From Mycolicibacter minnesotensis (GTDB lineage Bacteria; Actinomycetota; Actinomycetes; Mycobacteriales; Mycobacteriaceae): a stretch of 64,000 nt of DNA. Below are positions 1 to 64,000 of the stretch, piece after piece (the first letter of the stretch is position 1; each line of letters opens with the position of its first letter). The translations under genes and the position numbers were made by a program. The stretch covers positions 372,001 through 436,000 of the forward strand of contig NZ_AP022589.1 of the NCBI RefSeq assembly GCF_010731755.1, read 5' to 3'. The notes below the pieces were generated by a model. It was not told the origin of the DNA, did no database searches, and saw only the letters and a list, made by a program, of their open reading frames with translations.

Positions 1-153
1 GGGGTTGGACCGGGTCTGGTTGATCTGCGCGGCGATGTCGGGACGACGTGCCCACAGCCTGACCTGACTGCCGGCGTCGGCGAGTACCTTGGCCAAGGCC
101 GTGCCCCACGCGCCTGCACCCATCACCGCGACAGTGCCCTCAGTGCCGGCCAT
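1..153 (-). CDS. gpsA: glycerol-3-phosphate dehydrogenase, N-terminal part
   Basis: Only the first 51 codons lie in the window; the gene runs off the left edge. The start codon is ATG at 153-151. The protein begins with an NAD(P)-binding Rossmann motif, [10 protein letters not shown], followed by a strand-turn-strand pattern ending in LWARR, which is typical of GpsA. The family reduces dihydroxyacetone phosphate to glycerol-3-phosphate for phospholipid synthesis in the cytoplasm. Its position, divergent from cofC, matches the Rv2982c-Rv2983 arrangement of M. tuberculosis. Identity is fairly secure from motif plus context, although most of the protein is not visible. Confidence 0.85.
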
Positions 154-185
154 CGCACACCACCTCCCTGTAAGCGCATCACCCT

Positions 186-3194
<3,009 letters not shown>

Positions 3195-3245
3195 CGCCAT
3201 GCCCAAGCCGTCCGCGTAGCCCCAATTGACCTGCAGGAGTGCAAG

Positions 3246-4178
3246 GTGCTCGAAACGACAGTCGCGGAAGGCTCTGAGGCCACCGGCAAGCTGGTCCATG
3301 CCGCGGGCGCGGTGCTGTGGAGGCACCGACGCAATGCTGTCGAAGTCGCTCTCATCCACCGGCCGCGTTACGACGACTGGTCACTGCCCAAGGGCAAGGT
3401 GGATCCCGGTGAGACCGAGCCCGTGACGGCCGTGCGCGAGATTCTGGAAGAGACCGGCCAACACGCGCACCTGGGCCGTCGGCTGGGGGCGGTCAGCTAT
3501 CCGGTAACCCAAGGCCTCAAAAAGGTGCGGTATTGGAGCGCGCGTGCGCTCGGCGGCGACTTCGTGCCCAATCACGAAGTCGATGATCTCGTCTGGCTAC
3601 CGATCGAGGCCGCAATGAAGGAATTGCAGTACGCCTTCGATCGGAAGATCTTGCGGCGGTTCGCCAAGAAGCCCGCCGATACCGACACGGTGTTGATCGT
3701 CCGGCACGGCGCTGCCGGGCGCCGGTCGCGGTTCTCCGGCGACGACCGTCTTCGACCGCTGGACAAAACGGGCCGCGCCCAGGCGGAGGCGCTCACCGAT
3801 CAACTGCTGGCCTTCGGCGCCACCTCGGTCTATGCCGCCGACCGAGTGCGCTGTGAACAGAGCGTGGAACCCCTCGCTGCTGAGCTGGGGGTGGCAATAC
3901 ACAACGAGCCGGCCCTGACCGAGGAGTCCTACGCCGACAACCCCAAACGGGCCCGTCGCAGGGTGCTCGAGATCGCCGGACTTGCCGGTACACCGGTTAT
4001 TTGCACACAGGGCAAGGTGATTCCGGACTTGATCGCGTGGTGGTGTGAACGCGATGGGATCAGCCCTGACAAATCACGCAACCGCAAGGGCAGCACTTGG
4101 GTGTTGTCCCTGTCGAACGGCCGTCTGATCGCCGCCGATCATCTCGGTAGTCCACTGGCGGCACGCGTACTGGCCTGA
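3246..4178 (+). CDS. mutT1: MutT1: Nudix hydrolase fused to histidine phosphatase domain
   Basis: This 310-residue, two-domain protein has an N-terminal Nudix domain with its box at residues 50-72 (GKVDPGE, then REILEETG). The C-terminal half starts a histidine-phosphatase fold at VRHGA, with the catalytic His at 154. In mycobacteria MutT1 (Rv2985) removes oxidised guanine nucleotides and hydrolyses diadenosine polyphosphates. The start is GTG at 3246, preceded by GCAGGAG at good spacing. It lies 51 bases after ppk and ends next to a strong hairpin shared with hupB. The fused architecture is characteristic of actinobacteria, so the assignment is firm. Confidence 0.95.
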
Positions 4179-4182
4179 ACGA

Positions 4183-4217
4183 CCGAGCGCCGCGGGGTTG
4201 GACCCCGCGGCGCTCGG
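4183..4217. terminator. bidirectional hairpin between mutT1 and hupB
   Basis: A perfect 16-base inverted repeat (CCGAGCGCCGCGGGGT and its complement) with a 3-base loop sits between the two convergent stop codons. It has no long T run, which is common for mycobacterial terminators. Confidence 0.8.
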
Positions 4218-4237
4218 CTGTTCGTTGCTACGACCGG

Positions 4238-4957
4238 CTATTTGCGGCCCTTGCGGGCCGGGGCCTTGGTGGCCTTCTTGGCCGGAGCCTTGGCGACGAC
4301 CTTCTTGGCCGGAGCCTTGGTCGCTACCTTCTTAGCCACAACCTTCTTGGCCGGAGCCTTAGTGGCTGCCTTCTTCGCCACGACCTTCTTGGCCGGAGCC
4401 TTGGCGACGACCTTCTTGGCCGGAGCCTTGGTCGCTACCTTCTTAGCCACAACCTTCTTGGCCGGAGCCTTAGTGGCTGCCTTCTTGGCCACGACCTTCT
4501 TGGCCGGAGCCTTGGTCGCAGCGGCCTTGGTCGCCTTGGTCGCCTTTGTTGCCTTGGCGACGGTCTTCTTCGCGGCGGCCTTGGTGGCCTTCTTGGCGGG
4601 GGCCTTCTTGGCGGCCTTCGCGGCAGTTGCACTGGCGCCCGCACCACGCTTGACGGCGAGACCCTCGGACGGGACACGCTGTGCGCCCGAAACAATTGCC
4701 TTGAACTGCGCACCGGGCCGGAACGCGGGAACGGACGTCGGCTTCACCTTGACCGTTTCACCGGTGCGGGGATTGCGGGCCACGCGCGCGGCGCGACGAC
4801 GACGCTCAAAGACGCCGAACCCGGTGATGGTGACGCTCTCACCCTTGTGGACGGCGCGCACAATGGCATTGACGAAATGCTCGACGGCCTCGGTCGCCGA
4901 CCGACGGTCGGTGTCCAATTCCTTTGTGAGCACCTCGATGAGCTCTGCTTTGTTCAT
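4238..4957 (-). CDS. hupB: nucleoid-associated protein HU with long basic tail
   Basis: This 239-residue protein has a normal HU DNA-binding domain at residues 1-90 ([10 protein letters not shown], then [25 protein letters not shown]) and a mycobacterium-specific Lys/Ala/Pro tail from about residue 105. The tail resembles histone H1 and is built from [12 protein letters not shown] units. HU bends and compacts DNA, and the tail adds non-specific binding. The ATG at 4957 is preceded by GGAGGGA at ideal spacing. A 111-bp in-frame duplication sits inside the tail (see the repeat feature). Tail length varies among mycobacteria, so this is not necessarily damage. Confidence 0.97.
4274..4495 (-). 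repeat. 111-bp tandem duplication in the hupB tail
   Basis: Bases 4274-4384 and 4385-4495 are nearly identical; the clearest difference is CTTCTTC versus CTTCTTG near 4376 and 4487. Each copy encodes 37 residues of [13 protein letters not shown] pattern, and part of the unit continues beyond the second copy. The near-identity at synonymous positions indicates a recent duplication. Confidence 0.85.
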
Positions 4958-5145
4958 CCAATCCCTCCGAGACCAGTGGCCCTACTTGAGCCGACTAGAG
5001 CACACGGTAAACCCTGATAGCACTGATATCCAAGAGCCACGCGCAATTTCAGATGAGATTATGGGCGAATTCGGCAATCCGGTTACCGCCCTTGGGCGCT
5101 GACGAGAGCGCCATGAAGACCGGAATTAAGCTCCGGCACAGGCCC

Positions 5146-5742
5146 TCAAGAAGTGAGCAGTGTGCGCGGTTTCCAGTCCGGACGAGCCGCTTCGAAAGAA
5201 TCGATCTCATCGAGTTTCCGCAGCGTAAGGCCTATATCGTCAAGGCCTTCGGACAGTCGCCAGGCGGTGTAATCGTCAATCGTGAACGCCACCACCACTG
5301 TTCCTGCGGTGATATTCCGATCTTGAAGATTGACAGTGATTTCCAGCCCGGGGCTCTGCTCGATAACTTTCCACAGCAGTTCCACATCATCTTGAGCAAC
5401 CTGGGCTGCCAGCAGGCCGGCCTTGCCGGCATTGCCGCGGAAGATGTCGGCGAACCGCGAGGAGATCACCACCCGGAACCCGTAGTCGAGCAGCGCCCAC
5501 ACCGCGTGTTCGCGCGACGACCCGGTACCGAAGTCCGGCCCGGCCACCAGCACCGAACCCTGGTCGAAAGGGCTGAGATTCAGCACGAAGGACGGATCGG
5601 TGCGCCACGTGGCGAACAGGCCGTCCTCAAATCCTGTCCGAGTGATCCGCTTCAAATAGACCGCAGGAATGATCTGGTCGGTGTCGACATTGGACCGCCG
5701 CAGCGGTACTCCGATTCCGGTATGAGTGCGGAAAGCTTCCAT
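5146..5742 (-). CDS. leuD: 3-isopropylmalate dehydratase small subunit
   Basis: This 198-residue protein is the swivelling small subunit of isopropylmalate isomerase, which acts in leucine synthesis. Family signatures are [18 protein letters not shown] near residue 14 and the GSSREHA motif near residue 73. It follows leuC by 28 bases on the same strand, so the two subunits are made together. The length matches the bacterial family. Control is probably through the operator and IclR gene upstream of leuC. Confidence 0.97.
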
Positions 5743-5770
5743 GACTAGGCTCCTTTAAATACCGTGGCGG

Positions 5771-7189
5771 TCAGTTCAAGTCAGCGGGGGACGACAACGT
5801 CCCGCGGACGGCGGTGGCGGCGGCTACCACCGGCGACACCAGATGGGTCCGCCCCCCCTTGCCCTGCCGCCCCTCGAAATTGCGGTTGGAGGTCGACGCC
5901 GACCGCTGTCCCGGTTCCAGCTGATCCGGGTTCATCCCCAGACACATCGAGCAGCCGGGTTGGCGCCATTCGGCTCCCGCGGCGGTGAAAACCTCCGCAA
6001 GCCCTTCATCTTCGGCCTGATTGCGAACCCGCATGGAACCCGGAACCACAAGCATCCGCACCCCTTCGGCGACCTGACGTCCGCGCAGCACACCGGCCAC
6101 CGCCCGCAGGTCCTCGATGCGGCCGTTCGTGCAGGAACCGACGAAGACGGTGTCCACCGCGACGTCGCGCATCGGCATCCCCGGCGCAAGGTCCATGTAG
6201 GCCAACGCCTTCTCCGCGGCGCGCCGCTCATCCTCGTCGTGAATCGACTCCGGGTCGGGCACCGTTGCCCCGAGCGGGATTCCCTGACCAGGGTTGGTAC
6301 CCCACGTCACAAAAGGTGTCAGCGCGTCCGCATCCAGGTAGACCTCGGTGTCGAAGACGGCCCCGGGGTCGGTGCGAAGGCTGCTCCAATACGCCACCGC
6401 GGCGTCCCAATCCGCGCCGGACGGCGCGTGCGGCCGGCCCCGCAGATACTCATAGGTGGTCTCATCGGGAGCAACCATGCCGGCTCGGGCGCCGGCCTCA
6501 ATGCTCATATTGCAGACCGTCATCCGGGCCTCCATCGACAGTGCCTCGATAGCGCTGCCGCGGTACTCGATGACATAGCCCTGGCCGCCGCCGGTGCCGA
6601 TCTGGGCGATCACGGCCAAGATGATGTCCTTGGCCGTCACCCCGTCGGCGAGCTGCCCGTCGACGTTGACCGCCATGGTCTTAAAAGGCTTCAGCGGCAG
6701 CGTCTGGGTGGCCAGCACGTGCTCGACCTCGGAAGTGCCGATACCCATTGCCAGCGCGCCGAATGCGCCGTGGGTGGAGGTGTGACTGTCACCGCAGACC
6801 ACCGTGGTGCCGGGTTGGGTGAGACCCAACTGCGGCCCGATGATGTGCACGATGCCCTGATCGATATCACCCATGGGGTGCAACCGGATACCGAACTCGG
6901 CGCAGTTGTGCCGCAACGTCTCGACCTGGGTCCGTGACACCGGGTCCGCGATCGGCTTGTCGATGTCGGCAGTCGGGACGTTGTGGTCTTCCGTGGCGAT
7001 GGTCAGATCCGGGCGCCGGACGGGGCGGCCGGCGAGCCGCAGGCCTTCGAACGCCTGCGGACTGGTGACTTCGTGGACCAGGTGCAGATCGATGTAGATG
7101 AGGTCAGGTTCGGTCCCACCGCCGGAGACCACCACGTGGTCCGCCCAGACCTTCTCGGCCAGGGTGCGAGGCTGCTCGGTCTTGGACAT
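5771..7189 (-). CDS. leuC: 3-isopropylmalate dehydratase large subunit
   Basis: This 472-residue aconitase-family protein carries the [4Fe-4S] cluster. The cluster cysteines are in [10 protein letters not shown] and [17 protein letters not shown] and [14 protein letters not shown] are further signatures. With LeuD it isomerises 2-isopropylmalate to 3-isopropylmalate. ATG at 7189 was chosen because a GGGGATGG stretch lies just upstream; ATG at 7198 is also possible. The gene diverges from an IclR-type regulator, and an almost perfect 17-base palindrome lies between them. Confidence 0.96.
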
Positions 7190-7212
7190 TGCTGCCATCC
7201 CCAATCTTTACC

Positions 7213-7229
7213 GTCTTACATTGTGAGAC
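7213..7229. promoter_or_regulatory. candidate LtbR-type operator between leuC and iclR
   Basis: GTCTTACATTGTGAGAC is palindromic except for two positions around the centre base and sits in the 54-base gap between the divergent leuC and IclR starts. IclR proteins often bind such sites and autoregulate. In Corynebacterium glutamicum the IclR protein LtbR controls leuB and leuCD. Binding here is inferred, not shown. Confidence 0.6.
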
Positions 7230-7243
7230 GCTAGTATCTGTAT

Positions 7244-7945
7244 ATGGGACAGCATAGCGGCATCGGCGTTCTGGACAAAGCCCTGGCGGTACTGCATTCC
7301 GTGGCCGAATCGCCCTGCGGCCTTGCTGAACTGTGCGACCGGACCGGACTGCCGCGCGCCACCGCACACCGGCTGGCGGCGGGCCTGGAAACCCACCGGC
7401 TGCTCGGACGCGACACCGAGGGCCGTTGGCAGATCGGCCCCGCGGTGAGCGAACTGGCGGCCCGCGGCGACGATCCACTCCGAGCGGCCGGTGCAGCGGT
7501 GTTGCCCCGACTGCGGGAGATCACGGGAGAAAGCGTGCAGCTGTATCGCCGAGAGGGCAACGAGCGGGTCTGCGTCGCGGCATTGGAACCGCCCGCCGGT
7601 CTGCGCGACACGGTTCCGGTGGGTGCGCGGCTACCGATGACCGCAGGTTCGGGCGCCAAAGTGCTGCTGGCCTATGCCGATGCCGCCGTTCAACAGGAGG
7701 TGTTGATGGCGGCCAAGTTCACCGGTCGCACCTTGTCGGACGTTCGTCGCCGGGGCTGGGCGCAAAGCGTCGCAGAACGCGAGCCTGGGGTGGCCAGTGT
7801 GTCGGCTCCAGTACGCGATCAGCGGGGCACGGTGGTCGCGGCGATCTCGGTGTCGGGACCCATCGACCGGATGGGGCCCCGCCCGGGCGCACGCTGGGCT
7901 GCCGACCTGCTCGCCGCGGCCGGCGCGGTCTCCGAGAGGCTCTAG
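7244..7945 (+). CDS. IclR-family regulator, probable leucine-operon repressor
   Basis: This 233-residue protein has an N-terminal winged helix-turn-helix (residues about 8-65, including LAELCDRTGLPRATAHRLAAGL) and a C-terminal IclR effector domain. It is the positional equivalent of Rv2989 and of C. glutamicum LtbR, which represses leucine synthesis and affects tryptophan synthesis. Its divergent position next to leuCD and the shared palindrome support that role. ATG at 7244 is the only sensible start. The function is inferred from family and location. Confidence 0.85.
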   Translation: MGQHSGIGVLDKALAVLHSVAESPCGLAELCDRTGLPRATAHRLAAGLETHRLLGRDTEGRWQIGPAVSELAARGDDPLRAAGAAVLPRLREITGESVQLYRREGNERVCVAALEPPAGLRDTVPVGARLPMTAGSGAKVLLAYADAAVQQEVLMAAKFTGRTLSDVRRRGWAQSVAEREPGVASVSAPVRDQRGTVVAAISVSGPIDRMGPRPGARWAADLLAAAGAVSERL

Positions 7946-7995
7946 CCCTGCCGTCTGCTCGGCAGGGGCTCCGGACCGCCTGACAGACTGCAGAG

Positions 7996-8496
7996 ATGGG
8001 AACCAAACAGCGCGCACAGATCGTCATGACCGATGCCGAAGTCGCTGACTTCGTCATCAACCACCGGACCGGGACGCTAGCCACCATCGGGCCCGACGGG
8101 CAGCCCCACCTGACCGCGATGTGGTACGCCGTACTCGACGGCGAGATCTGGCTTGAGACCAAGGCCAAGTCCCAGAAGGCGGTCAACCTGCGCCGTGATC
8201 CACGGGTCACCTTCCTCCTGGAAGCCGGCCAGACCTACGACACCCTGCGCGGCGCGGCCTTCGAAGGGATCGCGGAGATCGTCGACGACCCGGAGGCCAT
8301 CTTTCGGGTCGGCGTCAGTGTCTGGGAGCGCTACACCGGCCCCTACACCGACGAGATGAAGCCGGGCGTGGACGCCATGATGAACAATCGGGTGGCTGTG
8401 CGCATCGTCACACGGCGTACCCGCTCATGGGACCACCGCAAGCTCGGTTTGCCGGCCATGCCGTTGTCCGGTTCCACCGCTCCGGGCAGCGAGTAA
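7996..8496 (+). CDS. F420-binding-type split-barrel flavoprotein (Rv2991-like)
   Basis: This 166-residue protein has the pyridoxamine 5'-phosphate oxidase-like split-barrel fold. Supporting segments are FVINHRTGTLATIGPDGQPH near residue 19, AMWYAVLDGEIWLET near residue 41 and KAVNLRRDPRVTFLLE near residue 60. M. tuberculosis Rv2991, in the same place, is reported to bind F420H2 but has no known reaction. It starts 50 bases after the IclR gene and is followed by a strong terminator, so it may be co-transcribed with iclR. The substrate cannot be told from sequence. Confidence 0.85.
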   Translation: MGTKQRAQIVMTDAEVADFVINHRTGTLATIGPDGQPHLTAMWYAVLDGEIWLETKAKSQKAVNLRRDPRVTFLLEAGQTYDTLRGAAFEGIAEIVDDPEAIFRVGVSVWERYTGPYTDEMKPGVDAMMNNRVAVRIVTRRTRSWDHRKLGLPAMPLSGSTAPGSE

Positions 8497-8509
8497 GCCC
8501 CGGTCAAAA

Positions 8510-8544
8510 CAAAAGGCCCGCACTGTGAATGTGCGGGCCTTTTG
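8510..8544 (+). terminator. rho-independent terminator after the Rv2991-like gene
   Basis: CAAAAGGCCCGCAC pairs perfectly with GTGCGGGCCTTTTG across a 7-base loop and ends in a T run. It lies 14 bases beyond the stop codon. It also borders the end of tRNA-Glu on the other strand and may work in both directions. Confidence 0.9.
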
Positions 8545-8549
8545 CGATG

Positions 8550-8622
8550 TACCCCCGATGGGATTCGAACCCACGCTACCGCCGTGAGAGGGCGGCGTCC
8601 TAGGCCGCTAGACGACGGGGGC
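8550..8622 (-). tRNA. tRNA-Glu (CUC anticodon)
   Basis: Read on the minus strand, the sequence folds as a 73-base cloverleaf. The acceptor arm is GCCCCCG/CGGGGGT, the anticodon stem CCGCC/GGCGG encloses loop CTCTCAC with anticodon CTC, and the T arm contains GGTTCGAATCC. CCA is not encoded. tRNA-Glu lies next to tRNA-Gln and gltX, as in other mycobacteria. Confidence 0.95.
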
Positions 8623-8695
8623 TAGAACAATTCCGGGTTGCCAGCATAACTCAACCCGTGCAGCCCGCCTAATCGCTTGCGGCGGACTGCTTTTG

Positions 8696-8767
8696 CTGGG
8701 GTACCAGGACTCGAACCTAGAATGGCGGTACCAGAAACCGCTGTGTTGCCAATTACACCATACCCCA
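8696..8767 (-). tRNA. tRNA-Gln (CUG anticodon)
   Basis: This is a 72-base cloverleaf on the minus strand. The acceptor arm is TGGGGTA/TACCCCA with discriminator G, the anticodon stem GCGGT/ACCGC encloses loop TTCTGGT with anticodon CTG, and the T arm contains GGTTCGAGTCC. Actinobacteria normally charge this tRNA with Glu and amidate it through GatCAB, whose genes are also in this window. Confidence 0.95.
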
Positions 8768-8877
8768 AAGACCAGCAAGGTCCCGGCCATTACCGCTGGT
8801 CAGAGTGCCGCTTGGACACTTCCGGCCAGCCGTTCTTGGGCCGACGAGCAGACTACCAAACTTCTAGCGCGAAGTTG

Positions 8878-10350
8878 TCATCGCGCTTGCCCAACGCCGT
8901 CTCGGGCGCTCCGCAGCCTGGTCAGGCTACGTGCCGAGCCCAGCAGTTCCAGCGACTCGAACAGCGGCGGGCTGACCAAACCGCCGGAGACCGCGACCCG
9001 AATCGGCCCGAAGGCCTTGCGCGGTTTGAGCTCCAGGCCGTCCAGGAGCGCGGCTTTGAGCGCGGCCTCGATGTTGGCGGTCGTCCACTCCCCTACGCCG
9101 TCCAGCGCAGCGATGGCGGCGTCGAGCACCGGTGCGGCGTCGGGCCCCGACTCCTTGGCAGCGGCCCGCGGGTCCAGCTCGTAGTGCTCGTCGTTGAAGA
9201 ACTTCAGCAACCCCCAGGCGTCCCCGAGCACCACGATGCGGGTCTGCACCAATGCAGCGGCCGTCGCGAAGCCGGCGTCGTCCAGGCCGGTGTCGTGTCC
9301 GTGCCCATCGAGGTAACCGCGCAACCGCGCGGTGAAGTCCTCCAGGTCCAGCAGCCGGATGTGCTCGGCATTGAGTGCATCGGCCTTCTTCTGGTCGAAA
9401 CGGGCCGGGTTGGAGTTCACGTCCACCACGTCAAAGGCGGCGACCATCTCGTCGAGGCTGAACACATCGCGGTCGTCGGCAATGGACCAGCCCAGCAGAG
9501 CCAGGTAGTTCAGCAACCCTTCGGGAATGAAGCCCCGGTCGCGGTGCGCGAACAGATTCGACTGCGGGTCCCGTTTGGACAGTTTCTTGGTGCCCTCACC
9601 CAAAACGGTTGGCAGGTGCCCGAACTCCGGGATGCGGTCGGCCACCCCGATGCGCATCAGTGCCTGGTACAGCGCGATCTGACGTGGCGTGGAGGGCAGC
9701 AGGTCTTCGCCGCGCAGCACATGGGTGATCTTCATCATGGCGTCGTCAACCGGGTTGACCAACGTGTACAGGGGATCACCATTGGCGCGGGTGAGCGCGA
9801 AGTCGGGCACCGTGCCCGCCGGAAAAGAGGTAGGTCCGCGCACCAGATCCGTCCAGCCGAGCTCGGTATCGGGCATGCGCAGGCGCACGACGGGCTTGCG
9901 GCCCTCGGCGAGATACCCGGCTCGCTGCTCTGCGGTGAGCTCGCGATCGAAGTTGTCGTACCCCAGCTTGGGGTTGCGGCCGGCGGCAAGGTGGCGGGCC
10001 TCAACTTCGTCTGGCGTCGAGAAGGCCTCATAGGCCTCCCCCGCCGCCAGCAGCTGCGCCACTACGTCCCGGTGGGTGTCGGCGCGTTCGGACTGCCGGT
10101 AGGGGCCATAGAGCCCACCCACCTCGGGCCCCTCGTCCCAGTCCAGATGCAGCCAGCGCAGCGCGTCCAGCAGCGCCAGGTAGCTTTCCTCGCTGTCACG
10201 CTCGGCGTCGGTGTCTTCCACCCGGAAGACCAAGGTGCCGCCCGTGTGGCGGGCGTAGGCCCAGTTGAACAAGGCGGTGCGAATCAGCCCGACGTGCGGC
10301 GTGCCGGTCGGCGACGGGCAGAACCGGACGCGAACACCAGATGCGGTCAC
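8878..10350 (-). CDS. gltX: glutamyl-tRNA synthetase
   Basis: This 490-residue class I aminoacyl-tRNA synthetase has the HIGH-type motif [11 protein letters not shown] near residue 10 and the KMSKS-type motif KLSKR near residue 250. It charges tRNA-Glu and, in actinobacteria, probably tRNA-Gln, which is then corrected by GatCAB. GTG at 10350 was chosen: the protein then begins [14 protein letters not shown], the usual N-terminus, and it overlaps the upstream gene's stop. It is transcribed with the fumarylacetoacetase-like gene. Confidence 0.96.
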
Positions 10351-11135
10351 GACTTTCCTTTGCGAATTACCGGATTGGACAGAGTGCCAATGCCTTCGAT
10401 GGAGATGGACACGGTGTCGCCGTGCTCGATGGGACCGACACCGTCGGGGGTGCCGGTAAGGATGATGTCGCCGGGCAGCAGTGTCATCACCGCGGAGATC
10501 CACTCCACGATGGCACCGACGTCGTGCATCATCAGCGAGGTCCGACTGTCCTGCTTGACCACCCCGTTGACCTCGGTCCGGATGGCCAGGTCGGCCGGGT
10601 CGAGGTCGGTGACGATCCACGGTCCGACCGGGCAGAAGGTGTCATGCCCCTTGGCCCGGGTCCACTGCCCGTCGGACTTCTGCTGATCACGGGCGGACAC
10701 GTCGTTGCCGATCGTGTAGCCCAAGATGTTGTCTTTGGCGCGCGCGGCCGGAACGTCTTTGCACGGACGCGAGATGACCACGGCCAGCTCCCCTTCGAAG
10801 TGGACCGGGGAAGCGTTGGCGGGCAGCTGAATCGGAACATTGGGGCCGATGATGGCGGTGTTGGGCTTGAGGAACATCATCGGATTGGCTGGTGGGGAGC
10901 CACCCATTTCGGCGATGTGGGCCGCATAGTTCTTGCCGATGCAGACCACCTTGCTGGCCAGAATCGGGGCGAGCAGACGCACATCGGCCAGCGGCCAGGA
11001 CCTGCCGGTGAACTCCGGTGTGCCGAAGGGATGCTCGGCGATCTCGCGGGCGGTCATCTCATGTGGCCGGTCGGGGTCTCCCTCAAGGCTGACGAAGGCG
11101 ACACCGTCCGGGCTGGCAATTCGACCTAGGCGCAT
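10347..11135 (-). CDS. fumarylacetoacetate hydrolase-family protein (Rv2993c-like)
   Basis: This 262-residue protein has the FAH catalytic domain. ICGKNYAAH-type sequence ([15 protein letters not shown]) near residue 78, the metal-binding FEGELAVVI and DVSARDQQ are typical of bacterial hydratase, isomerase or decarboxylase members of the family. It probably acts on a 2-oxo or enol carboxylic acid, with Mg as cofactor. The start ATG at 11135 gives [11 protein letters not shown], as in Rv2993c. Its stop overlaps the gltX start by four bases. Longer upstream reading frames are not supported. The exact substrate is unknown. Confidence 0.87.
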
Positions 11136-11165
11136 TCGAGCAAGCCTAATCAACCAGGACAACTT

Positions 11166-11200
11166 GATCTCCAGCGCGGCCGAGCCGGGCGAAGGCATCC
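11166..11200. repeat. diverged copy of dispersed GC-rich repeat core
   Basis: The stretch GCGCGGCCGAGCCGGGCGAA, flanked by GATC and GCATCC, resembles the repeat core at 186-290 with a few changes. It lies in the 96-base gap between the divergent FAH and transporter genes. Confidence 0.45.
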
Positions 11201-11231
11201 CTGGTCGGCGGGGCTGTGGAAACATAGCCGG

Positions 11232-12488
11232 ATGTCTACCGAGCCGATCGGTACGGCCGCTCGCTGGTCGGTGGTGATCGTCGCGCTGATCGCCACGTTG
11301 TGCTCGTTCGTCTTCATCAACGGCATCGCCTTTGTCATCCCGATGCTGGAGACCAAGCGCGAGACCAACCTGGCGATGGCGGGCCTGCTGGCCTCGATGC
11401 CCAGTTTCGGCATGGTGCTGACATTGTTCGCCTGGGGCGCCCTGCTGGACCGCATCGGCGAGCGAATCGTGCTGACCATCGGCTCGGCGCTGACCGCCTT
11501 GGCAACATTCGCGGCCGCTTCCATGCAATCGCTGGTCGGGGTCGGTGCATTCCTGTTTTTGGGGGGAATGGCGGCCGCCAGCGCCAACAGCGCCAGTGGG
11601 CGGCTGGTGACGGGTTGGTTTCCGCCCCACCATCGCGGCCTGGTGATGGGCATCCGCCAGACCGCGCAGCCGTTGGGTATCGCGTTGGGGGCCGCAGTGA
11701 TTCCCGAGTTGGCCGAGCACGGACTGGCACGTGCACTGATGTTCCCGGCGACGCTGTGCGCGGTGTCGGCGGTGGCATGTGTGATCGGGGTGGTCGATCC
11801 GCCACGTGCGCCCCGTTCGGCGGCCACCGGCGCCGAACTGGCCAATCCCTACAGCGGCTCGAAGGTGCTGTGGCGCATTCACGTGTCGTCTGCGCTGCTG
11901 ATGGTTCCGCAATGCGTGCTCGCGACGTTCATGCTGGTCTGGCTGATCGTCGACACGCACTGGTCGATCGCCGCGGCGGGCGGGCTGGTGACGGTCTCGC
12001 AGCTGCTCGGCGCCGCGGGCCGGGTGGCGGCCGGCCGATGGTCGGACCGGGTGCGGTCTCGGCTGCGGCCCATCCGCAGCCTCGCAGTCGCCGGAGCATT
12101 GGCGATGCTGGCACTGGGGGCCGCCGATCACGCACATTCCCATGTCGCCGAGGCAGTGATGGTCGTTGCCGCGGTGATCACCGTGCTGGACAACGGATTG
12201 GCTTCCACCGCGGTCGCGGAGATCGCCGGGCCGTATTGGAGCGGTCGCGCGCTGGGCATCCAGAACACCACCCAGCGGCTAACGGCAGGGATCGCGCCCC
12301 CGATATTCGGTGCGCTGATCGGCACTGTCGGCTATCCGCTGGCTTTTGCGCTGTGTGGACTGTTTCCGCTGGCCGCACTGCGATTGGTACCGGTGAGCGC
12401 CGAGCCCCAAGGGCGCAGTGTTCGCGAGGCGCGGCGAACCCTGCGAGTGCCGCCCGGACCGCCGCCCACCCCGCCGCCGCCACCCTGA
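11232..12488 (+). CDS. major facilitator superfamily transporter (Rv2994-like)
   Basis: This 418-residue membrane protein has about twelve hydrophobic segments in two halves, with an RIGERIV loop after the second segment and WSDRVRSRLRPIRS in the second half, as in MFS drug or metabolite exporters. The last 30 residues are Pro-rich and probably cytosolic. The order FAH-MFS matches Rv2993c-Rv2994. ATG at 11232 gives a short cytoplasmic start before the first helix. The substrate is not evident. The accessory island begins directly after it. Confidence 0.85.
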   Translation: MSTEPIGTAARWSVVIVALIATLCSFVFINGIAFVIPMLETKRETNLAMAGLLASMPSFGMVLTLFAWGALLDRIGERIVLTIGSALTALATFAAASMQSLVGVGAFLFLGGMAAASANSASGRLVTGWFPPHHRGLVMGIRQTAQPLGIALGAAVIPELAEHGLARALMFPATLCAVSAVACVIGVVDPPRAPRSAATGAELANPYSGSKVLWRIHVSSALLMVPQCVLATFMLVWLIVDTHWSIAAAGGLVTVSQLLGAAGRVAAGRWSDRVRSRLRPIRSLAVAGALAMLALGAADHAHSHVAEAVMVVAAVITVLDNGLASTAVAEIAGPYWSGRALGIQNTTQRLTAGIAPPIFGALIGTVGYPLAFALCGLFPLAALRLVPVSAEPQGRSVREARRTLRVPPGPPPTPPPPP

Positions 12489-12515
12489 GGTCTGGCGCCA
12501 CGTACCGTCGAAACG

Positions 12516-13253
12516 ATGACGGATACGGATCATGTCCGGCTTCGGACACCAACTGTGGCGGACGGCCCAGCCCTGTGGCAGATGGCCGTCGACAGCTCAG
12601 CACTCGACGTGAATTCGCCCTACTCGTACCTGTTGTGGTGTCGCGATTTCGCCGCGACCTCGGTGGTCGCCGAGGTCGACGGGGAGCCCGGCGGTTCAGC
12701 GAGGCTCGATGCAGGAGAGCCGAAACTGGAACCGCCGCATCGACTGGGCGGTTCAGCGAGGCTCGACGCAGGAGAGCCGAAACTGGAACCGCCGCATCGG
12801 CCCGGCGGTTCAGCGAGGCTCGACGCAGGAGAGCCGAAACTGGAACCGCCGCATCGGCCCGGCGGTTCAGCGAGGCTCGACGCAGGAGAGCCGAAACTGG
12901 AACCGCCGCATCGACTGGGCGGCTTCGTCACCGGCTATCGACGCCCGGAGCGGCCGGCGACTCTGATGGTCTGGCAGGTCGCCGTCAACGCCGCACACCG
13001 CGGAGCGGGGCTGGCAGGGCGGATGCTCGATCATTTGGTGCGGGCCCAGGTGATCGACGGCGTCACGCATCTTGAGACCTCAATCACACCGGACAACGAA
13101 GCCAGCCGGCGATTGTTCGGCGCATTTGCCCGGCGATGGGAGGCGTCGCTGGAGTGTTCGGAGCTGTTCGGCGCGGGTTTGTTCCCGGAATCGCATCTGG
13201 CCGAGGAACTGTTTCGCATCGGACCGCTCCGGGTACCCGCACGCCGCCACTGA
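12516..13253 (+). CDS. ectA: L-2,4-diaminobutyrate acetyltransferase with internal repeat
   Basis: This GNAT-fold enzyme acetylates L-2,4-diaminobutyrate in ectoine synthesis. The family pattern is clear: VRLRTPTVADGPALWQM near residue 8, SPYSYLLWCRDFAATSVVAE near residue 36, then FVTGYRRPERP, the acetyl-CoA loop HRGAGLAGRM and ETSITPDNEASR. Residues 59-134 are a tandem repeat (four 19-residue units) placed between VDGEPG and GFVTGY, exactly where a normal EctA has a short turn between strands. Without it the protein would be about 169 residues, the usual length. The frame is intact, so the enzyme could still fold with a surface loop. A 184-base gap separates it from ectB. Confidence 0.88.
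   Translation: MTDTDHVRLRTPTVADGPALWQMAVDSSALDVNSPYSYLLWCRDFAATSVVAEVDGEPGGSARLDAGEPKLEPPHRLGGSARLDAGEPKLEPPHRPGGSARLDAGEPKLEPPHRPGGSARLDAGEPKLEPPHRLGGFVTGYRRPERPATLMVWQVAVNAAHRGAGLAGRMLDHLVRAQVIDGVTHLETSITPDNEASRRLFGAFARRWEASLECSELFGAGLFPESHLAEELFRIGPLRVPARRH
12690..12922 (+). repeat. in-frame 57-bp tandem repeat inside ectA
   Basis: Four units occupy 12690-12746, 12747-12803, 12804-12860 and 12861-12917, with a few bases of a fifth. They differ at only a few bases. Each unit carries nested inverted repeats: GGCGGTTC with GAACCGCC outside, and GGCTC with GAGCC inside. It encodes 19 residues beginning GGSARLDAGEPKLEPPHR. It resembles a palindromic REP-like element that entered the gene and expanded. 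Confidence 0.93.
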
Positions 13254-13437
13254 GGCGTTGCGATGTTGAGATCACAAAATGGTCTCGGTAAGGTTACGAA
13301 CGCGCAAACGTGAGCCCCGGCGAACCTCGCTGGGGGCATCCGAGCGGGGTGGCAGGTCGAGCCGAGATCACCCGCGGCACACGTATGAATTCGACCCGTC
13401 GTTCCGTTCCGTTGTCTGACCGACGGACGGAGGATCC

Positions 13438-14715
13438 ATGACGATTTTTGAAACCCTTGAATCCGAGGTACGAAGCTATTGCCGTTCCTGGCCGGTGATG
13501 TTCGACCGTGCCAGTGGCTCCCGGATGTGGGACGTGGACGGCCGTGAGTACCTGGACTTCTTCGCCGGTGCCGGCGCGCTCAACTACGGCCATAATCATC
13601 CCGAGTTGCGGGAGCCGCTGTTGAAGTACCTGAGTTCGGACCGGGTGGTGCACAGCCTCGACATGAATACGGTGGCCAAAGCCGAGTTCCTGGAGCGCTT
13701 CGAGCAGGTGATTCTCAAGCCTCGGGGGCTCGACTACAAGGTCCAGTTCCCGGGGCCCACCGGAACCAATGCGGTCGAGTCGGCACTGAAGCTGGCCCGC
13801 AAGGTCACCGGCCGCGAGAGCATCATCAGCTTTACCAATGCCTTTCACGGAATGACGCTGGGATCGCTCAGTGTGACCGGCAATTCGATGAAGCGCGGTG
13901 GCGCCGGAATTCCGTTGGTGCACGCCACCCCGATGCCCTACGACAACTACCTCGACGGCGTGGTGCCCGACTTCTTGTGGTTTGAGCGGCTGCTCAAAGA
14001 CAGCGGCAGCGGGCTCAACGACCCAGCTGCGGTGATCGTGGAGACCGTGCAGGGCGAAGGCGGGGTCAACGTGGCTCGCCTCGACTGGTTGCGCGGGCTG
14101 TCCGAATTGTGCCGGCGCCACGAGTTGCTGCTGATCGTCGATGACGTTCAGATGGGTTGCGGGCGTACCGGACCGTTCTTCAGCTTCGAAGCGGCGGGCA
14201 TCGATCCCGACATAGTCTGCCTGTCCAAGTCGATCAGCGGATACGGGCTCCCGATGGCGCTGACGCTGTTGAAGCCGGAGCTGGACGTCTGGGAACCCGG
14301 CGAGCACAACGGCACGTTTCGCGGCCAGAATCCTTCCTTTGTCACCGCCGCCGCGGCGTTGAACTTCTGGACCGACAACAGGTTGGAGAAGTCCGTGCTG
14401 CGCAAGGGTGAGCTGATCGAGCAAGCGCTGACCGAAGTTGTCGATCCGATAGACGGTGTCAGCACACGAGGTCGCGGTCTGATCCGCGGTGTGGCTTTCG
14501 AACGTCCGGAACTGGCCGCAGCGGTATGCCGCGAAGCGTTCGATCGCGGCCTGCTGCTGGAGACCTCCGGGCCGAATGGAGAAGTCGTAAAACTTATGCC
14601 GGCGTTGGTTATTGACGATGATGACCTGACCGAAGGCCTGACAATCGTCGCCGAATCGATCGAATCTGTCGCCGCCCGTGAACTCACCCCAACCTCGTCA
14701 GGAGCCAGCCGATGA
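13438..14715 (+). CDS. ectB: diaminobutyrate-2-oxoglutarate transaminase
   Basis: This 425-residue class III aminotransferase makes L-2,4-diaminobutyrate from aspartate semialdehyde using glutamate. EctB signatures include [18 protein letters not shown] near residue 36, [11 protein letters not shown] near residue 103 and the PLP-binding Lys264 in [13 protein letters not shown] at 13438 is preceded by GGACGGAGGATCC, a strong ribosome-binding site. The gap before it (13254-13437) holds no gene and may carry its own promoter. The stop overlaps ectC. Confidence 0.96.
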
Positions 14716-15119
14716 TCGTTCGTACCCTCGCCGAGATCAAAGGTACCGACCGTGACGTCACGTCCAAGACGTGGAACAGTCAGCGACTCCTGCTGGCGCG
14801 CGACGGGCAGCGATTCTCCCTGCACGAGACGATTCTGTATGCCGGCACCGAGACCTCGATGTGGTACGCCAACCACGTCGAAGCGGTGTACTGCGTCGGC
14901 GGCGAGGGAGAGCTGATCAACGACGAGACCGGCGACTTGCACCCGCTGAGCGACGGCACCCTCTACCTGCTCGACGGCCACGAGCACCACCGCGTCATCG
15001 CCCACACGGACCTGCGCATGGTCTGTGTTTTCGACCCGCCGGTCACCGGGCGGGAGGTGCACGACGAGACCGGTGCGTATCCCCTGCTGACCGAGCCGGT
15101 CCAGGAGGTGGTCTCTTGA
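14712..15119 (+). CDS. ectC: L-ectoine synthase
   Basis: This 135-residue cupin-fold enzyme closes N-gamma-acetyl-diaminobutyrate into ectoine, an osmoprotectant. [16 protein letters not shown] at the start, [12 protein letters not shown] near residue 57 and LLDGHEHHR near residue 89 are strong EctC signatures. The ATG at 14712 overlaps the ectB stop by four bases, showing translational coupling. Family length is normal. Confidence 0.97.
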
Positions 15120-16018
15120 CCCCTGCCCTGACCGACCTCCGCACCGACCGCTACCCCACCCGCAACGACGTCACGATCGGGATCGAACCCCGACACGACC
15201 CGGTGGTGTGGACCCAGCAGCCCACCGGCGGACCTTTGAGCCCTGCCGGTGTCGCGCAGTTCGAGACCGCGGGCTACCTGGCCGTCAAGACTTTGGTGGA
15301 CGCCGATGTGGTGACAGACCTGCGCAACGAGTTGGACCGCTTGCGGGCCGACTCCGCGTTGGCCGCCGACGAACGTTCGATATGCGAACGTGACAGTGGG
15401 CAGATCCGGTCAATCTTCGAGGTACATCGCATCAGCCCGGCGTTCGCAGCCCTGGTGGCCGACCCGCGCCTGGTGGGTCCGGCCCGTCAGCTGCTCGGCT
15501 CAGATGTGTACGTGCACCAAAGCCGGGTCAACTTCAAGCCGGGATTCAATGGCCGGGAGTTCTACTGGCACTCCGATTTTGAGACGTGGCACGCCGAAGA
15601 CGGCATGCCCTCGCCACGCGCGGTCAGCGTCTCGGTGGCCCTCACCGAGAACCTGGACAGCAATGGTTCGCTGATGATCATGCCCGGCTCACACCGGTGG
15701 TTCGTGTCGTGTCCGGGCCGCACGCCCCCGGATCACTACCGCTCGTCGCTCAAGCAGCAGCAGATCGGCACGCCCGACGACGCGAGCCTGGCGTGGCTAG
15801 CCGACCAGCACGGGATTCGGCAGATCACCGGCCCGGCCGGGTCGGCGGTTTTTTTCGACAGCAACTGCATGCACGGTTCCAGCAGCAACATCACGCCGTA
15901 TGCGCGCTCGAACGTCTTCGTCGTCTACAACAGCGTGAACAACACGTTGGTGGAACCGTTCGGTGCCACCGCGCCACGACCGACGTTCATCGCCAGCCGC
16001 GTCTTCGACCCGGTATAG
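15116..16018 (+). CDS. ectD: ectoine hydroxylase
   Basis: This 300-residue Fe(II)/2-oxoglutarate dioxygenase converts ectoine to 5-hydroxyectoine. The EctD signature [16 protein letters not shown] carries iron ligands His152 and Asp154; His253 in NCMHGSS is the third ligand. No ATG or GTG fits the N-terminus. TTG at 15116 overlaps the ectC stop and follows AGGAGGTG at good spacing, so a TTG start is the best reading. It is the last gene of ectABCD. Confidence 0.95.
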
Positions 16019-16043
16019 ATCGGCCACCGCAGGTCGATTGGGG

Positions 16044-16847
16044 TTAGCCGATCTGGTCGCCGATCTCTTTGGCCGCCTCCACCAGCACCGCAGCCACGGC
16101 GCGATACTGCGAGCTGTTCAGCCGGTGGACCGGCGCGGCGGCATTGAGCGCCAGGAGCACGCCGGGCGCACGCGTGGGGACGGGGACAGCGACCGAGGCG
16201 ACCCCTTCCTCACTGCCCTCGCGATTCACCGAGTAACCCTGTTGGCGTATTCGGCGCAGCTCCTTGTGCAGCTCCGCCCTGGTGGCCACCGAATGCGCCG
16301 TGACACGCCGGAGCTCGTTGTCGGGGTACAGATGGGCGATGTCGGCGTCGGACAGACGAGCCAACAGCGCCATCCCCGTCGACGTGCAGTGCGCGGGCAT
16401 CGTGCGACCCAGCCGAGACGCCACCCGAACCGCTGTCGGCCCCTCCGCGGCGGCGATGAAGCGGACCTGGGCGCCCTCGAGCATGCCCAGGTGGACGGAT
16501 TCCCTGAGCTGTTCGCTGACGCGGTGCAGGACAGGGCCTGCCGTGGCGTCGATATCGATGCGGTTGAACACCGACAGCGCCACGCTGAGCAGCGCGGGAC
16601 CAGGATGGTAGGTCTTGGAGACCGGATCCTGACGCACGAAGCCCCGATATTGCAGCATGGCCAGCAATCGGTGGGCTGTGGATGACGCGACCTCCAGGTG
16701 CGCCGCCGCGTCAGTGAGGCGGACCTGTGGCTGCTGCCCGAAGAGCAGGATGAGCTTGAGTGCCCTGTCAACCGATCCGATCGGATACTGCGGAGCGGCG
16801 GGCCCAGCGGCGCCGCCGGTCGGCCATTCAGGGGCATCACTCTGCAT
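16044..16847 (-). CDS. IclR-family regulator of the aromatic acid operon
   Basis: This 267-residue protein has an N-terminal helix-turn-helix (VRLTDAAAHLEVASSTAHRLLAML, about residues 42-65) and a C-terminal IclR effector-binding domain. It diverges from the dioxygenase operon across a 123-base gap, which suggests that it senses the operon's aromatic substrate or an intermediate. IclR members PcaR, PobR and PcaU control protocatechuate genes elsewhere. ATG at 16847 was chosen over upstream codons because the conserved domain begins about 25 residues later. The ligand is inferred only. Confidence 0.85.
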   Translation of the reverse strand: MQSDAPEWPTGGAAGPAAPQYPIGSVDRALKLILLFGQQPQVRLTDAAAHLEVASSTAHRLLAMLQYRGFVRQDPVSKTYHPGPALLSVALSVFNRIDIDATAGPVLHRVSEQLRESVHLGMLEGAQVRFIAAAEGPTAVRVASRLGRTMPAHCTSTGMALLARLSDADIAHLYPDNELRRVTAHSVATRAELHKELRRIRQQGYSVNREGSEEGVASVAVPVPTRAPGVLLALNAAAPVHRLNSSQYRAVAAVLVEAAKEIGDQIG

Positions 16848-16970
16848 AGCAGAGACAGTACTCACCCTTGTTGACCTCCAAACGGTCTTCCTGGCAGAGT
16901 TTTCGCGAATGTGCTGGAGGCTTTCTCTGCACACCAGACATCACGGACCCCGAGACTGGAGTCGCAACAC
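16848..16970. promoter_or_regulatory. divergent control region, iclR and dioxygenase operon
   Basis: This gap contains a TTGACC hexamer at 16871 and the perfect short palindrome TTCGCGAA at 16902-16909. Either could be part of the promoter or operator for the divergent genes. No strong -10 pair is obvious, so only the region, not the exact sites, is called. Confidence 0.35.
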
Positions 16971-18410
16971 ATGAGTGATCACCGGCAAGTCTTCGACGAG
17001 GTCCGGCGCGGCATGATCCCTGCCCACATCTACAACGACGCCGCGATCTTCGAACTGGAGAAAGAGCGCCTGTTCCGCCGCGCCTGGATGTTCGTCGCGC
17101 ACGAATCGGAGATCCCCCATGACGGCGACTACGTCGTGCGCCGCGTACTCAACGACTCCTTCATCATCGCGCGCGACTCCAAAGGCGACGTTCGGGCCAT
17201 GTTCAACATGTGTCTGCACCGGGGAATGCAGGTTTGCCGCGCCGAGATGGGCAACGCCTCGAACTTCCGGTGCCCGTATCACGGCTGGTCCTACCGCAAC
17301 GACGGACGGATCCTCGGCCTGCCCTTCCATCAGGAGGCCTACGGCGGCGATGCCGGATTCCAGAAGCGGGGGCAAACGCTGCTGCCGGCACCAAACCTCG
17401 CCAGCTACAACGGGCTGATCTTCATCAGCCTGGACCCGCAAGCGCCGCCGCTGGAGGAGTTTCTCGGGGACTTCATGTTCTACCTCGACTTCTACACCAA
17501 GCAGAGCCGAAGCGGTCTGGAGGTGCGCGGCCCGCAGCGCTGGCGCATCAAGGCGAACTGGAAGATCGGCGTCGAGAACTTCGCCGGCGACATGTATCAC
17601 ACGCCGCACACCCACGCCTCGGTCGTCGACATCGGGCTGTTTCGTGAACCGAAGGCGCAGAAGCGCAAGGACGGCGCCACCTACTGGGCGACCTGCGGCG
17701 GCGGAACGACGTACAAGTTGCCGCCGGGCAGCTTTGAGGAACGGATGCGCTATGTCGGTTATCCCGACGACATGGTGGAGCGCATCAAGCAGGTGTGGTC
17801 ACCGGACCATCAGCGCGTGGTCAGTGACGACGGCTTCATGATCTCGGCTGCATCGTGTTTCCCGAACATGAGCCTGGTACACAACTGGCCGAAGATCCAA
17901 GACAGCGAAAAGGTGTTGCCGTTCATATCCCTTCGCACCTGGCAACCGATCAGCGAGAACGAAACCGAGGTGTACTCATGGTTTGCGGTCGACGCGGCGG
18001 CCCCAGAACAGTTCAAACAGGACTCTTACAAGGCCTACCTGATGTGCTTTGGCTCCACCGGAATGTTCGAGCAGGATGATGTCGAGAACTGGGTCTCGCT
18101 GACCAACACCGCCGCCGGTTCGATGGCCCGCCAACTACTGCTCAATGGCCGGATGGGTCTGCTCGCCGACGACACACCCGTGGTCAATTCCCTTTCCCCT
18201 GAACAGTTCCATGGCCCAGGCACCGCGCAAGTCGGCTACAACGAGAACAATCAGCGTGCAATCCTTCGGATGTGGGCGGACCACCTCGAGATGCCTGCCG
18301 TGGCGACGACAACCGCGGCCATGGGGGTCCATCGCGAGGCCATCACCCCGCTGGTGCAGACCAACGGCACATCGGCCTGCGAGGCGACTTATGAGGAGGC
18401 CCCGGCATGA
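16971..18410 (+). CDS. aromatic ring-hydroxylating dioxygenase, large subunit
   Basis: This 479-residue Rieske oxygenase alpha subunit has the Rieske ligands Cys81, His83, Cys101 and His104 (CLHRG, then CPYHGWSY). The mononuclear iron ligands His210 and His215 lie in GDMYHTPHTH after Asp207. The family adds both atoms of O2 to an aromatic ring to give a cis-dihydrodiol. Downstream genes for a dihydrodiol dehydrogenase, an aldolase-type decarboxylase and the whole protocatechuate branch suggest phthalate or a related benzene dicarboxylate as substrate (3,4-attack, as in PhtAa). That choice is an inference. ATG at 16971 begins MSDHRQVFDEV, fitting the family. Confidence 0.9.
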   Translation: MSDHRQVFDEVRRGMIPAHIYNDAAIFELEKERLFRRAWMFVAHESEIPHDGDYVVRRVLNDSFIIARDSKGDVRAMFNMCLHRGMQVCRAEMGNASNFRCPYHGWSYRNDGRILGLPFHQEAYGGDAGFQKRGQTLLPAPNLASYNGLIFISLDPQAPPLEEFLGDFMFYLDFYTKQSRSGLEVRGPQRWRIKANWKIGVENFAGDMYHTPHTHASVVDIGLFREPKAQKRKDGATYWATCGGGTTYKLPPGSFEERMRYVGYPDDMVERIKQVWSPDHQRVVSDDGFMISAASCFPNMSLVHNWPKIQDSEKVLPFISLRTWQPISENETEVYSWFAVDAAAPEQFKQDSYKAYLMCFGSTGMFEQDDVENWVSLTNTAAGSMARQLLLNGRMGLLADDTPVVNSLSPEQFHGPGTAQVGYNENNQRAILRMWADHLEMPAVATTTAAMGVHREAITPLVQTNGTSACEATYEEAPA

Positions 18411-19033
18411 CATCTGCGCAACCGAGCCAGCGTCCAGGGTTTCCCCGACCGAACTCAACACATAACCCCTGGGAGCTGGCAGTCCTGGGCGGTGCCGCGC
18501 CCAAGCACGTCCGTATCGGTAATCCCCTGCCCTTCAGCGATGCCCGCCACCTGCAGGCACACCAATTCCTGGTCGATGAGGCCTATCTGCTGGACGCGCA
18601 GCACTACACCGACTGGCTCGACACCCTTACCGACGACATCCACTACTTCATGCCGGTGCGGGTGACCACCGCCGCCGGCGCCGGATTCGACACCTCTCCG
18701 GGAATGGCGCACTTCGATGAGAACAAGTACTCCCTGAGCCGACGGGTGGCCCGTTTTCAGACCGAACACGCGTGGACCGAGGATCCGCCCTCACGCCTGC
18801 GGCATCACATCACCAACGTCCGCACCTTTGCCTGCGACGACGAAACGCACGTGATCGTCGAGTCAGCGGAACTGCTGTTCCGCAGCCGCGGCGACGTGAA
18901 CGAGGCGGCACTGGTCTCCTGCGGCCGCGAAGACCTACTCCGGCTGACCGAACACGGCTGGAAGTTGGCGCGCCGCACCATCTATGTCGACGAGTCTGTC
19001 CTGCGCATGCAGAACCTGGCGGTATTCCTGTGA
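18407..19033 (+). CDS. aromatic ring-hydroxylating dioxygenase, small subunit
   Basis: This 208-residue protein has the SnoaL/NTF2-like fold of dioxygenase beta subunits. Signatures are EAYLLDAQHYTDWLDTLTDDIHYFMP near residue 58 and LARRTIYVDESVL at the C-terminus. It assembles with the large subunit into the oxygenase hexamer. Its ATG overlaps the large-subunit stop by four bases. The N-terminal 40 residues are Pro-rich and less conserved in appearance. Confidence 0.9.
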   Translation: MTSAQPSQRPGFPRPNSTHNPWELAVLGGAAPKHVRIGNPLPFSDARHLQAHQFLVDEAYLLDAQHYTDWLDTLTDDIHYFMPVRVTTAAGAGFDTSPGMAHFDENKYSLSRRVARFQTEHAWTEDPPSRLRHHITNVRTFACDDETHVIVESAELLFRSRGDVNEAALVSCGREDLLRLTEHGWKLARRTIYVDESVLRMQNLAVFL

Positions 19034-19290
19034 GTGAACTCGATGACCTCCTGGCCCGTTCGGTCGGCGACACCATCACCATCGCGAACGAATTCACCGA
19101 AGTGACCCTGCGCCGCGTCGATACCCGCAACGGGTCACGGCTGCTCATCACGTCACCAAGATCCGGCCAGTGGATCAGCCTCGATGCCCTCGAACTTGAG
19201 GCGCTGACATGGCAGAACGCCTACACTCTGGCCGCGATGGTCGGCAACATGCACCAACCCCTGCTGTCAGACGACAGTGACCTGCCGTGA
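19030..19290 (+). CDS. unknown 86-residue protein within the dioxygenase operon
   Basis: This protein is not recognised with confidence. The GTG at 19030 overlaps the beta-subunit stop, and its own stop overlaps the next start, so it is translated as part of the operon. It has no cysteine, so it cannot be a Rieske or other iron-sulfur ferredoxin, although a ferredoxin might be expected at this place. It has a strand-rich middle (TEVTLRRVDTRNGSRLLITS) and an acidic C-terminal end. It may assist oxygenase assembly or bind a ligand. Small proteins in similar operons are sometimes labelled dihydrodiol dehydrogenase, but it is far too small for that. Confidence 0.75.
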   Translation: MSELDDLLARSVGDTITIANEFTEVTLRRVDTRNGSRLLITSPRSGQWISLDALELEALTWQNAYTLAAMVGNMHQPLLSDDSDLP

Positions 19291-20102
19291 CCGGATGGCT
19301 GGACGGCAAACGAGCGCTCGTCGTCGGCGCCGGTTCGGGCATCGGTCGTGCCGTCGTGGACGCATTTCTCGATGAGGGCGCCCGCGTCGCGGTGTTGGAA
19401 CGCGATGCCGCCAAGTGCGCCCTGCTGGAAAGTCAGCTGCCGCAGGTCCCGGTGACCCAGGGAGACGCCACCACAGCCGAGGCCAACGAGCAGGCGGTAG
19501 CAGCGGCGGTAGCCGAGTTCGGCGGACTGGACACCTTGGTTACCTGTGTCGGAATCTTCGACTTCTACAAGGGGATCACCGATATCTCGACGCAGGAACT
19601 GGCCCCAGCCTTCGACGAGATGTTCACCACCAACGTGCTCAGTCATCTGCAGTCGGTAAAAGCCGCTGTACCGGCCCTGCGGGCCCAGACCGGGTCCTCG
19701 ATCGTCGTCACGGAGTCTGCGTCGTCGTACTACCCCGGCCGTGGTGGCGTCCTCTACGTCGCCTCGAAATTTGCCGTTCGGGGCCTGGTCACCACCCTCG
19801 CCTATGAACTCGCTCCGCACATCCGGGTCAACGGCGTGGCGCCCGGTGGAACCCTCAATACCGACCTGCGGGGTTTGCAGAACCTGTCGCTCGACCACAT
19901 CCGCCTAGACGACACCCCCAACCGGGCCCGCGACCTCGCGGCACGCACCCCACTTCATGTCGCACTCACTCCGCAGGACCACGCCTGGAGCTACGTCTTC
20001 CTGGCCTCGGACCGCGCTCGTGGCATCACCGCCGGAAGCACCCACCCCGACGGTGGATTCGGCATGGGTCCAGCACGATCCGCTCCGCCGGCGGAAGACT
20101 GA
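19287..20102 (+). CDS. cis-dihydrodiol dehydrogenase, short-chain type
   Basis: This 271-residue short-chain dehydrogenase has the nucleotide motif GAGSGIGR near residue 14, a catalytic Ser in VTESASS and the active YVASK motif. It resembles BphB-type enzymes that oxidise cis-dihydrodiols from ring-hydroxylating dioxygenases to catechols with NAD. Its place directly after the oxygenase genes supports that role. The GTG start at 19287 overlaps the preceding stop. The expected product here is a dihydroxy-benzene-dicarboxylate, by inference from the next gene. Confidence 0.87.
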   Translation: MTGWLDGKRALVVGAGSGIGRAVVDAFLDEGARVAVLERDAAKCALLESQLPQVPVTQGDATTAEANEQAVAAAVAEFGGLDTLVTCVGIFDFYKGITDISTQELAPAFDEMFTTNVLSHLQSVKAAVPALRAQTGSSIVVTESASSYYPGRGGVLYVASKFAVRGLVTTLAYELAPHIRVNGVAPGGTLNTDLRGLQNLSLDHIRLDDTPNRARDLAARTPLHVALTPQDHAWSYVFLASDRARGITAGSTHPDGGFGMGPARSAPPAED

Positions 20103-20106
20103 GAAC

Positions 20107-20835
20107 GTGAACCACAACGATCTGGCGAAGTTACGGCACGACGTTGCGCAGGCATGCCGAGTCGCCGCCGCCCGGGGCCTGGTGGACGGCATTCTGGGAC
20201 ACATCAGTGTCCGGGTCGACGACGACCACCTGCTCATCAGGTGCCGCAGCGACTCTGACGACGGCGTGGCGTTCACCCGCGCCGACGACATTCGGCTCAT
20301 CCGCTTTGACGGAACGCCAGGCTTACCAGGCGAATTGGACGGTTATCGGGTGCCCAACGAGCTGCCGATCCACGTCGAAACGCTGCTGGCGCATCCCGAA
20401 TACCGAGCGGTGGCCCACTTGCATCCGCCGGCCGTGGTGGCAGCCGACCTGGCGGGCATTACGATCGAACCGATCTACGGAGCCTTCGATATCCCGGGCG
20501 CATGGCTCGCGCGCCGGGGCATCCCGGTGTACCCGCGGGCCGTACTGATCCGTACTGCAGAACTCGGCAGGGAAATGGTCGCCGCCATGCAGGGTAAGCC
20601 GGTGGTGATCTGTCGCGGCCATGGGATCACCAGTGCCGCCGCCACGGCTGCCCAGGCGGTACTGCAGGCGATCAGCCTGGACCACTTGGCATCGATGTCA
20701 CTGCGGATCCGCTCCGCGGGCGGCACGTGCACCCCGATCCAGGAGGCGGATTGGGCCGATCTACCTGACCTCGGCCCCTCATTCACCGCGGACGCCGCCT
20801 GGCGTCATGAACTCGCCCGGCTGGAGTGCCGATGA
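20107..20835 (+). CDS. class II aldolase-family decarboxylase
   Basis: This 242-residue member of the class II aldolase/adducin family has its metal-binding residues: the Glu of LPIHVE, the two His of HLHPP and the His of CRGHG. Family members OphC and PhtC decarboxylate dihydroxyphthalates. Sitting between the dihydrodiol dehydrogenase and protocatechuate dioxygenase, it most plausibly converts 3,4-dihydroxyphthalate to protocatechuate. A sugar-phosphate aldolase role is unlikely in this operon. The start is GTG at 20107, five bases after the upstream stop. Confidence 0.85.
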   Translation: MNHNDLAKLRHDVAQACRVAAARGLVDGILGHISVRVDDDHLLIRCRSDSDDGVAFTRADDIRLIRFDGTPGLPGELDGYRVPNELPIHVETLLAHPEYRAVAHLHPPAVVAADLAGITIEPIYGAFDIPGAWLARRGIPVYPRAVLIRTAELGREMVAAMQGKPVVICRGHGITSAAATAAQAVLQAISLDHLASMSLRIRSAGGTCTPIQEADWADLPDLGPSFTADAAWRHELARLECR

Positions 20836-21581
20836 CTGGTCAAGCCGAGATCAGTTCAGAGATAGCGGAAATCCAGGCCGATTACGAGCGCGCGGGCGTC
20901 GAGGAAAGCCAGCCCAAGCTTGACTATCCGCCCTACCGCAGCAGCACTCTTCGACATCCCCACCGTCCGCTGCAGCTGACCGACCCCGAGGGCATCGAAC
21001 TCTGGTCCCCGTGTTTCGGTGAGGGTGATGTCGGTGACCTTGATGCCGACCTGACACTCCAGCACGCAGGCTGCCCGATCGGCGAGCGGACGGTGGTTAC
21101 CGGGCGGATCGTCGACGGCCAGGGCCGGCCAGTCCGCAGACAGCTCGTCGAGATCTGGCAGGCCAACGCCAGCGGCCGCTACATCCACCAGGGGGATCAG
21201 CATCCGGCGCCGCTGGACCCCAATTTCACCGGGGCCGGGCGGTGCCTCACCGACGATGAGGGGTTCTACCGGTTCACGACGATCAAGCCGGGACCGTACC
21301 CCTGGCGCAATCATCACAACGCATGGCGGCCCGCTCATATCCATTTCTCTTTGTTTGGAAACGATTTCACCCAGCGGATGATCACCCAGATGTATTTCCC
21401 CGGCGACCCGCTGTGCGACTTGGACCCGATCTACCGATCAGTTGCCGACCGCCGGGCCCGCGAGCGTCTGGTCGCGGTTTATGACCACGACACCACCACT
21501 CATGAATGGGCTACCGGATACCGCTGGGACATCGTGCTTACCGGGCCGGCCGCGACGCCCTTCGAGGAGCATCATGGCTGA
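20832..21581 (+). CDS. pcaH: protocatechuate 3,4-dioxygenase beta subunit
   Basis: This 249-residue intradiol dioxygenase subunit carries the Fe(III) site. The iron ligands are the two Tyr of GFYRFTTI and GPYPWRNH and the two His of RPAHIHFS. It cleaves protocatechuate between its hydroxyl groups to give 3-carboxy-cis,cis-muconate. ATG at 20832 overlaps the upstream stop; a GTG six bases earlier is less likely. The stop overlaps pcaG by eight bases. Confidence 0.96.
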   Translation: MTGQAEISSEIAEIQADYERAGVEESQPKLDYPPYRSSTLRHPHRPLQLTDPEGIELWSPCFGEGDVGDLDADLTLQHAGCPIGERTVVTGRIVDGQGRPVRRQLVEIWQANASGRYIHQGDQHPAPLDPNFTGAGRCLTDDEGFYRFTTIKPGPYPWRNHHNAWRPAHIHFSLFGNDFTQRMITQMYFPGDPLCDLDPIYRSVADRRARERLVAVYDHDTTTHEWATGYRWDIVLTGPAATPFEEHHG

Positions 21582-22125
21582 GCTCACCGCAACGCCGGGT
21601 CAGACGATCGGACCATTCTTCGGCTACGCCCTACCTTTCGACCTCGGCAACGAACTGGTCCCGCCGGGCTCGCCCGGTGCCCTTGCATTTCACGGCACCG
21701 TCACCGACGGCGCGGGGGCACCCGTCCCCGATGCCCTGGTGGAGATTTGGCAGGCCGATAGTCGCGGTGCCCTACCCACCGCCACCAGATCACTCCGCCG
21801 CGACGGCCACACCTTCGCCGGATGGGGACGCGCAGAGACCGGACCCGACGGCCACTACACCTTCACGACCGTGACTCCTGGGGCCCAACGAGATTCGTCG
21901 CCGTTCATCGCGATCACGGTGTTCGCACGCGGCCTACTGAATCGGCTGTTCACCCGCGCCTACCTACCCGGTGGCCACCTCGGCACGGATCGACTGCTGA
22001 ACTCCGTGCCTGCCGACCGCCGCCACACCCTGATCGCGGCGCCCGACGAACACGGCTTTCGCTTCGACATCAGACTTCAGGGCCCGAACGAGACCGTATT
22101 TCTGCGCTACCGGGGGCAGCCGTGA
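21574..22125 (+). CDS. pcaG: protocatechuate 3,4-dioxygenase alpha subunit
   Basis: This 183-residue protein is the partner subunit of PcaH. It begins with TPGQTIGPFFGYAL, the usual alpha-subunit start, and contains LVEIWQADSRG and the TRAYLPG segment. It contributes to the active-site pocket but lacks iron ligands. The ATG lies inside the pcaH end, so the two subunits are coupled. Confidence 0.95.
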   Translation: MAELTATPGQTIGPFFGYALPFDLGNELVPPGSPGALAFHGTVTDGAGAPVPDALVEIWQADSRGALPTATRSLRRDGHTFAGWGRAETGPDGHYTFTTVTPGAQRDSSPFIAITVFARGLLNRLFTRAYLPGGHLGTDRLLNSVPADRRHTLIAAPDEHGFRFDIRLQGPNETVFLRYRGQP

Positions 22126-23324
22126 CCGACCTGTTGTGGCCCGGCGACCACCGCGCGGGCGATGTGTTCAGCGACGCGGCCTACCTCGCCGCTATGGCGC
22201 GGACCGAAAATGCCTGGCTCAGAGTGCTTGTCGAGGCAGGAATCGCTCCATCCTCGGCGCGCGCGGACTTGAACTCGGTGGTGTCGGCATCTGACGTCGA
22301 GACCGTGGCCGCAGCTGCCGAGGCGATCGGCAATCCAGTGCCCGGCCTGCTGGAGCTGCTGCGGCAACGCACCGGGGGCGAGACGGCGCACTGGCTGCAC
22401 CGTGGACTGACCAGTCAAGACGTCATCGACAACGCGCTGACACTCTGTCTGCGCGATGCACTAGACCGGGTTCATGGCGAACTGCGCAAGCAGGTAAGCA
22501 GATTGGCCGCGCTGGCCGATACCCACCGCGACAGCCCCATGCTGGCCCGCACGCTGACCCAGCCGGCGTTGCCCACGACGGCGGGCATGAAGATCGCACA
22601 CTGGCTCCACGGGGTTCTGGATGCCCTCGACGGCGTCGCAACGCTGCCGCAACTCCCCGTTCAGGCCGGTGGTGCCGTCGGCACGATGGCCGCTGCCACC
22701 GAACTCATCGGCTCGCCCACCGATGCTGTCGCCCTTACCCGGCGACTGGCCGAGGAACTGGGCCTGGCCGATAGCCCACCGTGGCATACCACCAGGTCGA
22801 TCATCACCCGTGCGGGCGACGCGCTGGTGACGTGCTGCGACGCGTGGGCTCACATCGCCAACGATGTCGCGACGGGTAGCCGGCCCGAGATCGGTGAGCT
22901 GGCAGAAGGCCGGGGCGGCGGCTCATCGACGATGCCGCACAAGAACAATCCGGTGCTGTCCCTACTGATCCGGCGCACCGCTCTGACCGCACCCGCCCTG
23001 GCCGCCACCCTGCACACCGCCACGGCCGCCAGTGTCGATGAGCGCTCCGACGGCGGTTGGCACGCTGAATGGGCCGCGTTGCGGACATTGTCACGCCACG
23101 CCGTGTGCGCTGCAGCGCAGACGACCGAACTGCTTGCCGGACTTGTCATCGATACCGATCGTGCCGCGGCGAACCTGGCCGCCGCCGGCGACCTCCTCGG
23201 GGAGCAGCGCACCATGGCCGCATTGACCGGACATCCGGTTCGTCCGGACTACGTCGGGGCGGCCAGTCACCTGATCGATGCAGTGCTGCTACGCGCACAA
23301 CACCATCTGAGGGAGGCGACATGA
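22122..23324 (+). CDS. pcaB: 3-carboxy-cis,cis-muconate cycloisomerase
   Basis: This 400-residue fumarase/aspartase-superfamily enzyme has the signature GGSSTMPHKNNP near residue 265 and HRGLTSQDVIDNAL near residue 93. It lactonises carboxymuconate to 4-carboxymuconolactone. The GTG start at 22122 overlaps the pcaG stop. A conserved fumarase-type fold with C-terminal helices is evident from the length and motifs. Confidence 0.95.
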   Translation: MTDLLWPGDHRAGDVFSDAAYLAAMARTENAWLRVLVEAGIAPSSARADLNSVVSASDVETVAAAAEAIGNPVPGLLELLRQRTGGETAHWLHRGLTSQDVIDNALTLCLRDALDRVHGELRKQVSRLAALADTHRDSPMLARTLTQPALPTTAGMKIAHWLHGVLDALDGVATLPQLPVQAGGAVGTMAAATELIGSPTDAVALTRRLAEELGLADSPPWHTTRSIITRAGDALVTCCDAWAHIANDVATGSRPEIGELAEGRGGGSSTMPHKNNPVLSLLIRRTALTAPALAATLHTATAASVDERSDGGWHAEWAALRTLSRHAVCAAAQTTELLAGLVIDTDRAAANLAAAGDLLGEQRTMAALTGHPVRPDYVGAASHLIDAVLLRAQHHLREAT

Positions 23325-24475
23325 GCGTGCCGCAGCTCGTCGGCACCGACTTCGGCGGCCCCCAGGACGCAGACCTGCTGCTGCTCGGCCCATCCCTGGG
23401 CACATCGGCAACCGTCCTCTGGGGCGCCGCCGCAGAACAACTCGCGAGGCACCTGCGCGTAGTGGCCTGGGACCTGCCCGGCCACGGTCGCAGTCCGGCG
23501 GACACATTCCGGATACCGGATCTCGCGGCCGGCGTACTGGCGCTGGCCGGCCAAGTCGCACCAGGAGCCTCGTTTCATTACGCCGGAAATTCCATCGGCG
23601 GCGCGGTGGGCCTGCAGTTGCTGGTCGACGCCCCCGAACGGCTACGCAGTGCCACATTGCTGTGCACCGGCGCCACCATCGGCCGCGCCGAGGATTGGAT
23701 TGCGCGTGCCGCCACGGTGCGCGCAACGGGCACCAGCGCGCTGATCGAGGCATCACTGCAGCGCTGGCTCACTGCCGGTTTCCTCGAGAGGAAACGGGAG
23801 CTGACCGCAGCGCTGGCCGATGCGCTAGGCCGGACCGACGACGAGTCGTACGCCCAGGCCTGCGAAGCCCTGGCTCACTTCGATGTTGCCGCAGCCTTGC
23901 CGAACATCAGCACCCCGGTGTTGGCCATTGCGGGTTCGGAAGATATCGCCACACCACCAGAATCTCTGCGACGCATCTCTTCCGGCGTCAAGAATGGCCG
24001 CCTGGTGATCCTCGACAGCGTCGCTCATCTGGCACCGGTTGAGTCACCCAGCGCGACCGCCAACCTCATCCTCGACCATGTTCTGGTGCGCGACCCGGTC
24101 TACACCGCGGGCATGTCGGTTCGCCGGGATGTCCTGGGCGACAAGCATGTCGATGCTGCGATCGCCCGAAGCACCGAGTTCACCGCTGACTTTCAGGAGC
24201 TGATCACCCGATATGCGTGGGGAACCATCTGGACCCGAGACGGCCTGGACCGGCGCAGCCGATCGATCGTCACTCTGACGGCACTGGTGGCCCGTGGCCA
24301 CCACGAGGAGCTGGCGATGCATCTGCGGGCGGCACGCCGAAACGGACTGAGCAGCAACGAGATCAAAGAAGTGCTCTTGCAGACTGCCATCTATTGCGGG
24401 GTACCCGATGCCAATACCGCCTTCCGGATCGCCACGGAGGTATTCGCCGAGGATGACGGCAAGGGTGGTTCTTAA
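23321..24475 (+). CDS. pcaL: enol-lactone hydrolase / carboxymuconolactone decarboxylase fusion
   Basis: This 384-residue, two-domain protein joins two successive activities. Residues 1-255 are an alpha/beta hydrolase with nucleophile Ser91 in GNSIGG, matching PcaD. Residues about 258-384 are a carboxymuconolactone decarboxylase (RRDVLGDKHV, then YAWGTIWTRDGLDRRSRS), matching PcaC. The PcaDC fusion, PcaL, is known from Rhodococcus and Streptomyces. The ATG at 23321 overlaps the pcaB stop. The product is 3-oxoadipate. Confidence 0.95.
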   Translation: MSVPQLVGTDFGGPQDADLLLLGPSLGTSATVLWGAAAEQLARHLRVVAWDLPGHGRSPADTFRIPDLAAGVLALAGQVAPGASFHYAGNSIGGAVGLQLLVDAPERLRSATLLCTGATIGRAEDWIARAATVRATGTSALIEASLQRWLTAGFLERKRELTAALADALGRTDDESYAQACEALAHFDVAAALPNISTPVLAIAGSEDIATPPESLRRISSGVKNGRLVILDSVAHLAPVESPSATANLILDHVLVRDPVYTAGMSVRRDVLGDKHVDAAIARSTEFTADFQELITRYAWGTIWTRDGLDRRSRSIVTLTALVARGHHEELAMHLRAARRNGLSSNEIKEVLLQTAIYCGVPDANTAFRIATEVFAEDDGKGGS

Positions 24476-25144
24476 GTGAGTCGCACCGTCATCTGCGATT
24501 CCGCAGCCGAGGCCGTGTCGGGCGTCGCGGACGGCGCAACGATCCTGGTCGGCGGATTCGGTATGGCCGGGATGCCCACCACGCTGATCGATGCATTGAT
24601 CGCTCAGGGCGCCGATGATCTCACCGTCGTCAGCAACAATGCGGGCAATGCCGATACGGGCCTGGCGGCGTTGTTGGCCACCGGCCGAGTTCGCAAGGTG
24701 ATCTGTTCGTTTCCGCGTCAAGCGGATTCCTACGTTTTCGACGGCCTCTATCACGCCGGCAAGATCGCTCTGGAACTGGTGCCGCAGGGCAATCTGGCCG
24801 AACGCATCCGCGCTGCCGGCGCCGGCATCGGGGCGTTCTACTGCCCCACGGGCGTGGGCACCCTGCTCACCGAGGGCAAGGAGATACGGACCATCAACGG
24901 TAGGGACTACGCCCTGGAGTACCCCATTCACGGCGATGTCGCCCTGATCCGTGCCCACACCGGTGATCGCGCGGGCAACCTGGTCTATCGCAAGACCGCA
25001 CGGAACTTCGGTCCCGTGATGGCCAGTGCAGCCACCCTGACCGTGGCCGAGGTCGCGCACGTCGTCGACACCGGTCAACTGGATCCCGAAGCAGTTGTCA
25101 CGCCCGGAATCTACGTCGACCGGCTCCTAGAGGTGAGCGCGTGA
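24476..25144 (+). CDS. pcaI: 3-oxoadipate CoA-transferase subunit A
   Basis: This 222-residue family I CoA-transferase alpha subunit has the GGFGMAGMP motif near residue 22 and YALEYPIHGDVALIRA near residue 147. With PcaJ it moves CoA from succinyl-CoA to 3-oxoadipate. The GTG start directly abuts the pcaL stop. Succinyl-CoA:acetoacetate transferase would look alike; the pca operon settles the call. Confidence 0.93.
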   Translation: MSRTVICDSAAEAVSGVADGATILVGGFGMAGMPTTLIDALIAQGADDLTVVSNNAGNADTGLAALLATGRVRKVICSFPRQADSYVFDGLYHAGKIALELVPQGNLAERIRAAGAGIGAFYCPTGVGTLLTEGKEIRTINGRDYALEYPIHGDVALIRAHTGDRAGNLVYRKTARNFGPVMASAATLTVAEVAHVVDTGQLDPEAVVTPGIYVDRLLEVSA

Positions 25145-25815
25145 CGCAGGCTCCCCCAACAACTGTCGAGCATCTTGACCGCGGGCCGCTGACCCGCGAC
25201 GAGCTGGCCGCCGTGATCGCTCGTGACATCCCCCCGGGCTCCTACGTCAATCTCGGCATAGGACAGCCGACCCTGGTAGCTGATCACCTCTCGGCCCAGG
25301 CCGCGGTGGTCCTGCACACCGAGAACGGCATGCTCGGTATGGGGCCCGCGGCGCGGGGCGAGGACATCGACCCCGATCTGACCAATGCCGGCAAGATTGC
25401 GGTCACCGAGCTGCCCGGGGCCGCATATTTCCATCACGCCGACTCCTTCGCGATGATGCGCGGAGGGCACCTGGACGTGTGTGTGCTCGGCGCGTTGCAA
25501 GTCAGCCAGCACGGCGATCTGGCCAACTGGCACACCGGTGAGCCCGGGGCGATTCCGGCGGTCGGAGGTGCGATGGACTTGGCCATCGGCGCCAAGAACG
25601 TGTTCGTGATGATGGACCTGTTCACCAAGGACGGTGCCGCGAAACTGGTTCCGTCGTGCAGCTATCCGCTGACCGGCCTGCGGTGTGTCAGCAGGGTCTA
25701 TACCGAGTACGCGGTCATCGACATCGATAGGACGGCGGGAATGCCGCGGGTGCGCGAAACCTTCGGCATTACGCTGGCCGACCTCGCGGCGAAGTTGCCG
25801 GTCAGTTTGCGCTGA
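25141..25815 (+). CDS. pcaJ: 3-oxoadipate CoA-transferase subunit B
   Basis: This 224-residue beta subunit has the catalytic Glu in HTENGMLG and the conserved VNLGIGQPTLV and GGAMDLAIGAKNVFV segments. It completes the CoA-transferase. It is the last gene of the eleven-gene operon; its GTG overlaps the pcaI stop. No thiolase (pcaF) lies in the window, so the final cleavage must be encoded elsewhere. The gene ends 92 bases from convergent leuB. Confidence 0.93.
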   Translation: MTQAPPTTVEHLDRGPLTRDELAAVIARDIPPGSYVNLGIGQPTLVADHLSAQAAVVLHTENGMLGMGPAARGEDIDPDLTNAGKIAVTELPGAAYFHHADSFAMMRGGHLDVCVLGALQVSQHGDLANWHTGEPGAIPAVGGAMDLAIGAKNVFVMMDLFTKDGAAKLVPSCSYPLTGLRCVSRVYTEYAVIDIDRTAGMPRVRETFGITLADLAAKLPVSLR

Positions 25816-25907
25816 CGGGAGCAGATCACCGCTTTCGAGCCGAAATATCACGACGCGACACGCCTGCGCCACGTCGTCAGATTCCGGCTGGGCGCACCAC
25901 TTCCGCG

Positions 25908-26924
25908 TCAGAGCAGGCTCAGGATCCGATCGCCGGCAGCGCTGGTCGACAGCTTCTGATCTCCCCGCGTCGCCAAGTGCTTTTCGACGGCCGCGTCGAC
26001 CCGGACGGCGGCGTCATGCTCACCGATGTGGTCAAGCAGCATCGCCACCGAGGTCACCGCCGCGGTCGGGTCGGCGATGCCCTGGCCGGCGATGTCGGGC
26101 GCGCTGCCGTGCACCGGCTCGAACATCGAGGGGTTGACACCGGTGGCGTCGATGTTGCCGCTGGCTGCCAAGCCGATCCCACCGCAGACCGCACCCGCGA
26201 GGTCGGTGATGATGTCGCCGAAGAGGTTGTCGCTGACGATGACGTCGAAGCGGCCGGGATCGGTCACCATGTAGATCGTCGCGGCGTCGACGTGGGTATA
26301 GGCCGTCTCGACGTCCGGGTATTCCTTGCCGATCTCGGCCACCGTGCGGGTCCACAGCGAGCCTGCGTAGGCCAGCACGTTGTTCTTGTGCACCAGGGTG
26401 AGGTGCTTGCGGCGCGCGCGAGCCTTCTCGAACGCGAAGCGCACCACCCGGGCAACCCCGAATGCCGTGTTGACGCTGACCTCGGTGGCGACTTCGTGGG
26501 GGGTGCCGACCCGCAGCGCCCCACCGTTTCCGGTGTAGGGCCCCTCGGTGCCTTCACGTACCACCAGGAAGTCGATCTCACCCGGATCGGCCAATGGGCT
26601 GGCCACCCCCGGGTACAACCGGCTGGGACGCAGGTTGACGTGGTGATCCAGGGCGAAACGCGCGCTCAGCAGCAGACCACGCTCGAGCACCCCTGAGGGC
26701 ACCGATGGATCGCCGATGGCACCCAGCAGGATCACGTCGTGACCCCGGATCTCTTCGAGCACCGAACCCGGGAGGATCTCGCCGGTGGCGTGATAGCGCC
26801 GGGCACCCAAGTCGTACTCGGTCTTCTCGGTGCCCGGCAGCACCGCGTCGAGCACCTTGACGGCTTCGGCGATGACTTCCGGGCCGATCCCGTCGCCGGG
26901 GATGACGGCAAGTTTGAGGCTCAT
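25908..26924 (-). CDS. leuB: 3-isopropylmalate dehydrogenase
   Basis: This 338-residue isocitrate/isopropylmalate dehydrogenase-family enzyme oxidises and decarboxylates 3-isopropylmalate in leucine synthesis. PGDGIGPEV near residue 9, the substrate-binding RLYPG and [14 protein letters not shown] are family signatures. The ATG at 26924 overlaps the serA stop by four bases, so serA and leuB form one unit, as in Rv2996c-Rv2995c. Confidence 0.96.
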
Positions 26925-28507
26925 GTGAGGTCGACCTCTTCAATCTTGTTGGCGCCGACAGCAGCACTGATGGCCGAGTGGACCTCCGCGGGCACCTTGC
27001 GGTCGACCCTCAGCAGGACCGTCGCGGCGGGGCCTTCGGCGTCCTCGGACAGCTGCGCGGCGTGGATGTTGATACCGGCTGAACCCAGCAGGGTACCGAT
27101 CTTGCCCAGCGCGCCGGGCTGGTCGGAGTAGTTGATGATCAGGTTGACACCCTGAGCTCGCAGGTCGAAATGCCTGCCGTTGATCTCAACGATCTTCTCC
27201 ACCTGCTGGCTGCCCGACAGCGTGCCGGCCACGGTGACGGCTGCCCCGTCGGCGGTGACCGCCCGCAGCTCGACGACGCTGCGGTGGTTGGGGCTTTCGG
27301 TGGCGGTGCCGATCTCGGCGTCCACACCGCGTTCGGCAGCCAGGGCCGGCGCGTTGACGAACGTCACCGGGTCTTCGATGACGGCCGAGAACAGGCCGCG
27401 CAGCGCTGACAACCGCAGCACGCCAACATCTTCGGCGGCCAATTCGCCACGCACCTGGACTGACAGTGACACCGGCAGCCCATCGGAGAGCGCACCCGCC
27501 AGCAACCCGAGCTTGCGCACCAGGTCCAGCCAGGGCGCGACTTCCTCACTGACCGCGCCGCCACCGACGTTGACCGCATCGGGCACGAATTCGCCCGCTA
27601 GCGCCAGTTTCACGCTCTTGGCGACATCCGTTCCGGCCCGGTCCTGAGCTTCCGCGGTCGATGCGCCCAGGTGCGGGGTCACCACCACCTGCGGCAGGTC
27701 GAACAGCGGCGAGTCGGTGCACGGCTCGGTGGCGAACACGTCGAGGCCGGCGGCCCGGACGTGGCCGCTGGTGATCGCCTCGGCCAGTGCGGCCTCATCG
27801 ATCAGACCACCGCGGGCCGCGTTGACGATGATCACCCCGGGCTTGGTCTTGGCCAGGTTTTCTTTGCCGATGAGCCCTGCGGTTTCGGGGGTCTTCGGCA
27901 GGTGCACCGAGATGAAGTCGGCGCGACCGAGCAGCTCGTCGAGGCTGAGCAGCTCGATGCCGAGCTGGGCGGCGCGGGCGGCCGACACATAGGGGTCGTA
28001 GGCCACGATGTGCGCGCCGAACGCAGCGAGCCGCTGGGCGACCAGCTGTCCGATGCGGCCCAGGCCGACCACCCCGACGGTGTGGTCGTAGATCTCGGTG
28101 CCGGAGAAGGACGACCGCTTCCACTGCTTGCCGTGCAGCGAGGCGTCGGCCGCGGGGATCTCCCGGGCGGCGGCGAGCATCAGCGCGATCGCGTGCTCAG
28201 CCGCACTGTGGATGTTCGAGGTCGGGGCATTGACCACCAGCACACCGCGGGCGGTTGCGGCATCGACGTCGACGTTGTCCAGGCCGACACCGGCGCGCGC
28301 CACGATCTTGAGCTTGGTGCCGGCCGCGAGGACCTCGGCGTCGACGGTGGTGGCCGAGCGCACCAGCAGCGCGTCCGCTTCAGGCACCGCGGCCAGCAGC
28401 TTCTCCCGGTCCGGGCCGTCCACCCAGCGAACCTCAACCTGGTCGCCGAGGGCGGCAACGGTGGATTGGGCGAGTTTGTCAGCGATCAAAACCACGGGCA
28501 GAGTCAC
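26921..28507 (-). CDS. serA: D-3-phosphoglycerate dehydrogenase
   Basis: This 528-residue type I enzyme performs the first step of serine synthesis. It has an N-terminal NAD domain with VGLGRIGQ near residue 149, an intervening ASB domain (about residues 320-450) and a C-terminal ACT domain that binds serine for feedback. The start is GTG at 28507, giving the same N-terminus as Rv2996c. A two-copy intergenic repeat lies just upstream. Length and domain order match mycobacterial SerA1. Confidence 0.97.
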
Positions 28508-28522
28508 CCGGACAGCCTAGTG

Positions 28523-28624
28523 GCCGGTCGCCAGCCCGGCGGAGCCGGGCGCAGCGGGCCGGACACCATCAAGCACAGCGCCGGTCGCCAGCCCGGCGGA
28601 GCCGGGCGCAGCGGGCCGGACACC
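28523..28624. repeat. two-copy 45-bp repeat, 57-bp period
   Basis: Identical copies at 28523-28567 and 28580-28624 are separated by 12 bases. They share the GGCGGAGCCGGGCG core with the repeat at 186-290. They lie in the gap between the divergent serA and Rv2997-like genes. Confidence 0.8.
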
Positions 28625-28721
28625 CGGTGCCCCGACTTCGACAACGGTGGCGTCCGACAGCCGGTACTGGGGGTGCACCCGGATCTGGCCGCGTAGCGCG
28701 GGGGCTCCTTAGTATCGACGA

Positions 28722-30155
28722 ATGGACGTCACCGTCGTCGGTAGTGGACCCAATGGCCTGGCCGCAGCGGTCATCTGTGCCCGCGCAGGTCTCTCGGTTC
28801 AGGTTCTGGAGGCCCAGGACACCTTTGGAGGCGGCGCGCGCACCGCCGCGGATCCGGAGTTCTCCGGCGTGAGCCATGACATCTGCTCGGCGGTCCATCC
28901 GCTGGGCTTGGCGTCGCCGTTCTTCACCGAGTTCGATCTTGCCGCCCGTGGCGTGCAACTGACCGCACCCGAGATCTCCTACGGCAATCCGCTGGATGGC
29001 CGGCCCGCCGCGATCGCCTACCGCGACTTGGACCGCACCTGTTCGGAGTTGGAGCATGGTTCGTCTTGGCGGCAACTGCTTGGGCCGTTGGTCTCGCACA
29101 GCCAAGCTGTGGTGGAGTTTCTCCTGGGAGACAAGCGGTCTGTGCCGTCGGGGATTGCGACCGTGGCCCGACTGGGTTTGCGGATGGCCGGACAGGCCGG
29201 CCCAGCCTGGAACGCGACGCTGGCTGGACATGATGCCCGCGCGCTCTACACCGGGGTCGCCGCGCACACGATCTCGCGATTGCCGTCGGTGACCTCAGCC
29301 GGGGCCGGCATGATGCTGGCGACCCTCGGCCATACCGTCGGCTGGCCGATACCCGTGGGGGGCAGCCAGGCGATCACCGATGCGCTCATCGCAGACCTGA
29401 TCGCACATGGCGGCCAACTGGCCGCCGGTTCCCCGGTGCGCTCAGCGCCCGGTGGCGTGGTGTTGTACGACACCGCCCCGACCGCGCTGCTGTCGATCTA
29501 TGGGGATGCACTGCCGGCACGGTATGCGCGGGCGCTGCGGCGATATCGGTACGGATCCGCCGCGGCCAAGGTTGATTTCGTGCTCAGCGACGAGGTGCCG
29601 TGGAGCGATCCCCGACTGGCGCTGGCGCCCACCCTGCATCTCGGCGGTGACCGCAGGCAGATGGCCCAGGCCGAAGCCGCGATCGCCGCCGGCCGGCATG
29701 CACAGCAGCCGATGATCCTGGCAGCGCTGCCGCATCTCGTCGACGCATCCCGCGTCGACGCCACGGGGCGGCGTCCGATGTGGGCGTATGCGCATGTTCC
29801 GGCCGGGTCGACTATCGACCAGTCCGAGGCCGTCATCGCCGCTATCGAGAGGTTCGCTCCAGGATTCCGCGACGTCGTGGTGGCGGTCCGGTCCGTCCCG
29901 GCCGCACGGCTGGCACACCACAACGCCAACTACGTGGGCGGCGACATCGCCGCCGGAGGCAACAATGCCTGGCGGGCTCTTGCCGGGCCGACCCCTCGGC
30001 TGAATCCGTGGGCCACACCAATTCCCGGGGCCTACCTGTGTTCGGCAGCCACACCGCCCGGCGCCGGCGTCCACGGAATGGCGGGTTATTACGCCGCCCG
30101 CACCGTGTTGCGGCGCGAGTTCGGAATTGACCGGCTGCCCAGCCTGGCCCCCTGA
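28722..30155 (+). CDS. NAD(P)/FAD-dependent oxidoreductase (Rv2997-like)
   Basis: This 477-residue phytoene-desaturase-like flavoprotein begins with the dinucleotide motif VVGSGPNGLAAAV and has the Glu of VLEAQ that binds the ribose. The C-terminal CSAATPPGAGVHGMAGYYAA segment is the second FAD contact of this family. It probably oxidises a lipid or isoprenoid-like substrate. It is the positional equivalent of Rv2997, which has no proven substrate. ATG at 28722 places the Rossmann fold at the very start. A terminator follows at 30202. Confidence 0.85.
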   Translation: MDVTVVGSGPNGLAAAVICARAGLSVQVLEAQDTFGGGARTAADPEFSGVSHDICSAVHPLGLASPFFTEFDLAARGVQLTAPEISYGNPLDGRPAAIAYRDLDRTCSELEHGSSWRQLLGPLVSHSQAVVEFLLGDKRSVPSGIATVARLGLRMAGQAGPAWNATLAGHDARALYTGVAAHTISRLPSVTSAGAGMMLATLGHTVGWPIPVGGSQAITDALIADLIAHGGQLAAGSPVRSAPGGVVLYDTAPTALLSIYGDALPARYARALRRYRYGSAAAKVDFVLSDEVPWSDPRLALAPTLHLGGDRRQMAQAEAAIAAGRHAQQPMILAALPHLVDASRVDATGRRPMWAYAHVPAGSTIDQSEAVIAAIERFAPGFRDVVVAVRSVPAARLAHHNANYVGGDIAAGGNNAWRALAGPTPRLNPWATPIPGAYLCSAATPPGAGVHGMAGYYAARTVLRREFGIDRLPSLAP

Positions 30156-30201
30156 AAATCCAGTCCCGCGGCGGCCGCATGGGCCGCCAGCGAACGTCAT
30201 G

Positions 30202-30234
30202 CTGTGCAACGCTCCATAGATTGCACAGATTTTT
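30202..30234 (+). terminator. rho-independent terminator
   Basis: CTGTGCAA pairs perfectly with TTGCACAG across an 11-base loop, followed by ATTTTT. It lies 46 bases after the oxidoreductase stop and separates it from the exported repeat protein. Confidence 0.75.
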
Positions 30235-30344
30235 CCCAGATAACTAGAGACTTTTTGCCAGCTTTGCTATAGCCTCCAGCTAACTCGTGTCGGGCATCAC
30301 ACCTTTGGCTCAATGTGGCGCGAGTCATAACGTAAGGAGAGGCT

Positions 30345-30866
30345 ATGCACACCACCCTTCGCCCGCTTGCCCTGGCGGGTGCAGCAGTTATCGGCGCTAG
30401 CGCAATCGCCGCCACTCCCGTGGTCGTCGCCCCCCCGAACTTGCACATGCCGGCCATCGCGCTCACCGCTGACGGCGGCCTACCAGGAGGCATCCTCGAC
30501 GGCCTCGGCAGCATCGACTTCGCAGGCATTTTCTCCGGCCTGGGCGACATCTTGAGCAACTTCGACCTGTCCGGGATTTTCAGTGACCTGTTCGCCAACT
30601 TCGACCTGTCGGGCATCCTCAACGACCTGTTCAGCAACTTCGACCTGTCGGGCATCCTCAACGACCTGTTCGCCAACTTCGACCTGTCTGCGATCTTCAA
30701 CGACCTGTTCGCCAACTTCGACCTGTCTGCGATCTTCAACGACCTGTTCGCCAACTTCGACCTGTCCGGGATCTTCGACGACCTGTTCGCCAACTTCGAT
30801 CTGTCGGGGATCTTCGACAGCTTCGATCTGTCGGCGTTATTTGACGGCCTGTTCGACGGACTGTAG
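30345..30866 (+). CDS. exported protein of 13-residue NFDLSGIF repeats
   Basis: This is a 173-residue protein of unknown function. Residues 1-28 form a hydrophobic, Ala-rich export signal (LALAGAAVIGASAIAATPVV). Residues 72-149 are six perfect-length 13-residue repeats of the form NFDLSGIFNDLFA, followed by a shortened seventh and the ending FDGLFDGL. It is acidic, with no Cys and almost no Lys or Arg in the mature part. Hydrophobic residues recur in a way compatible with amphipathic helices or a short solenoid. ATG at 30345 follows TAAGGAGAGGC, an excellent ribosome-binding site. The N-terminal signal resembles that of the exported protein at 39059. It lacks PE, PPE or PGRS motifs. Confidence 0.85.
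   Translation: MHTTLRPLALAGAAVIGASAIAATPVVVAPPNLHMPAIALTADGGLPGGILDGLGSIDFAGIFSGLGDILSNFDLSGIFSDLFANFDLSGILNDLFSNFDLSGILNDLFANFDLSAIFNDLFANFDLSAIFNDLFANFDLSGIFDDLFANFDLSGIFDSFDLSALFDGLFDGL
30558..30791 (+). repeat. 39-bp tandem repeat, six units
   Basis: Six consecutive 39-base units encode the 13-residue repeats of the exported protein. Neighbouring units are almost identical at the DNA level (AACTTCGACCTGTC recurs), which points to recent expansion and likely strain-to-strain copy-number variation. Confidence 0.9.
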
Positions 30867-30933
30867 ACGCCGGCGGCGATGGATCGGGGCGGATGGGAGA
30901 CCTCCCCGAGCCCGTCGAACCGGTGACATAAAG

Positions 30934-30965
30934 CGAGTGGCCCCTTCCGCGGAAGGGGCCACTCG
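30934..30965. terminator. hairpin between convergent genes
   Basis: A perfect 15-base inverted repeat (CGAGTGGCCCCTTCC and its complement) around GC, followed by TTCTT on the plus strand. It separates the repeat-protein gene from convergent ilvC and probably ends both transcripts. Confidence 0.85.
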
Positions 30966-30988
30966 TTCTTCTATGACGTCGCCGTCGG

Positions 30989-32017
<1,029 letters not shown>

Positions 32018-32044
32018 CTATCTTTGCTGGCTATTTCTGGGGGA

Positions 32045-32557
32045 CTATTTGGTGGTGCCGATGCCGCGCGGACCGCGAGACAACGATACGAGACCCGATT
32101 GGACGATTTCGCGGATGCCATAGGGCTCCAGCACTCGCAGGAGCGCATCGAACTTGGCCGGGGTGCCGGTTGCCTCGACGATCAACGACTCCGGGGACAC
32201 ATCGATCACCCGGGCGCGGAACAGATTCACGGCCTCCACGATCTGCCCGCGGGTGCTGGCATCCGCACGGACTTTGATCAGCGCTATCTCGCGGGAGACG
32301 GAGTTGTCCTCTTCCTGCTCGACGATCTTGATGACGTTGATCAGCTTGTTGAGCTGCTTGGTGATCTGCTCCAGCGGGGTGTCCTCGACCGAGACGACGA
32401 TCGTCATGCGCGACATGTTCTTGGTCTCGGTGGCGCCGACGGCCAGGGACTCGATGTTGAAACCACGCCGGGAGAACAGCGCGGCCACCCGGGCCAGCAC
32501 ACCGGGCTTGTCCTCGACGAGCACCGAGAGGGTGTGGGTCTTCCAACCAGTCGACAT
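32045..32557 (-). CDS. ilvN: acetolactate synthase regulatory subunit
   Basis: This 170-residue protein has an N-terminal ACT domain (HTLSVLVEDKPGVLARVAALFSRRGFNI) and a C-terminal ALS regulatory domain. It binds valine and controls and activates the IlvB catalytic subunit. ATG at 32557 was chosen because it overlaps the ilvB stop in TGATG and gives the normal [12 protein letters not shown] start. Upstream in-frame codons belong to ilvB sequence. Confidence 0.96.
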   Translation of the reverse strand: MSTGWKTHTLSVLVEDKPGVLARVAALFSRRGFNIESLAVGATETKNMSRMTIVVSVEDTPLEQITKQLNKLINVIKIVEQEEDNSVSREIALIKVRADASTRGQIVEAVNLFRARVIDVSPESLIVEATGTPAKFDALLRVLEPYGIREIVQSGLVSLSRGPRGIGTTK

Positions 32558-34431
32558 CAGGCGTGCCCCTCGTTGTTGGCGTCGTCGAACAGCGGCCGGA
32601 TACCGCGTGCAGCCTGGATCTCGTCGTTGCTGGTGCCTGCGGCGACCATTGGCCACACCTGCGCATCCGCCCCGACGATGAAGTCGATCACCACCGGTCG
32701 GTCGGTGATCGCCCTCGCCTGGTTGATCACGTCTTCGACGTCTTCCTCACGCTCGCAACGCAATCCGACACAACCGTAGGCCTCGGCCAACATCACGAAA
32801 TCAGGGATGCGGCGCGAGTGCGTGGCCAGGTCGGTCTGGCTGTAGCGCTCCCCGTAGAACAGGGTCTGCCATTGCCGGACCATGCCCAGGTTGCCGTTGT
32901 TGATCAACGCAACCTTGATCGGCACTCCTTCGATCGCGCAGGTGGCCAGTTCCTGATTGGTCATCTGGAAACAGCCGTCTCCGTCGATCGCCCACACCTC
33001 GGCGTCCGGACGGCCCATCTTGGCGCCCATAGCCGCGGGGATGGCAAAGCCCATGGTGCCGAGCCCTCCCGAGTTCAGCCAGGTGCGCGGCTTGTCGTAG
33101 GTGACGAACTGCGCGGCCCACATCTGGTGCTGCCCGACGCCGGCGACGTAGAGCGCGTCGGGTCCGGCGATGCGTCCCAGCGTCTCGATGACGTATTCCG
33201 GGGAGAGACTCCCGTCGCTCTGCGGCCCATAGCTCAGCGGGTAGGTCGAGCGCACCTCGTCGAGATAGGTCCACCAGTCGGAGATATCGAGAGAGTCCAG
33301 CGCCTTATCCTGCCGCAGCACCTCCAGCAACTCGATGATGACGGCCTTGACGTCGCCGACGATCGGGACGTCGGCGTGCCGGTTCTTGCCGATCTCGGCC
33401 GGGTCGATGTCGGCGTGGATCACCTTGGCGTCCGGGGCGAATGAGTCCAGCTGGCCGGTGACTCGGTCATCGAAGCGAGCACCGAGGGTGATCAGTAGAT
33501 CCGAGCGCTGCAGGCCGGCGACGGCGGCCACTGTGCCGTGCATGCCGGGCATGCCCAGGTGCTGACGGTGACTGTCCGGGAAGGCACCCCGGGCCATCAG
33601 GGTGGTGACGACCGGGATACCGGTCAGTTCGGCCAGTTCGGCCAACTCCTCGCAGGCTTCACCACGGATCACCCCACCGCCGACGTAGAGCACCGGCCGG
33701 CGCGCCGCCGCGATCAGCTTGGCGGCCTCGCGGACCTGGCGACTGTGCGGCTTGGTGGTGGGCTTGTAGCCCGGCAGGTCCAACCGCGGCGGCCAGGCGA
33801 AGGTGCACTGGCCCTGCAGCACATCCTTGGGGATGTCGACCAACACCGCGCCCGGACGTCCCGAAGCCGCGATGTGGAATGCCTCGGCCAGCGCACGCGG
33901 GATGTCGTCGCCGTTGCGGACCAGGAAGTTGTGCTTGGTGATCGGCATGGTGATACCGGAGATATCGGCCTCTTGGAAGGCATCGGTGCCGATCAACTGA
34001 CGGCCGACCTGGCCGGTGATGGCGACCACCGGGATGGAGTCCATCTGCGCGTCTGCCAGCGGGGTGACCAGGTTGGTTGCGCCCGGGCCCGAGGTGGCCA
34101 TGCACACCCCGACCCGCCCGGTGGCGTGGGCATAGCCGCTGGCCGCGTGGCCGGCGCCCTGCTCATGGCGCACCAGAACGTGGCGGAGCTTCTCGGAGTC
34201 GAACAGCGGGTCATAGACCGGCAGGACGGCACCACCGGGGATGCCGAAGATCACGTCGACGTCGAGTTCCTCCAGGGACCGGATCACCGACTGAGCACCG
34301 GTCATCTGCTCTGGCGGGACCCGCTTGGATGACGGTGTGACCTTGGCGGCGGCCGTCTCCACGGCCGAAGCTCCGGTGTCGTCGTGCGGCGGTGCCGACC
34401 GCTCCGGCGGTCGGGTGGTGGGTGCGCTCAC
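32557..34431 (-). CDS. ilvB: acetolactate synthase large subunit
   Basis: This 624-residue thiamine diphosphate enzyme condenses pyruvate with pyruvate or 2-oxobutyrate. [13 protein letters not shown] near residue 70, [14 protein letters not shown] with the catalytic Glu, and the GDGCF...NNGNLGMV thiamine motif are present. GTG at 34431 was chosen: AGAGGAAACC lies just before it, and it gives the VSAPT start seen in mycobacterial ilvB1. The first 45 residues are Pro/Ala-rich and not part of the fold. An attenuator and leader peptide lie just upstream. Confidence 0.96.
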
Positions 34432-34480
34432 GGTTTCCTCTTTGTCTTCGACGACTGTGTCTTTGGGCACTGGTGGCAAC

Positions 34481-34517
34481 AAAAAACCCCCGCCAGCTCA
34501 GCTGCTGCACGAGGGTT
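34481..34517 (-). terminator. ilvBNC attenuator terminator
   Basis: On the minus strand a hairpin starting AACCCTCG, with CAGC-TGA-GCTG at its tip and a GGGGGTT closing arm, is followed by six Ts. It lies between the leader peptide and the ilvB start, only about 50 bases before the gene, where it can work as an attenuator. Confidence 0.75.
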
Positions 34518-34556
34518 GCGCGTTGGTGGTTGAAGTTCAGGCAACAACCAACGCGC
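34518..34556 (-). promoter_or_regulatory. attenuator pairing 1:2 overlapping leader codons
   Basis: Minus-strand GCGCGTTGGTTGTTG (34556-34542) pairs with CAACCACCAACGCGC (34532-34518) with one mismatch and a 9-base loop. The first arm contains the Leu-Val-Val codons of the leader peptide, so a ribosome stalled there would disrupt the stem. The competing antiterminator pairing was not resolved by eye. Confidence 0.6.
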
Positions 34557-34587
34557 AGTGGGCTACTACGAGCATGCCGTTGTCCAT
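34537..34587 (-). CDS. ilv leader peptide
   Basis: This is a 16-codon open frame, MDNGMLVVAHCALVVA, upstream of ilvB on the same strand. Six of its residues are Leu or Val, the end products of the pathway that the operon serves, and they occur in two runs. It is directly followed by two hairpins, the second with a T run. This arrangement is the classic sign of ribosome-mediated attenuation. No strong ribosome-binding site was seen; the message may begin at or close to the ATG. Function is inferred from codon content and position. Confidence 0.75.
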   Translation of the reverse strand: MDNGMLVVAHCALVVA

Positions 34588-34637
34588 AGCACACGACGGT
34601 AGCCGCTAGACCGAGCGTGCGTCAAATGAGCGAGCGC

Positions 34638-35492
34638 TCAGTTCAGGTGGTCGACCAGGGAACCCCGCTCGCCGAACAGCTCGGCCTCCCAGTGCTGCAG
34701 CAGTGCCGCATTGTCTTGGTCATCGGGATGGAAGCCCGGACGCATGTACTCCGCCAGTCGGCGGAAGACCGAGCGGGTCAAGAACGGCGATCGCCGCAGG
34801 GCCGCAAAGCTGCGGACGGTTCGCACCGGGTTGTAGGCCGCCCGGTCCGCGAAGAGCGAGATGATGGTGTTCGCCACGACGGCGAGGGGAAAGGTGAAGC
34901 GGATTATCTTCATCACCTTGATCCGGCGGGCCTCGTCGCCTCCGACCGCCCGATACACGTCGAATGCCACCGAGCGGTGCTCGGATTCCTCGATGGCATG
35001 CCACAACAGCATGGACCGCACTTCGGTGGTCCCGAGCAGGGCCTGCGCCCGCTCGTCGGAGAGCAGGGTCTCGGCGAACACCGCGGTGAAATGTTCGAGT
35101 GCGGCGGTGATGGCCAGGCAGGTCAGCGGGGAGAACCGTCGTTCAATGGCCTTCTGGCGGCGATTCACCAGCCGGTCGATCCTGCGGGTCGGGTAACCCA
35201 TCTCGTGCAGTCGCTCATTGAGCGCACGGTGCTCGCGCCCGTGAGTGACCTCCTGGCCGATGAATCCCTTGACCTGATCTTTGAGGTCGGGGTCGGTGAT
35301 CTGGTCGGAGTAACGACGCACCGAACGAATGAAGAAGTCCTCGCCCTCCGGGAACACCGCCGACAAGTGCGCGATCATGTGACTCATCACCAAGTCGCCC
35401 TGCACAAAGTGGCGATCCAGTGCCGCCACCGGGTAGTTGAACCGAATGCGACGCGGCTGTACCACGGGGTGGCGGTTCTCGTTGGCGGTCAT
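34638..35492 (-). CDS. metal-dependent hydrolase-like protein, PF10118 family
   Basis: This 284-residue protein has the conserved pattern of the PF10118 predicted metal-dependent hydrolases. Many His and Glu residues lie in helical segments, such as FIGQEVTHGREHRALNE near residue 77, AALEHFTAVFAETLL and LLWHAIEESEHRSVAFDVY. These resemble a di-iron four-helix arrangement more than a classical hydrolase, but the reaction is unknown. A hydrophobic stretch, IIRFTFPLAVVANTIISLF, suggests membrane contact. ATG at 35492 overlaps the upstream TetR gene's stop by four bases, so the two are one operon and the regulator probably controls it. Confidence 0.8.
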   Translation of the reverse strand: MTANENRHPVVQPRRIRFNYPVAALDRHFVQGDLVMSHMIAHLSAVFPEGEDFFIRSVRRYSDQITDPDLKDQVKGFIGQEVTHGREHRALNERLHEMGYPTRRIDRLVNRRQKAIERRFSPLTCLAITAALEHFTAVFAETLLSDERAQALLGTTEVRSMLLWHAIEESEHRSVAFDVYRAVGGDEARRIKVMKIIRFTFPLAVVANTIISLFADRAAYNPVRTVRSFAALRRSPFLTRSVFRRLAEYMRPGFHPDDQDNAALLQHWEAELFGERGSLVDHLN

Positions 35493-36157
35493 GACTCTCT
35501 CTCGGGTTGTGGGTCTGCAAAGCCGGTCACCAGTGGCCGAACCAGCATTTTGAAAGTGTCGAGAATGTCGGTGGTGGCCACCGGTTCGTGGCCCTCTATC
35601 GACCGCGACATCGCCAGGCCGTTCATCAGCACGAAAGCCATCTGCAGGCCGATGCGCGACCGTGGGACGGCAACATCGGCCGGGTCGGCCGGGCCGAGCA
35701 GTTGGTCGTAGACCCGCTCGCAGGCTTCCGCGAACTGCCGATCCGTCTCGATGACCGCCGGGGCCAGCTCCCGGTCGGTACGCGCCGCCACCCACAGCTC
35801 GTGGGTTGCGGTGAAGGTCGGACCGGAAAACATCGACCACAGCAGATCGAAGGCCTCATCGAGCTTGTCGGCGGACGCGTCCAGTCCGGCCATCAGCACC
35901 TCGAACTCTTCGATGCGCCGGCTCAGCGCGAATTCGATGGCCGCGGTCAGCAGCCCCACCTTTGTCGGGAAGTGCCCCTGCAGCGCCCCCACCGAGACGC
36001 CGGCGCGGCGAGCCACCTCGGTGGTGGTCGTTCCCTTGAAACCCACCTCCACCAGCGCGTCGAGTGTCGCGTCGAGCAACGCATGCCGGGTCTCGGCAGT
36101 ACGTTCCGCCTGGGTCCGGCGGGGCTTTGTCGGCGGCACGGGTCCATCATGCTGCAT
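35489..36157 (-). CDS. TetR-family transcriptional regulator
   Basis: This 222-residue protein has an N-terminal TetR helix-turn-helix (residues about 20-65, with TTTEVARRAGVSVGALQGHFPTK) and a helical ligand-binding domain. It is translated with the PF10118 gene downstream. An inverted repeat lies directly before its ATG at 36157, which suggests autoregulation. The ligand may be hydrophobic, as for many mycobacterial TetR proteins, but nothing in the sequence shows it. Confidence 0.88.
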   Translation of the reverse strand: MQHDGPVPPTKPRRTQAERTAETRHALLDATLDALVEVGFKGTTTTEVARRAGVSVGALQGHFPTKVGLLTAAIEFALSRRIEEFEVLMAGLDASADKLDEAFDLLWSMFSGPTFTATHELWVAARTDRELAPAVIETDRQFAEACERVYDQLLGPADPADVAVPRSRIGLQMAFVLMNGLAMSRSIEGHEPVATTDILDTFKMLVRPLVTGFADPQPERES

Positions 36158-36161
36158 GAAA

Positions 36162-36182
36162 AATAAGTAGTCAATATTTATT
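36162..36182. promoter_or_regulatory. candidate TetR operator
   Basis: AATAAGTA-GTCAA-TATTTATT is an inverted repeat with 7 of 8 matches per arm. It is strikingly AT-rich for this genome and lies five bases upstream of the TetR start codon, where a bound repressor would block the operon. Confidence 0.6.
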
Positions 36183-36294
36183 GTTTTCAGGGGCGGAAAC
36201 TGGCCACCCCCTCCAAACTCTCCGACGGTGACATCATGCGGGGGTGGCATCTCCATCACCCGACCCCGCGCCCCTGGTGATCCGCATATCGCCG

Positions 36295-36633
36295 ATGGCC
36301 CATTTCGCGGTGGGCTTCCTGACACTCGGCCTGCTGATCCCGGTGACGACGTGGCCCGTGACAGCCCCCCTGCTGGCACTGCCGGTCCTGGCCTCGGCAC
36401 TCATCGCAAGGTGGCGAACGGTCGCCGACGCCGAACAGATCACTGTGCGGACGCTTCTCGGCAGCCGTTCGGTGCCGTGGGACGCCATCGCCGGCTTGGG
36501 CTTCACGCGGGGATCGTGGGCGCGGGCACACCTACGGGACGGCGAGGTTCTTCGCCTACCCGCGGTGAGCTTCGCGACGCTGCCGCTGTTGACCGAGGCG
36601 AGCGGCGGGCGGGTACCGAACCCCTACCGCTGA
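36295..36633 (+). CDS. cfp6: low molecular weight antigen 6, PH-like domain
   Basis: This 112-residue protein, like Rv3004/Cfp6, has a hydrophobic N-terminal pair of segments (FLTLGLLIPVTTWPV, LLALPVLASALI) followed by a small bacterial PH-like domain (TVRTLLGSRSVPWDAIAGLGF, RGSWARAHLRDG) and the ending GGRVPNPYR. ATG at 36295 gives the same length as M. tuberculosis. An in-frame GTG at 36244 would add 17 residues. Its function is unknown; the family is a small membrane-linked protein found in culture filtrate. Confidence 0.85.
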   Translation: MAHFAVGFLTLGLLIPVTTWPVTAPLLALPVLASALIARWRTVADAEQITVRTLLGSRSVPWDAIAGLGFTRGSWARAHLRDGEVLRLPAVSFATLPLLTEASGGRVPNPYR

Positions 36634-36654
36634 CCGCCCCCACCACGCCCGGAT

Positions 36655-37470
36655 TTAGCCGAGCGGGTTCGCCCCGTTGAGGAAGACCCACATCGCGATG
36701 CCGCCAGCGATCCCGAGCAGCAAAGCCGCAATGGATCCGATGAAAGGCCGTCGAGCCCACCCACGGTCGCCGTCGAGTCCGTAACGGCCCGGTCCGACCA
36801 GCACGATCGCCACCGCCACCACAATGAGAATGAGGTGGAATTCGTGACCGTCGGGCAGGAAGAGCCCGAGCCGGCCCTGGTTGTCCGACGAGACACCGGT
36901 GAGAACCCCGTTGATGAAATAAGCCAGCGCACCGGCCGCGGCCAACGGGGTGAACAGTCCGAGCACCAACAGCAGACCCGCTGCGATCTGGCCGCCCCCG
37001 GCCACGTAGGTCAGGATGTCGGCGTGCTGATAGCCCGCAGCCGCGATTGAGCTCTTGAATCCGCTCAGACCCTGGCCACCCCACCAACCGAACAGTTGGC
37101 GCAGCCCGTGCGCCACCAACAGCACACCCAGGCCCATGCGCAGAACGAGCAGACCGAGGTCTTGGGTACCGCGCCGGTCGACTGCCCGGAACGGCTCATC
37201 GATATCGGGGTCTGGACCGATGGAGACGCCCACACGCCCCGGACTGGCCTGCGGTTCGGCGTAGGGCAGCGGCTGGTAGCCGCCTGCCGCCACCCGGGCG
37301 CCAGTGGGGTCGTAGGCCGGAATGGCGGCGGTCTCGAAATCACCGGTGTAGGTCGGCGATGGCATGTCGTCCTCCGGATCTACCAGACGCGCCGACTTGG
37401 GACGTCCTTTGCCTGCGTCGGCAGTCTCACCCGGCCGTCGCCAGTGTGAGCCCTCACCATGACTGGTCAC
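36655..37470 (-). CDS. DoxX-family membrane protein (Rv3005c-like)
   Basis: This 271-residue protein has a hydrophilic N-terminal part of about 110 residues and four hydrophobic segments typical of DoxX/SURF4-like proteins (LVLRMGLGVLLVAHGLRQLFG, then LTYVAGGGQIAAGLLLVLGLF). Rv3005c belongs to a membrane oxidoreductase complex with superoxide dismutase and SseA that helps resist oxidative stress. The start is GTG at 37470. It is divergent from lppZ and convergent with cfp6, as in M. tuberculosis. Confidence 0.85.
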   Translation of the reverse strand: MTSHGEGSHWRRPGETADAGKGRPKSARLVDPEDDMPSPTYTGDFETAAIPAYDPTGARVAAGGYQPLPYAEPQASPGRVGVSIGPDPDIDEPFRAVDRRGTQDLGLLVLRMGLGVLLVAHGLRQLFGWWGGQGLSGFKSSIAAAGYQHADILTYVAGGGQIAAGLLLVLGLFTPLAAAGALAYFINGVLTGVSSDNQGRLGLFLPDGHEFHLILIVVAVAIVLVGPGRYGLDGDRGWARRPFIGSIAALLLGIAGGIAMWVFLNGANPLG

Positions 37471-37604
37471 CCTGCAAGAGTAAGGGCAACCCCCACGGTA
37501 TTGGGGATTTGAACGCCTTCGTTAGCGAATCGAATCCGGCCCGGCGGGGGCGGTGCGGTGGGCGTCGTGGCGAAACCCAACCCGGTGTCCGTAACCTGAC
37601 GGGC

Positions 37605-38726
37605 ATGCGGATGCGCGGGGCGGTTCACCGGGTGCCTGTCGTTTTGGGCGCGGCGCTGCTGGCTCTGACCGGCTGCGCGCACTTCGACGACGCTCAATCT
37701 CAGCCCTTCACCACCGTGCCCCGGCGCGGAATGGCGCCTGCCACGACTCCCCCGCCGCCTCCGCCGCTGCCCGCCAACCCATTCCCCAAGCAGTGCCCGG
37801 CGCCCGGGGTGATGCAGGGCTGCTTGGAAAGCACCAGCGGGCTGATCATGCACGGCGACAGCAAATCGGCATTGGTCGCCGAACGCACCACGGGCGCCGT
37901 CAAGGAAGTCTCTTTGACCGCCGAGCCGAAGGTGAAGACGGTCATAGGCGTCGACCCGGCCGGTGACGGCGGGCTCATGGACATCGTGTTGTCGCCGACC
38001 TACACGCAGGACAGGCTGATGTACGCCTACATCAGCACGCCCACCGACAACCGGGTGATCCGAATCGCCGACGGCGATGTCCCCAAAGACATCCTGACCG
38101 GCATTCCCAAAGGCCCGACCGGCAACACCGGTGCGTTGATCTTCACCAGCCCGACCACCCTGGTGGTGCTCACCGGGGACGCGGGCAATCCGGCCGCAGC
38201 CGCTGACCCAGGATCCACCGCAGGCAAAGTCCTGCGTATCGAGCAACCCACGACCATCGGCCAGGCGGCACCGACCACTGCACTGAGCGGAATGGGAGCC
38301 GGCGGCGGAATGTGCATCGACCATGTCGACGGTTCGCTCTACGTCACCGACCGCACGCCGAGCGGGGATCGACTGCAGCGCATCACCAAGGATTCGCGGG
38401 TCTCGACCGTGTGGACGTGGCCGGACAAGCCCGGTGTCGCCGGCTGCGCCGCGATGGACGGTGTCGTGCTCGTCAATCTGGTCAACACCAAACAGACGGT
38501 GGCGGTGCGCCTGGCTGCCGGCACCGGATCGGTCACCAGCGAGCCCGAGGTCATGCGCCAGGACACCCATGGTCATGTCTGGGCAGTCAAGATGTCGCCG
38601 GACGGCAACGTCTGGGGCGCGACGGTGAACAAGACCGCAGGGGACGCCGAGAAGCTCGACGACGTGGTGTTCCCACTGTTCCCCTCCGGCGGCGGGTTCC
38701 CGCGCGCCAACGACGACAAAGACTAG
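37605..38726 (+). CDS. lppZ: lipoprotein LppZ, beta-propeller type
   Basis: This 373-residue lipoprotein has a signal peptide ending in the lipobox LTGC with Cys24. A Pro-rich linker (residues about 45-60) leads to a glucose/sorbosone dehydrogenase-like beta-propeller with GGLMDIVLSPTY and WAVKMSPDGNVWG repeats. ATG at 37605 gives the same length as Rv3006 and a normal signal. It is anchored outside the cytoplasmic membrane. Its reaction is unknown. Confidence 0.93.
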   Translation: MRMRGAVHRVPVVLGAALLALTGCAHFDDAQSQPFTTVPRRGMAPATTPPPPPPLPANPFPKQCPAPGVMQGCLESTSGLIMHGDSKSALVAERTTGAVKEVSLTAEPKVKTVIGVDPAGDGGLMDIVLSPTYTQDRLMYAYISTPTDNRVIRIADGDVPKDILTGIPKGPTGNTGALIFTSPTTLVVLTGDAGNPAAAADPGSTAGKVLRIEQPTTIGQAAPTTALSGMGAGGGMCIDHVDGSLYVTDRTPSGDRLQRITKDSRVSTVWTWPDKPGVAGCAAMDGVVLVNLVNTKQTVAVRLAAGTGSVTSEPEVMRQDTHGHVWAVKMSPDGNVWGATVNKTAGDAEKLDDVVFPLFPSGGGFPRANDDKD

Positions 38727-39058
38727 GCGCACGCCCGGCGCGTTCCGCGCGATCGTTCTCCCCCACTCCCTCGCACGCCTCAAGCCGCGTTGCTCGAGGG
38801 CCGAGCTCTTCCGCGACAGCAATGCTCCCGAGCGCCACTGTGGTCCACCGACTGCGGCAATCCTTCCGCTTGGCGCCACTAAGTTTCTGGGAATTCTCTG
38901 TCAATCTTTTGGCCGATTCCGAGATATCTGCAGGTCATCCAGGGTGAATATTGATTCACCTGGGTTTTTGTTAGCGATCAGTTCATTTGCACCTAAGCTA
39001 CTTTCAAGTAACCTTTCGCTGTCGTGGCAGCCGTCACGCTTACGTAACGAGGAGACCT
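38727..39058. other. 332-base gene-free stretch
   Basis: No credible gene was found here. The stretch holds a terminator at 38939-38968 and an AT-richer leader before the exported-protein gene at 39059, including a GAGGAGACC ribosome-binding site. The promoter of that gene must lie in the last 90 bases or upstream of the hairpin. Confidence 0.6.
38939..38968 (+). terminator. hairpin with T run after lppZ
   Basis: CCAGGGTGAAT pairs with ATTCACCTGG (one mismatch or bulge) and is followed by GTTTTTG. It lies 212 bases after the lppZ stop and 90 bases before the next start, so it could end the lppZ transcript or attenuate the next one. Confidence 0.6.
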
Positions 39059-40084
39059 ATGCAACACTTCGCCCCCGCTCCCTGGGTAGCAGCAGGCGTC
39101 GCGCTCATCGGCGCCGGCGCCGTCGCCGCCACCCCGGCCGTCGTCCCACTGCCAGGCCTGACTGCCACGCATTCAGCCACGGTGGCCCTCACCGCCGACT
39201 TCGACCCCTTAGGCGCCTGGCAGGACGTGTTCGCCACCGCCAAAGACAACGCCACCACGCTGTGGGACACCATGTCGGCGGCACCCTTCGTCGCCGGCCA
39301 GCAGCTGATCGCGGACCTCATTAATGGCACGTCGATCGACCCGCAGGCGGTCCTTGATGCGATCGTCCAACCCAGCATGTCCACCGACCTACCGATCTCC
39401 CCGCTGGGGCTGAGCAACGATGGGTACCACACGCTGATCGCGCTGGTTCTGCCGCAGATGCTGCCCAGCGACTTCCCCATCCCCACCGACCAGCTCGAGC
39501 CGATTCTGTCGTTCGCGGCCTCGCCGCTGAGCGGTGTGCTGATCGGTGCGCTCAGTCCATCCATCAGCCCGCTGGTGGCACTGGGCAACAGTGTCAACGA
39601 CATCAGCACCGCACTGGCCGGTGACAACCCGGACTGGACGGCAGCGCTGCAGGACGTGGCCAACATGCCCGCCAACATCGTCGGCGGATTCCTGAACGGG
39701 GCCACAGTGAACCTCGATGCACTGCTGCCGTTGCTCGCCGACCAGTTGCCCGAGGGCATCACCATCAGCTCGCTGAGCTACACCTTCGGCGGGCTGCTAT
39801 CACCCGGAGAGACGGGCACCGACGTGTACGGCTATGTCAACGACATCTTCGATGGCAGCAGTCCGGGAATCGGCGGCTCGCTCCTCAACGGTCTGGGCAT
39901 CAACCTCGACTTGGGCTTCCCGTTGGACGTTCCCGGCCTGGGCGTCGGACCCATCGGCGCCTGGGAAAGCCTGCAGGAGATCATCGCCGGTGCACTGGGC
40001 TGGGACGGCGCGGGCAACCCGCTGGACGACGGGGCCGACTCGCTGGTTCAGCTGGTCAGCGACATCTTCAACACCAGCGTATAA
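39059..40084 (+). CDS. exported mycobacterial protein of unknown function
   Basis: This 341-residue protein has an N-terminal export signal (WVAAGVALIGAGAVAATPAVV) and a mature part rich in Leu, Pro, Gly, Ala and Asp, without Cys. Short motifs such as PFVAGQQLIADLING and PLGLSNDGYHTLI resemble proteins annotated as GjpA-type outer membrane porins in mycobacteria. That likeness is from memory and weak. The start ATG at 39059 follows GAGGAGACC. Its signal and leader resemble those of the repeat protein at 30345. A terminator follows at 40100. Confidence 0.82.
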   Translation: MQHFAPAPWVAAGVALIGAGAVAATPAVVPLPGLTATHSATVALTADFDPLGAWQDVFATAKDNATTLWDTMSAAPFVAGQQLIADLINGTSIDPQAVLDAIVQPSMSTDLPISPLGLSNDGYHTLIALVLPQMLPSDFPIPTDQLEPILSFAASPLSGVLIGALSPSISPLVALGNSVNDISTALAGDNPDWTAALQDVANMPANIVGGFLNGATVNLDALLPLLADQLPEGITISSLSYTFGGLLSPGETGTDVYGYVNDIFDGSSPGIGGSLLNGLGINLDLGFPLDVPGLGVGPIGAWESLQEIIAGALGWDGAGNPLDDGADSLVQLVSDIFNTSV

Positions 40085-40099
40085 CCCGATCAACGCAGT

Positions 40100-40126
40100 T
40101 GGCCCCCTTCGCTTGTGAGGGGGGCC
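40100..40126 (+). terminator. terminator after exported protein
   Basis: GGCCCCC pairs with GGGGGCC around a short loop (TTCGCTTGTGA), 15 bases after the stop codon. The following T content is modest. Confidence 0.7.
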
Positions 40127-40263
40127 ACCTTCGTTGGGGGCGTCGGGACACGGGTTCTCACAGAAGTATTACTGACTCCGCCCGAGCGCCTTAAATATGC
40201 GACTTACCTTGGAACTCAGGTCAGGGGGTCACCACTTGACCACCTAGCGAAAAGGAGCCGACA

Positions 40264-40338
40264 ATGCTGATCGACGTTCGGTGGCTGCGGTTCATGTTCG
40301 ACCACCGGGGCCACCAGCCAGTCCGCCAGCTGCCGTAG
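40264..40338 (+). CDS. candidate 24-residue small protein
   Basis: An open frame of 24 codons begins MLIDVRWLRFMFDH and ends in RQLP. It is preceded by AAAAGGAG six bases before the ATG, a better ribosome-binding site than most genes here have. It is basic and amphipathic. It lies between an exported-protein gene and convergent gatB, so it is not a leader for any gene on its strand. Expression is unproven. Confidence 0.4.
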   Translation: MLIDVRWLRFMFDHRGHQPVRQLP

Positions 40339-40369
40339 CTCTCCGATAGCGGGAGCTGGGCGGCCGCGG

Positions 40370-41872
40370 CTAACCGCAGGCGGCGAGCACCAGTTCACGC
40401 ACCCGGGCGGCGTCGGCCTGGCCTTTGGTGGCTTTCATCACCGCACCCACGATGGCTCCGGCCGCCTGAACTTTTCCGCCCCGAATCTTCTCGGCCACAT
40501 CGGGATTGGCTGCCAGCGCCTCGTCGATGGCGGCCTGGATCACCGAGTCGTCACGCACCACGACCAATCCTCGGTCGGCCATTACCTGGGCCGGCTCTCC
40601 CTCTCCGGCCAGCACGCCCTCAACCACCTGTCTTGCCAGCTTGTTGGACAGCTCACCGGAGTCCACCAGCGCCACGACATCGGCGACCTGCTGGGGCGTG
40701 ATAGCCAGCGCGTCCAGTTCGATACCGGCTTCGTTGGCCTTCTGCACCAAGAAGTTTCCCCACCAGGCCCGGGCTGCCTCACTGGAGGCCCCGGCGGCCA
40801 CCGTGGCTGCGACCAACTCGACCGCGCCTGCGTTGACCAAGTCGCGCATCACCTCGTCGGAGACGCCCCACTGCTCCTGGATCTTCTTGCGGGCCAGCCA
40901 CGGCAGTTCCGGGATGGTGTTCCGAAGCTCGGCGACCAGCTCGGTTGGCGGAGCCACCGGCTCCAGATCGGGCTCGGGGAAGTACCGGTAGTCCTCCGCG
41001 GTCTCCTTGGCCCGGCCTGGGCTGGTGTAGCCGGCCTCATGGAAGTGCCGGGTCTCCTGAACGACAGTCCCGCCGCTGCTCAACACCGCCCCTTGGCGCC
41101 GCATCTCGTAGCTCACCGCCACCTCGACACTCTTGAGCGAGTTGACGTTCTTGGTCTCGGTTCGAGTGCCGAATTCGGCTGCACCGGTGGGCTTCAGCGA
41201 CACGTTCGCGTCGCAGCGCATCGAACCCTGGTCCATGCGCACGTCAGAAACGTCCAATGCCCGCAACAGATCCCGCAGTGCGGTCACATATGCCCGGGCG
41301 ATCTGGGGTGCACGTTCGCCAGCGCCAGTGATCGGTTTGGTGACGATCTCTATCAGCGGCACACCGGCCCGGTTGTAGTCCACCAGGGATTCGCTGGCGC
41401 CCTCGATCCGGCCGGTGTCGCTGCCCACGTGAGTGAGCTTGCCGGTGTCTTCCTCCATGTGGGCACGCTCAATGTCCACCCGCCACACCGAACCGTCCTC
41501 CAGCGGCACGTCCAGGAAGCCGTTGAAGGCGATTGGCTCGTCGTACTGGGAGATCTGATAGTTCTTTGGCTGGTCGGGATAGAAATAGTTCTTCCGGGCG
41601 AACCGGCACCAGGAGGCGATCTCGCAGTTGAGCGCCAACCCGATCCGGATCGCCGACTCGACCGCAGTGGCGTTGAGCACCGGCAGCGAACCGGGCAGCC
41701 CCAGACACACCGGACACACCTGGGTATTCGGCTCTGCGCCGAAGGCCGTCGAGCATCCGCAGAACATCTTGGTGGCCGTGGACAGCTCGACGTGCACTTC
41801 CAGGCCCAGAACCGGGTCGAAGCGGGCGAGGACGTCGTCGTAGTCAAGCAGTTCGGCGACAGCAGCGGTCAT
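40370..41872 (-). CDS. gatB: Asp/Glu-tRNA amidotransferase subunit B
   Basis: This 500-residue protein is the tRNA-binding and kinase subunit of GatCAB, which turns Glu-tRNA-Gln into Gln-tRNA-Gln. [19 protein letters not shown] near residue 22, the Zn-type cysteines nearby and [14 protein letters not shown] are family signatures. The C-terminal helical and YqeY-like domains run to the end. ATG at 41872 was preferred over longer readings because [14 protein letters not shown] matches mycobacterial GatB. It is separated from gatCA by pfkA and inserted genes. Confidence 0.96.
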
Positions 41873-41909
41873 AGACGCAAAGTCTAGGTGACTCCTTTGT
41901 CCGGCTTGG

Positions 41910-42578
41910 TCACACCGGCCAGTCCTCCAGCCGGTGGGCAGCGTCGAAGAACATCCACTCATAGCGTGCGGCGGTGCGCAGATGCCCGAGCATCAACTCC
42001 CACTCTGCGGCCGGCGCGTACATTCCGACCCGGTCGGCGACGGCGAGCACTTCCTCGACCACGGCCTGGTACTCCTCACCGGCATAGGTGTCGATCCAGC
42101 GCTGGAACAGCGGCTCCGGGGAACCGTGACGCTGCAGGTGCTCCCCCACCCGGGCATAGATCCAGTAACAGGGCAGCACTGCGGCCACGGCCTCGGCGTA
42201 GGAGCCCGACGCGGTGACGGACATCAGGTAGCTGACGTAGGCCTGCGTCGTCGGGGCGAGCAGCCCAGCCGCGGCAGGATCGACCCCCGCCGCCAGCTCT
42301 GCGAGCAGTCCGGAATGCAATTCGGCTTCGGCAGTGATCGCCACGTCGGCATGCTCGGCGAACATGGTCTGCTCCGAGGCGATCGGGGCCATTGCCGCGC
42401 AGCCCTTCAATGCCCGTGCGTACCCCTGCAGGTAATGGGCGTCCTGCACCAGATAGTGGTGAAACTGGTTGCGGCCCAGAGTCCCGTCGGTAAGGCCCGC
42501 GATAAATGGGTGCTCGCAGATCTTCCAGTAGATACCGTCGATGCTCCCCCACAACTGCTCACGATTCTGCTCCGCCAT
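41910..42578 (-). CDS. TenA/thiaminase II-family protein
   Basis: This 222-residue helical protein matches the TenA family: [26 protein letters not shown] near residue 25, the catalytic-Cys segment [11 protein letters not shown], and the C-terminal [16 protein letters not shown] with its acid/base Glu. TenA hydrolyses thiamine breakdown products for salvage of the pyrimidine moiety. No thiamine gene is adjacent, so its role here rests on family alone. It is inserted between gatB and pfkA, where M. tuberculosis has no such gene. The start is ATG at 42578. Confidence 0.88.
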
Positions 42579-42615
42579 ACCTCACCGTAGGCGCCACCGC
42601 CCTAGACTGGCCTCC

Positions 42616-43002
42616 ATGCCCGACCGCAACGTACTGGGCGGCCCGCTGGAGCCGTGCGGCAACGACCCGATCACCGGCTTCTATCGCGACGGCTGTTGCT
42701 CGTCAGGGCCCGAGGACATTGGGCTGCACACTATTTGCGCTGTCGTCACGGGCGAGTTCCTGGAACACCAACGCTCGATCGGTAACGACTTGTCCACGCC
42801 GATGCCGGCCTACCGATTCCCCGGGCTCACACCCGGAGATCGGTGGTGCGTCACCGCGTTGAACTGGTTGCGAGCCCACCGCGACGGCTGCGCCGCGCCG
42901 GTGGTACTGGCAGCCACCCATGAGCGCACGCTCGACGTGGTCAGCCTTGAGGTGCTGGCCGATTACGCCGTGGACGTACCCGACGACCCCAGCGACCTCT
43001 GA
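42616..43002 (+). CDS. DUF2237 family protein
   Basis: This 128-residue protein belongs to a small family of unknown function: NVLGGPLEPCGNDPITGFYRDGCC at the start, then DIGLHTICAVVTGEFLEHQRSIGNDLSTP and PGDRWCVTALNW. The five Cys residues might bind a metal. ATG at 42616 was chosen because the family starts just before NVLGG. It is divergent from the TenA gene with 37 bases between. No function is assigned. Confidence 0.85.
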   Translation: MPDRNVLGGPLEPCGNDPITGFYRDGCCSSGPEDIGLHTICAVVTGEFLEHQRSIGNDLSTPMPAYRFPGLTPGDRWCVTALNWLRAHRDGCAAPVVLAATHERTLDVVSLEVLADYAVDVPDDPSDL

Positions 43003-43020
43003 CCGGGAGCGGCCGTGCGG

Positions 43021-43368
43021 TCAGGGTCCGAGCGTGACGCCGACACCCGGGCCGTTCTGCTGCCGGAGCCTTTCGTACAAAACGAATTCCTGCACCAGCG
43101 GGCCGTCTTGGGGGCAGTCGGCGATCACCGAACTGGCCAACAGCCGCCCCGTCTGGTCCTCCGGTAGGCCGCTGGTCGCCAGGATGTGACTGACCGCGTG
43201 CTTGACGCCGGCCAAGCTCGGCTGGTCGTTGATGAATGCGCAGACATCGTTGCCGTGATCGGTGACGTAATCGCCGATCTGGTCCCCACTGGCGAAAGCC
43301 GGTGCGGCGAGCACCAGTCCCATCGGCAGTCCGCACAGCGCCACGGCGGACAACACCATCTTTCCCAT
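43021..43368 (-). CDS. exported DUF732-family protein
   Basis: This 115-residue protein has a signal peptide (VALCGLPMGLVLAAPAFAS, cleavage near residue 27) and a small helical DUF732 domain. The domain's two conserved Cys are in DVCAFI and IADCPQ, likely forming a disulfide. DUF732 proteins are abundant exported mycobacterial proteins with no known role. The start is ATG at 43368. Confidence 0.85.
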   Translation of the reverse strand: MGKMVLSAVALCGLPMGLVLAAPAFASGDQIGDYVTDHGNDVCAFINDQPSLAGVKHAVSHILATSGLPEDQTGRLLASSVIADCPQDGPLVQEFVLYERLRQQNGPGVGVTLGP

Positions 43369-43459
43369 ACTCCACCCCCAGCCTTCGTCAATCAGGCACC
43401 AGAAAACACAACTTCACCATTGTGAAGCCATTTCGCAGCGTTGTCACGCCACACGCGAA

Positions 43460-44491
43460 CTAGCCGAAGAATGCCGCCGCGTCGTCGTAGCGGCTCTGCG
43501 GCACCACCTTGAGCTGGCGGACCGCGTCGGCCAGCGCCACCCTGCCGATCTCCTGGCCGCGCAACGACACCATCATGCCGTATTCGCCGGCGTGCGCGGC
43601 GTCCGCGGCATTGACGCCGAATCGGGTTGCAAGGACCCGGTCATAGGCGGTCGGAGTGCCGCCGCGCTGCACATGGCCCAGCACGGTGGTACGGACTTCC
43701 TTCTTGACCCGCTTCTCGATTTCGATGGCCAGTTGCGCGGCAACCCCGGTGAACCTCTCGTGGCCGAACTCGTCGACACCACCGGCCCGCAGCTCCATCG
43801 ATCCGGCAGCGGGTTTGGCCCCCTCGGCGACAACGCAGATGAAGTGCGACGAGCCGTGCTGGAAACGCTGTTTGACCAGCCGGCAGACCTCTTCGACATC
43901 GAAGGGCTGCTCGGGGATCAACGTCATGTGCGCACCGGTGGCCAAGCCGGCGTTGAGCGCGATCCAACCAGCGTGACGCCCCATCACTTCGACCAGCATC
44001 ACCCGCTGGTGCGATTCAGCGGTGGAGTGCAGCCGATCGATGGCGTCGGTTGCGACCTGAAGTGCGGTGTCGTGACCGAAAGTGACGTCGGTGCAATCGA
44101 TATCGTTGTCGATGGTCTTGGGCACACCGACCACCGGAACGTTCTCCTGCGACAACCAGTGCGCCGCAGTCAAAGTCCCCTCGCCGCCGATGGGAATGAG
44201 CACGTCGATGCCGTTGTCATCGAGGGTCTGCTTCACCTGATCCAGTCCGGCGCGCAGCAACTCCGGGTTCACCCGAGCGGTGCCCAGCATGGTGCCGCCC
44301 TTGCCCAGCAACCGATCGTTGCGGTCATCGTTGGCCAACTGGATGCGACGGTTCTCCAGCAGGCCGCGCCAGCCGTCCTGGAAACCGACCACCGTCGATC
44401 CATAGCGCGAGTCGCAGGTGCGCACCACCGCCCTGATCACCGCGTTCAATCCGGGACAGTCACCGCCACCCGTGAGCACTCCGATCCGCAT
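43460..44491 (-). CDS. pfkA: 6-phosphofructokinase
   Basis: This 343-residue enzyme phosphorylates fructose 6-phosphate. It has [16 protein letters not shown] at the start and the catalytic TIDNDI segment. The IGGEGTL motif at residues 101-107 has Gly105 where PPi-dependent enzymes have Asp, so ATP is the likely phosphate donor. The length fits actinobacterial PfkA (Rv3010c). It sits between gatA and inserted accessory genes. Confidence 0.95.
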
Positions 44492-44589
44492 GGGACCATC
44501 TTGCCGGTTCGGTCACCCCGAGACGGTGGTTAGTGGCGAGCTCCACTCGAACTTTCCTCGCCGAAAGCACGCTCGGGGGTCAAACCGGC

Positions 44590-46071
44590 TCAGATCGCGG
44601 CGGGCAACTCCCCGCGGGCGGCCTCGTAGGCCGCGCCCACCCGGTACAACCTGTCGTCGGCCAAGGCGGGCGCCATGATCTGTAGGCCCACGGGGAGCCC
44701 GTCGTCGCCGGACAGCCCGGACGGTACCGACATGCCGCAGTGCCCAGCCAGGTTCAGCGGCAGGGTGCACAGGTCGAACAGGTACATCGCGAGCGGGTCA
44801 TCGACCTTCTCACCCAGCCGGAACGCCGTGGTGGGCGTGGTAGGGGAGATCAGCACGTCGACGGACTGATACGCCTCGTCCAGGTCGCGGGCGATCAGGG
44901 TTCGCACCTTCTGCGCCTGGTTGTAGTAGGCGTCGTAGTAACCCGCGGACAGCGCATAGGTGCCGAGCATGATCCGGCGTTTGACCTCAGGTCCAAAGCC
45001 TGCCGCCCGGGTCAGCGCCATCACCTCCTCGGCACTGTGGGTGCCGTCGTCGCCGACCCGCAGCCCGAAGCGCATCGCGTCGAAGCGAGCCAGGTTGGAC
45101 GAGACCTCCGAGGGCAGGATCAGATAGTAGGCCGACAGGGAGTAGTCGAAGTGCGGACAGTCCACCTCAGAGACCTGTGCGCCCAACGCTTTCAACTGTT
45201 CGACGGCGGCGTTGAACGACGCCAGCACACCCGGCTGGTAGCCCTCCCCGCTGTGCAGCTGGCGCACCACGCCGATCCGAACACCGGACAGATCACCGGT
45301 GGCACCGGCGCGTGCGGCGCCCACGACATCGGGCACGGGCGCGTCCAGTGAGGTGGAGTCGCGCGGGTCGTGTCCAGCGATCACCTGATGCAGCAGCGCA
45401 GTGTCGAGCACGGTGCGTGCGCACGGCCCGCCCTGGTCCAGTGACGACGCACACGCCACCAGTCCGTAGCGGCTCACGGTGCCGTAGGTGGGCTTGACGC
45501 CTACCGTTGCGGTCAGCGCGGCCGGCTGCCGGATCGAACCGCCGGTGTCGGTACCGATGGCCAGTGGGGCTTGAAACGCCGCCAGCGCCGCGGCGCTACC
45601 GCCACCGGATCCCCCCGGCACCCGCTCGACATCCCACGGGTTGCGCGTCGGACCGAATGCGGAGTTCTCCGTGGACGAGCCCATGGCGAACTCGTCCATG
45701 TTGGTCTTGCCCAGGATCGGGATGCCGGCCGCACGCAGTCGGGCAGTGACGGTGGCGTCGTAGGGAGGCTGCCAGCCGTCCAGAATCTTCGATCCGCAGG
45801 TGGTGGGCGAGTCGACGGTGGTGAACACATCCTTGAGCGCCAACGGAACGCCGGCCAGCGCCGACGGTGCCTCGCCGGCGGCAATGGCCTTGTCGGCGGC
45901 TTCCGCCGCGACCAGCGCGGCGTCGGCGGCGACGTGCAGGAAGGCCCCGTACCGGTCATCGGTGGCCGCGATCTGGTCCAGATGCGCGCGGGTGACCTCG
46001 ACCGAGGAGACCTCACGGGCGGCGATCTTGGTCGCCAGAGTGGCCGCGTCGAGGCGGATCAACTCACTCAC
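44590..46071 (-). CDS. gatA: Asp/Glu-tRNA amidotransferase subunit A
   Basis: This 493-residue amidase-signature protein has the catalytic Ser-cisSer-Lys triad, with Lys in LKDVF near residue 78 and serines in [14 protein letters not shown] and [12 protein letters not shown]. It releases ammonia from glutamine for GatB. The start overlaps the gatC stop by four bases. The family length is normal. Confidence 0.96.
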
Positions 46072-46367
46072 TGGCCCTCCCCCAGAATCTGCGGGACCGC
46101 AAAGCGGTTCTCGGCGGTGCGCGGCGCGGCGGCCAGCGCTTGAGCCTGGGTAAGCCCTGCGACGATCTCATCGGGCCTGGTGACGTTGACGTCCTTGAGC
46201 GGATTGTCAGTGGCCTCGACGCCGGTGACGTCTACGGCCGCAATCGTGCTGACATGAGTCAGAATCGCATCGAGTTGGCCGGCGAAGCCGTCCAACTCGT
46301 CGTCGGTCAGCGCCAGCCGAGCCAAGCGGGCCAGGTGCGCTACGTCGTCACGGGAGATCTGGGACAC
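46068..46367 (-). CDS. gatC: Asp/Glu-tRNA amidotransferase subunit C
   Basis: This 99-residue protein wraps around GatA and GatB and stabilises the complex. [21 protein letters not shown] at the start and VNVTRPDEI near residue 60 are typical. It is the first gene of gatCA and diverges from the ACT-domain gene across 102 bases. Confidence 0.95.
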
Positions 46368-46469
46368 GGGTGCAAAGCCTAGTCGCCACCGTTGAAGCCC
46401 CGTGCGGCGGCGAGCGTGAGACCGGCCTCACTTTCGGCGACGCGGCCTGGCACTGTGGGAAAGTTGCCC

Positions 46470-47135
46470 ATGCCTTCCTATCTGCTGCGCGTCGAACTCG
46501 ACGACCGCCCCGGCAGCCTCGGCTCCCTCGCCGTGGGCCTGGGCTCAGTGGGGGCCGACATCTTGTCCCTGGACGTTGTCGACCGCGGCACCGGTTCGGC
46601 GATCGACGATCTGGTGGTCGAGCTGCCGCAGGGATCGATGCCCGATGTGCTGATCACCGCCGCCGAGCGGCTGCCCGGGGTTCGGGTGCACAGCATTCGT
46701 CCGCACACCGGCCTGCTGGATGCGCACCGTGAGCTTGAGCTGATCGATCATGTCGCGGCCGCCGGAGACCGCAGCGCCAAGCTGGCGAAGTTGGCCAACG
46801 AAACGCCCCGTGTGCTGCGGGTCAGCTGGTGTGTGGTGCTGCGCGCCGAGGGCTCCGACGGGGGATTCCGCCGCCTGGCCGGCAGCCCGGGAACGCCGGA
46901 GACCCAGGTCGAGGCGGTGCCATGGTTGCCGATCGAGCGGCCGACCGCCCTGGACAACACCGCCACATGGGTGCCTTCGGTCTGGCGCGAGATGGATGTC
47001 GCCTTGGCCGCGGCACCGCTGGGCAACCCGCGCACCGCGATTGTGCTCGGACGTACTGGAGGCCCGGATTTCCTTCCCGCGGAAGTGGTCCGGCTGGGGT
47101 ATCTGGCAGGGATCGTGGCGACGCTGCTGCGCTGA
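46470..47135 (+). CDS. ACT-domain protein (Rv3013-like)
   Basis: This 221-residue protein starts with an amino acid-binding ACT domain (YLLRVELDDRPGSLGSLAVGLGSVGADILSLDVVD). A second region of unknown fold follows and includes ETPRVLRVSWCVVL and AIVLGRTGGPDFLPAE. It probably senses a small molecule, but no enzymatic domain is attached. ATG at 46470 places the ACT domain at the start. Order and orientation match Rv3013, convergent with ligA. Confidence 0.88.
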   Translation: MPSYLLRVELDDRPGSLGSLAVGLGSVGADILSLDVVDRGTGSAIDDLVVELPQGSMPDVLITAAERLPGVRVHSIRPHTGLLDAHRELELIDHVAAAGDRSAKLAKLANETPRVLRVSWCVVLRAEGSDGGFRRLAGSPGTPETQVEAVPWLPIERPTALDNTATWVPSVWREMDVALAAAPLGNPRTAIVLGRTGGPDFLPAEVVRLGYLAGIVATLLR

Positions 47136-47141
47136 TCGGCG

Positions 47142-49241
<2,100 letters not shown>

Positions 49242-49265
49242 TTATCTGCTCGCTACCCTGGCGGC

Positions 49266-49661
49266 ATGCCGCACCCAGTCATGTTCCGCGACGGCGATCC
49301 AGGTCTGGCGGAGCTGCGCAGCGTCGCGCTGGGCTTTCCGGAGGCGTTCGAGAAGATCTCTCACGGTCGCCCGGTGTTCTGCGCCCCCAAGATGTTCGCC
49401 GTCTACGGCGGTGCCAGCAAGGCCACCAGCGCGGTGGTGCACTATCCCCATGCGCTTCTGATCAAGGTTGATGAGTCCGAGCGGCGTGCGCTGGAACAGG
49501 ACAGCCGGTTCTTCTCACCCATGTATTTTGGCCCGTCCGGCTGGCTTGGCCTGGATTTCACTGCGACGGAGGTGGATTGGGACGAGGTTAGGGAGCTGGT
49601 CGATGCGTCGTTTCGGCTGACCGCGCCGCAGCGGCTGATCAGGCTGATGGACGGGTCCTGA
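49266..49661 (+). CDS. MmcQ/YjbR-like DNA-binding-fold protein
   Basis: This 131-residue protein has the pattern of the MmcQ/YjbR family (LRSVALGFPEAFEKISHGRPVFCAPKMFAVY near residue 16, PHALLIKVDESERRALEQD, WLGLDF). The fold resembles CyaY-like/DNA-binding domains, but its role is unknown. It is divergent from ligA with 30 bases between. The start is ATG at 49266. Confidence 0.82.
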   Translation: MPHPVMFRDGDPGLAELRSVALGFPEAFEKISHGRPVFCAPKMFAVYGGASKATSAVVHYPHALLIKVDESERRALEQDSRFFSPMYFGPSGWLGLDFTATEVDWDEVRELVDASFRLTAPQRLIRLMDGS

Positions 49662-49690
49662 CGCTGCGGCGTGCAGACCTGCCGCTGCAG

Positions 49691-50704
49691 CTATAGCGCC
49701 TCGGGGTCGTTGACCAGCGCCTCGCCGACTTTGCGGACCAGACCGACCGCGGTGCGGGCCCACACCGCACTGGCCCCGGCCAATCCGCAGGTCGGGCTGA
49801 TACCAACGCGCTCGGCCAGGACCGCGCGGGAAAATCCGATCCGGTCGGTGATCGCCGCCACCGAGGCCGCCAGCTCTTCCACGGCGAGGACCCGCGCCGG
49901 GGCGAGCGCAGGAACGAGTCCCACCACCACGGTGCGGCCGGAGTCGACGAATGCGCCGAGCTGGTCGTAATCGCCGGGCGCCAACGCGGTGCAGTCCAAC
50001 GACAGCGCCGTGATAACACTGCGCTGCAACACGTTCCACGGAAGATCCGTTGCGCAGGTGTGCACCAGCACCTCGCCGCCGATCGTTTCGAAGCAGGTGT
50101 CGAGCAGCGCGGTGGCCACCAACTCATCGATGGCGGCCACTGGACTGAAGGCGGTAACTCCAGCCAGTCGGCCGGCGACCGCCGCGGCAAGGGACGGCTC
50201 ATCGAGCTGCACCACCACCGGCGTGTCCAGTCGACGGGACAGCTCGGCCCGGTGCGTCTTGAGCCCTTCGGCCAGTGACGCGGCCAGGTCACGCACCGCA
50301 CCAGGATCAGTAATCGCCCGGTGCCCATTGGCCAGTTCCACCTGCGCAGCCAGGGTCAACGGCCCAGCCGCCTGCACTTTGACCGGGTGCGAGCTCCCGC
50401 GTAGTCCAGCGACTTCCCACGCCTCTTCCAAGGCGTCGATGTCCTCGCCGAGCAGGCTCGCGGCGCGGCGACTCACCGCGCCGGGGCGGGCCACCAACCG
50501 ATACCCACGCGGGGCGGTGTCGACGGCGATGTCGACCAGCAGTGCGCCGGTCCGGCCGATCATGTCTGCGCCCACGCCGCGACCCGGCAACTCGGCCAGA
50601 TGGGCCAGGCTCCCGCCCAGCTCACCGACCACCACCTCGGCCGCCGCACGCGCCGAGGTGCCCGGCCACGACCCGAGTCCGGTCCCGGTGGCGAAAGCAC
50701 TCAC
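49691..50704 (-). CDS. MetE-like protein of unknown function (Rv3015c-like)
   Basis: This 337-residue TIM-barrel protein resembles the C-terminal half of cobalamin-independent methionine synthase. GTGLGSWPGT near the start, VQAAGPLTLAAQ, VQLDEPSLAAAVAG, VHTCATDLPW and ISPTCGLAG include candidate metal ligands (His, Cys). It lacks the N-terminal half of MetE, and the methyl donor and acceptor are unknown. GTG at 50704 gives the Rv3015c-like start; an upstream start at 50740 is possible. Confidence 0.84.
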   Translation of the reverse strand: MSAFATGTGLGSWPGTSARAAAEVVVGELGGSLAHLAELPGRGVGADMIGRTGALLVDIAVDTAPRGYRLVARPGAVSRRAASLLGEDIDALEEAWEVAGLRGSSHPVKVQAAGPLTLAAQVELANGHRAITDPGAVRDLAASLAEGLKTHRAELSRRLDTPVVVQLDEPSLAAAVAGRLAGVTAFSPVAAIDELVATALLDTCFETIGGEVLVHTCATDLPWNVLQRSVITALSLDCTALAPGDYDQLGAFVDSGRTVVVGLVPALAPARVLAVEELAASVAAITDRIGFSRAVLAERVGISPTCGLAGASAVWARTAVGLVRKVGEALVNDPEAL

Positions 50705-50761
50705 CGGGCAACCGTATTGAAGTGACATTGCCCTCGGCACAGCGGGGCTAGCCTTCGGTGC

Positions 50762-51391
50762 GTGAGGAAGTGGGGACTGGTGCCGGTCTGGGCGGCGATG
50801 GCGGCCGTGGCGAGCTGCAGCCGTGTGGTCAGCGGAACGGCACTGCCGCCGGTGGCACTGCCCATATCCGACGGGGGCGTGCAGCTCGGCCGGATCATGC
50901 TCGGCACAGCGCGGATGCGGGCCATCCTCGGCGCCGATGAGCAGTTGACGATCATCCCCACCATGGATTCAGCCTCGCCCACAGACGTCGACGACCTTGC
51001 TGCCACCGTCCCCCCGCCGTGCCGCTTCATCTTCGCTGATACCGCGGTATTCGGCTCGGCTGCAACACTTTTCCACAAGACCACCTACCAATACCCGCCT
51101 CAGGCCGCGATGATCTCCGAGGGGGCCGCCGTCTACCCCGATGCCGACGCCTCCCACCATGCACTCACAACGCTGGAGGCCGCCGTCGGCAAATGCGCCG
51201 ACACCTCGGCCGGGCCGGGGTTGGTCACCGAGTGGGCCTCCGACGACGAGTCCCTCCATACCCGCGCCGGCGCCTGCGGCCGCTCGTACCGAGCCAAGTC
51301 GGTAGTCCTCCTGGAGGTCACCTACTGCGGCTTTTCCGAGCCCGATGCCGACCTGGTGGTGACGAACATGGCCGCGGCGATACCTGACTAG
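50762..51391 (+). CDS. lpqA: lipoprotein LpqA, sensor-domain type
   Basis: This 209-residue lipoprotein has a signal peptide with lipobox VASC (Cys19). The mature part resembles the extracellular domain of PknH and related sensor-domain lipoproteins, with four Cys (PPCRFIF, GKCADT, GACGRSY, VTYCGFS) likely forming two disulfides. It follows the MetE-like gene divergently, like Rv3016 after Rv3015c. The start is GTG at 50762. It binds an unknown ligand outside the membrane. Confidence 0.88.
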   Translation: MRKWGLVPVWAAMAAVASCSRVVSGTALPPVALPISDGGVQLGRIMLGTARMRAILGADEQLTIIPTMDSASPTDVDDLAATVPPPCRFIFADTAVFGSAATLFHKTTYQYPPQAAMISEGAAVYPDADASHHALTTLEAAVGKCADTSAGPGLVTEWASDDESLHTRAGACGRSYRAKSVVLLEVTYCGFSEPDADLVVTNMAAAIPD

Positions 51392-51420
51392 ACGTCACGC
51401 CTGACCGTCTAGCCATGTGG

Positions 51421-52053
51421 CTACGCGGACATGGCACGGGCCCGTGCGGCGATGCCGTCGGCGCGCCGGCGGGCAACACCGAGCAAACGCAGATGCGCCA
51501 CCGCGATCGCCTCGCCGGTGTCATCGGGGTCCGCCCCGGCCAGGACCTCTCGGGCACCCACGGCGAGTACGGCGACCAGGATGTCCACCACCAGGTGACG
51601 CGGACTGATGATGTCGAACTCACCGGCGTGGACACCGGCACGGACGTCATCGTCGATCTGAACCGAAGAACGCCGTGCTGCGTCGTGGTGCTGCTCCAGA
51701 TACTGCGTCATGATCGCGCCGAGTTCCCGGTTGGCTGCGATCGCCCGCATGGTCCCGACCGCACCTATGGCGATTCGGGCTGAATAGCTTCCGGTGCGCT
51801 GGACCTCGGCCAGGCGCGCCACGTGATCGCCGAGTACCACCGCAGCAACGGCTTCCTCGAGCTCCTGCTTGTTGGAAAAGTAGTGATAGAAGATGCCGTT
51901 GGAGACTCCGGCGGCCTGAGTGAGGCGTAGCACGGAGGTGGCTGCCACGCCGTCCTCGGCGAACATGGCGATCGCGGTTCGGATCAGGTGATCACGCCGT
52001 TGATCGGGACTGAGGCGGGCCCGCTTCTTCGCCTCGCCAGCAGGGCTGGGCAC
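51421..52053 (-). CDS. TetR regulator of the FAD-DUF3500 locus
   Basis: This 210-residue protein has a TetR helix-turn-helix (residues about 18-62, with VLRLTQAAGVSNGIFYHYFSNKQEL) and a helical ligand-binding domain. It diverges from the large FAD monooxygenase gene, with two overlapping palindromes in the gap. The arrangement suggests that it represses both itself and the monooxygenase operon until a substrate is present. The start is ATG at 52053. Confidence 0.9.
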   Translation of the reverse strand: MPSPAGEAKKRARLSPDQRRDHLIRTAIAMFAEDGVAATSVLRLTQAAGVSNGIFYHYFSNKQELEEAVAAVVLGDHVARLAEVQRTGSYSARIAIGAVGTMRAIAANRELGAIMTQYLEQHHDAARRSSVQIDDDVRAGVHAGEFDIISPRHLVVDILVAVLAVGAREVLAGADPDDTGEAIAVAHLRLLGVARRRADGIAARARAMSA

Positions 52054-52157
52054 ATCTACTCCTTCACTGCGGCGACGTCCAGGATCGCCCCGCTCTGCAG
52101 GTTATCAACGACGCCAGCTGGCACCGGTGGTTTCCGTGACCTTTGCTGAGATCCTTG

Positions 52158-52185
52158 TCAATAACTATTGAGATCATTCTCAATA
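52158..52185. promoter_or_regulatory. paired overlapping palindromes, candidate TetR operators
   Basis: TCAATAACTATTGA (52158-52171) and TATTGAGATCATTCTCAATA (52166-52185) are both perfect inverted repeats and share TATTGA. They lie between the divergent TetR and monooxygenase starts, 42 bases before the latter, where TetR operators are expected. The low GC content stands out. Confidence 0.75.
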
Positions 52186-52226
52186 CTAGCTACGGTGGAG
52201 GTGTCGTCACAGCGAAAGGACCTCAG

Positions 52227-55151
52227 ATGGCTGCCACAGATACTCAGGAAGGCGTTCCGGTCGTTGTGGCCGGCGGCGGGATCGTCGGCGTGACCCTCGC
52301 CCTGCTACTGGCCCGCCGCGGCGTCTCGACCGTGGTACTCGAGCGTGACGAGCAGCCCCGCACACTGCCGCGAGCGCACGCAGTCAACCCCCGCACCATC
52401 GAGATCCTGCGCGAGCTCTCCGTGGATGTCGGCGCGCTGCGTGATATCGCCGCGCCTGCGGAGTTGACCAGTGAGGTCCGATTTGTGACCACCTTGAGCG
52501 GGGTGTGCTTCGGGTCGCTGCCCTACGAAAGACAAGGCGACGGCATCGGCGACCTGGCCGCTACGGGGACGTTGAACATCCCGCAGCCAGACCTGGAGGC
52601 CGTTTTGTTCGATCGCGCTGCCGCCGAACCGCTGATCGATCTGCGCCGCGGCCACGAGTGGGTCTCGGCCCAGCAGGATCGCGATGAGGTCACCAGCACC
52701 GTGCGCGGCCCCGGCGAGTGCTATCGGGTGACCTCGCAGTTCCTGGTGGCCTGCGACGGCGCAGGCAGCACGGTCCGCGCCGAACTGGGTGTGCCGATGT
52801 CGGGGGTTGCCAACATCGCCTCCGCGGTGTCGATGACCTTCGCCGCCGACCTGACCGAGGTGGTGCGTACCCGTCCCGGAGTGCTGAACTGGGTACTGGC
52901 CCCGTCGCTGAAAGGCACCCTGTTGGCCTACCAACCCGAAGGGTTGTGGACCTACAACGTCGCGTTGCCGCCGGGGCGAGTCGATATGTCCGGCTTCACC
53001 CCGGAACTGGCGCTCGGACATATCCGGGCGGCCCTGGGGCCCGGTGCCGAACACGTAGCCGTTGAGGTCATCGCCTCGACCCCGTGGACGCTCAACGCAG
53101 AAGTCGCGCAGCAATATCGGATCGGCAACATCTTTCTGGCCGGCGACGCGGCACACCGATTCCCGCCTACCGGAGGCCTCGGCCTCAACACCGGACTTCA
53201 AGACGTCCACAACCTTGCTTGGAAGCTGGCCGCCGTCTCAGACGGCTGGGCACCGTCGTCGCTGCTGAATACCTACCAGGCCGAACGGCAGCGGGTGGCG
53301 CGGCGCAACGCCGACCAGAGCCTGACCAATCTCGGGGCGATCCGGGCGCTCGACATCTTCAACCCGGTCGCCCAGGACGACGTCAAGGCCGCGGCTTTCA
53401 CGGCCGATCCGGCAAACGCCGAAGTCATCGCGGAGGTGATCGAGCGTCAACGCCCCCACTTCGACTCGGTGGCACTCCAGCTGGGCTTCTCCTATGACCC
53501 GGGCGAGCCCGAGGTCGCCGACGTCACCGATTTCCAGCCCCGCGCGATCGCCGGGCGGAGATTGCCGCACGGCTGGCTCGACGCAGGCGGAGCCCGCACA
53601 GCGGTCCTCGATCTGGTGGATCCCGGGGCCTTCACTGTGTTGCTCCTCGACGCGACCACTGCACCGGCGATCAACTCCCGCTACCCGATCAAGGTGGTGC
53701 GCCTTGACCGTGACGCACCCGACGTCGCCGACTGGATCAAAGCGGTAGAGCTCACCGATACGGCAGCGCTGCTGATTCGCCCCGACGGCCATATCCTGGC
53801 CGTCGCTGCCCAGCCTGCGGAGCTGGCAAGCTTCGAACCGGCAATCGACGTGCTGCTGGACGGCCCCGCATCCGACGATTCGACGCATCGCGATCCGCCT
53901 CCGGAGGGCTTCCGTCGGTATCTCTACCCGCCCAATCACCCGCGGCTGGCCGGTCTCGACCACTACGACGCCGCCGGCTACTCCGACGCCATGTGTCATG
54001 CGCCGCTGCTCGGCGATGCCCTCAAGTGGTGGAAGCACCTGTTCGAGTCCGGCACTTTCACCGGTATCACCAACGACGGCAGCCGCCGCGACGACCTCTA
54101 CCCGGTGGGGGGCCACGAGGACGCCCCCACCGGCGCCGCCCTCACCGCCGCCAACGCGTTGATCGAGGCCGTCTCCGAGACCGACCGCCGACAGCTGGTA
54201 CACCCGGTCAACAGCAAGGTGTGGCGGGCGTGGATGAATCCGGAGTTCTACGTGAACCGGTTCGGGCTACGCCTCGAAGAGCACGATGAAACCGTTCGGG
54301 CTCGTGCCCACGAGCTGATCCGGGCCAGCGTCAGCGCGGAGGGTTACGACCTGATTCGCAGCATCATGGCCACCAACGGCTTTCTCGGCGAGTTGGTCCA
54401 GCTTCCCCGGCTGCTCAACGAAAACAGCTACAACATCAATATCTTCGGCACCCCTTCGGCCGACGAACCATGGGGCTGGAACCTCTACGGTCACCACCTG
54501 TGCCTCAACTGCCTGTTCATCGGCGACCAGCAGGTGTTCACCCCGATCTTCCTCGGCGCCGAGCCCAATGAGATCGACACCGGCGCCCACGCCGGTACCG
54601 TGCTGTTCACCGAACACCAACTAGGCGGGCTGAACCTGGTGCGATCACTGCCCTCCGAGCTTGCCGCGCAGGCGATTCTGTACCACGCCAAGCGCGATCC
54701 CACGATGCCTGCGGGCCGGGTGCACCCCGCTGACGAGCTTCATCTGGCCGGCATGTTCCAGGACAACCGCGAAATTCCCTATGAAGGCCTGAACCTGGCG
54801 TCCTGCCCGGAGCCTCTCCGCGAAGCCACGCTGGAACTGGTCGAGGTCTTCCTGCGCTACCAGCCCGACGGGCCGCGCAGCGCCCGGCTGGCCAGCGTTC
54901 GTGACTATCTCGACCAGACCTGGTTCTGCTGGATAGGTGGCACCGACGACAGCTCCCCGTTCTACTACCGGATCCAAAGTCCGGTCATCCTGATCGAGTT
55001 CGATCATCACGCGGGCGTCTTCTTGAGTAACAGTGAGCCCGAACGCTTCCACGTCCACACCGTGGTGCGCACACCCAACGGCAACGACTACGGCGCGGAG
55101 CTGGTCTGTCGCCACACCGGAAGCCCCCAGTCACTCGATGGTCCGCAATGA
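52227..55151 (+). CDS. FAD-dependent monooxygenase fused to DUF3500
   Basis: This 974-residue protein has three parts. Residues 1 to about 400 are a PheA/TfdB/MhpA-type FAD monooxygenase with the dinucleotide motif AGGGIVG at 15-21 and the second FAD motif GDAAHRFPPTGGLGLN at about 306-321. Residues about 430-555 look like the thioredoxin-like C-terminal domain of such hydroxylases. Residues about 559-970 match DUF3500, a domain of unknown function: WGWNLYGHHLCLN near 750, FLGAEP, then FYYRIQSP, LIEFDHH and HVHTVVRTPNGNDYG. The reading frame is continuous, with no internal stop or shift. ATG at 52227 follows AAAGGACC. The natural substrate is unknown; an aromatic or enol compound is likely. 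This fusion is not one I recognise. Confidence 0.88.
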   Translation: MAATDTQEGVPVVVAGGGIVGVTLALLLARRGVSTVVLERDEQPRTLPRAHAVNPRTIEILRELSVDVGALRDIAAPAELTSEVRFVTTLSGVCFGSLPYERQGDGIGDLAATGTLNIPQPDLEAVLFDRAAAEPLIDLRRGHEWVSAQQDRDEVTSTVRGPGECYRVTSQFLVACDGAGSTVRAELGVPMSGVANIASAVSMTFAADLTEVVRTRPGVLNWVLAPSLKGTLLAYQPEGLWTYNVALPPGRVDMSGFTPELALGHIRAALGPGAEHVAVEVIASTPWTLNAEVAQQYRIGNIFLAGDAAHRFPPTGGLGLNTGLQDVHNLAWKLAAVSDGWAPSSLLNTYQAERQRVARRNADQSLTNLGAIRALDIFNPVAQDDVKAAAFTADPANAEVIAEVIERQRPHFDSVALQLGFSYDPGEPEVADVTDFQPRAIAGRRLPHGWLDAGGARTAVLDLVDPGAFTVLLLDATTAPAINSRYPIKVVRLDRDAPDVADWIKAVELTDTAALLIRPDGHILAVAAQPAELASFEPAIDVLLDGPASDDSTHRDPPPEGFRRYLYPPNHPRLAGLDHYDAAGYSDAMCHAPLLGDALKWWKHLFESGTFTGITNDGSRRDDLYPVGGHEDAPTGAALTAANALIEAVSETDRRQLVHPVNSKVWRAWMNPEFYVNRFGLRLEEHDETVRARAHELIRASVSAEGYDLIRSIMATNGFLGELVQLPRLLNENSYNINIFGTPSADEPWGWNLYGHHLCLNCLFIGDQQVFTPIFLGAEPNEIDTGAHAGTVLFTEHQLGGLNLVRSLPSELAAQAILYHAKRDPTMPAGRVHPADELHLAGMFQDNREIPYEGLNLASCPEPLREATLELVEVFLRYQPDGPRSARLASVRDYLDQTWFCWIGGTDDSSPFYYRIQSPVILIEFDHHAGVFLSNSEPERFHVHTVVRTPNGNDYGAELVCRHTGSPQSLDGPQ

Positions 55152-55188
55152 CGTCGACCGTGCCGAACACCCACGGAAGGGCACTCTC

Positions 55189-55971
55189 ATGGATCTAGGT
55201 ATCGCCGGCCGCTGGGCAGTAGTGGGAGCCTCCAGTAGGGGTCTGGGGCGCGCCTGCGCCCAAGCCCTTGCCGCCGAAGGGGTCAACGTGGTGATCAACG
55301 GCCGCGACCGTGTGTCGCTGCAGGCCACTGTGGCCGACCTGTCCGGCGCCCATCCCGACGTCGCTGTCCGGGCGGTGGTCGCGGACCTGGCTACGGCGAC
55401 GGGTCGCGCTGAGCTGCTCGACGTCTGTCCCAATCCGGACATCCTGGTAACTAACAACGCAGGGCCGCAACCGGGTTCGCTGCTCGATATCGACGACGCG
55501 GCACTGACCCATGCCCTGGAAGGGCATTTCTTTGCGCCGATCGCTCTGGTCCGGGCCGTGATCGGCGGCATGCGCGAGCGGCGGTTCGGTCGGATCGTCA
55601 ACATCACCTCGGCGATGGTGGCCACCCCCAACCCGCTGATGGCCGCGTCCTCAGGTGCACGTACAGGTCTGACTTCGGTGATGAAGGGTCTGCAGCGCCA
55701 GACGGTTTCCGACAACGTGACGATCAACCAGCTGATGCCGGAGCGGATCGACTCCGGCCGTCAGCAACAGCTGGCGACGTTGGAGGCTGCAGCTCTGGGG
55801 ATCAGTGTGGAGGCTGCCCGGCAACGCCAAGCGGCGTCGATCGCCGCCGGTCGCCTCGGGGAGCCCGCCGAAGTGGGTGCCGCGTGCGCGTTCCTGTGCA
55901 GCGCGCACGCCGGCTACATCTCCGGAGTCAGTCTGCGCCTGGACGGCGGCAGCTATCCGGGACTGCTGTGA
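55189..55971 (+). CDS. atypical short-chain dehydrogenase lacking Tyr/Lys
   Basis: This 260-residue SDR has a normal nucleotide motif (GASSRGLG, residues 13-20), NNAG at 89-92 and a catalytic-position Ser141. Where YxxxK should be it has Ser154 and Arg158 in SSGARTGL. A known atypical SDR group shows the same loss. The fold is thus intact, but the usual proton relay is missing, so it may catalyse a different step or bind ligand only. ATG at 55189 follows GGAAGGGC. It lies 37 bases after the FAD-DUF3500 gene and is surely in its operon. Confidence 0.88.
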   Translation: MDLGIAGRWAVVGASSRGLGRACAQALAAEGVNVVINGRDRVSLQATVADLSGAHPDVAVRAVVADLATATGRAELLDVCPNPDILVTNNAGPQPGSLLDIDDAALTHALEGHFFAPIALVRAVIGGMRERRFGRIVNITSAMVATPNPLMAASSGARTGLTSVMKGLQRQTVSDNVTINQLMPERIDSGRQQQLATLEAAALGISVEAARQRQAASIAAGRLGEPAEVGAACAFLCSAHAGYISGVSLRLDGGSYPGLL

Positions 55972-55981
55972 GACGGGTCGG

Positions 55982-57055
55982 CTAGGCCGTGTCTCCGATG
56001 GTCGCGCTGGCGATCACCTCGTCGCCGTGCGCGTCCGGGCGGTAGCAGGCCAGGGTCTGTCCGCGGGCCACGCCGCGCAACGGCTCACGCAGTTGCACCC
56101 GCAACTCCTCGCCGACCAATTCGGCGACCGCCCCGACAGTCTCACCATGGGCGCGCACCTGTACCTCGCACTCGACTGGGCCAGACCACGGCTGCCCGGC
56201 GGTGAACACCGGTGACCGCCCGATCAGCTCGACCACGTTCAAGTCGGTGGCCGACCCGACCGTGACCGTGCCGGTCGCGGCATCGATACCGGTGACATAA
56301 CGCGGCTGACCATCCGGGCCGGGTCCGGCGATGCCGAGGCCTTTGCGTTGCCCGATGGTGAAACCGTGCACGCCGTCGTGCTGCGCCAACACCGACCCGC
56401 TGCCGTCCACCACAGCTCCGGGCCGTACTCCGATATGGCCACCGAGGAAGGTGCGCGTGTCGCCGGTCGGAATGAAGCAGATGTCGTGACTGTCGGGCTT
56501 GCTCGCCACCGCCAGGCCGCGTTCGGCGGCTTCGGCACGGATCTGCGGCTTGGGGGTGTCCCCGATCGGGAACGCGGCGTGACGAAGCTGTTCGGCGGAC
56601 AACACCGCGAGCACGTAGGACTGGTCCTTGCCGGCGTCCACCGCGCGACGCAGCCGACCATCGGTGAGCCGAGCGTAATGACCGGTGGCCACCATGTCGA
56701 AGCCGAGCGCGAGAGCCCGGGCAGCCAGCGCGGAGAACTTGATCTTCTCGTTGCACCGCATGCAGGGGTTGGGGGTCTCGCCACGTGCGTAGGACTCGAC
56801 GAAGTCGTCGATCACCTCGTCCTTGAACTGCTCGGAGAAGTCCCACACGTAGAACGGGATGCCCAGTACGTCGGCGACCCGGCGGGCGTCGTCGGAGTCC
56901 TCCCGCGAGCAACAGCCCCGCGAACCGGTCCGCAAGGTGCCTGGGTTGCGCGACAGTGCCAGATGCACGCCGACCACGTCATGCCCGGCGTCAACCATGC
57001 GGGCCGCAGCCACCGAGGAATCCACTCCGCCGCTCATCGCGGCGACCACCTTCAT
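55982..57055 (-). CDS. mnmA: tRNA-specific 2-thiouridylase
   Basis: This 357-residue enzyme adds sulfur to uridine 34 of tRNA-Glu, -Gln and -Lys. The PP-loop SGGVDSS near residue 8 activates the base with ATP. The sulfur-relay cysteines are Cys98 (NPCMRCN) and Cys193 (HDICFI). The start overlaps the iscS stop by four bases, so sulfur donor and user are made together. The gene is Rv3024c-like (trmU). Confidence 0.96.
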
Positions 57056-58236
57056 CGCAACACCCCCGCGGCGGCCAGCATTGCGTGGCGGGCCCGTTCC
57101 ACCGCGCCGGGAAGTACCGACAGCACCGCGTCCACGTCACTGTCCACGCTGGTGTGGCCCAACGACACGCGCAGCGAGCCGCGGGCGGCCACCGGGTCAG
57201 CACCCATGGCAGTCAGCACGTGTGAGGGTTGCGGCACACCGGCGGTGCACGCCGATCCGGTGGAGCACTCGATACCGTTGGCGTCCAACAACATCAGCAG
57301 GGAATCGCCCTCGCAGCCGGCGAAGGTGAAGTGCGCATTACCCGGCAACCGCTGGGTAAGTGACCCGTTGAGGCGAGTGTCTTCGATGCCGGCCAGCACG
57401 CCCTCGACGAGCCGATCGCGCAGCGCCGCAACGCGCGCGGAGGTCTCCGCCAACGAACCCACGGCAATGCTCAGCGCCGTGGCCATCCCGACCGAGCCGG
57501 CGACATCGGGAGTGCCCGAACGGATGTCGCGCTCCTGTCCCCCACCGTGTGTGAGCGGAACACAGGCCACATCGCGACGAATCAGCAGTGCGCCGGTCCC
57601 GCAGGGCCCACCGAATTTGTGGGCGGTCAGGCTCAACGCTGACAGTCCGCTGTCACCGAAATCGACCGGTAGCTGCCCGACGGCCTGTACGGCATCGGAG
57701 TGCACCGGTACCCCGAACTCACCGGCGATCGCGGCCAGTTCGGTGACCGGCAACACCGTGCCGACTTCATTGTTGGCCCACATCGCCGTCACCAGGGCAA
57801 CGTCCTCGGCCCGGCCGCCGTCCAATTCCGCACGCAGCGCATCCGGTGACACTGACCCCTCGGCGTCAGTGGGCAGCCAGGTGATCTCGGCACCCTCGTG
57901 TTCGGCAAGCCAGCCCACCGAATCCAGGACCGCGTGGTGCTCAACCTCGGTGGTGATGATCCGACGGCGCCGGGCGTCGGCGTCGCGGCGGGCCCAGTAG
58001 ATGCCCTTGACCGCCAGGTTGTCGCCGTCGGTGCCGCCCGCGGTGAACACCACTTCCGAGGGGCGTGCACCGAGCTGCGCGGCGATCGACTCCCGGGACT
58101 CCTCCATCCGGCGGCGGGCGGCGCGGCCGGCCGCGTGCAGGGAGGACGCGTTTCCCACTGTGCCCAGCACAGCCGCCATCGCCTCGATGGCTAGCGGGTG
58201 CATCGGGGTGGTGGCAGCGTGATCCAGATAGACCAT
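57052..58236 (-). CDS. iscS: cysteine desulfurase
   Basis: This 394-residue PLP enzyme removes sulfur from cysteine. PLP binds Lys207 (TAHKFGG) and the persulfide forms on Cys330 (STGSACTAG). The start [11 protein letters not shown] fits the family; a longer in-frame reading upstream overlaps other genes and is not used. It supplies sulfur to MnmA next door and to iron-sulfur clusters. The gene is Rv3025c-like. Confidence 0.95.
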
Positions 58237-58298
58237 GACCTGCCCAGGATACCGGGCAGCTGCCGAGCGCCCGGCGCAGCGGCGGGCGGCCGCGCAGC

Positions 58299-59117
58299 TC
58301 AACAGGCCACACGCGTCCGCCGGCGCCGCTGCGCCCGTGATCCCGCCGCCGCCTGGCAGCGGGCGGCCAGCTCGCGCCGATCGGTTCCTGGCAGTTGAAG
58401 TGCCGCGACGTGGACCAGCGCGACCGTTCGTCGCGTCGTGATCAGGCGACGCATCGAGGCGAGCAGGGTGTCGTCGCCGACGAAGGCCGGCACGGTCGAC
58501 ACAGCACCGTCGTGGTGGTGGTAGCTCAGTTGCAGCGGCTGTACCGGCCGAGCCGCATCTACGGCAGCCTGGAACATCGCCGGGTAGAACCGTCCGCGGG
58601 CACGCCCACACCAGGTGGTGCCTTCCGGAAACGCCACGACGGTGCGGCCGGCCCGCAACCGGTCCGCGACGGTGTCCACCACGGCCGGCAACCGCCGCAG
58701 ACTGTCCCGCTCGATGGGAATGATTCGCATCATCCGGGCCAGCGTTCCGATACCGGGCCAGCTGATCAGGTCGGCGCGCGCAACAAATGTGCCCGGCGAA
58801 ATCGCGCCGATCACGAACACGTCCAGCCAGGAGACGTGCGGGCTGACCACCAACATGCCGCGCAGGTTGCGGACCGGCCCGCCGGTCGCGGTCACCCGCA
58901 CCCCGAACACGCGCAACACCAGTCGGCAACAACCGCGCTGTAGCCGCACCCGCCCAGGGATCGGCGCCGCCAGCAGCGGCAGCAGCGGTGCCACCAGCAT
59001 CACCAGCGCAAGCCGCAGCCCAACCACACCCGGGAACGGCCGGTCGCCGCCGCTGCGCACGCAGCTGGGCGTACAGACCGCCTGGGGCGTCCAGGCACCC
59101 ACCGCCCTGGGGTTCAC
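58299..59117 (-). CDS. PlsC-type acyltransferase (OlsA-like)
   Basis: This 272-residue, membrane-associated acyltransferase has the H(X4)D motif HVSWLD and the FPEGT motif of the PlsC family, plus a hydrophobic N-terminal segment ([18 protein letters not shown]). It transfers an acyl chain to a lyso-lipid. The GTG start overlaps the end of the OlsB-like gene. Rv3026c has the same place. The paired genes suggest synthesis of an ornithine-type or similar aminolipid, as an inference. The last 20 residues are very Arg-rich. Confidence 0.85.
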
Positions 59118-59980
59118 GCCGGCATCGTGGCGTCGCCGGCTTGCGCGGTCCCCGACACCGCCGATGCCGCGGAGACCGATCGCAGTCGCCGCAGGTAGCG
59201 GGTGTCGGCCTCGCTGCGGCGCAGCAGGGCCGGGAAGTCCCCCACCCCGAAGTCCGGATCGTGGGCGGGGTCACCGCAGACTCGGGCACCCAGCCGCAGG
59301 TAGCCGCGCAGCAGCGGCGGCATGGTGGGGCGTGCCGGCGACGCGATGTCGTCGAGGCTGCGACCGTCGACCTCCACCGGCCGATACGGCGTCACTCGGT
59401 AGTCCGAGGCGTGCCGTCGGCGCACGAAGTCGCGGACCCCGCGGATCTGGCTGCCCGGGGCACCCTCGCCGCGCACCGGCACCGAGACACAGCCGGTGAT
59501 GTAGTCGTACTGGTAGCGGTCCAGATAGGCCAGGATCCCGGCCCACATCAACAGCACAACGGCGCCGTTGCGGTGTCCGGGCCGAACCACTGCGCGCCCC
59601 ATTTCCACCAGCGAGGGCCGCAACGGATCCAGTGCGGTGACGTCGAATTCGCTTGCACTGTAAAGACCTCCGGCAGCGATGGCGCCCGTCGGGGGCAGCA
59701 TCCGGTAGCAGCCGACCAGTTCGCCGGTGGCGTCATCACGCACCATCAGATGGTCGCAGTACTCGTCGAATCGGTCGGCGTCGATGCCTGGGCGGCCGCC
59801 GGTGTCGGTGAGGCAGAACCCCGGCTCGGTACTGAAGACCTGGTACCGCAACCGCTGCGCGGCTTCGATCGTGGCCGGGTCGGTGGACAGCAGTAGCGAG
59901 TAGCGGGGGTTGTCGGTCCCGGACGAGGCGGGAGAGTCGGTGGCGGGCTCGGGGGCGATGAGAACAGAACCAGTGCTCAC
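59114..59980 (-). CDS. GNAT-like acyltransferase (OlsB-like, Rv3027c)
   Basis: This 288-residue protein has the pattern of the OlsB/ornithine acyl-ACP N-acyltransferase and autoinducer-synthase-like family: [14 protein letters not shown] near residue 37, then [45 protein letters not shown] and [11 protein letters not shown] at 59980 ([10 protein letters not shown]) is the best start. With the PlsC gene that overlaps it, it could build an acylated amino-acid lipid. The function in mycobacteria is unproven. Confidence 0.83.
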
Positions 59981-60073
59981 ACTCAGACACGGTCGCGTAG
60001 CCAAGCGGCGACCAGGCAAGCACCGTATGACTTGTCGGTGCACGCTTGGTGACGACTTGTGCTGCAACATCTG

Positions 60074-60139
60074 GCGCTGAGATTGCATCCAGGGTCGTCG
60101 ATTCACGCCGCGTTGCGGCCCTGGATGCAATCTCAGCGC
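60074..60139. repeat. perfect 21-bp inverted repeat, 24-base loop
   Basis: The arms at 60074-60094 (starting GCGCTGAGATTGCATC) and 60119-60139 are exact complements. The element fills most of the 172-base gap between the SDR stop and the start of the OlsB-like gene. No T run follows on either strand, so it is not a classic terminator. It could be a mobile palindromic element. Confidence 0.85.
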
Positions 60140-60152
60140 AGGCCGGACCGGC

Positions 60153-60881
60153 TCAGGCTGCGGCTCCGCCGCCATCGGCATGCAGTGTCGAGCCGGTGAT
60201 GAAGCTGGCCCGCGGCGAAGCGAGGAAGAGCACGGCTTCGGCGATCTCGGCGGCGCGTGCGGTCCGCCGGAGCGGAAGCGCCTGGCCCAGTTCGTCATTG
60301 ACGTCGCCCCACTGTGCGACGACGCCCTCGGTGGCGGTCGGGCCCGGGGCCACGCTGTTGACCCGAACCCCGTGTGGGCCGAACTCAGCGGCCCAGGTGC
60401 GCGTCAGGGATTCCAACGCGGCTTTGGAGGCGCTGTAAGTCGACGCGCCGGGGACACCTTTGTGCGCGACCATGCTGGTGACGTTGACGATGCTGCCCCG
60501 CACACGGCGCAACATGCCCGGCACCAGCCCGGCGACCAGGAAATAGGCACCGCGCACGTTGGTGTCGAACGTCGAGGTGAACGACGCCACGTCCTGTTCC
60601 ACCGTCAGTGCACCGGGGAAGCCGGCGGCGTTGTTCACCACGATGTCCACGGCGTCGCCGCACTGCCTCACCAGAGAGCCCACAGAATCGAGGTCGGCGA
60701 GGTCGGCGGCCACGAATCGCACCGCACCGCCGAGTTCGGCGACGGCGGCGGCGCCACGCTCCCTCGAACGGCCGGTGATGATCACCTCGGCGCCATGGCG
60801 TGCCAGCAGCCGCGCGGATTCCAGCCCGATGCCCGCGGTCCCGCCGGTCACCAGTGCGGTCTGGCCCGCCAGGTCGTTCAT
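60153..60881 (-). CDS. short-chain dehydrogenase/reductase
   Basis: This 242-residue classical SDR has TGGTAGIG (residues 12-19), NNAAG, a catalytic Ser in NVTSMV and an intact YSASK motif. It probably reduces a carbonyl with NAD(P)H. The substrate is unknown. It has no equivalent in M. tuberculosis between Rv3027c and Rv3028c, so it is an accessory gene. The start ATG at 60881 overlaps the end of the remnant upstream by four bases. Confidence 0.88.
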   Translation of the reverse strand: MNDLAGQTALVTGGTAGIGLESARLLARHGAEVIITGRSRERGAAAVAELGGAVRFVAADLADLDSVGSLVRQCGDAVDIVVNNAAGFPGALTVEQDVASFTSTFDTNVRGAYFLVAGLVPGMLRRVRGSIVNVTSMVAHKGVPGASTYSASKAALESLTRTWAAEFGPHGVRVNSVAPGPTATEGVVAQWGDVNDELGQALPLRRTARAAEIAEAVLFLASPRASFITGSTLHADGGGAAA

Positions 60882-61216
60882 CGCGCCGCCGCCTGCCAAT
60901 CGACCAGACGGGTGGGGGCCAGGGTCGCGTCGTCGCCGGTGACCAAGCCGGTGCGACCGATCTGGGTGCCGAAGTAGAGCGCCGACGGATCCACGGTGAT
61001 CGGCAGGGTCTCGCCACGGTCGGCCAACACCAGGGCGGCCAGTTCGGCGAAGGTGAGCTTCTCGGGTCCACCGATATTGACGATCCCGTCAGCGGGCACG
61101 CCTTGAGCGGCACGGGCCACTTCGGCGGCCACCTCGGCGCCGGCGATCGCCTGGATCAGGCCTTCGGGGGCCCGCACCTCACCGTCGGCGATGAGGGAGG
61201 CGACGATACCTCGCAT
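60878..61216 (-). pseudogene. C-terminal remnant of NmrA-type NAD(P)-binding gene
   Basis: This open frame of 112 codons matches only the last third of NmrA-like NAD(P)H-binding reductases: GEVRAPEG, the AEVAAEVARAAQG helix, GIVNIGGPEKLTFAEL and the C-terminal YFGTQIG. The N-terminal Rossmann fold that such proteins need is missing. The sequence before it is the fixB terminator region, so the 5' part has been lost by deletion. The remnant may still be translated through coupling to the SDR gene, but it is unlikely to be an active reductase. Confidence 0.7.
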
Positions 61217-61237
61217 TCGGCGTCGCGGCCCCGCAAA

Positions 61238-61283
61238 GACGTCAAAACCCCCGACACGCTAGGCGTGCGGGGGTTCTGACGTC
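61238..61283 (-). terminator. terminator of fixAB
   Basis: A long hairpin with arms GACGTCA/TGACGTC outside and CCCCCGACACGC/GCGTGCGGGGG inside lies 18 bases after the fixB stop on the minus strand. It separates fixAB from the accessory SDR genes. Confidence 0.85.
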
Positions 61284-61300
61284 TGCTCACACGGACGAAA

Positions 61301-62257
61301 TTAGCCCTTGCGAGCCTTGACCGCCTCGGTCAGCTGCGGGGCGACCTTGAACAGGTCCCCGACGATGCCGTAGTCGGCGATCTCGAAGATCGGCGCTTCC
61401 TCGTCCTTGTTGACCACCACGATGGTCTTGGACGTCTGCATGCCGGCCCGGTGCTGGATCGCGCCGGAGATGCCCAGCGCGATGTACAGCTGCGGCGACA
61501 CCGTCTTGCCGGTCTGGCCGATCTGGAACTGACCCGGGTAGTAGCCCGAGTCCACCGCGGCACGCGAAGCGCCAACAGCGGCGCCGAGCGAGTCGGCCAG
61601 CTCCTCGACCACCGAGAAGCTCTCCGCACTGCCGACGCCACGACCGCCGGCCACCACGATGGGGGCCTCGGTGAGCTCCGGGCGGTCACCGGCCACGGCC
61701 GGCTGACGCGAGGTGATCTTGGTGGCGTTCTCGGCGGCGGCGGGCACCTCGACGGTGACCTGCTCACCAGCACCCGCGGCCGGAGCGGGCTCAACTGCGC
61801 CCGCCCGCACGGTGATGATCGGAGTGTCGCCGGTGGGCTCGGCCTCGACGGTGTAGGCACCACCGAAGATCGAGTGGAGCACCTTCGCGCCGGCCTTGAC
61901 CTCGACCACGTCGACCAGCAGCGCCGAACCGATCCGGGCCGCCAGCCGTCCGGCGACCTCTTTGCCGTCGGCGTTCGCCGCGATCAGCACAGCGGCCGGG
62001 GCCGCCGACTCGGCCAGCCCGGCCAGCACGTCGACGACCGGGGTCAGCAGGTAGCTGTCCGCGACGTCGGACTCCGCGACGTAAATCTTGGCGGCGCCGG
62101 CCTCTTTCAGCCCGTCCACCAGCGGAGCGGCGGTGCCGGGGGCACCGACGACGACCGCGGACGGTTCGCCGAGCTCACGCGCGGCGGTGATCAGTTCGGA
62201 GCTGACCTTCTTCAGCGCTCCATCAGCGTGCTCCACGAGCACAAGTACTTCAGCCAT
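61301..62257 (-). CDS. fixB: electron-transfer flavoprotein alpha subunit
   Basis: This 318-residue ETF alpha subunit binds FAD and passes electrons from acyl-CoA dehydrogenases to the respiratory chain. The C-terminal FAD domain is recognisable by [28 protein letters not shown] and [25 protein letters not shown]. It forms a heterodimer with FixA, which lies 35 bases upstream. The gene is Rv3028c-like. Essential redox pairing with many FadE enzymes is expected from the family. Confidence 0.96.
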
Positions 62258-62292
62258 GTCTGTTTCTTCCGTCTTCTGGGTCCGGGGATCGC

Positions 62293-63084
62293 TTAGATGA
62301 TTTTCTGGCCGACCAGGTACTCGGCGATCTTGGTGCCGCCGTCGCCCTCGTCGGTCACCTTCTCACCGGCGGTCTTGGGCGGCTTCGGGATCGAAGCGGT
62401 CACCTTGCAGCCGGCGTTGGCCAGACCGACCTCGTCGGCCTCGACGCCGATCTCGGCCAGGGTGAGCACGGTGACTTCCTTCTTCTTGGCGGCCATGATG
62501 CCCTTGAAGGACGGGAAGCGCGGCTCGTTGATCTTCTCGGTGACGCTGACCACGGCCGGAAGCGAGGCCTCCAGGGTGAACAGACCCTCGTCGGTCTCAC
62601 GCTCGCCGGTGACCTTGCCGTCCGCGACGGTCAGCTTGCGCAGGTGGGTCAGCTGGGGCAGGCCCAGGTACTCGGCGATGATCGCCGGAACCGCGCCGCC
62701 GACACCATCGGTCGACTCGTTGCCGGCGATGACCAGCTCGGTGCCCTCAATGGCACCCAGCGCACGCGCCAGCGCCCAACCGGTCTGGACGACGTCGGAA
62801 CCCTTCATGCCGTCGTCGAGGATGTGCACGGCCTTGTCAGCACCCATCGACAGCGCCTTGCGGATCGCCTCGGTGGCCCGCTCCGGGCCGGCGGTCAGCA
62901 CCGTGACGGTGCCTTCGGCGCCTTCGGCCTCGCGGATCTGCAACGCCTCTTCGACGGCCCGCTCGTTGATCTCATCGAGCACGGCGTCGGCAGCCTCACG
63001 GTCCAGCGTGAAGTCGCCATCGCTGAGCTTGCGCTCCGACCAGGTGTCTGGGACCTGTTTGATCAGGACCACGATGTTCGTCAT
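62293..63084 (-). CDS. fixA: electron-transfer flavoprotein beta subunit
   Basis: This 263-residue ETF beta subunit binds AMP and carries the recognition loop for dehydrogenases. MTNIVVLIKQVPDTWSERKL, NERAVEEALQIRE and GNESTDGVGGAVPAIIAEYL are family signatures. ATG at 63084 follows an AGGAGGACG-type ribosome-binding site. The gene is Rv3029c-like. An inverted repeat about 80 bases upstream may bind a regulator of fatty acid use. Confidence 0.96.
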   Translation of the reverse strand: MTNIVVLIKQVPDTWSERKLSDGDFTLDREAADAVLDEINERAVEEALQIREAEGAEGTVTVLTAGPERATEAIRKALSMGADKAVHILDDGMKGSDVVQTGWALARALGAIEGTELVIAGNESTDGVGGAVPAIIAEYLGLPQLTHLRKLTVADGKVTGERETDEGLFTLEASLPAVVSVTEKINEPRFPSFKGIMAAKKKEVTVLTLAEIGVEADEVGLANAGCKVTASIPKPPKTAGEKVTDEGDGGTKIAEYLVGQKII

Positions 63085-63166
63085 GAGTGTGGTTCGTCCT
63101 CCTCGAAGGGGTCCTGCGGCGGCGGGCCACAAGACTGGGTAGCGATTCACGCAGCCGCACAAGAAT

Positions 63167-63182
63167 GTTACTCACCGGTAAC
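63167..63182. promoter_or_regulatory. candidate operator upstream of fixA
   Basis: GTTACTCACCGGTAAC has matching arms GTTAC and GTAAC around six bases. It lies 82 bases before the fixA start. It is the right size for a TetR- or GntR-type regulator of beta-oxidation, but which protein binds it is unknown. Confidence 0.5.
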
Positions 63183-63280
63183 TTAGTGCGGTTCGCGTGT
63201 ACAGCGTAGCGGGTCGTGATATTGCCAGTGCGGGGTAGCCGGTTCGCGGACCGCGCCCTTCGCGTTAGCCTGCCTGTGCG

Positions 63281-64000
63281 ATGAAATCTACGAATCCCGC
63301 CGGAGACCCCACCGGCACGCCGCCCGGCGACGCCGCGCTGCCCCTGACCGGCGAGCGCACCATCCCCGGACTCGACATCGAGAACTACTGGTTCCGGCGT
63401 CACGAGGTGGTCTATCAGCACCTGGCGCCGCGCTGCCGCGGCCGTGACGTCCTGGAAGCCGGATTCGGCGAGGGTTATGGAGCCGACCTGATCGCGGGAG
63501 TGGCCCGGCGGGTGATCGGCGTCGACTACGACGACTCGGCAGTGGCCCACGTACGGGCCCGCTACCCGCGCGTCGAGGCCGTCCAGGGCAACCTCGCCGA
63601 GTTGCCCCTGCCCGACGCCGCCGTGGATGTCGTGGTCAATTTCCAGGTCATCGAGCACCTCTGGGATCAGGCACAATTCATCGCCGAATGCGCCCGCGTG
63701 CTACGGCCCGGTGGCCTGCTGATGGTCTCCACACCCAACCGGATCACCTTCTCCCCCGGCCGCGACACGCCGATCAACCCGTTCCACACCCGCGAGCTCA
63801 ACGCCGCTGAGCTGACCGAACTGCTGCTCGAGGGAGGCTTCGTCATGGACGGCATGTACGGGGTCTTTCACGGACCGGCGCTGGCCGCGATGGACGCCCG
63901 CCACGGCGGCTCGATCATCGACGCTCAGATCGCGCGGGCCGTCGCCGACGCGCCCTGGCCGCCTGAGCTGCTGGCCGACGTCGCCGGTGTCACCAGCGAC
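63281..64000 (+). CDS. SAM-dependent methyltransferase (Rv3030-like), partial
   Basis: At least 240 residues of a class I methyltransferase are seen; the gene runs off the right edge. The SAM-binding motif EAGFGEGYGADLIA near residue 60 and NFQVIEHLWDQ with PGGLLMVSTPNR follow in normal order. In M. tuberculosis, Rv3030 opens the methylglucose lipopolysaccharide cluster and is thought to methylate its sugars. Its position divergent from fixA agrees. ATG at 63281 is the first in-frame start. Confidence 0.88.
   Translation, partial: MKSTNPAGDPTGTPPGDAALPLTGERTIPGLDIENYWFRRHEVVYQHLAPRCRGRDVLEAGFGEGYGADLIAGVARRVIGVDYDDSAVAHVRARYPRVEAVQGNLAELPLPDAAVDVVVNFQVIEHLWDQAQFIAECARVLRPGGLLMVSTPNRITFSPGRDTPINPFHTRELNAAELTELLLEGGFVMDGMYGVFHGPALAAMDARHGGSIIDAQIARAVADAPWPPELLADVAGVTSD

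Follow-up and report, generated by a model that had tools for sequence, protein, structure and literature searches.

A flavin monooxygenase fused to a DUF3500 protein in Mycolicibacter, a possible two-step enzyme of phenol catabolism

What does a DUF3500 protein do when it is tied covalently to a hydroxylase? The question arises from a gene in a 64,000-nucleotide stretch of the Mycolicibacter minnesotensis genome (the window), in which a single unbroken frame of 974 codons plus stop encodes both proteins as one chain (Table 1). A preliminary description of the locus proposed that DUF3500 either acts on the hydroxylated product or binds the substrate, and that the genes form a small dedicated catabolic or tailoring pathway.

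Table 1. Features of the fusion locus, in window coordinates
Feature	Position	Strand	Basis
Divergent TetR-family regulator	51421..52053	-	PF00440, E 2.5e-13; 90% identical and in the same place in M. arupensis
Candidate TetR operator, TATTGAGA-TCAT-TCTCAATA	52166..52185	+	8-nt inverted repeat without mismatch, between the divergent genes
Fusion gene, FAD monooxygenase + DUF3500, 974 aa	52227..55151	+	Open frame, Pfam domains, M. arupensis counterpart
Complete PheA/TfdB-type FAD monooxygenase including Rng_hyd_C, residues 1-544	52227..53858	+	Pfam, Foldseek, motifs
Linker, residues 545-562 (18 residues)	53859..53912	+	Start of stand-alone DUF3500 alignment, M. arupensis comparison, pLDDT
Complete DUF3500 protein, residues 563-974	53913..55151	+	PF12006
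H756-H757, candidate metal ligands	54492..54497	+	80/80 DUF3500 rows; also in 9x86
E924, candidate metal ligand or catalytic acid	54996..54998	+	E in 79/80 rows
H942, H944, R948, D954, candidate metal ligands and catalytic residues	55050..55088	+	80/80 rows; D954 79/80
Short-chain dehydrogenase/reductase (SDR), 37 bp downstream of the fusion	55189..55971	+	PF13561, E 1.7e-27

The fusion gene and its locus

The fusion is real. The open frame and the Pfam domains confirm the 974-residue protein that the preliminary description had read from the sequence, and the domain matches rule out a chance ORF. Mycolicibacter arupensis carries the same layout, also of 974 residues (L010, 8001-10925), and the fusion is kept under purifying selection in both species: the two proteins are identical at 876 of 974 positions (90%), with no indels and a dN/dS of 0.154. 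A sequencing error that merged two adjacent genes, an objection raised beforehand, is ruled out by this gap-free counterpart and its dN/dS.

The N-terminal half matches FAD_binding_3 (PF01494) at residues 10-364 (E 2e-80) and Rng_hyd_C (PF21274) at residues 441-544 (E 4e-10; 40.4 bits against a cut-off of 27.5). The GxGxxG, DG and GD motifs that mark the FAD-binding fold are found as GGGIVG (16-21), DGAGSTVR (177-184) and GDAAH...GLNTG (306-323), which bears out the earlier view of a complete PheA/TfdB-type monooxygenase with both FAD motifs. In Foldseek searches, PieE (6u0s/6u0p) was the best match and HbpA the next, and further fold matches were found among the biosynthetic enzymes RubL and RebC. 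The protein shares the complete domain set (PF01494 plus Rng_hyd_C), the FAD motifs and the fold of the PheA/TfdB/HbpA/PieE-type monooxygenases but, unlike them, has a further enzyme appended C-terminally.

The two halves are joined by a short linker in which 13 of 18 residues are the same in M. arupensis. In the structure model, pLDDT falls below 50 at residues 549-560, and the stretch between the domains (549-620) is mostly of low confidence. DUF3500 (PF12006) covers residues 633-956 and profile positions 3-296 of 297 (E 4.8e-98), scoring 328.8 bits against a curated cut-off of 27.2, and the alignment of stand-alone relatives begins at residue 563, so the earlier estimate of about 410 residues was right. 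The mechanical ORF of the gene has a possible alternative start, TTG, at 52143.

The regulator and the dehydrogenase-fold partner assigned earlier to the unit are confirmed by their Pfam matches. The SDR is 88% identical to its counterpart in M. arupensis. The inverted repeat upstream of the fusion would be the TetR operator, and the corresponding place in M. arupensis reads TTGAGAT-AC-ATCTCAA. No fumarylacetoacetate (FAA) hydrolase (FAAH; local HMMs and PF01557) lies within 8 kb of the fusion in the window or in M. arupensis; the window genome encodes five, the nearest about 41 kb away.

The fusion is rare, being present in 2 of 396 congeneric genomes. DUF3500 itself was matched in 124 of 348 sampled genomes of the host's order. 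Among 164 DUF3500 frames from the extracted loci (stop-to-stop, at least 250 aa, duplicates included), the flavin HMM matched only the window's own (L001) and two from M. arupensis (L002 and L010). Open frames of 650-1049 aa elsewhere were considered as further flavin fusions and had no flavin HMM match in the loci, which were extracted for part of the survey matches. The DUF3500 alignment detected no relatives among viral contigs. No fusion with a flavin monooxygenase was found in the accessible literature under the name "DUF3500", a search that a misspelt name, as in PMC13094099, would escape.

Conserved residues and the gene company of stand-alone relatives

The DUF3500 half has the fold of the solved member 9x86, and the residues conserved across the family (GHH, E, HxH, R and D) are all present in the window protein. 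In an alignment of 80 rows (three of 83 matching frames were dropped, namely L201, which is weak and split, and two fragments in L257), H756, H757, H942, H944 and R948 are invariant, and E924 and D954 are kept in 79 rows. One search for relatives covered the best 80 of 123. Four invariant histidines together with the arginine, glutamate and aspartate suggest a metal site. Since seven polar residues are invariant or nearly so, an active site in DUF3500 is more likely than mere substrate binding. That the DUF3500 half does nothing but bind substrate or stabilise the monooxygenase is highly improbable: substrate binding was one of the options of the preliminary description, but no support for it emerged here, and residues 563-974 are themselves under purifying selection (dN/dS 0.18 between the two fusions).

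The genes around stand-alone DUF3500s point to catabolism. In what we call group A, loci of the window's clade, 28 of the 30 unfused loci have an FAAH gene and 26 an FAD monooxygenase gene at a distance of up to about 8 kb, as judged by local HMMs built partly from neighbours that were later counted. Over all group-A loci both counts are 28 of 32, with PF01494-type monooxygenases scored; in the window and M. arupensis the monooxygenase counted is the fused half. Random control segments of similar size from the surveyed genomes gave 0 and 1 of 31, respectively. As an independent check, the Pfam model PF01557 was matched no more than 8 kb from the DUF3500 gene in at least 24 of the 25 genomes with unfused group-A loci. 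In the 80-row tree, FAAH accompanies 36 and a monooxygenase 34 of the 42 rows in the window's clade, against six each among the 38 rows outside it. This is a fairer comparison than that with 48 lower-scoring loci (FAAH 14/48, monooxygenase 12/48), which do not stand for "other clades" because 10 of them fall inside the window's clade.

In L179, cupin, FAAH, DUF3500 and FAD monooxygenase genes follow one another and overlap. Mycolicibacterium sp. CH28 (L011) has related parts as separate genes, in the order MFS, FAD monooxygenase, SDR and DUF3500, with FAAH on the opposite strand; the products are 54% (monooxygenase), 71% (SDR) and 30% (DUF3500) identical to those of the window. The nearest stand-alone DUF3500s (57-59%) adjoin catabolic-type genes. 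A Thioclava plasmid carries DUF3500-FAAH-HpaH-HpcH aldolase; a canonical dioxygenase gene, hpaD, lies on the opposite strand at a distance of about 2 kb. A Paraburkholderia plasmid carries Rieske-FAAH-DUF3500-FAAH-cupin and, about 7 kb downstream, a gene annotated as a dioxygenase. In L014, a protocatechuate dioxygenase pair adjoins DUF3500. The flavin enzymes neighbouring DUF3500 are only about 24-35% identical to that of the window over long alignments, so the substrates may differ.

Homoprotocatechuate-type meta-cleavage gene sets comprise HpaD, FAAH/HpaG, HpaH and HpaI. The DUF3500 loci resemble such sets in that FAAH adjoins DUF3500, joined in Thioclava by HpaH and the HpcH aldolase. They differ in the ring-cleaving enzyme: within 8 kb of DUF3500, 26 of 27 genomes have neither an intradiol (PF00775) nor a LigB (PF02900) dioxygenase, PF00775 occurring in one and PF02900 in none. 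The window differs further from these sets in having no FAAH nearby. A search for glyoxalase-fold dioxygenases gave none within 8 kb of group-A DUF3500s among the matches listed. Several observations run counter to ring opening by DUF3500: the Thioclava hpaD could use the same lower-pathway enzymes as DUF3500, dioxygenase genes also accompany DUF3500 in the Paraburkholderia locus and in L014, and a cupin could be the oxygenase in the 9 of 32 group-A loci that have one.

What the DUF3500 half may do

Work on the fungal DUF3500 protein AN10530 and the PhyA pathway reportedly comes from Martins et al. 2024. A family printed as DUF3550 in PMC13094099 (IPR021889) is presumably DUF3500, which agrees with PMC12388069. 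In the portions of these two papers available to us, AN10530 of Aspergillus nidulans is proposed to act on the 1,2,3,5-tetrahydroxybenzene made by PhyA (PMC12388069), the DUF is listed as the "open-ring" protein of a pathway through this compound that is apparently restricted to fungi (PMC13094099), and the fungal authors are reported to propose a dioxygenase (PMC12388069). As in our reading of the window, DUF3500 is there placed directly after a hydroxylase in phenol catabolism. The fungal enzymes are separate proteins, whereas in the window the two enzymes share a chain and are accompanied by an SDR. The preliminary description treats DUF3500 as a domain without known function. This view is outdated, given this ring-opening proposal and the title of 9x86 (ApmL/Amc20), the only solved DUF3500 found, which reads "dehydratase in amipurimycin biosynthesis". 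PMC10698177 describes the amcB-amcH cispentacin genes. Neither it nor PMC11188666 names ApmL in the text available, and PMC7842363 concerns a different DUF.

Putting these lines together, we give an even chance to the fusion being a two-step enzyme of phenol catabolism, in which hydroxylation by the flavin half is followed by a reaction of the DUF3500 half on the product, probably ring opening. With NAD(P)H and O2, the monooxygenase would turn a phenol into a polyhydroxylated ring. Its tethered partner, DUF3500, with its His/Glu and probably metal site, would take over the unstable product and open the ring or carry out a step linked to ring opening, which would spare the intermediate from diffusing away. 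The substrate of the SDR may be a ketone or an alcohol, either earlier or later in the pathway. Control of the divergent promoter would fall to the TetR repressor, acting on the TATTGAGA palindrome. For the unfused relatives, the next step would be cleavage of the 1,3-diketo acid so formed by an enzyme of the FAA-hydrolase family; the window genome would need to encode such an enzyme at another place. Action on the hydroxylated product, the first option of the preliminary description, is backed by the monooxygenase and FAAH company and by the fungal proposal, and the catabolic side of its pathway claim stands, as a catabolic-looking unit with its own TetR and SDR.

More tentatively, at somewhat less than an even chance, the bacterial DUF3500s of this clade as a whole may be unrecognised metal-dependent ring-opening enzymes, unrelated to the intradiol, extradiol and cupin dioxygenases, which replace the ring-cleaving enzyme in the hydroxylase-FAAH clusters that Actinomycetota and Proteobacteria carry. 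Their extreme form would be the window protein, with phenol hydroxylation and the subsequent opening of the ring both carried out by one chain, a bacterial counterpart of the seemingly fungal pathway. The absence of FAAH within 8 kb in the window and M. arupensis, and the dehydratase title of 9x86, are counter to ring opening.

That title makes a metal-dependent dehydratase (hydro-lyase) a serious rival, if an unlikely one. The DUF3500 half would then remove water from the product of the flavin enzyme, or from a ring-opened or alicyclic hydroxy-ketone, and the fusion protein would cleave no ring. The conserved residues do not decide the chemistry, because 9x86 has them in common with the window protein. 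However, the reading rests on an entry title, and the reaction may differ: 9x86 is a 297-residue chain without a flavin half, in a nucleoside-antibiotic setting by its title, which matches the window's DUF3500 half only from about residue 77 of that half and with an overall identity of about 25%. The aromatic-catabolic gene company is unlike a nucleoside-antibiotic cluster, and the fungal work (PMC12388069 and PMC13094099, as available) proposes ring opening.

Less probable still is an O2-independent, metal-dependent hydrolase that opens the ring of a polyhydroxybenzene in its keto-tautomer or quinone form. It would suit both a water-handling, dehydratase-like active site and the FAAH that accompanies the relatives, and apart from its flavin half the fusion protein matches no known oxygenase family (PF00775, PF02900 and PF00903 gave no match among ten Pfam families at E ≤1); against it, the fungal authors proposed a dioxygenase, as reported in the available part of PMC12388069. 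Equally doubtful is a tailoring enzyme of secondary metabolism that has departed from catabolism. PieE, RubL and RebC, besides HbpA, are among the best folds for the flavin half, the locus has no FAAH, and the solved DUF3500 is titled as biosynthetic, but the further neighbours resemble housekeeping genes (ligA, mnmA, cysteine desulfurase and gatA, by eye from the translations), no PKS or NRPS was recognised by eye among the neighbouring translations, and the closest stand-alone DUF3500s keep catabolic-type company.

Implications for the DUF3500 family

DUF3500 is common and yet annotated as unknown in bacteria. The fusion, together with the FAAH and monooxygenase company of its relatives, names the step to assay, the conversion of a hydroxylated phenol, and as a single protein it lets hydroxylation and the next step be examined together. 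If the dehydratase reading is true, one scaffold would serve both antibiotic biosynthesis and phenol catabolism. If ring opening is true, there would be an additional class of ring-cleaving enzymes, and a pathway that seems fungal-only in the available part of PMC13094099 would reach into bacteria.

A single-frame fusion in two Mycolicibacter species

The preliminary description proposed that a FAD monooxygenase is joined to a DUF3500 (PF12006) domain, and this is borne out by a single uninterrupted open frame of 974 codons with the Pfam domains of both halves, including a full-length DUF3500 match in the C-terminal half (see table). The flavin half carries the FAD motifs, and its nearest solved structures are PieE, HbpA, RubL and RebC. 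Stand-alone DUF3500 relatives align to the fusion from residue 563 onwards; the fusion is therefore made from two complete proteins with a joint of about 18 residues (545–562).

In Mycolicibacter arupensis DSM 44942 (locus L010) the gene recurs with its neighbors in unchanged order, 876 of 974 residues being identical, with no gaps. The dN/dS ratio between the two is 0.136 for residues 1–544 and 0.179 for residues 563–974. A merger of two genes by sequencing error had been named as one observation that would refute the claim; the gap-free 974-residue counterpart, which comes from a separate record, contradicts such a merger, and the fusion is not an artefact.

One DUF3500 gene is present in the window genome, a single contig of 4.22 Mb. 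Among 396 congeneric genomes, ten have a relative of the DUF3500 half at E 1e-30 or better, and in two, the window's own and M. arupensis, the frame that holds it is about 1000 aa long. An exact-peptide-pattern scan of contigs from 84,980 species, which detects close relatives only and whose scope possibly excludes the window's own genome, returned 123 relatives; the best 80 of these include one further full-length fusion, that of M. arupensis. PF12006 is found in 9/118, 39/301, 124/348 and 26/396 genomes sampled from the genus, family, order and phylum, respectively, samples that overlap one another. No description of a covalent flavin monooxygenase–DUF3500 arrangement was found in the literature searches made.

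The unit was also described as having its own TetR regulator and a dehydrogenase-fold partner. Both are present, the latter as an SDR gene that starts 37 bp 3' of the fusion, and both are kept in M. arupensis (90% and 88% identical, respectively), where a similar palindrome lies at the matching place. More distant neighbors, namely ligA, mnmA, a cysteine desulfurase and gatA, are housekeeping-like, as recognized by eye only, and their order is common to both species.

Features of the fusion, its surroundings and related loci
Feature	Located in	Position	Details
Fusion gene	window	52227–55151 (+)
FAD_binding_3	fusion protein	residues 10–364	Pfam E 2e-80
Rng_hyd_C	fusion protein	residues 441–544	Pfam E 4e-10
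DUF3500	fusion protein	residues 633–956	Pfam E 4.8e-98, profile positions 3–296 of 297
TetR gene	window	51421–52053	divergent from fusion
Perfect palindrome	window	52166–52185	TATTGAGA-TCAT-TCTCAATA, between TetR gene and fusion
FAA hydrolase gene	window	10368–10952 (-)	239.9 bits, ~41 kb from fusion
Two adjacent PF00775 matches	window	21006–21885	G000:C1:393006–393545, 393679–393885; ~30 kb from fusion
CoA-transferase III, FAAH and enoyl-CoA-hydratase-like genes	L014	4669–12955	beside DUF3500
As above	L013	3542–7821	beside DUF3500
SDR, NTF2-like/DUF4440 or L-PSP-family genes	L192, L195, L232	3507–4759, 1882–2406, 4511–5697	near DUF3500
Two DUF3500 genes	L230 (genome G608)	7938–12227	side by side
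DUF3500 gene	L190	7710–8993	signal-like N terminus

The company of stand-alone DUF3500 genes

Four surveys, together with named genomes and plasmids, supplied the DUF3500 loci, and neighbors were counted about 8 kb either side of the gene, where contigs reach. Of the 32 loci with a local HMM score above 440 bits (group A, which includes the window; two duplicates removed), 28 have an FAA hydrolase (FAAH), 28 a PF01494-type monooxygenase, 21 an IclR regulator and nine a cupin. Two of the 32, the window and L010, lack FAAH and have as their monooxygenase the fused half itself, so the unfused loci have FAAH in 28/30 and monooxygenase in 26/30; L015 and L189 are the other two without FAAH. The open-frame gap to DUF3500 is at most 1 kb for FAAH in 24/32 and for the monooxygenase in 19/32, the latter count including the two fusions. 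Lower-scoring loci, ten of which fall into the window's clade on the tree, have FAAH in 14/48 and monooxygenase in 12/48, and 31 hand-chosen comparison segments of about 17 kb from the surveyed genomes have none and one, respectively. An independent check with the Pfam model PF01557 gave a match no more than 8 kb from the group-A gene for at least 24 of the 25 unfused genomes. Neither fused genome has one so close, although totals are 4 to 15 per genome across those 27; one unfused genome (G628) has none nearby among the matches listed.

In a maximum-likelihood tree of 80 rows (three of 83 matching frames were dropped), the window protein pairs with L010 (support 100/100); both belong to a clade of 42 rows (100/98), 36 of them with a FAAH neighbor and 34 with a monooxygenase. 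The 38 rows outside have six of each, and four of those six FAAH rows form a separate clade that includes L011, from Mycolicibacterium sp. CH28. Here, the unfused order is MFS, FAD monooxygenase (54% identical to the window's), SDR (71%) and DUF3500 (30%), followed by FAAH on the opposite strand. That three functions are separate in L011 and two of them fused in the window supports a shared pathway.

The clearest operon, L179, has overlapping cupin, FAAH, DUF3500 and FAD monooxygenase genes. The order in Rhodococcus qingshengii CS98 is TetR-DUF3500-cupin-AMP-binding-FAAH. Two examples come from beyond the Actinomycetota: DUF3500-FAAH-HpaH-HpcH aldolase in Thioclava sp. GXIMD4216, and Rieske-FAAH-DUF3500-FAAH-cupin in Paraburkholderia sprentiae. 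A gene list for R. qingshengii RL1 gives a flavin hydroxylase, MFS, HTH, DUF3500 and an FCD-domain gene with near-consecutive locus tags, a set on which the passage containing the list does not comment (PMC8416521).

The genes beside two of the closest stand-alone DUF3500s (L013 and L014, 57–59%) hint at a CoA-linked pathway variant, and small proteins and SDRs recur near more distant ones. The frame holding the first DUF3500 of the L230 pair is about 1016 aa long; no flavin domain matches its N-terminal part, which may be a spurious extension. The L190 protein, from a three-row clade with neither FAAH nor monooxygenase neighbors, has a Tat- or lipoprotein-signal-like N terminus by eye, so some DUF3500s may be exported.

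Possible ring opening and the proposed role of DUF3500

The Aspergillus nidulans DUF3500 protein AN10530 is proposed, as a putative dioxygenase, to turn 1,2,3,5-tetrahydroxybenzene into 5-hydroxydienelactone; PhyA supplies the tetrahydroxybenzene from gallic acid (PMC12388069). A passage in another report has an “open-ring” protein, printed as DUF3550, IPR021889 (PMC13094099). A role for DUF3500 has thus already been proposed in a fungus, and a hydroxylase placed ahead of a proposed ring-opening domain is in keeping with it. The preliminary interpretation is partly supported, for the catabolic-looking unit and its gene company but not for DUF3500 as functionally blank. We take IPR021889 to be DUF3500, which agrees with the A. 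nidulans report.

From what is known of flavin monooxygenases, the flavin half would use FAD, NAD(P)H and O2 to hydroxylate a phenol. The DUF3500 site would then bind the product oxygens via its putative metal and open the ring. When a meta-dihydroxylated ring is opened, a 1,3-diketo acid results, a substrate for cleavage by the FAA hydrolase family, and FAAH, where present, would carry out this step. The window genome has five FAAHs elsewhere and none near the fusion. The nearest, also the genome's best FAA_hydrolase match, may be a housekeeping gene, a similar match being present on the contig that carries the M. arupensis fusion, but it could supply the third step that the locus lacks.

Known ring-cleavage dioxygenases were sought in 27 genomes (the two that carry the fusion and 25 whose group-A gene is unfused; L012, L013, L015 and the plasmid loci lay outside the search). 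Within 8 kb of DUF3500, PF02900 was found in none of the 27 and PF00775 in one (G1213, the contig of L014), as a protocatechuate dioxygenase pair; among the PF00903 matches listed, none lay that close to the group-A gene. Two loci count against a missing ring-cleaver: in Thioclava, hpaD lies on the opposite strand about 2 kb away, and in Paraburkholderia a gene annotated as a dioxygenase follows some 7 kb downstream. The PF00775 pair in the window looks like a protocatechuate 3,4-dioxygenase pair and would be a second aromatic-catabolism locus there. Ring opening by the DUF3500 half has at best an even chance of being correct, mainly because the solved member 9x86 (amipurimycin biosynthesis, ApmL/Amc20) bears the entry title “dehydratase”.

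Nevertheless, the genomic case that bacterial DUF3500s of the window's clade belong to aromatic catabolism is strong. Both families in the fusion and the type of pathway are known; what appears new, on the literature searches made, is their covalent arrangement.
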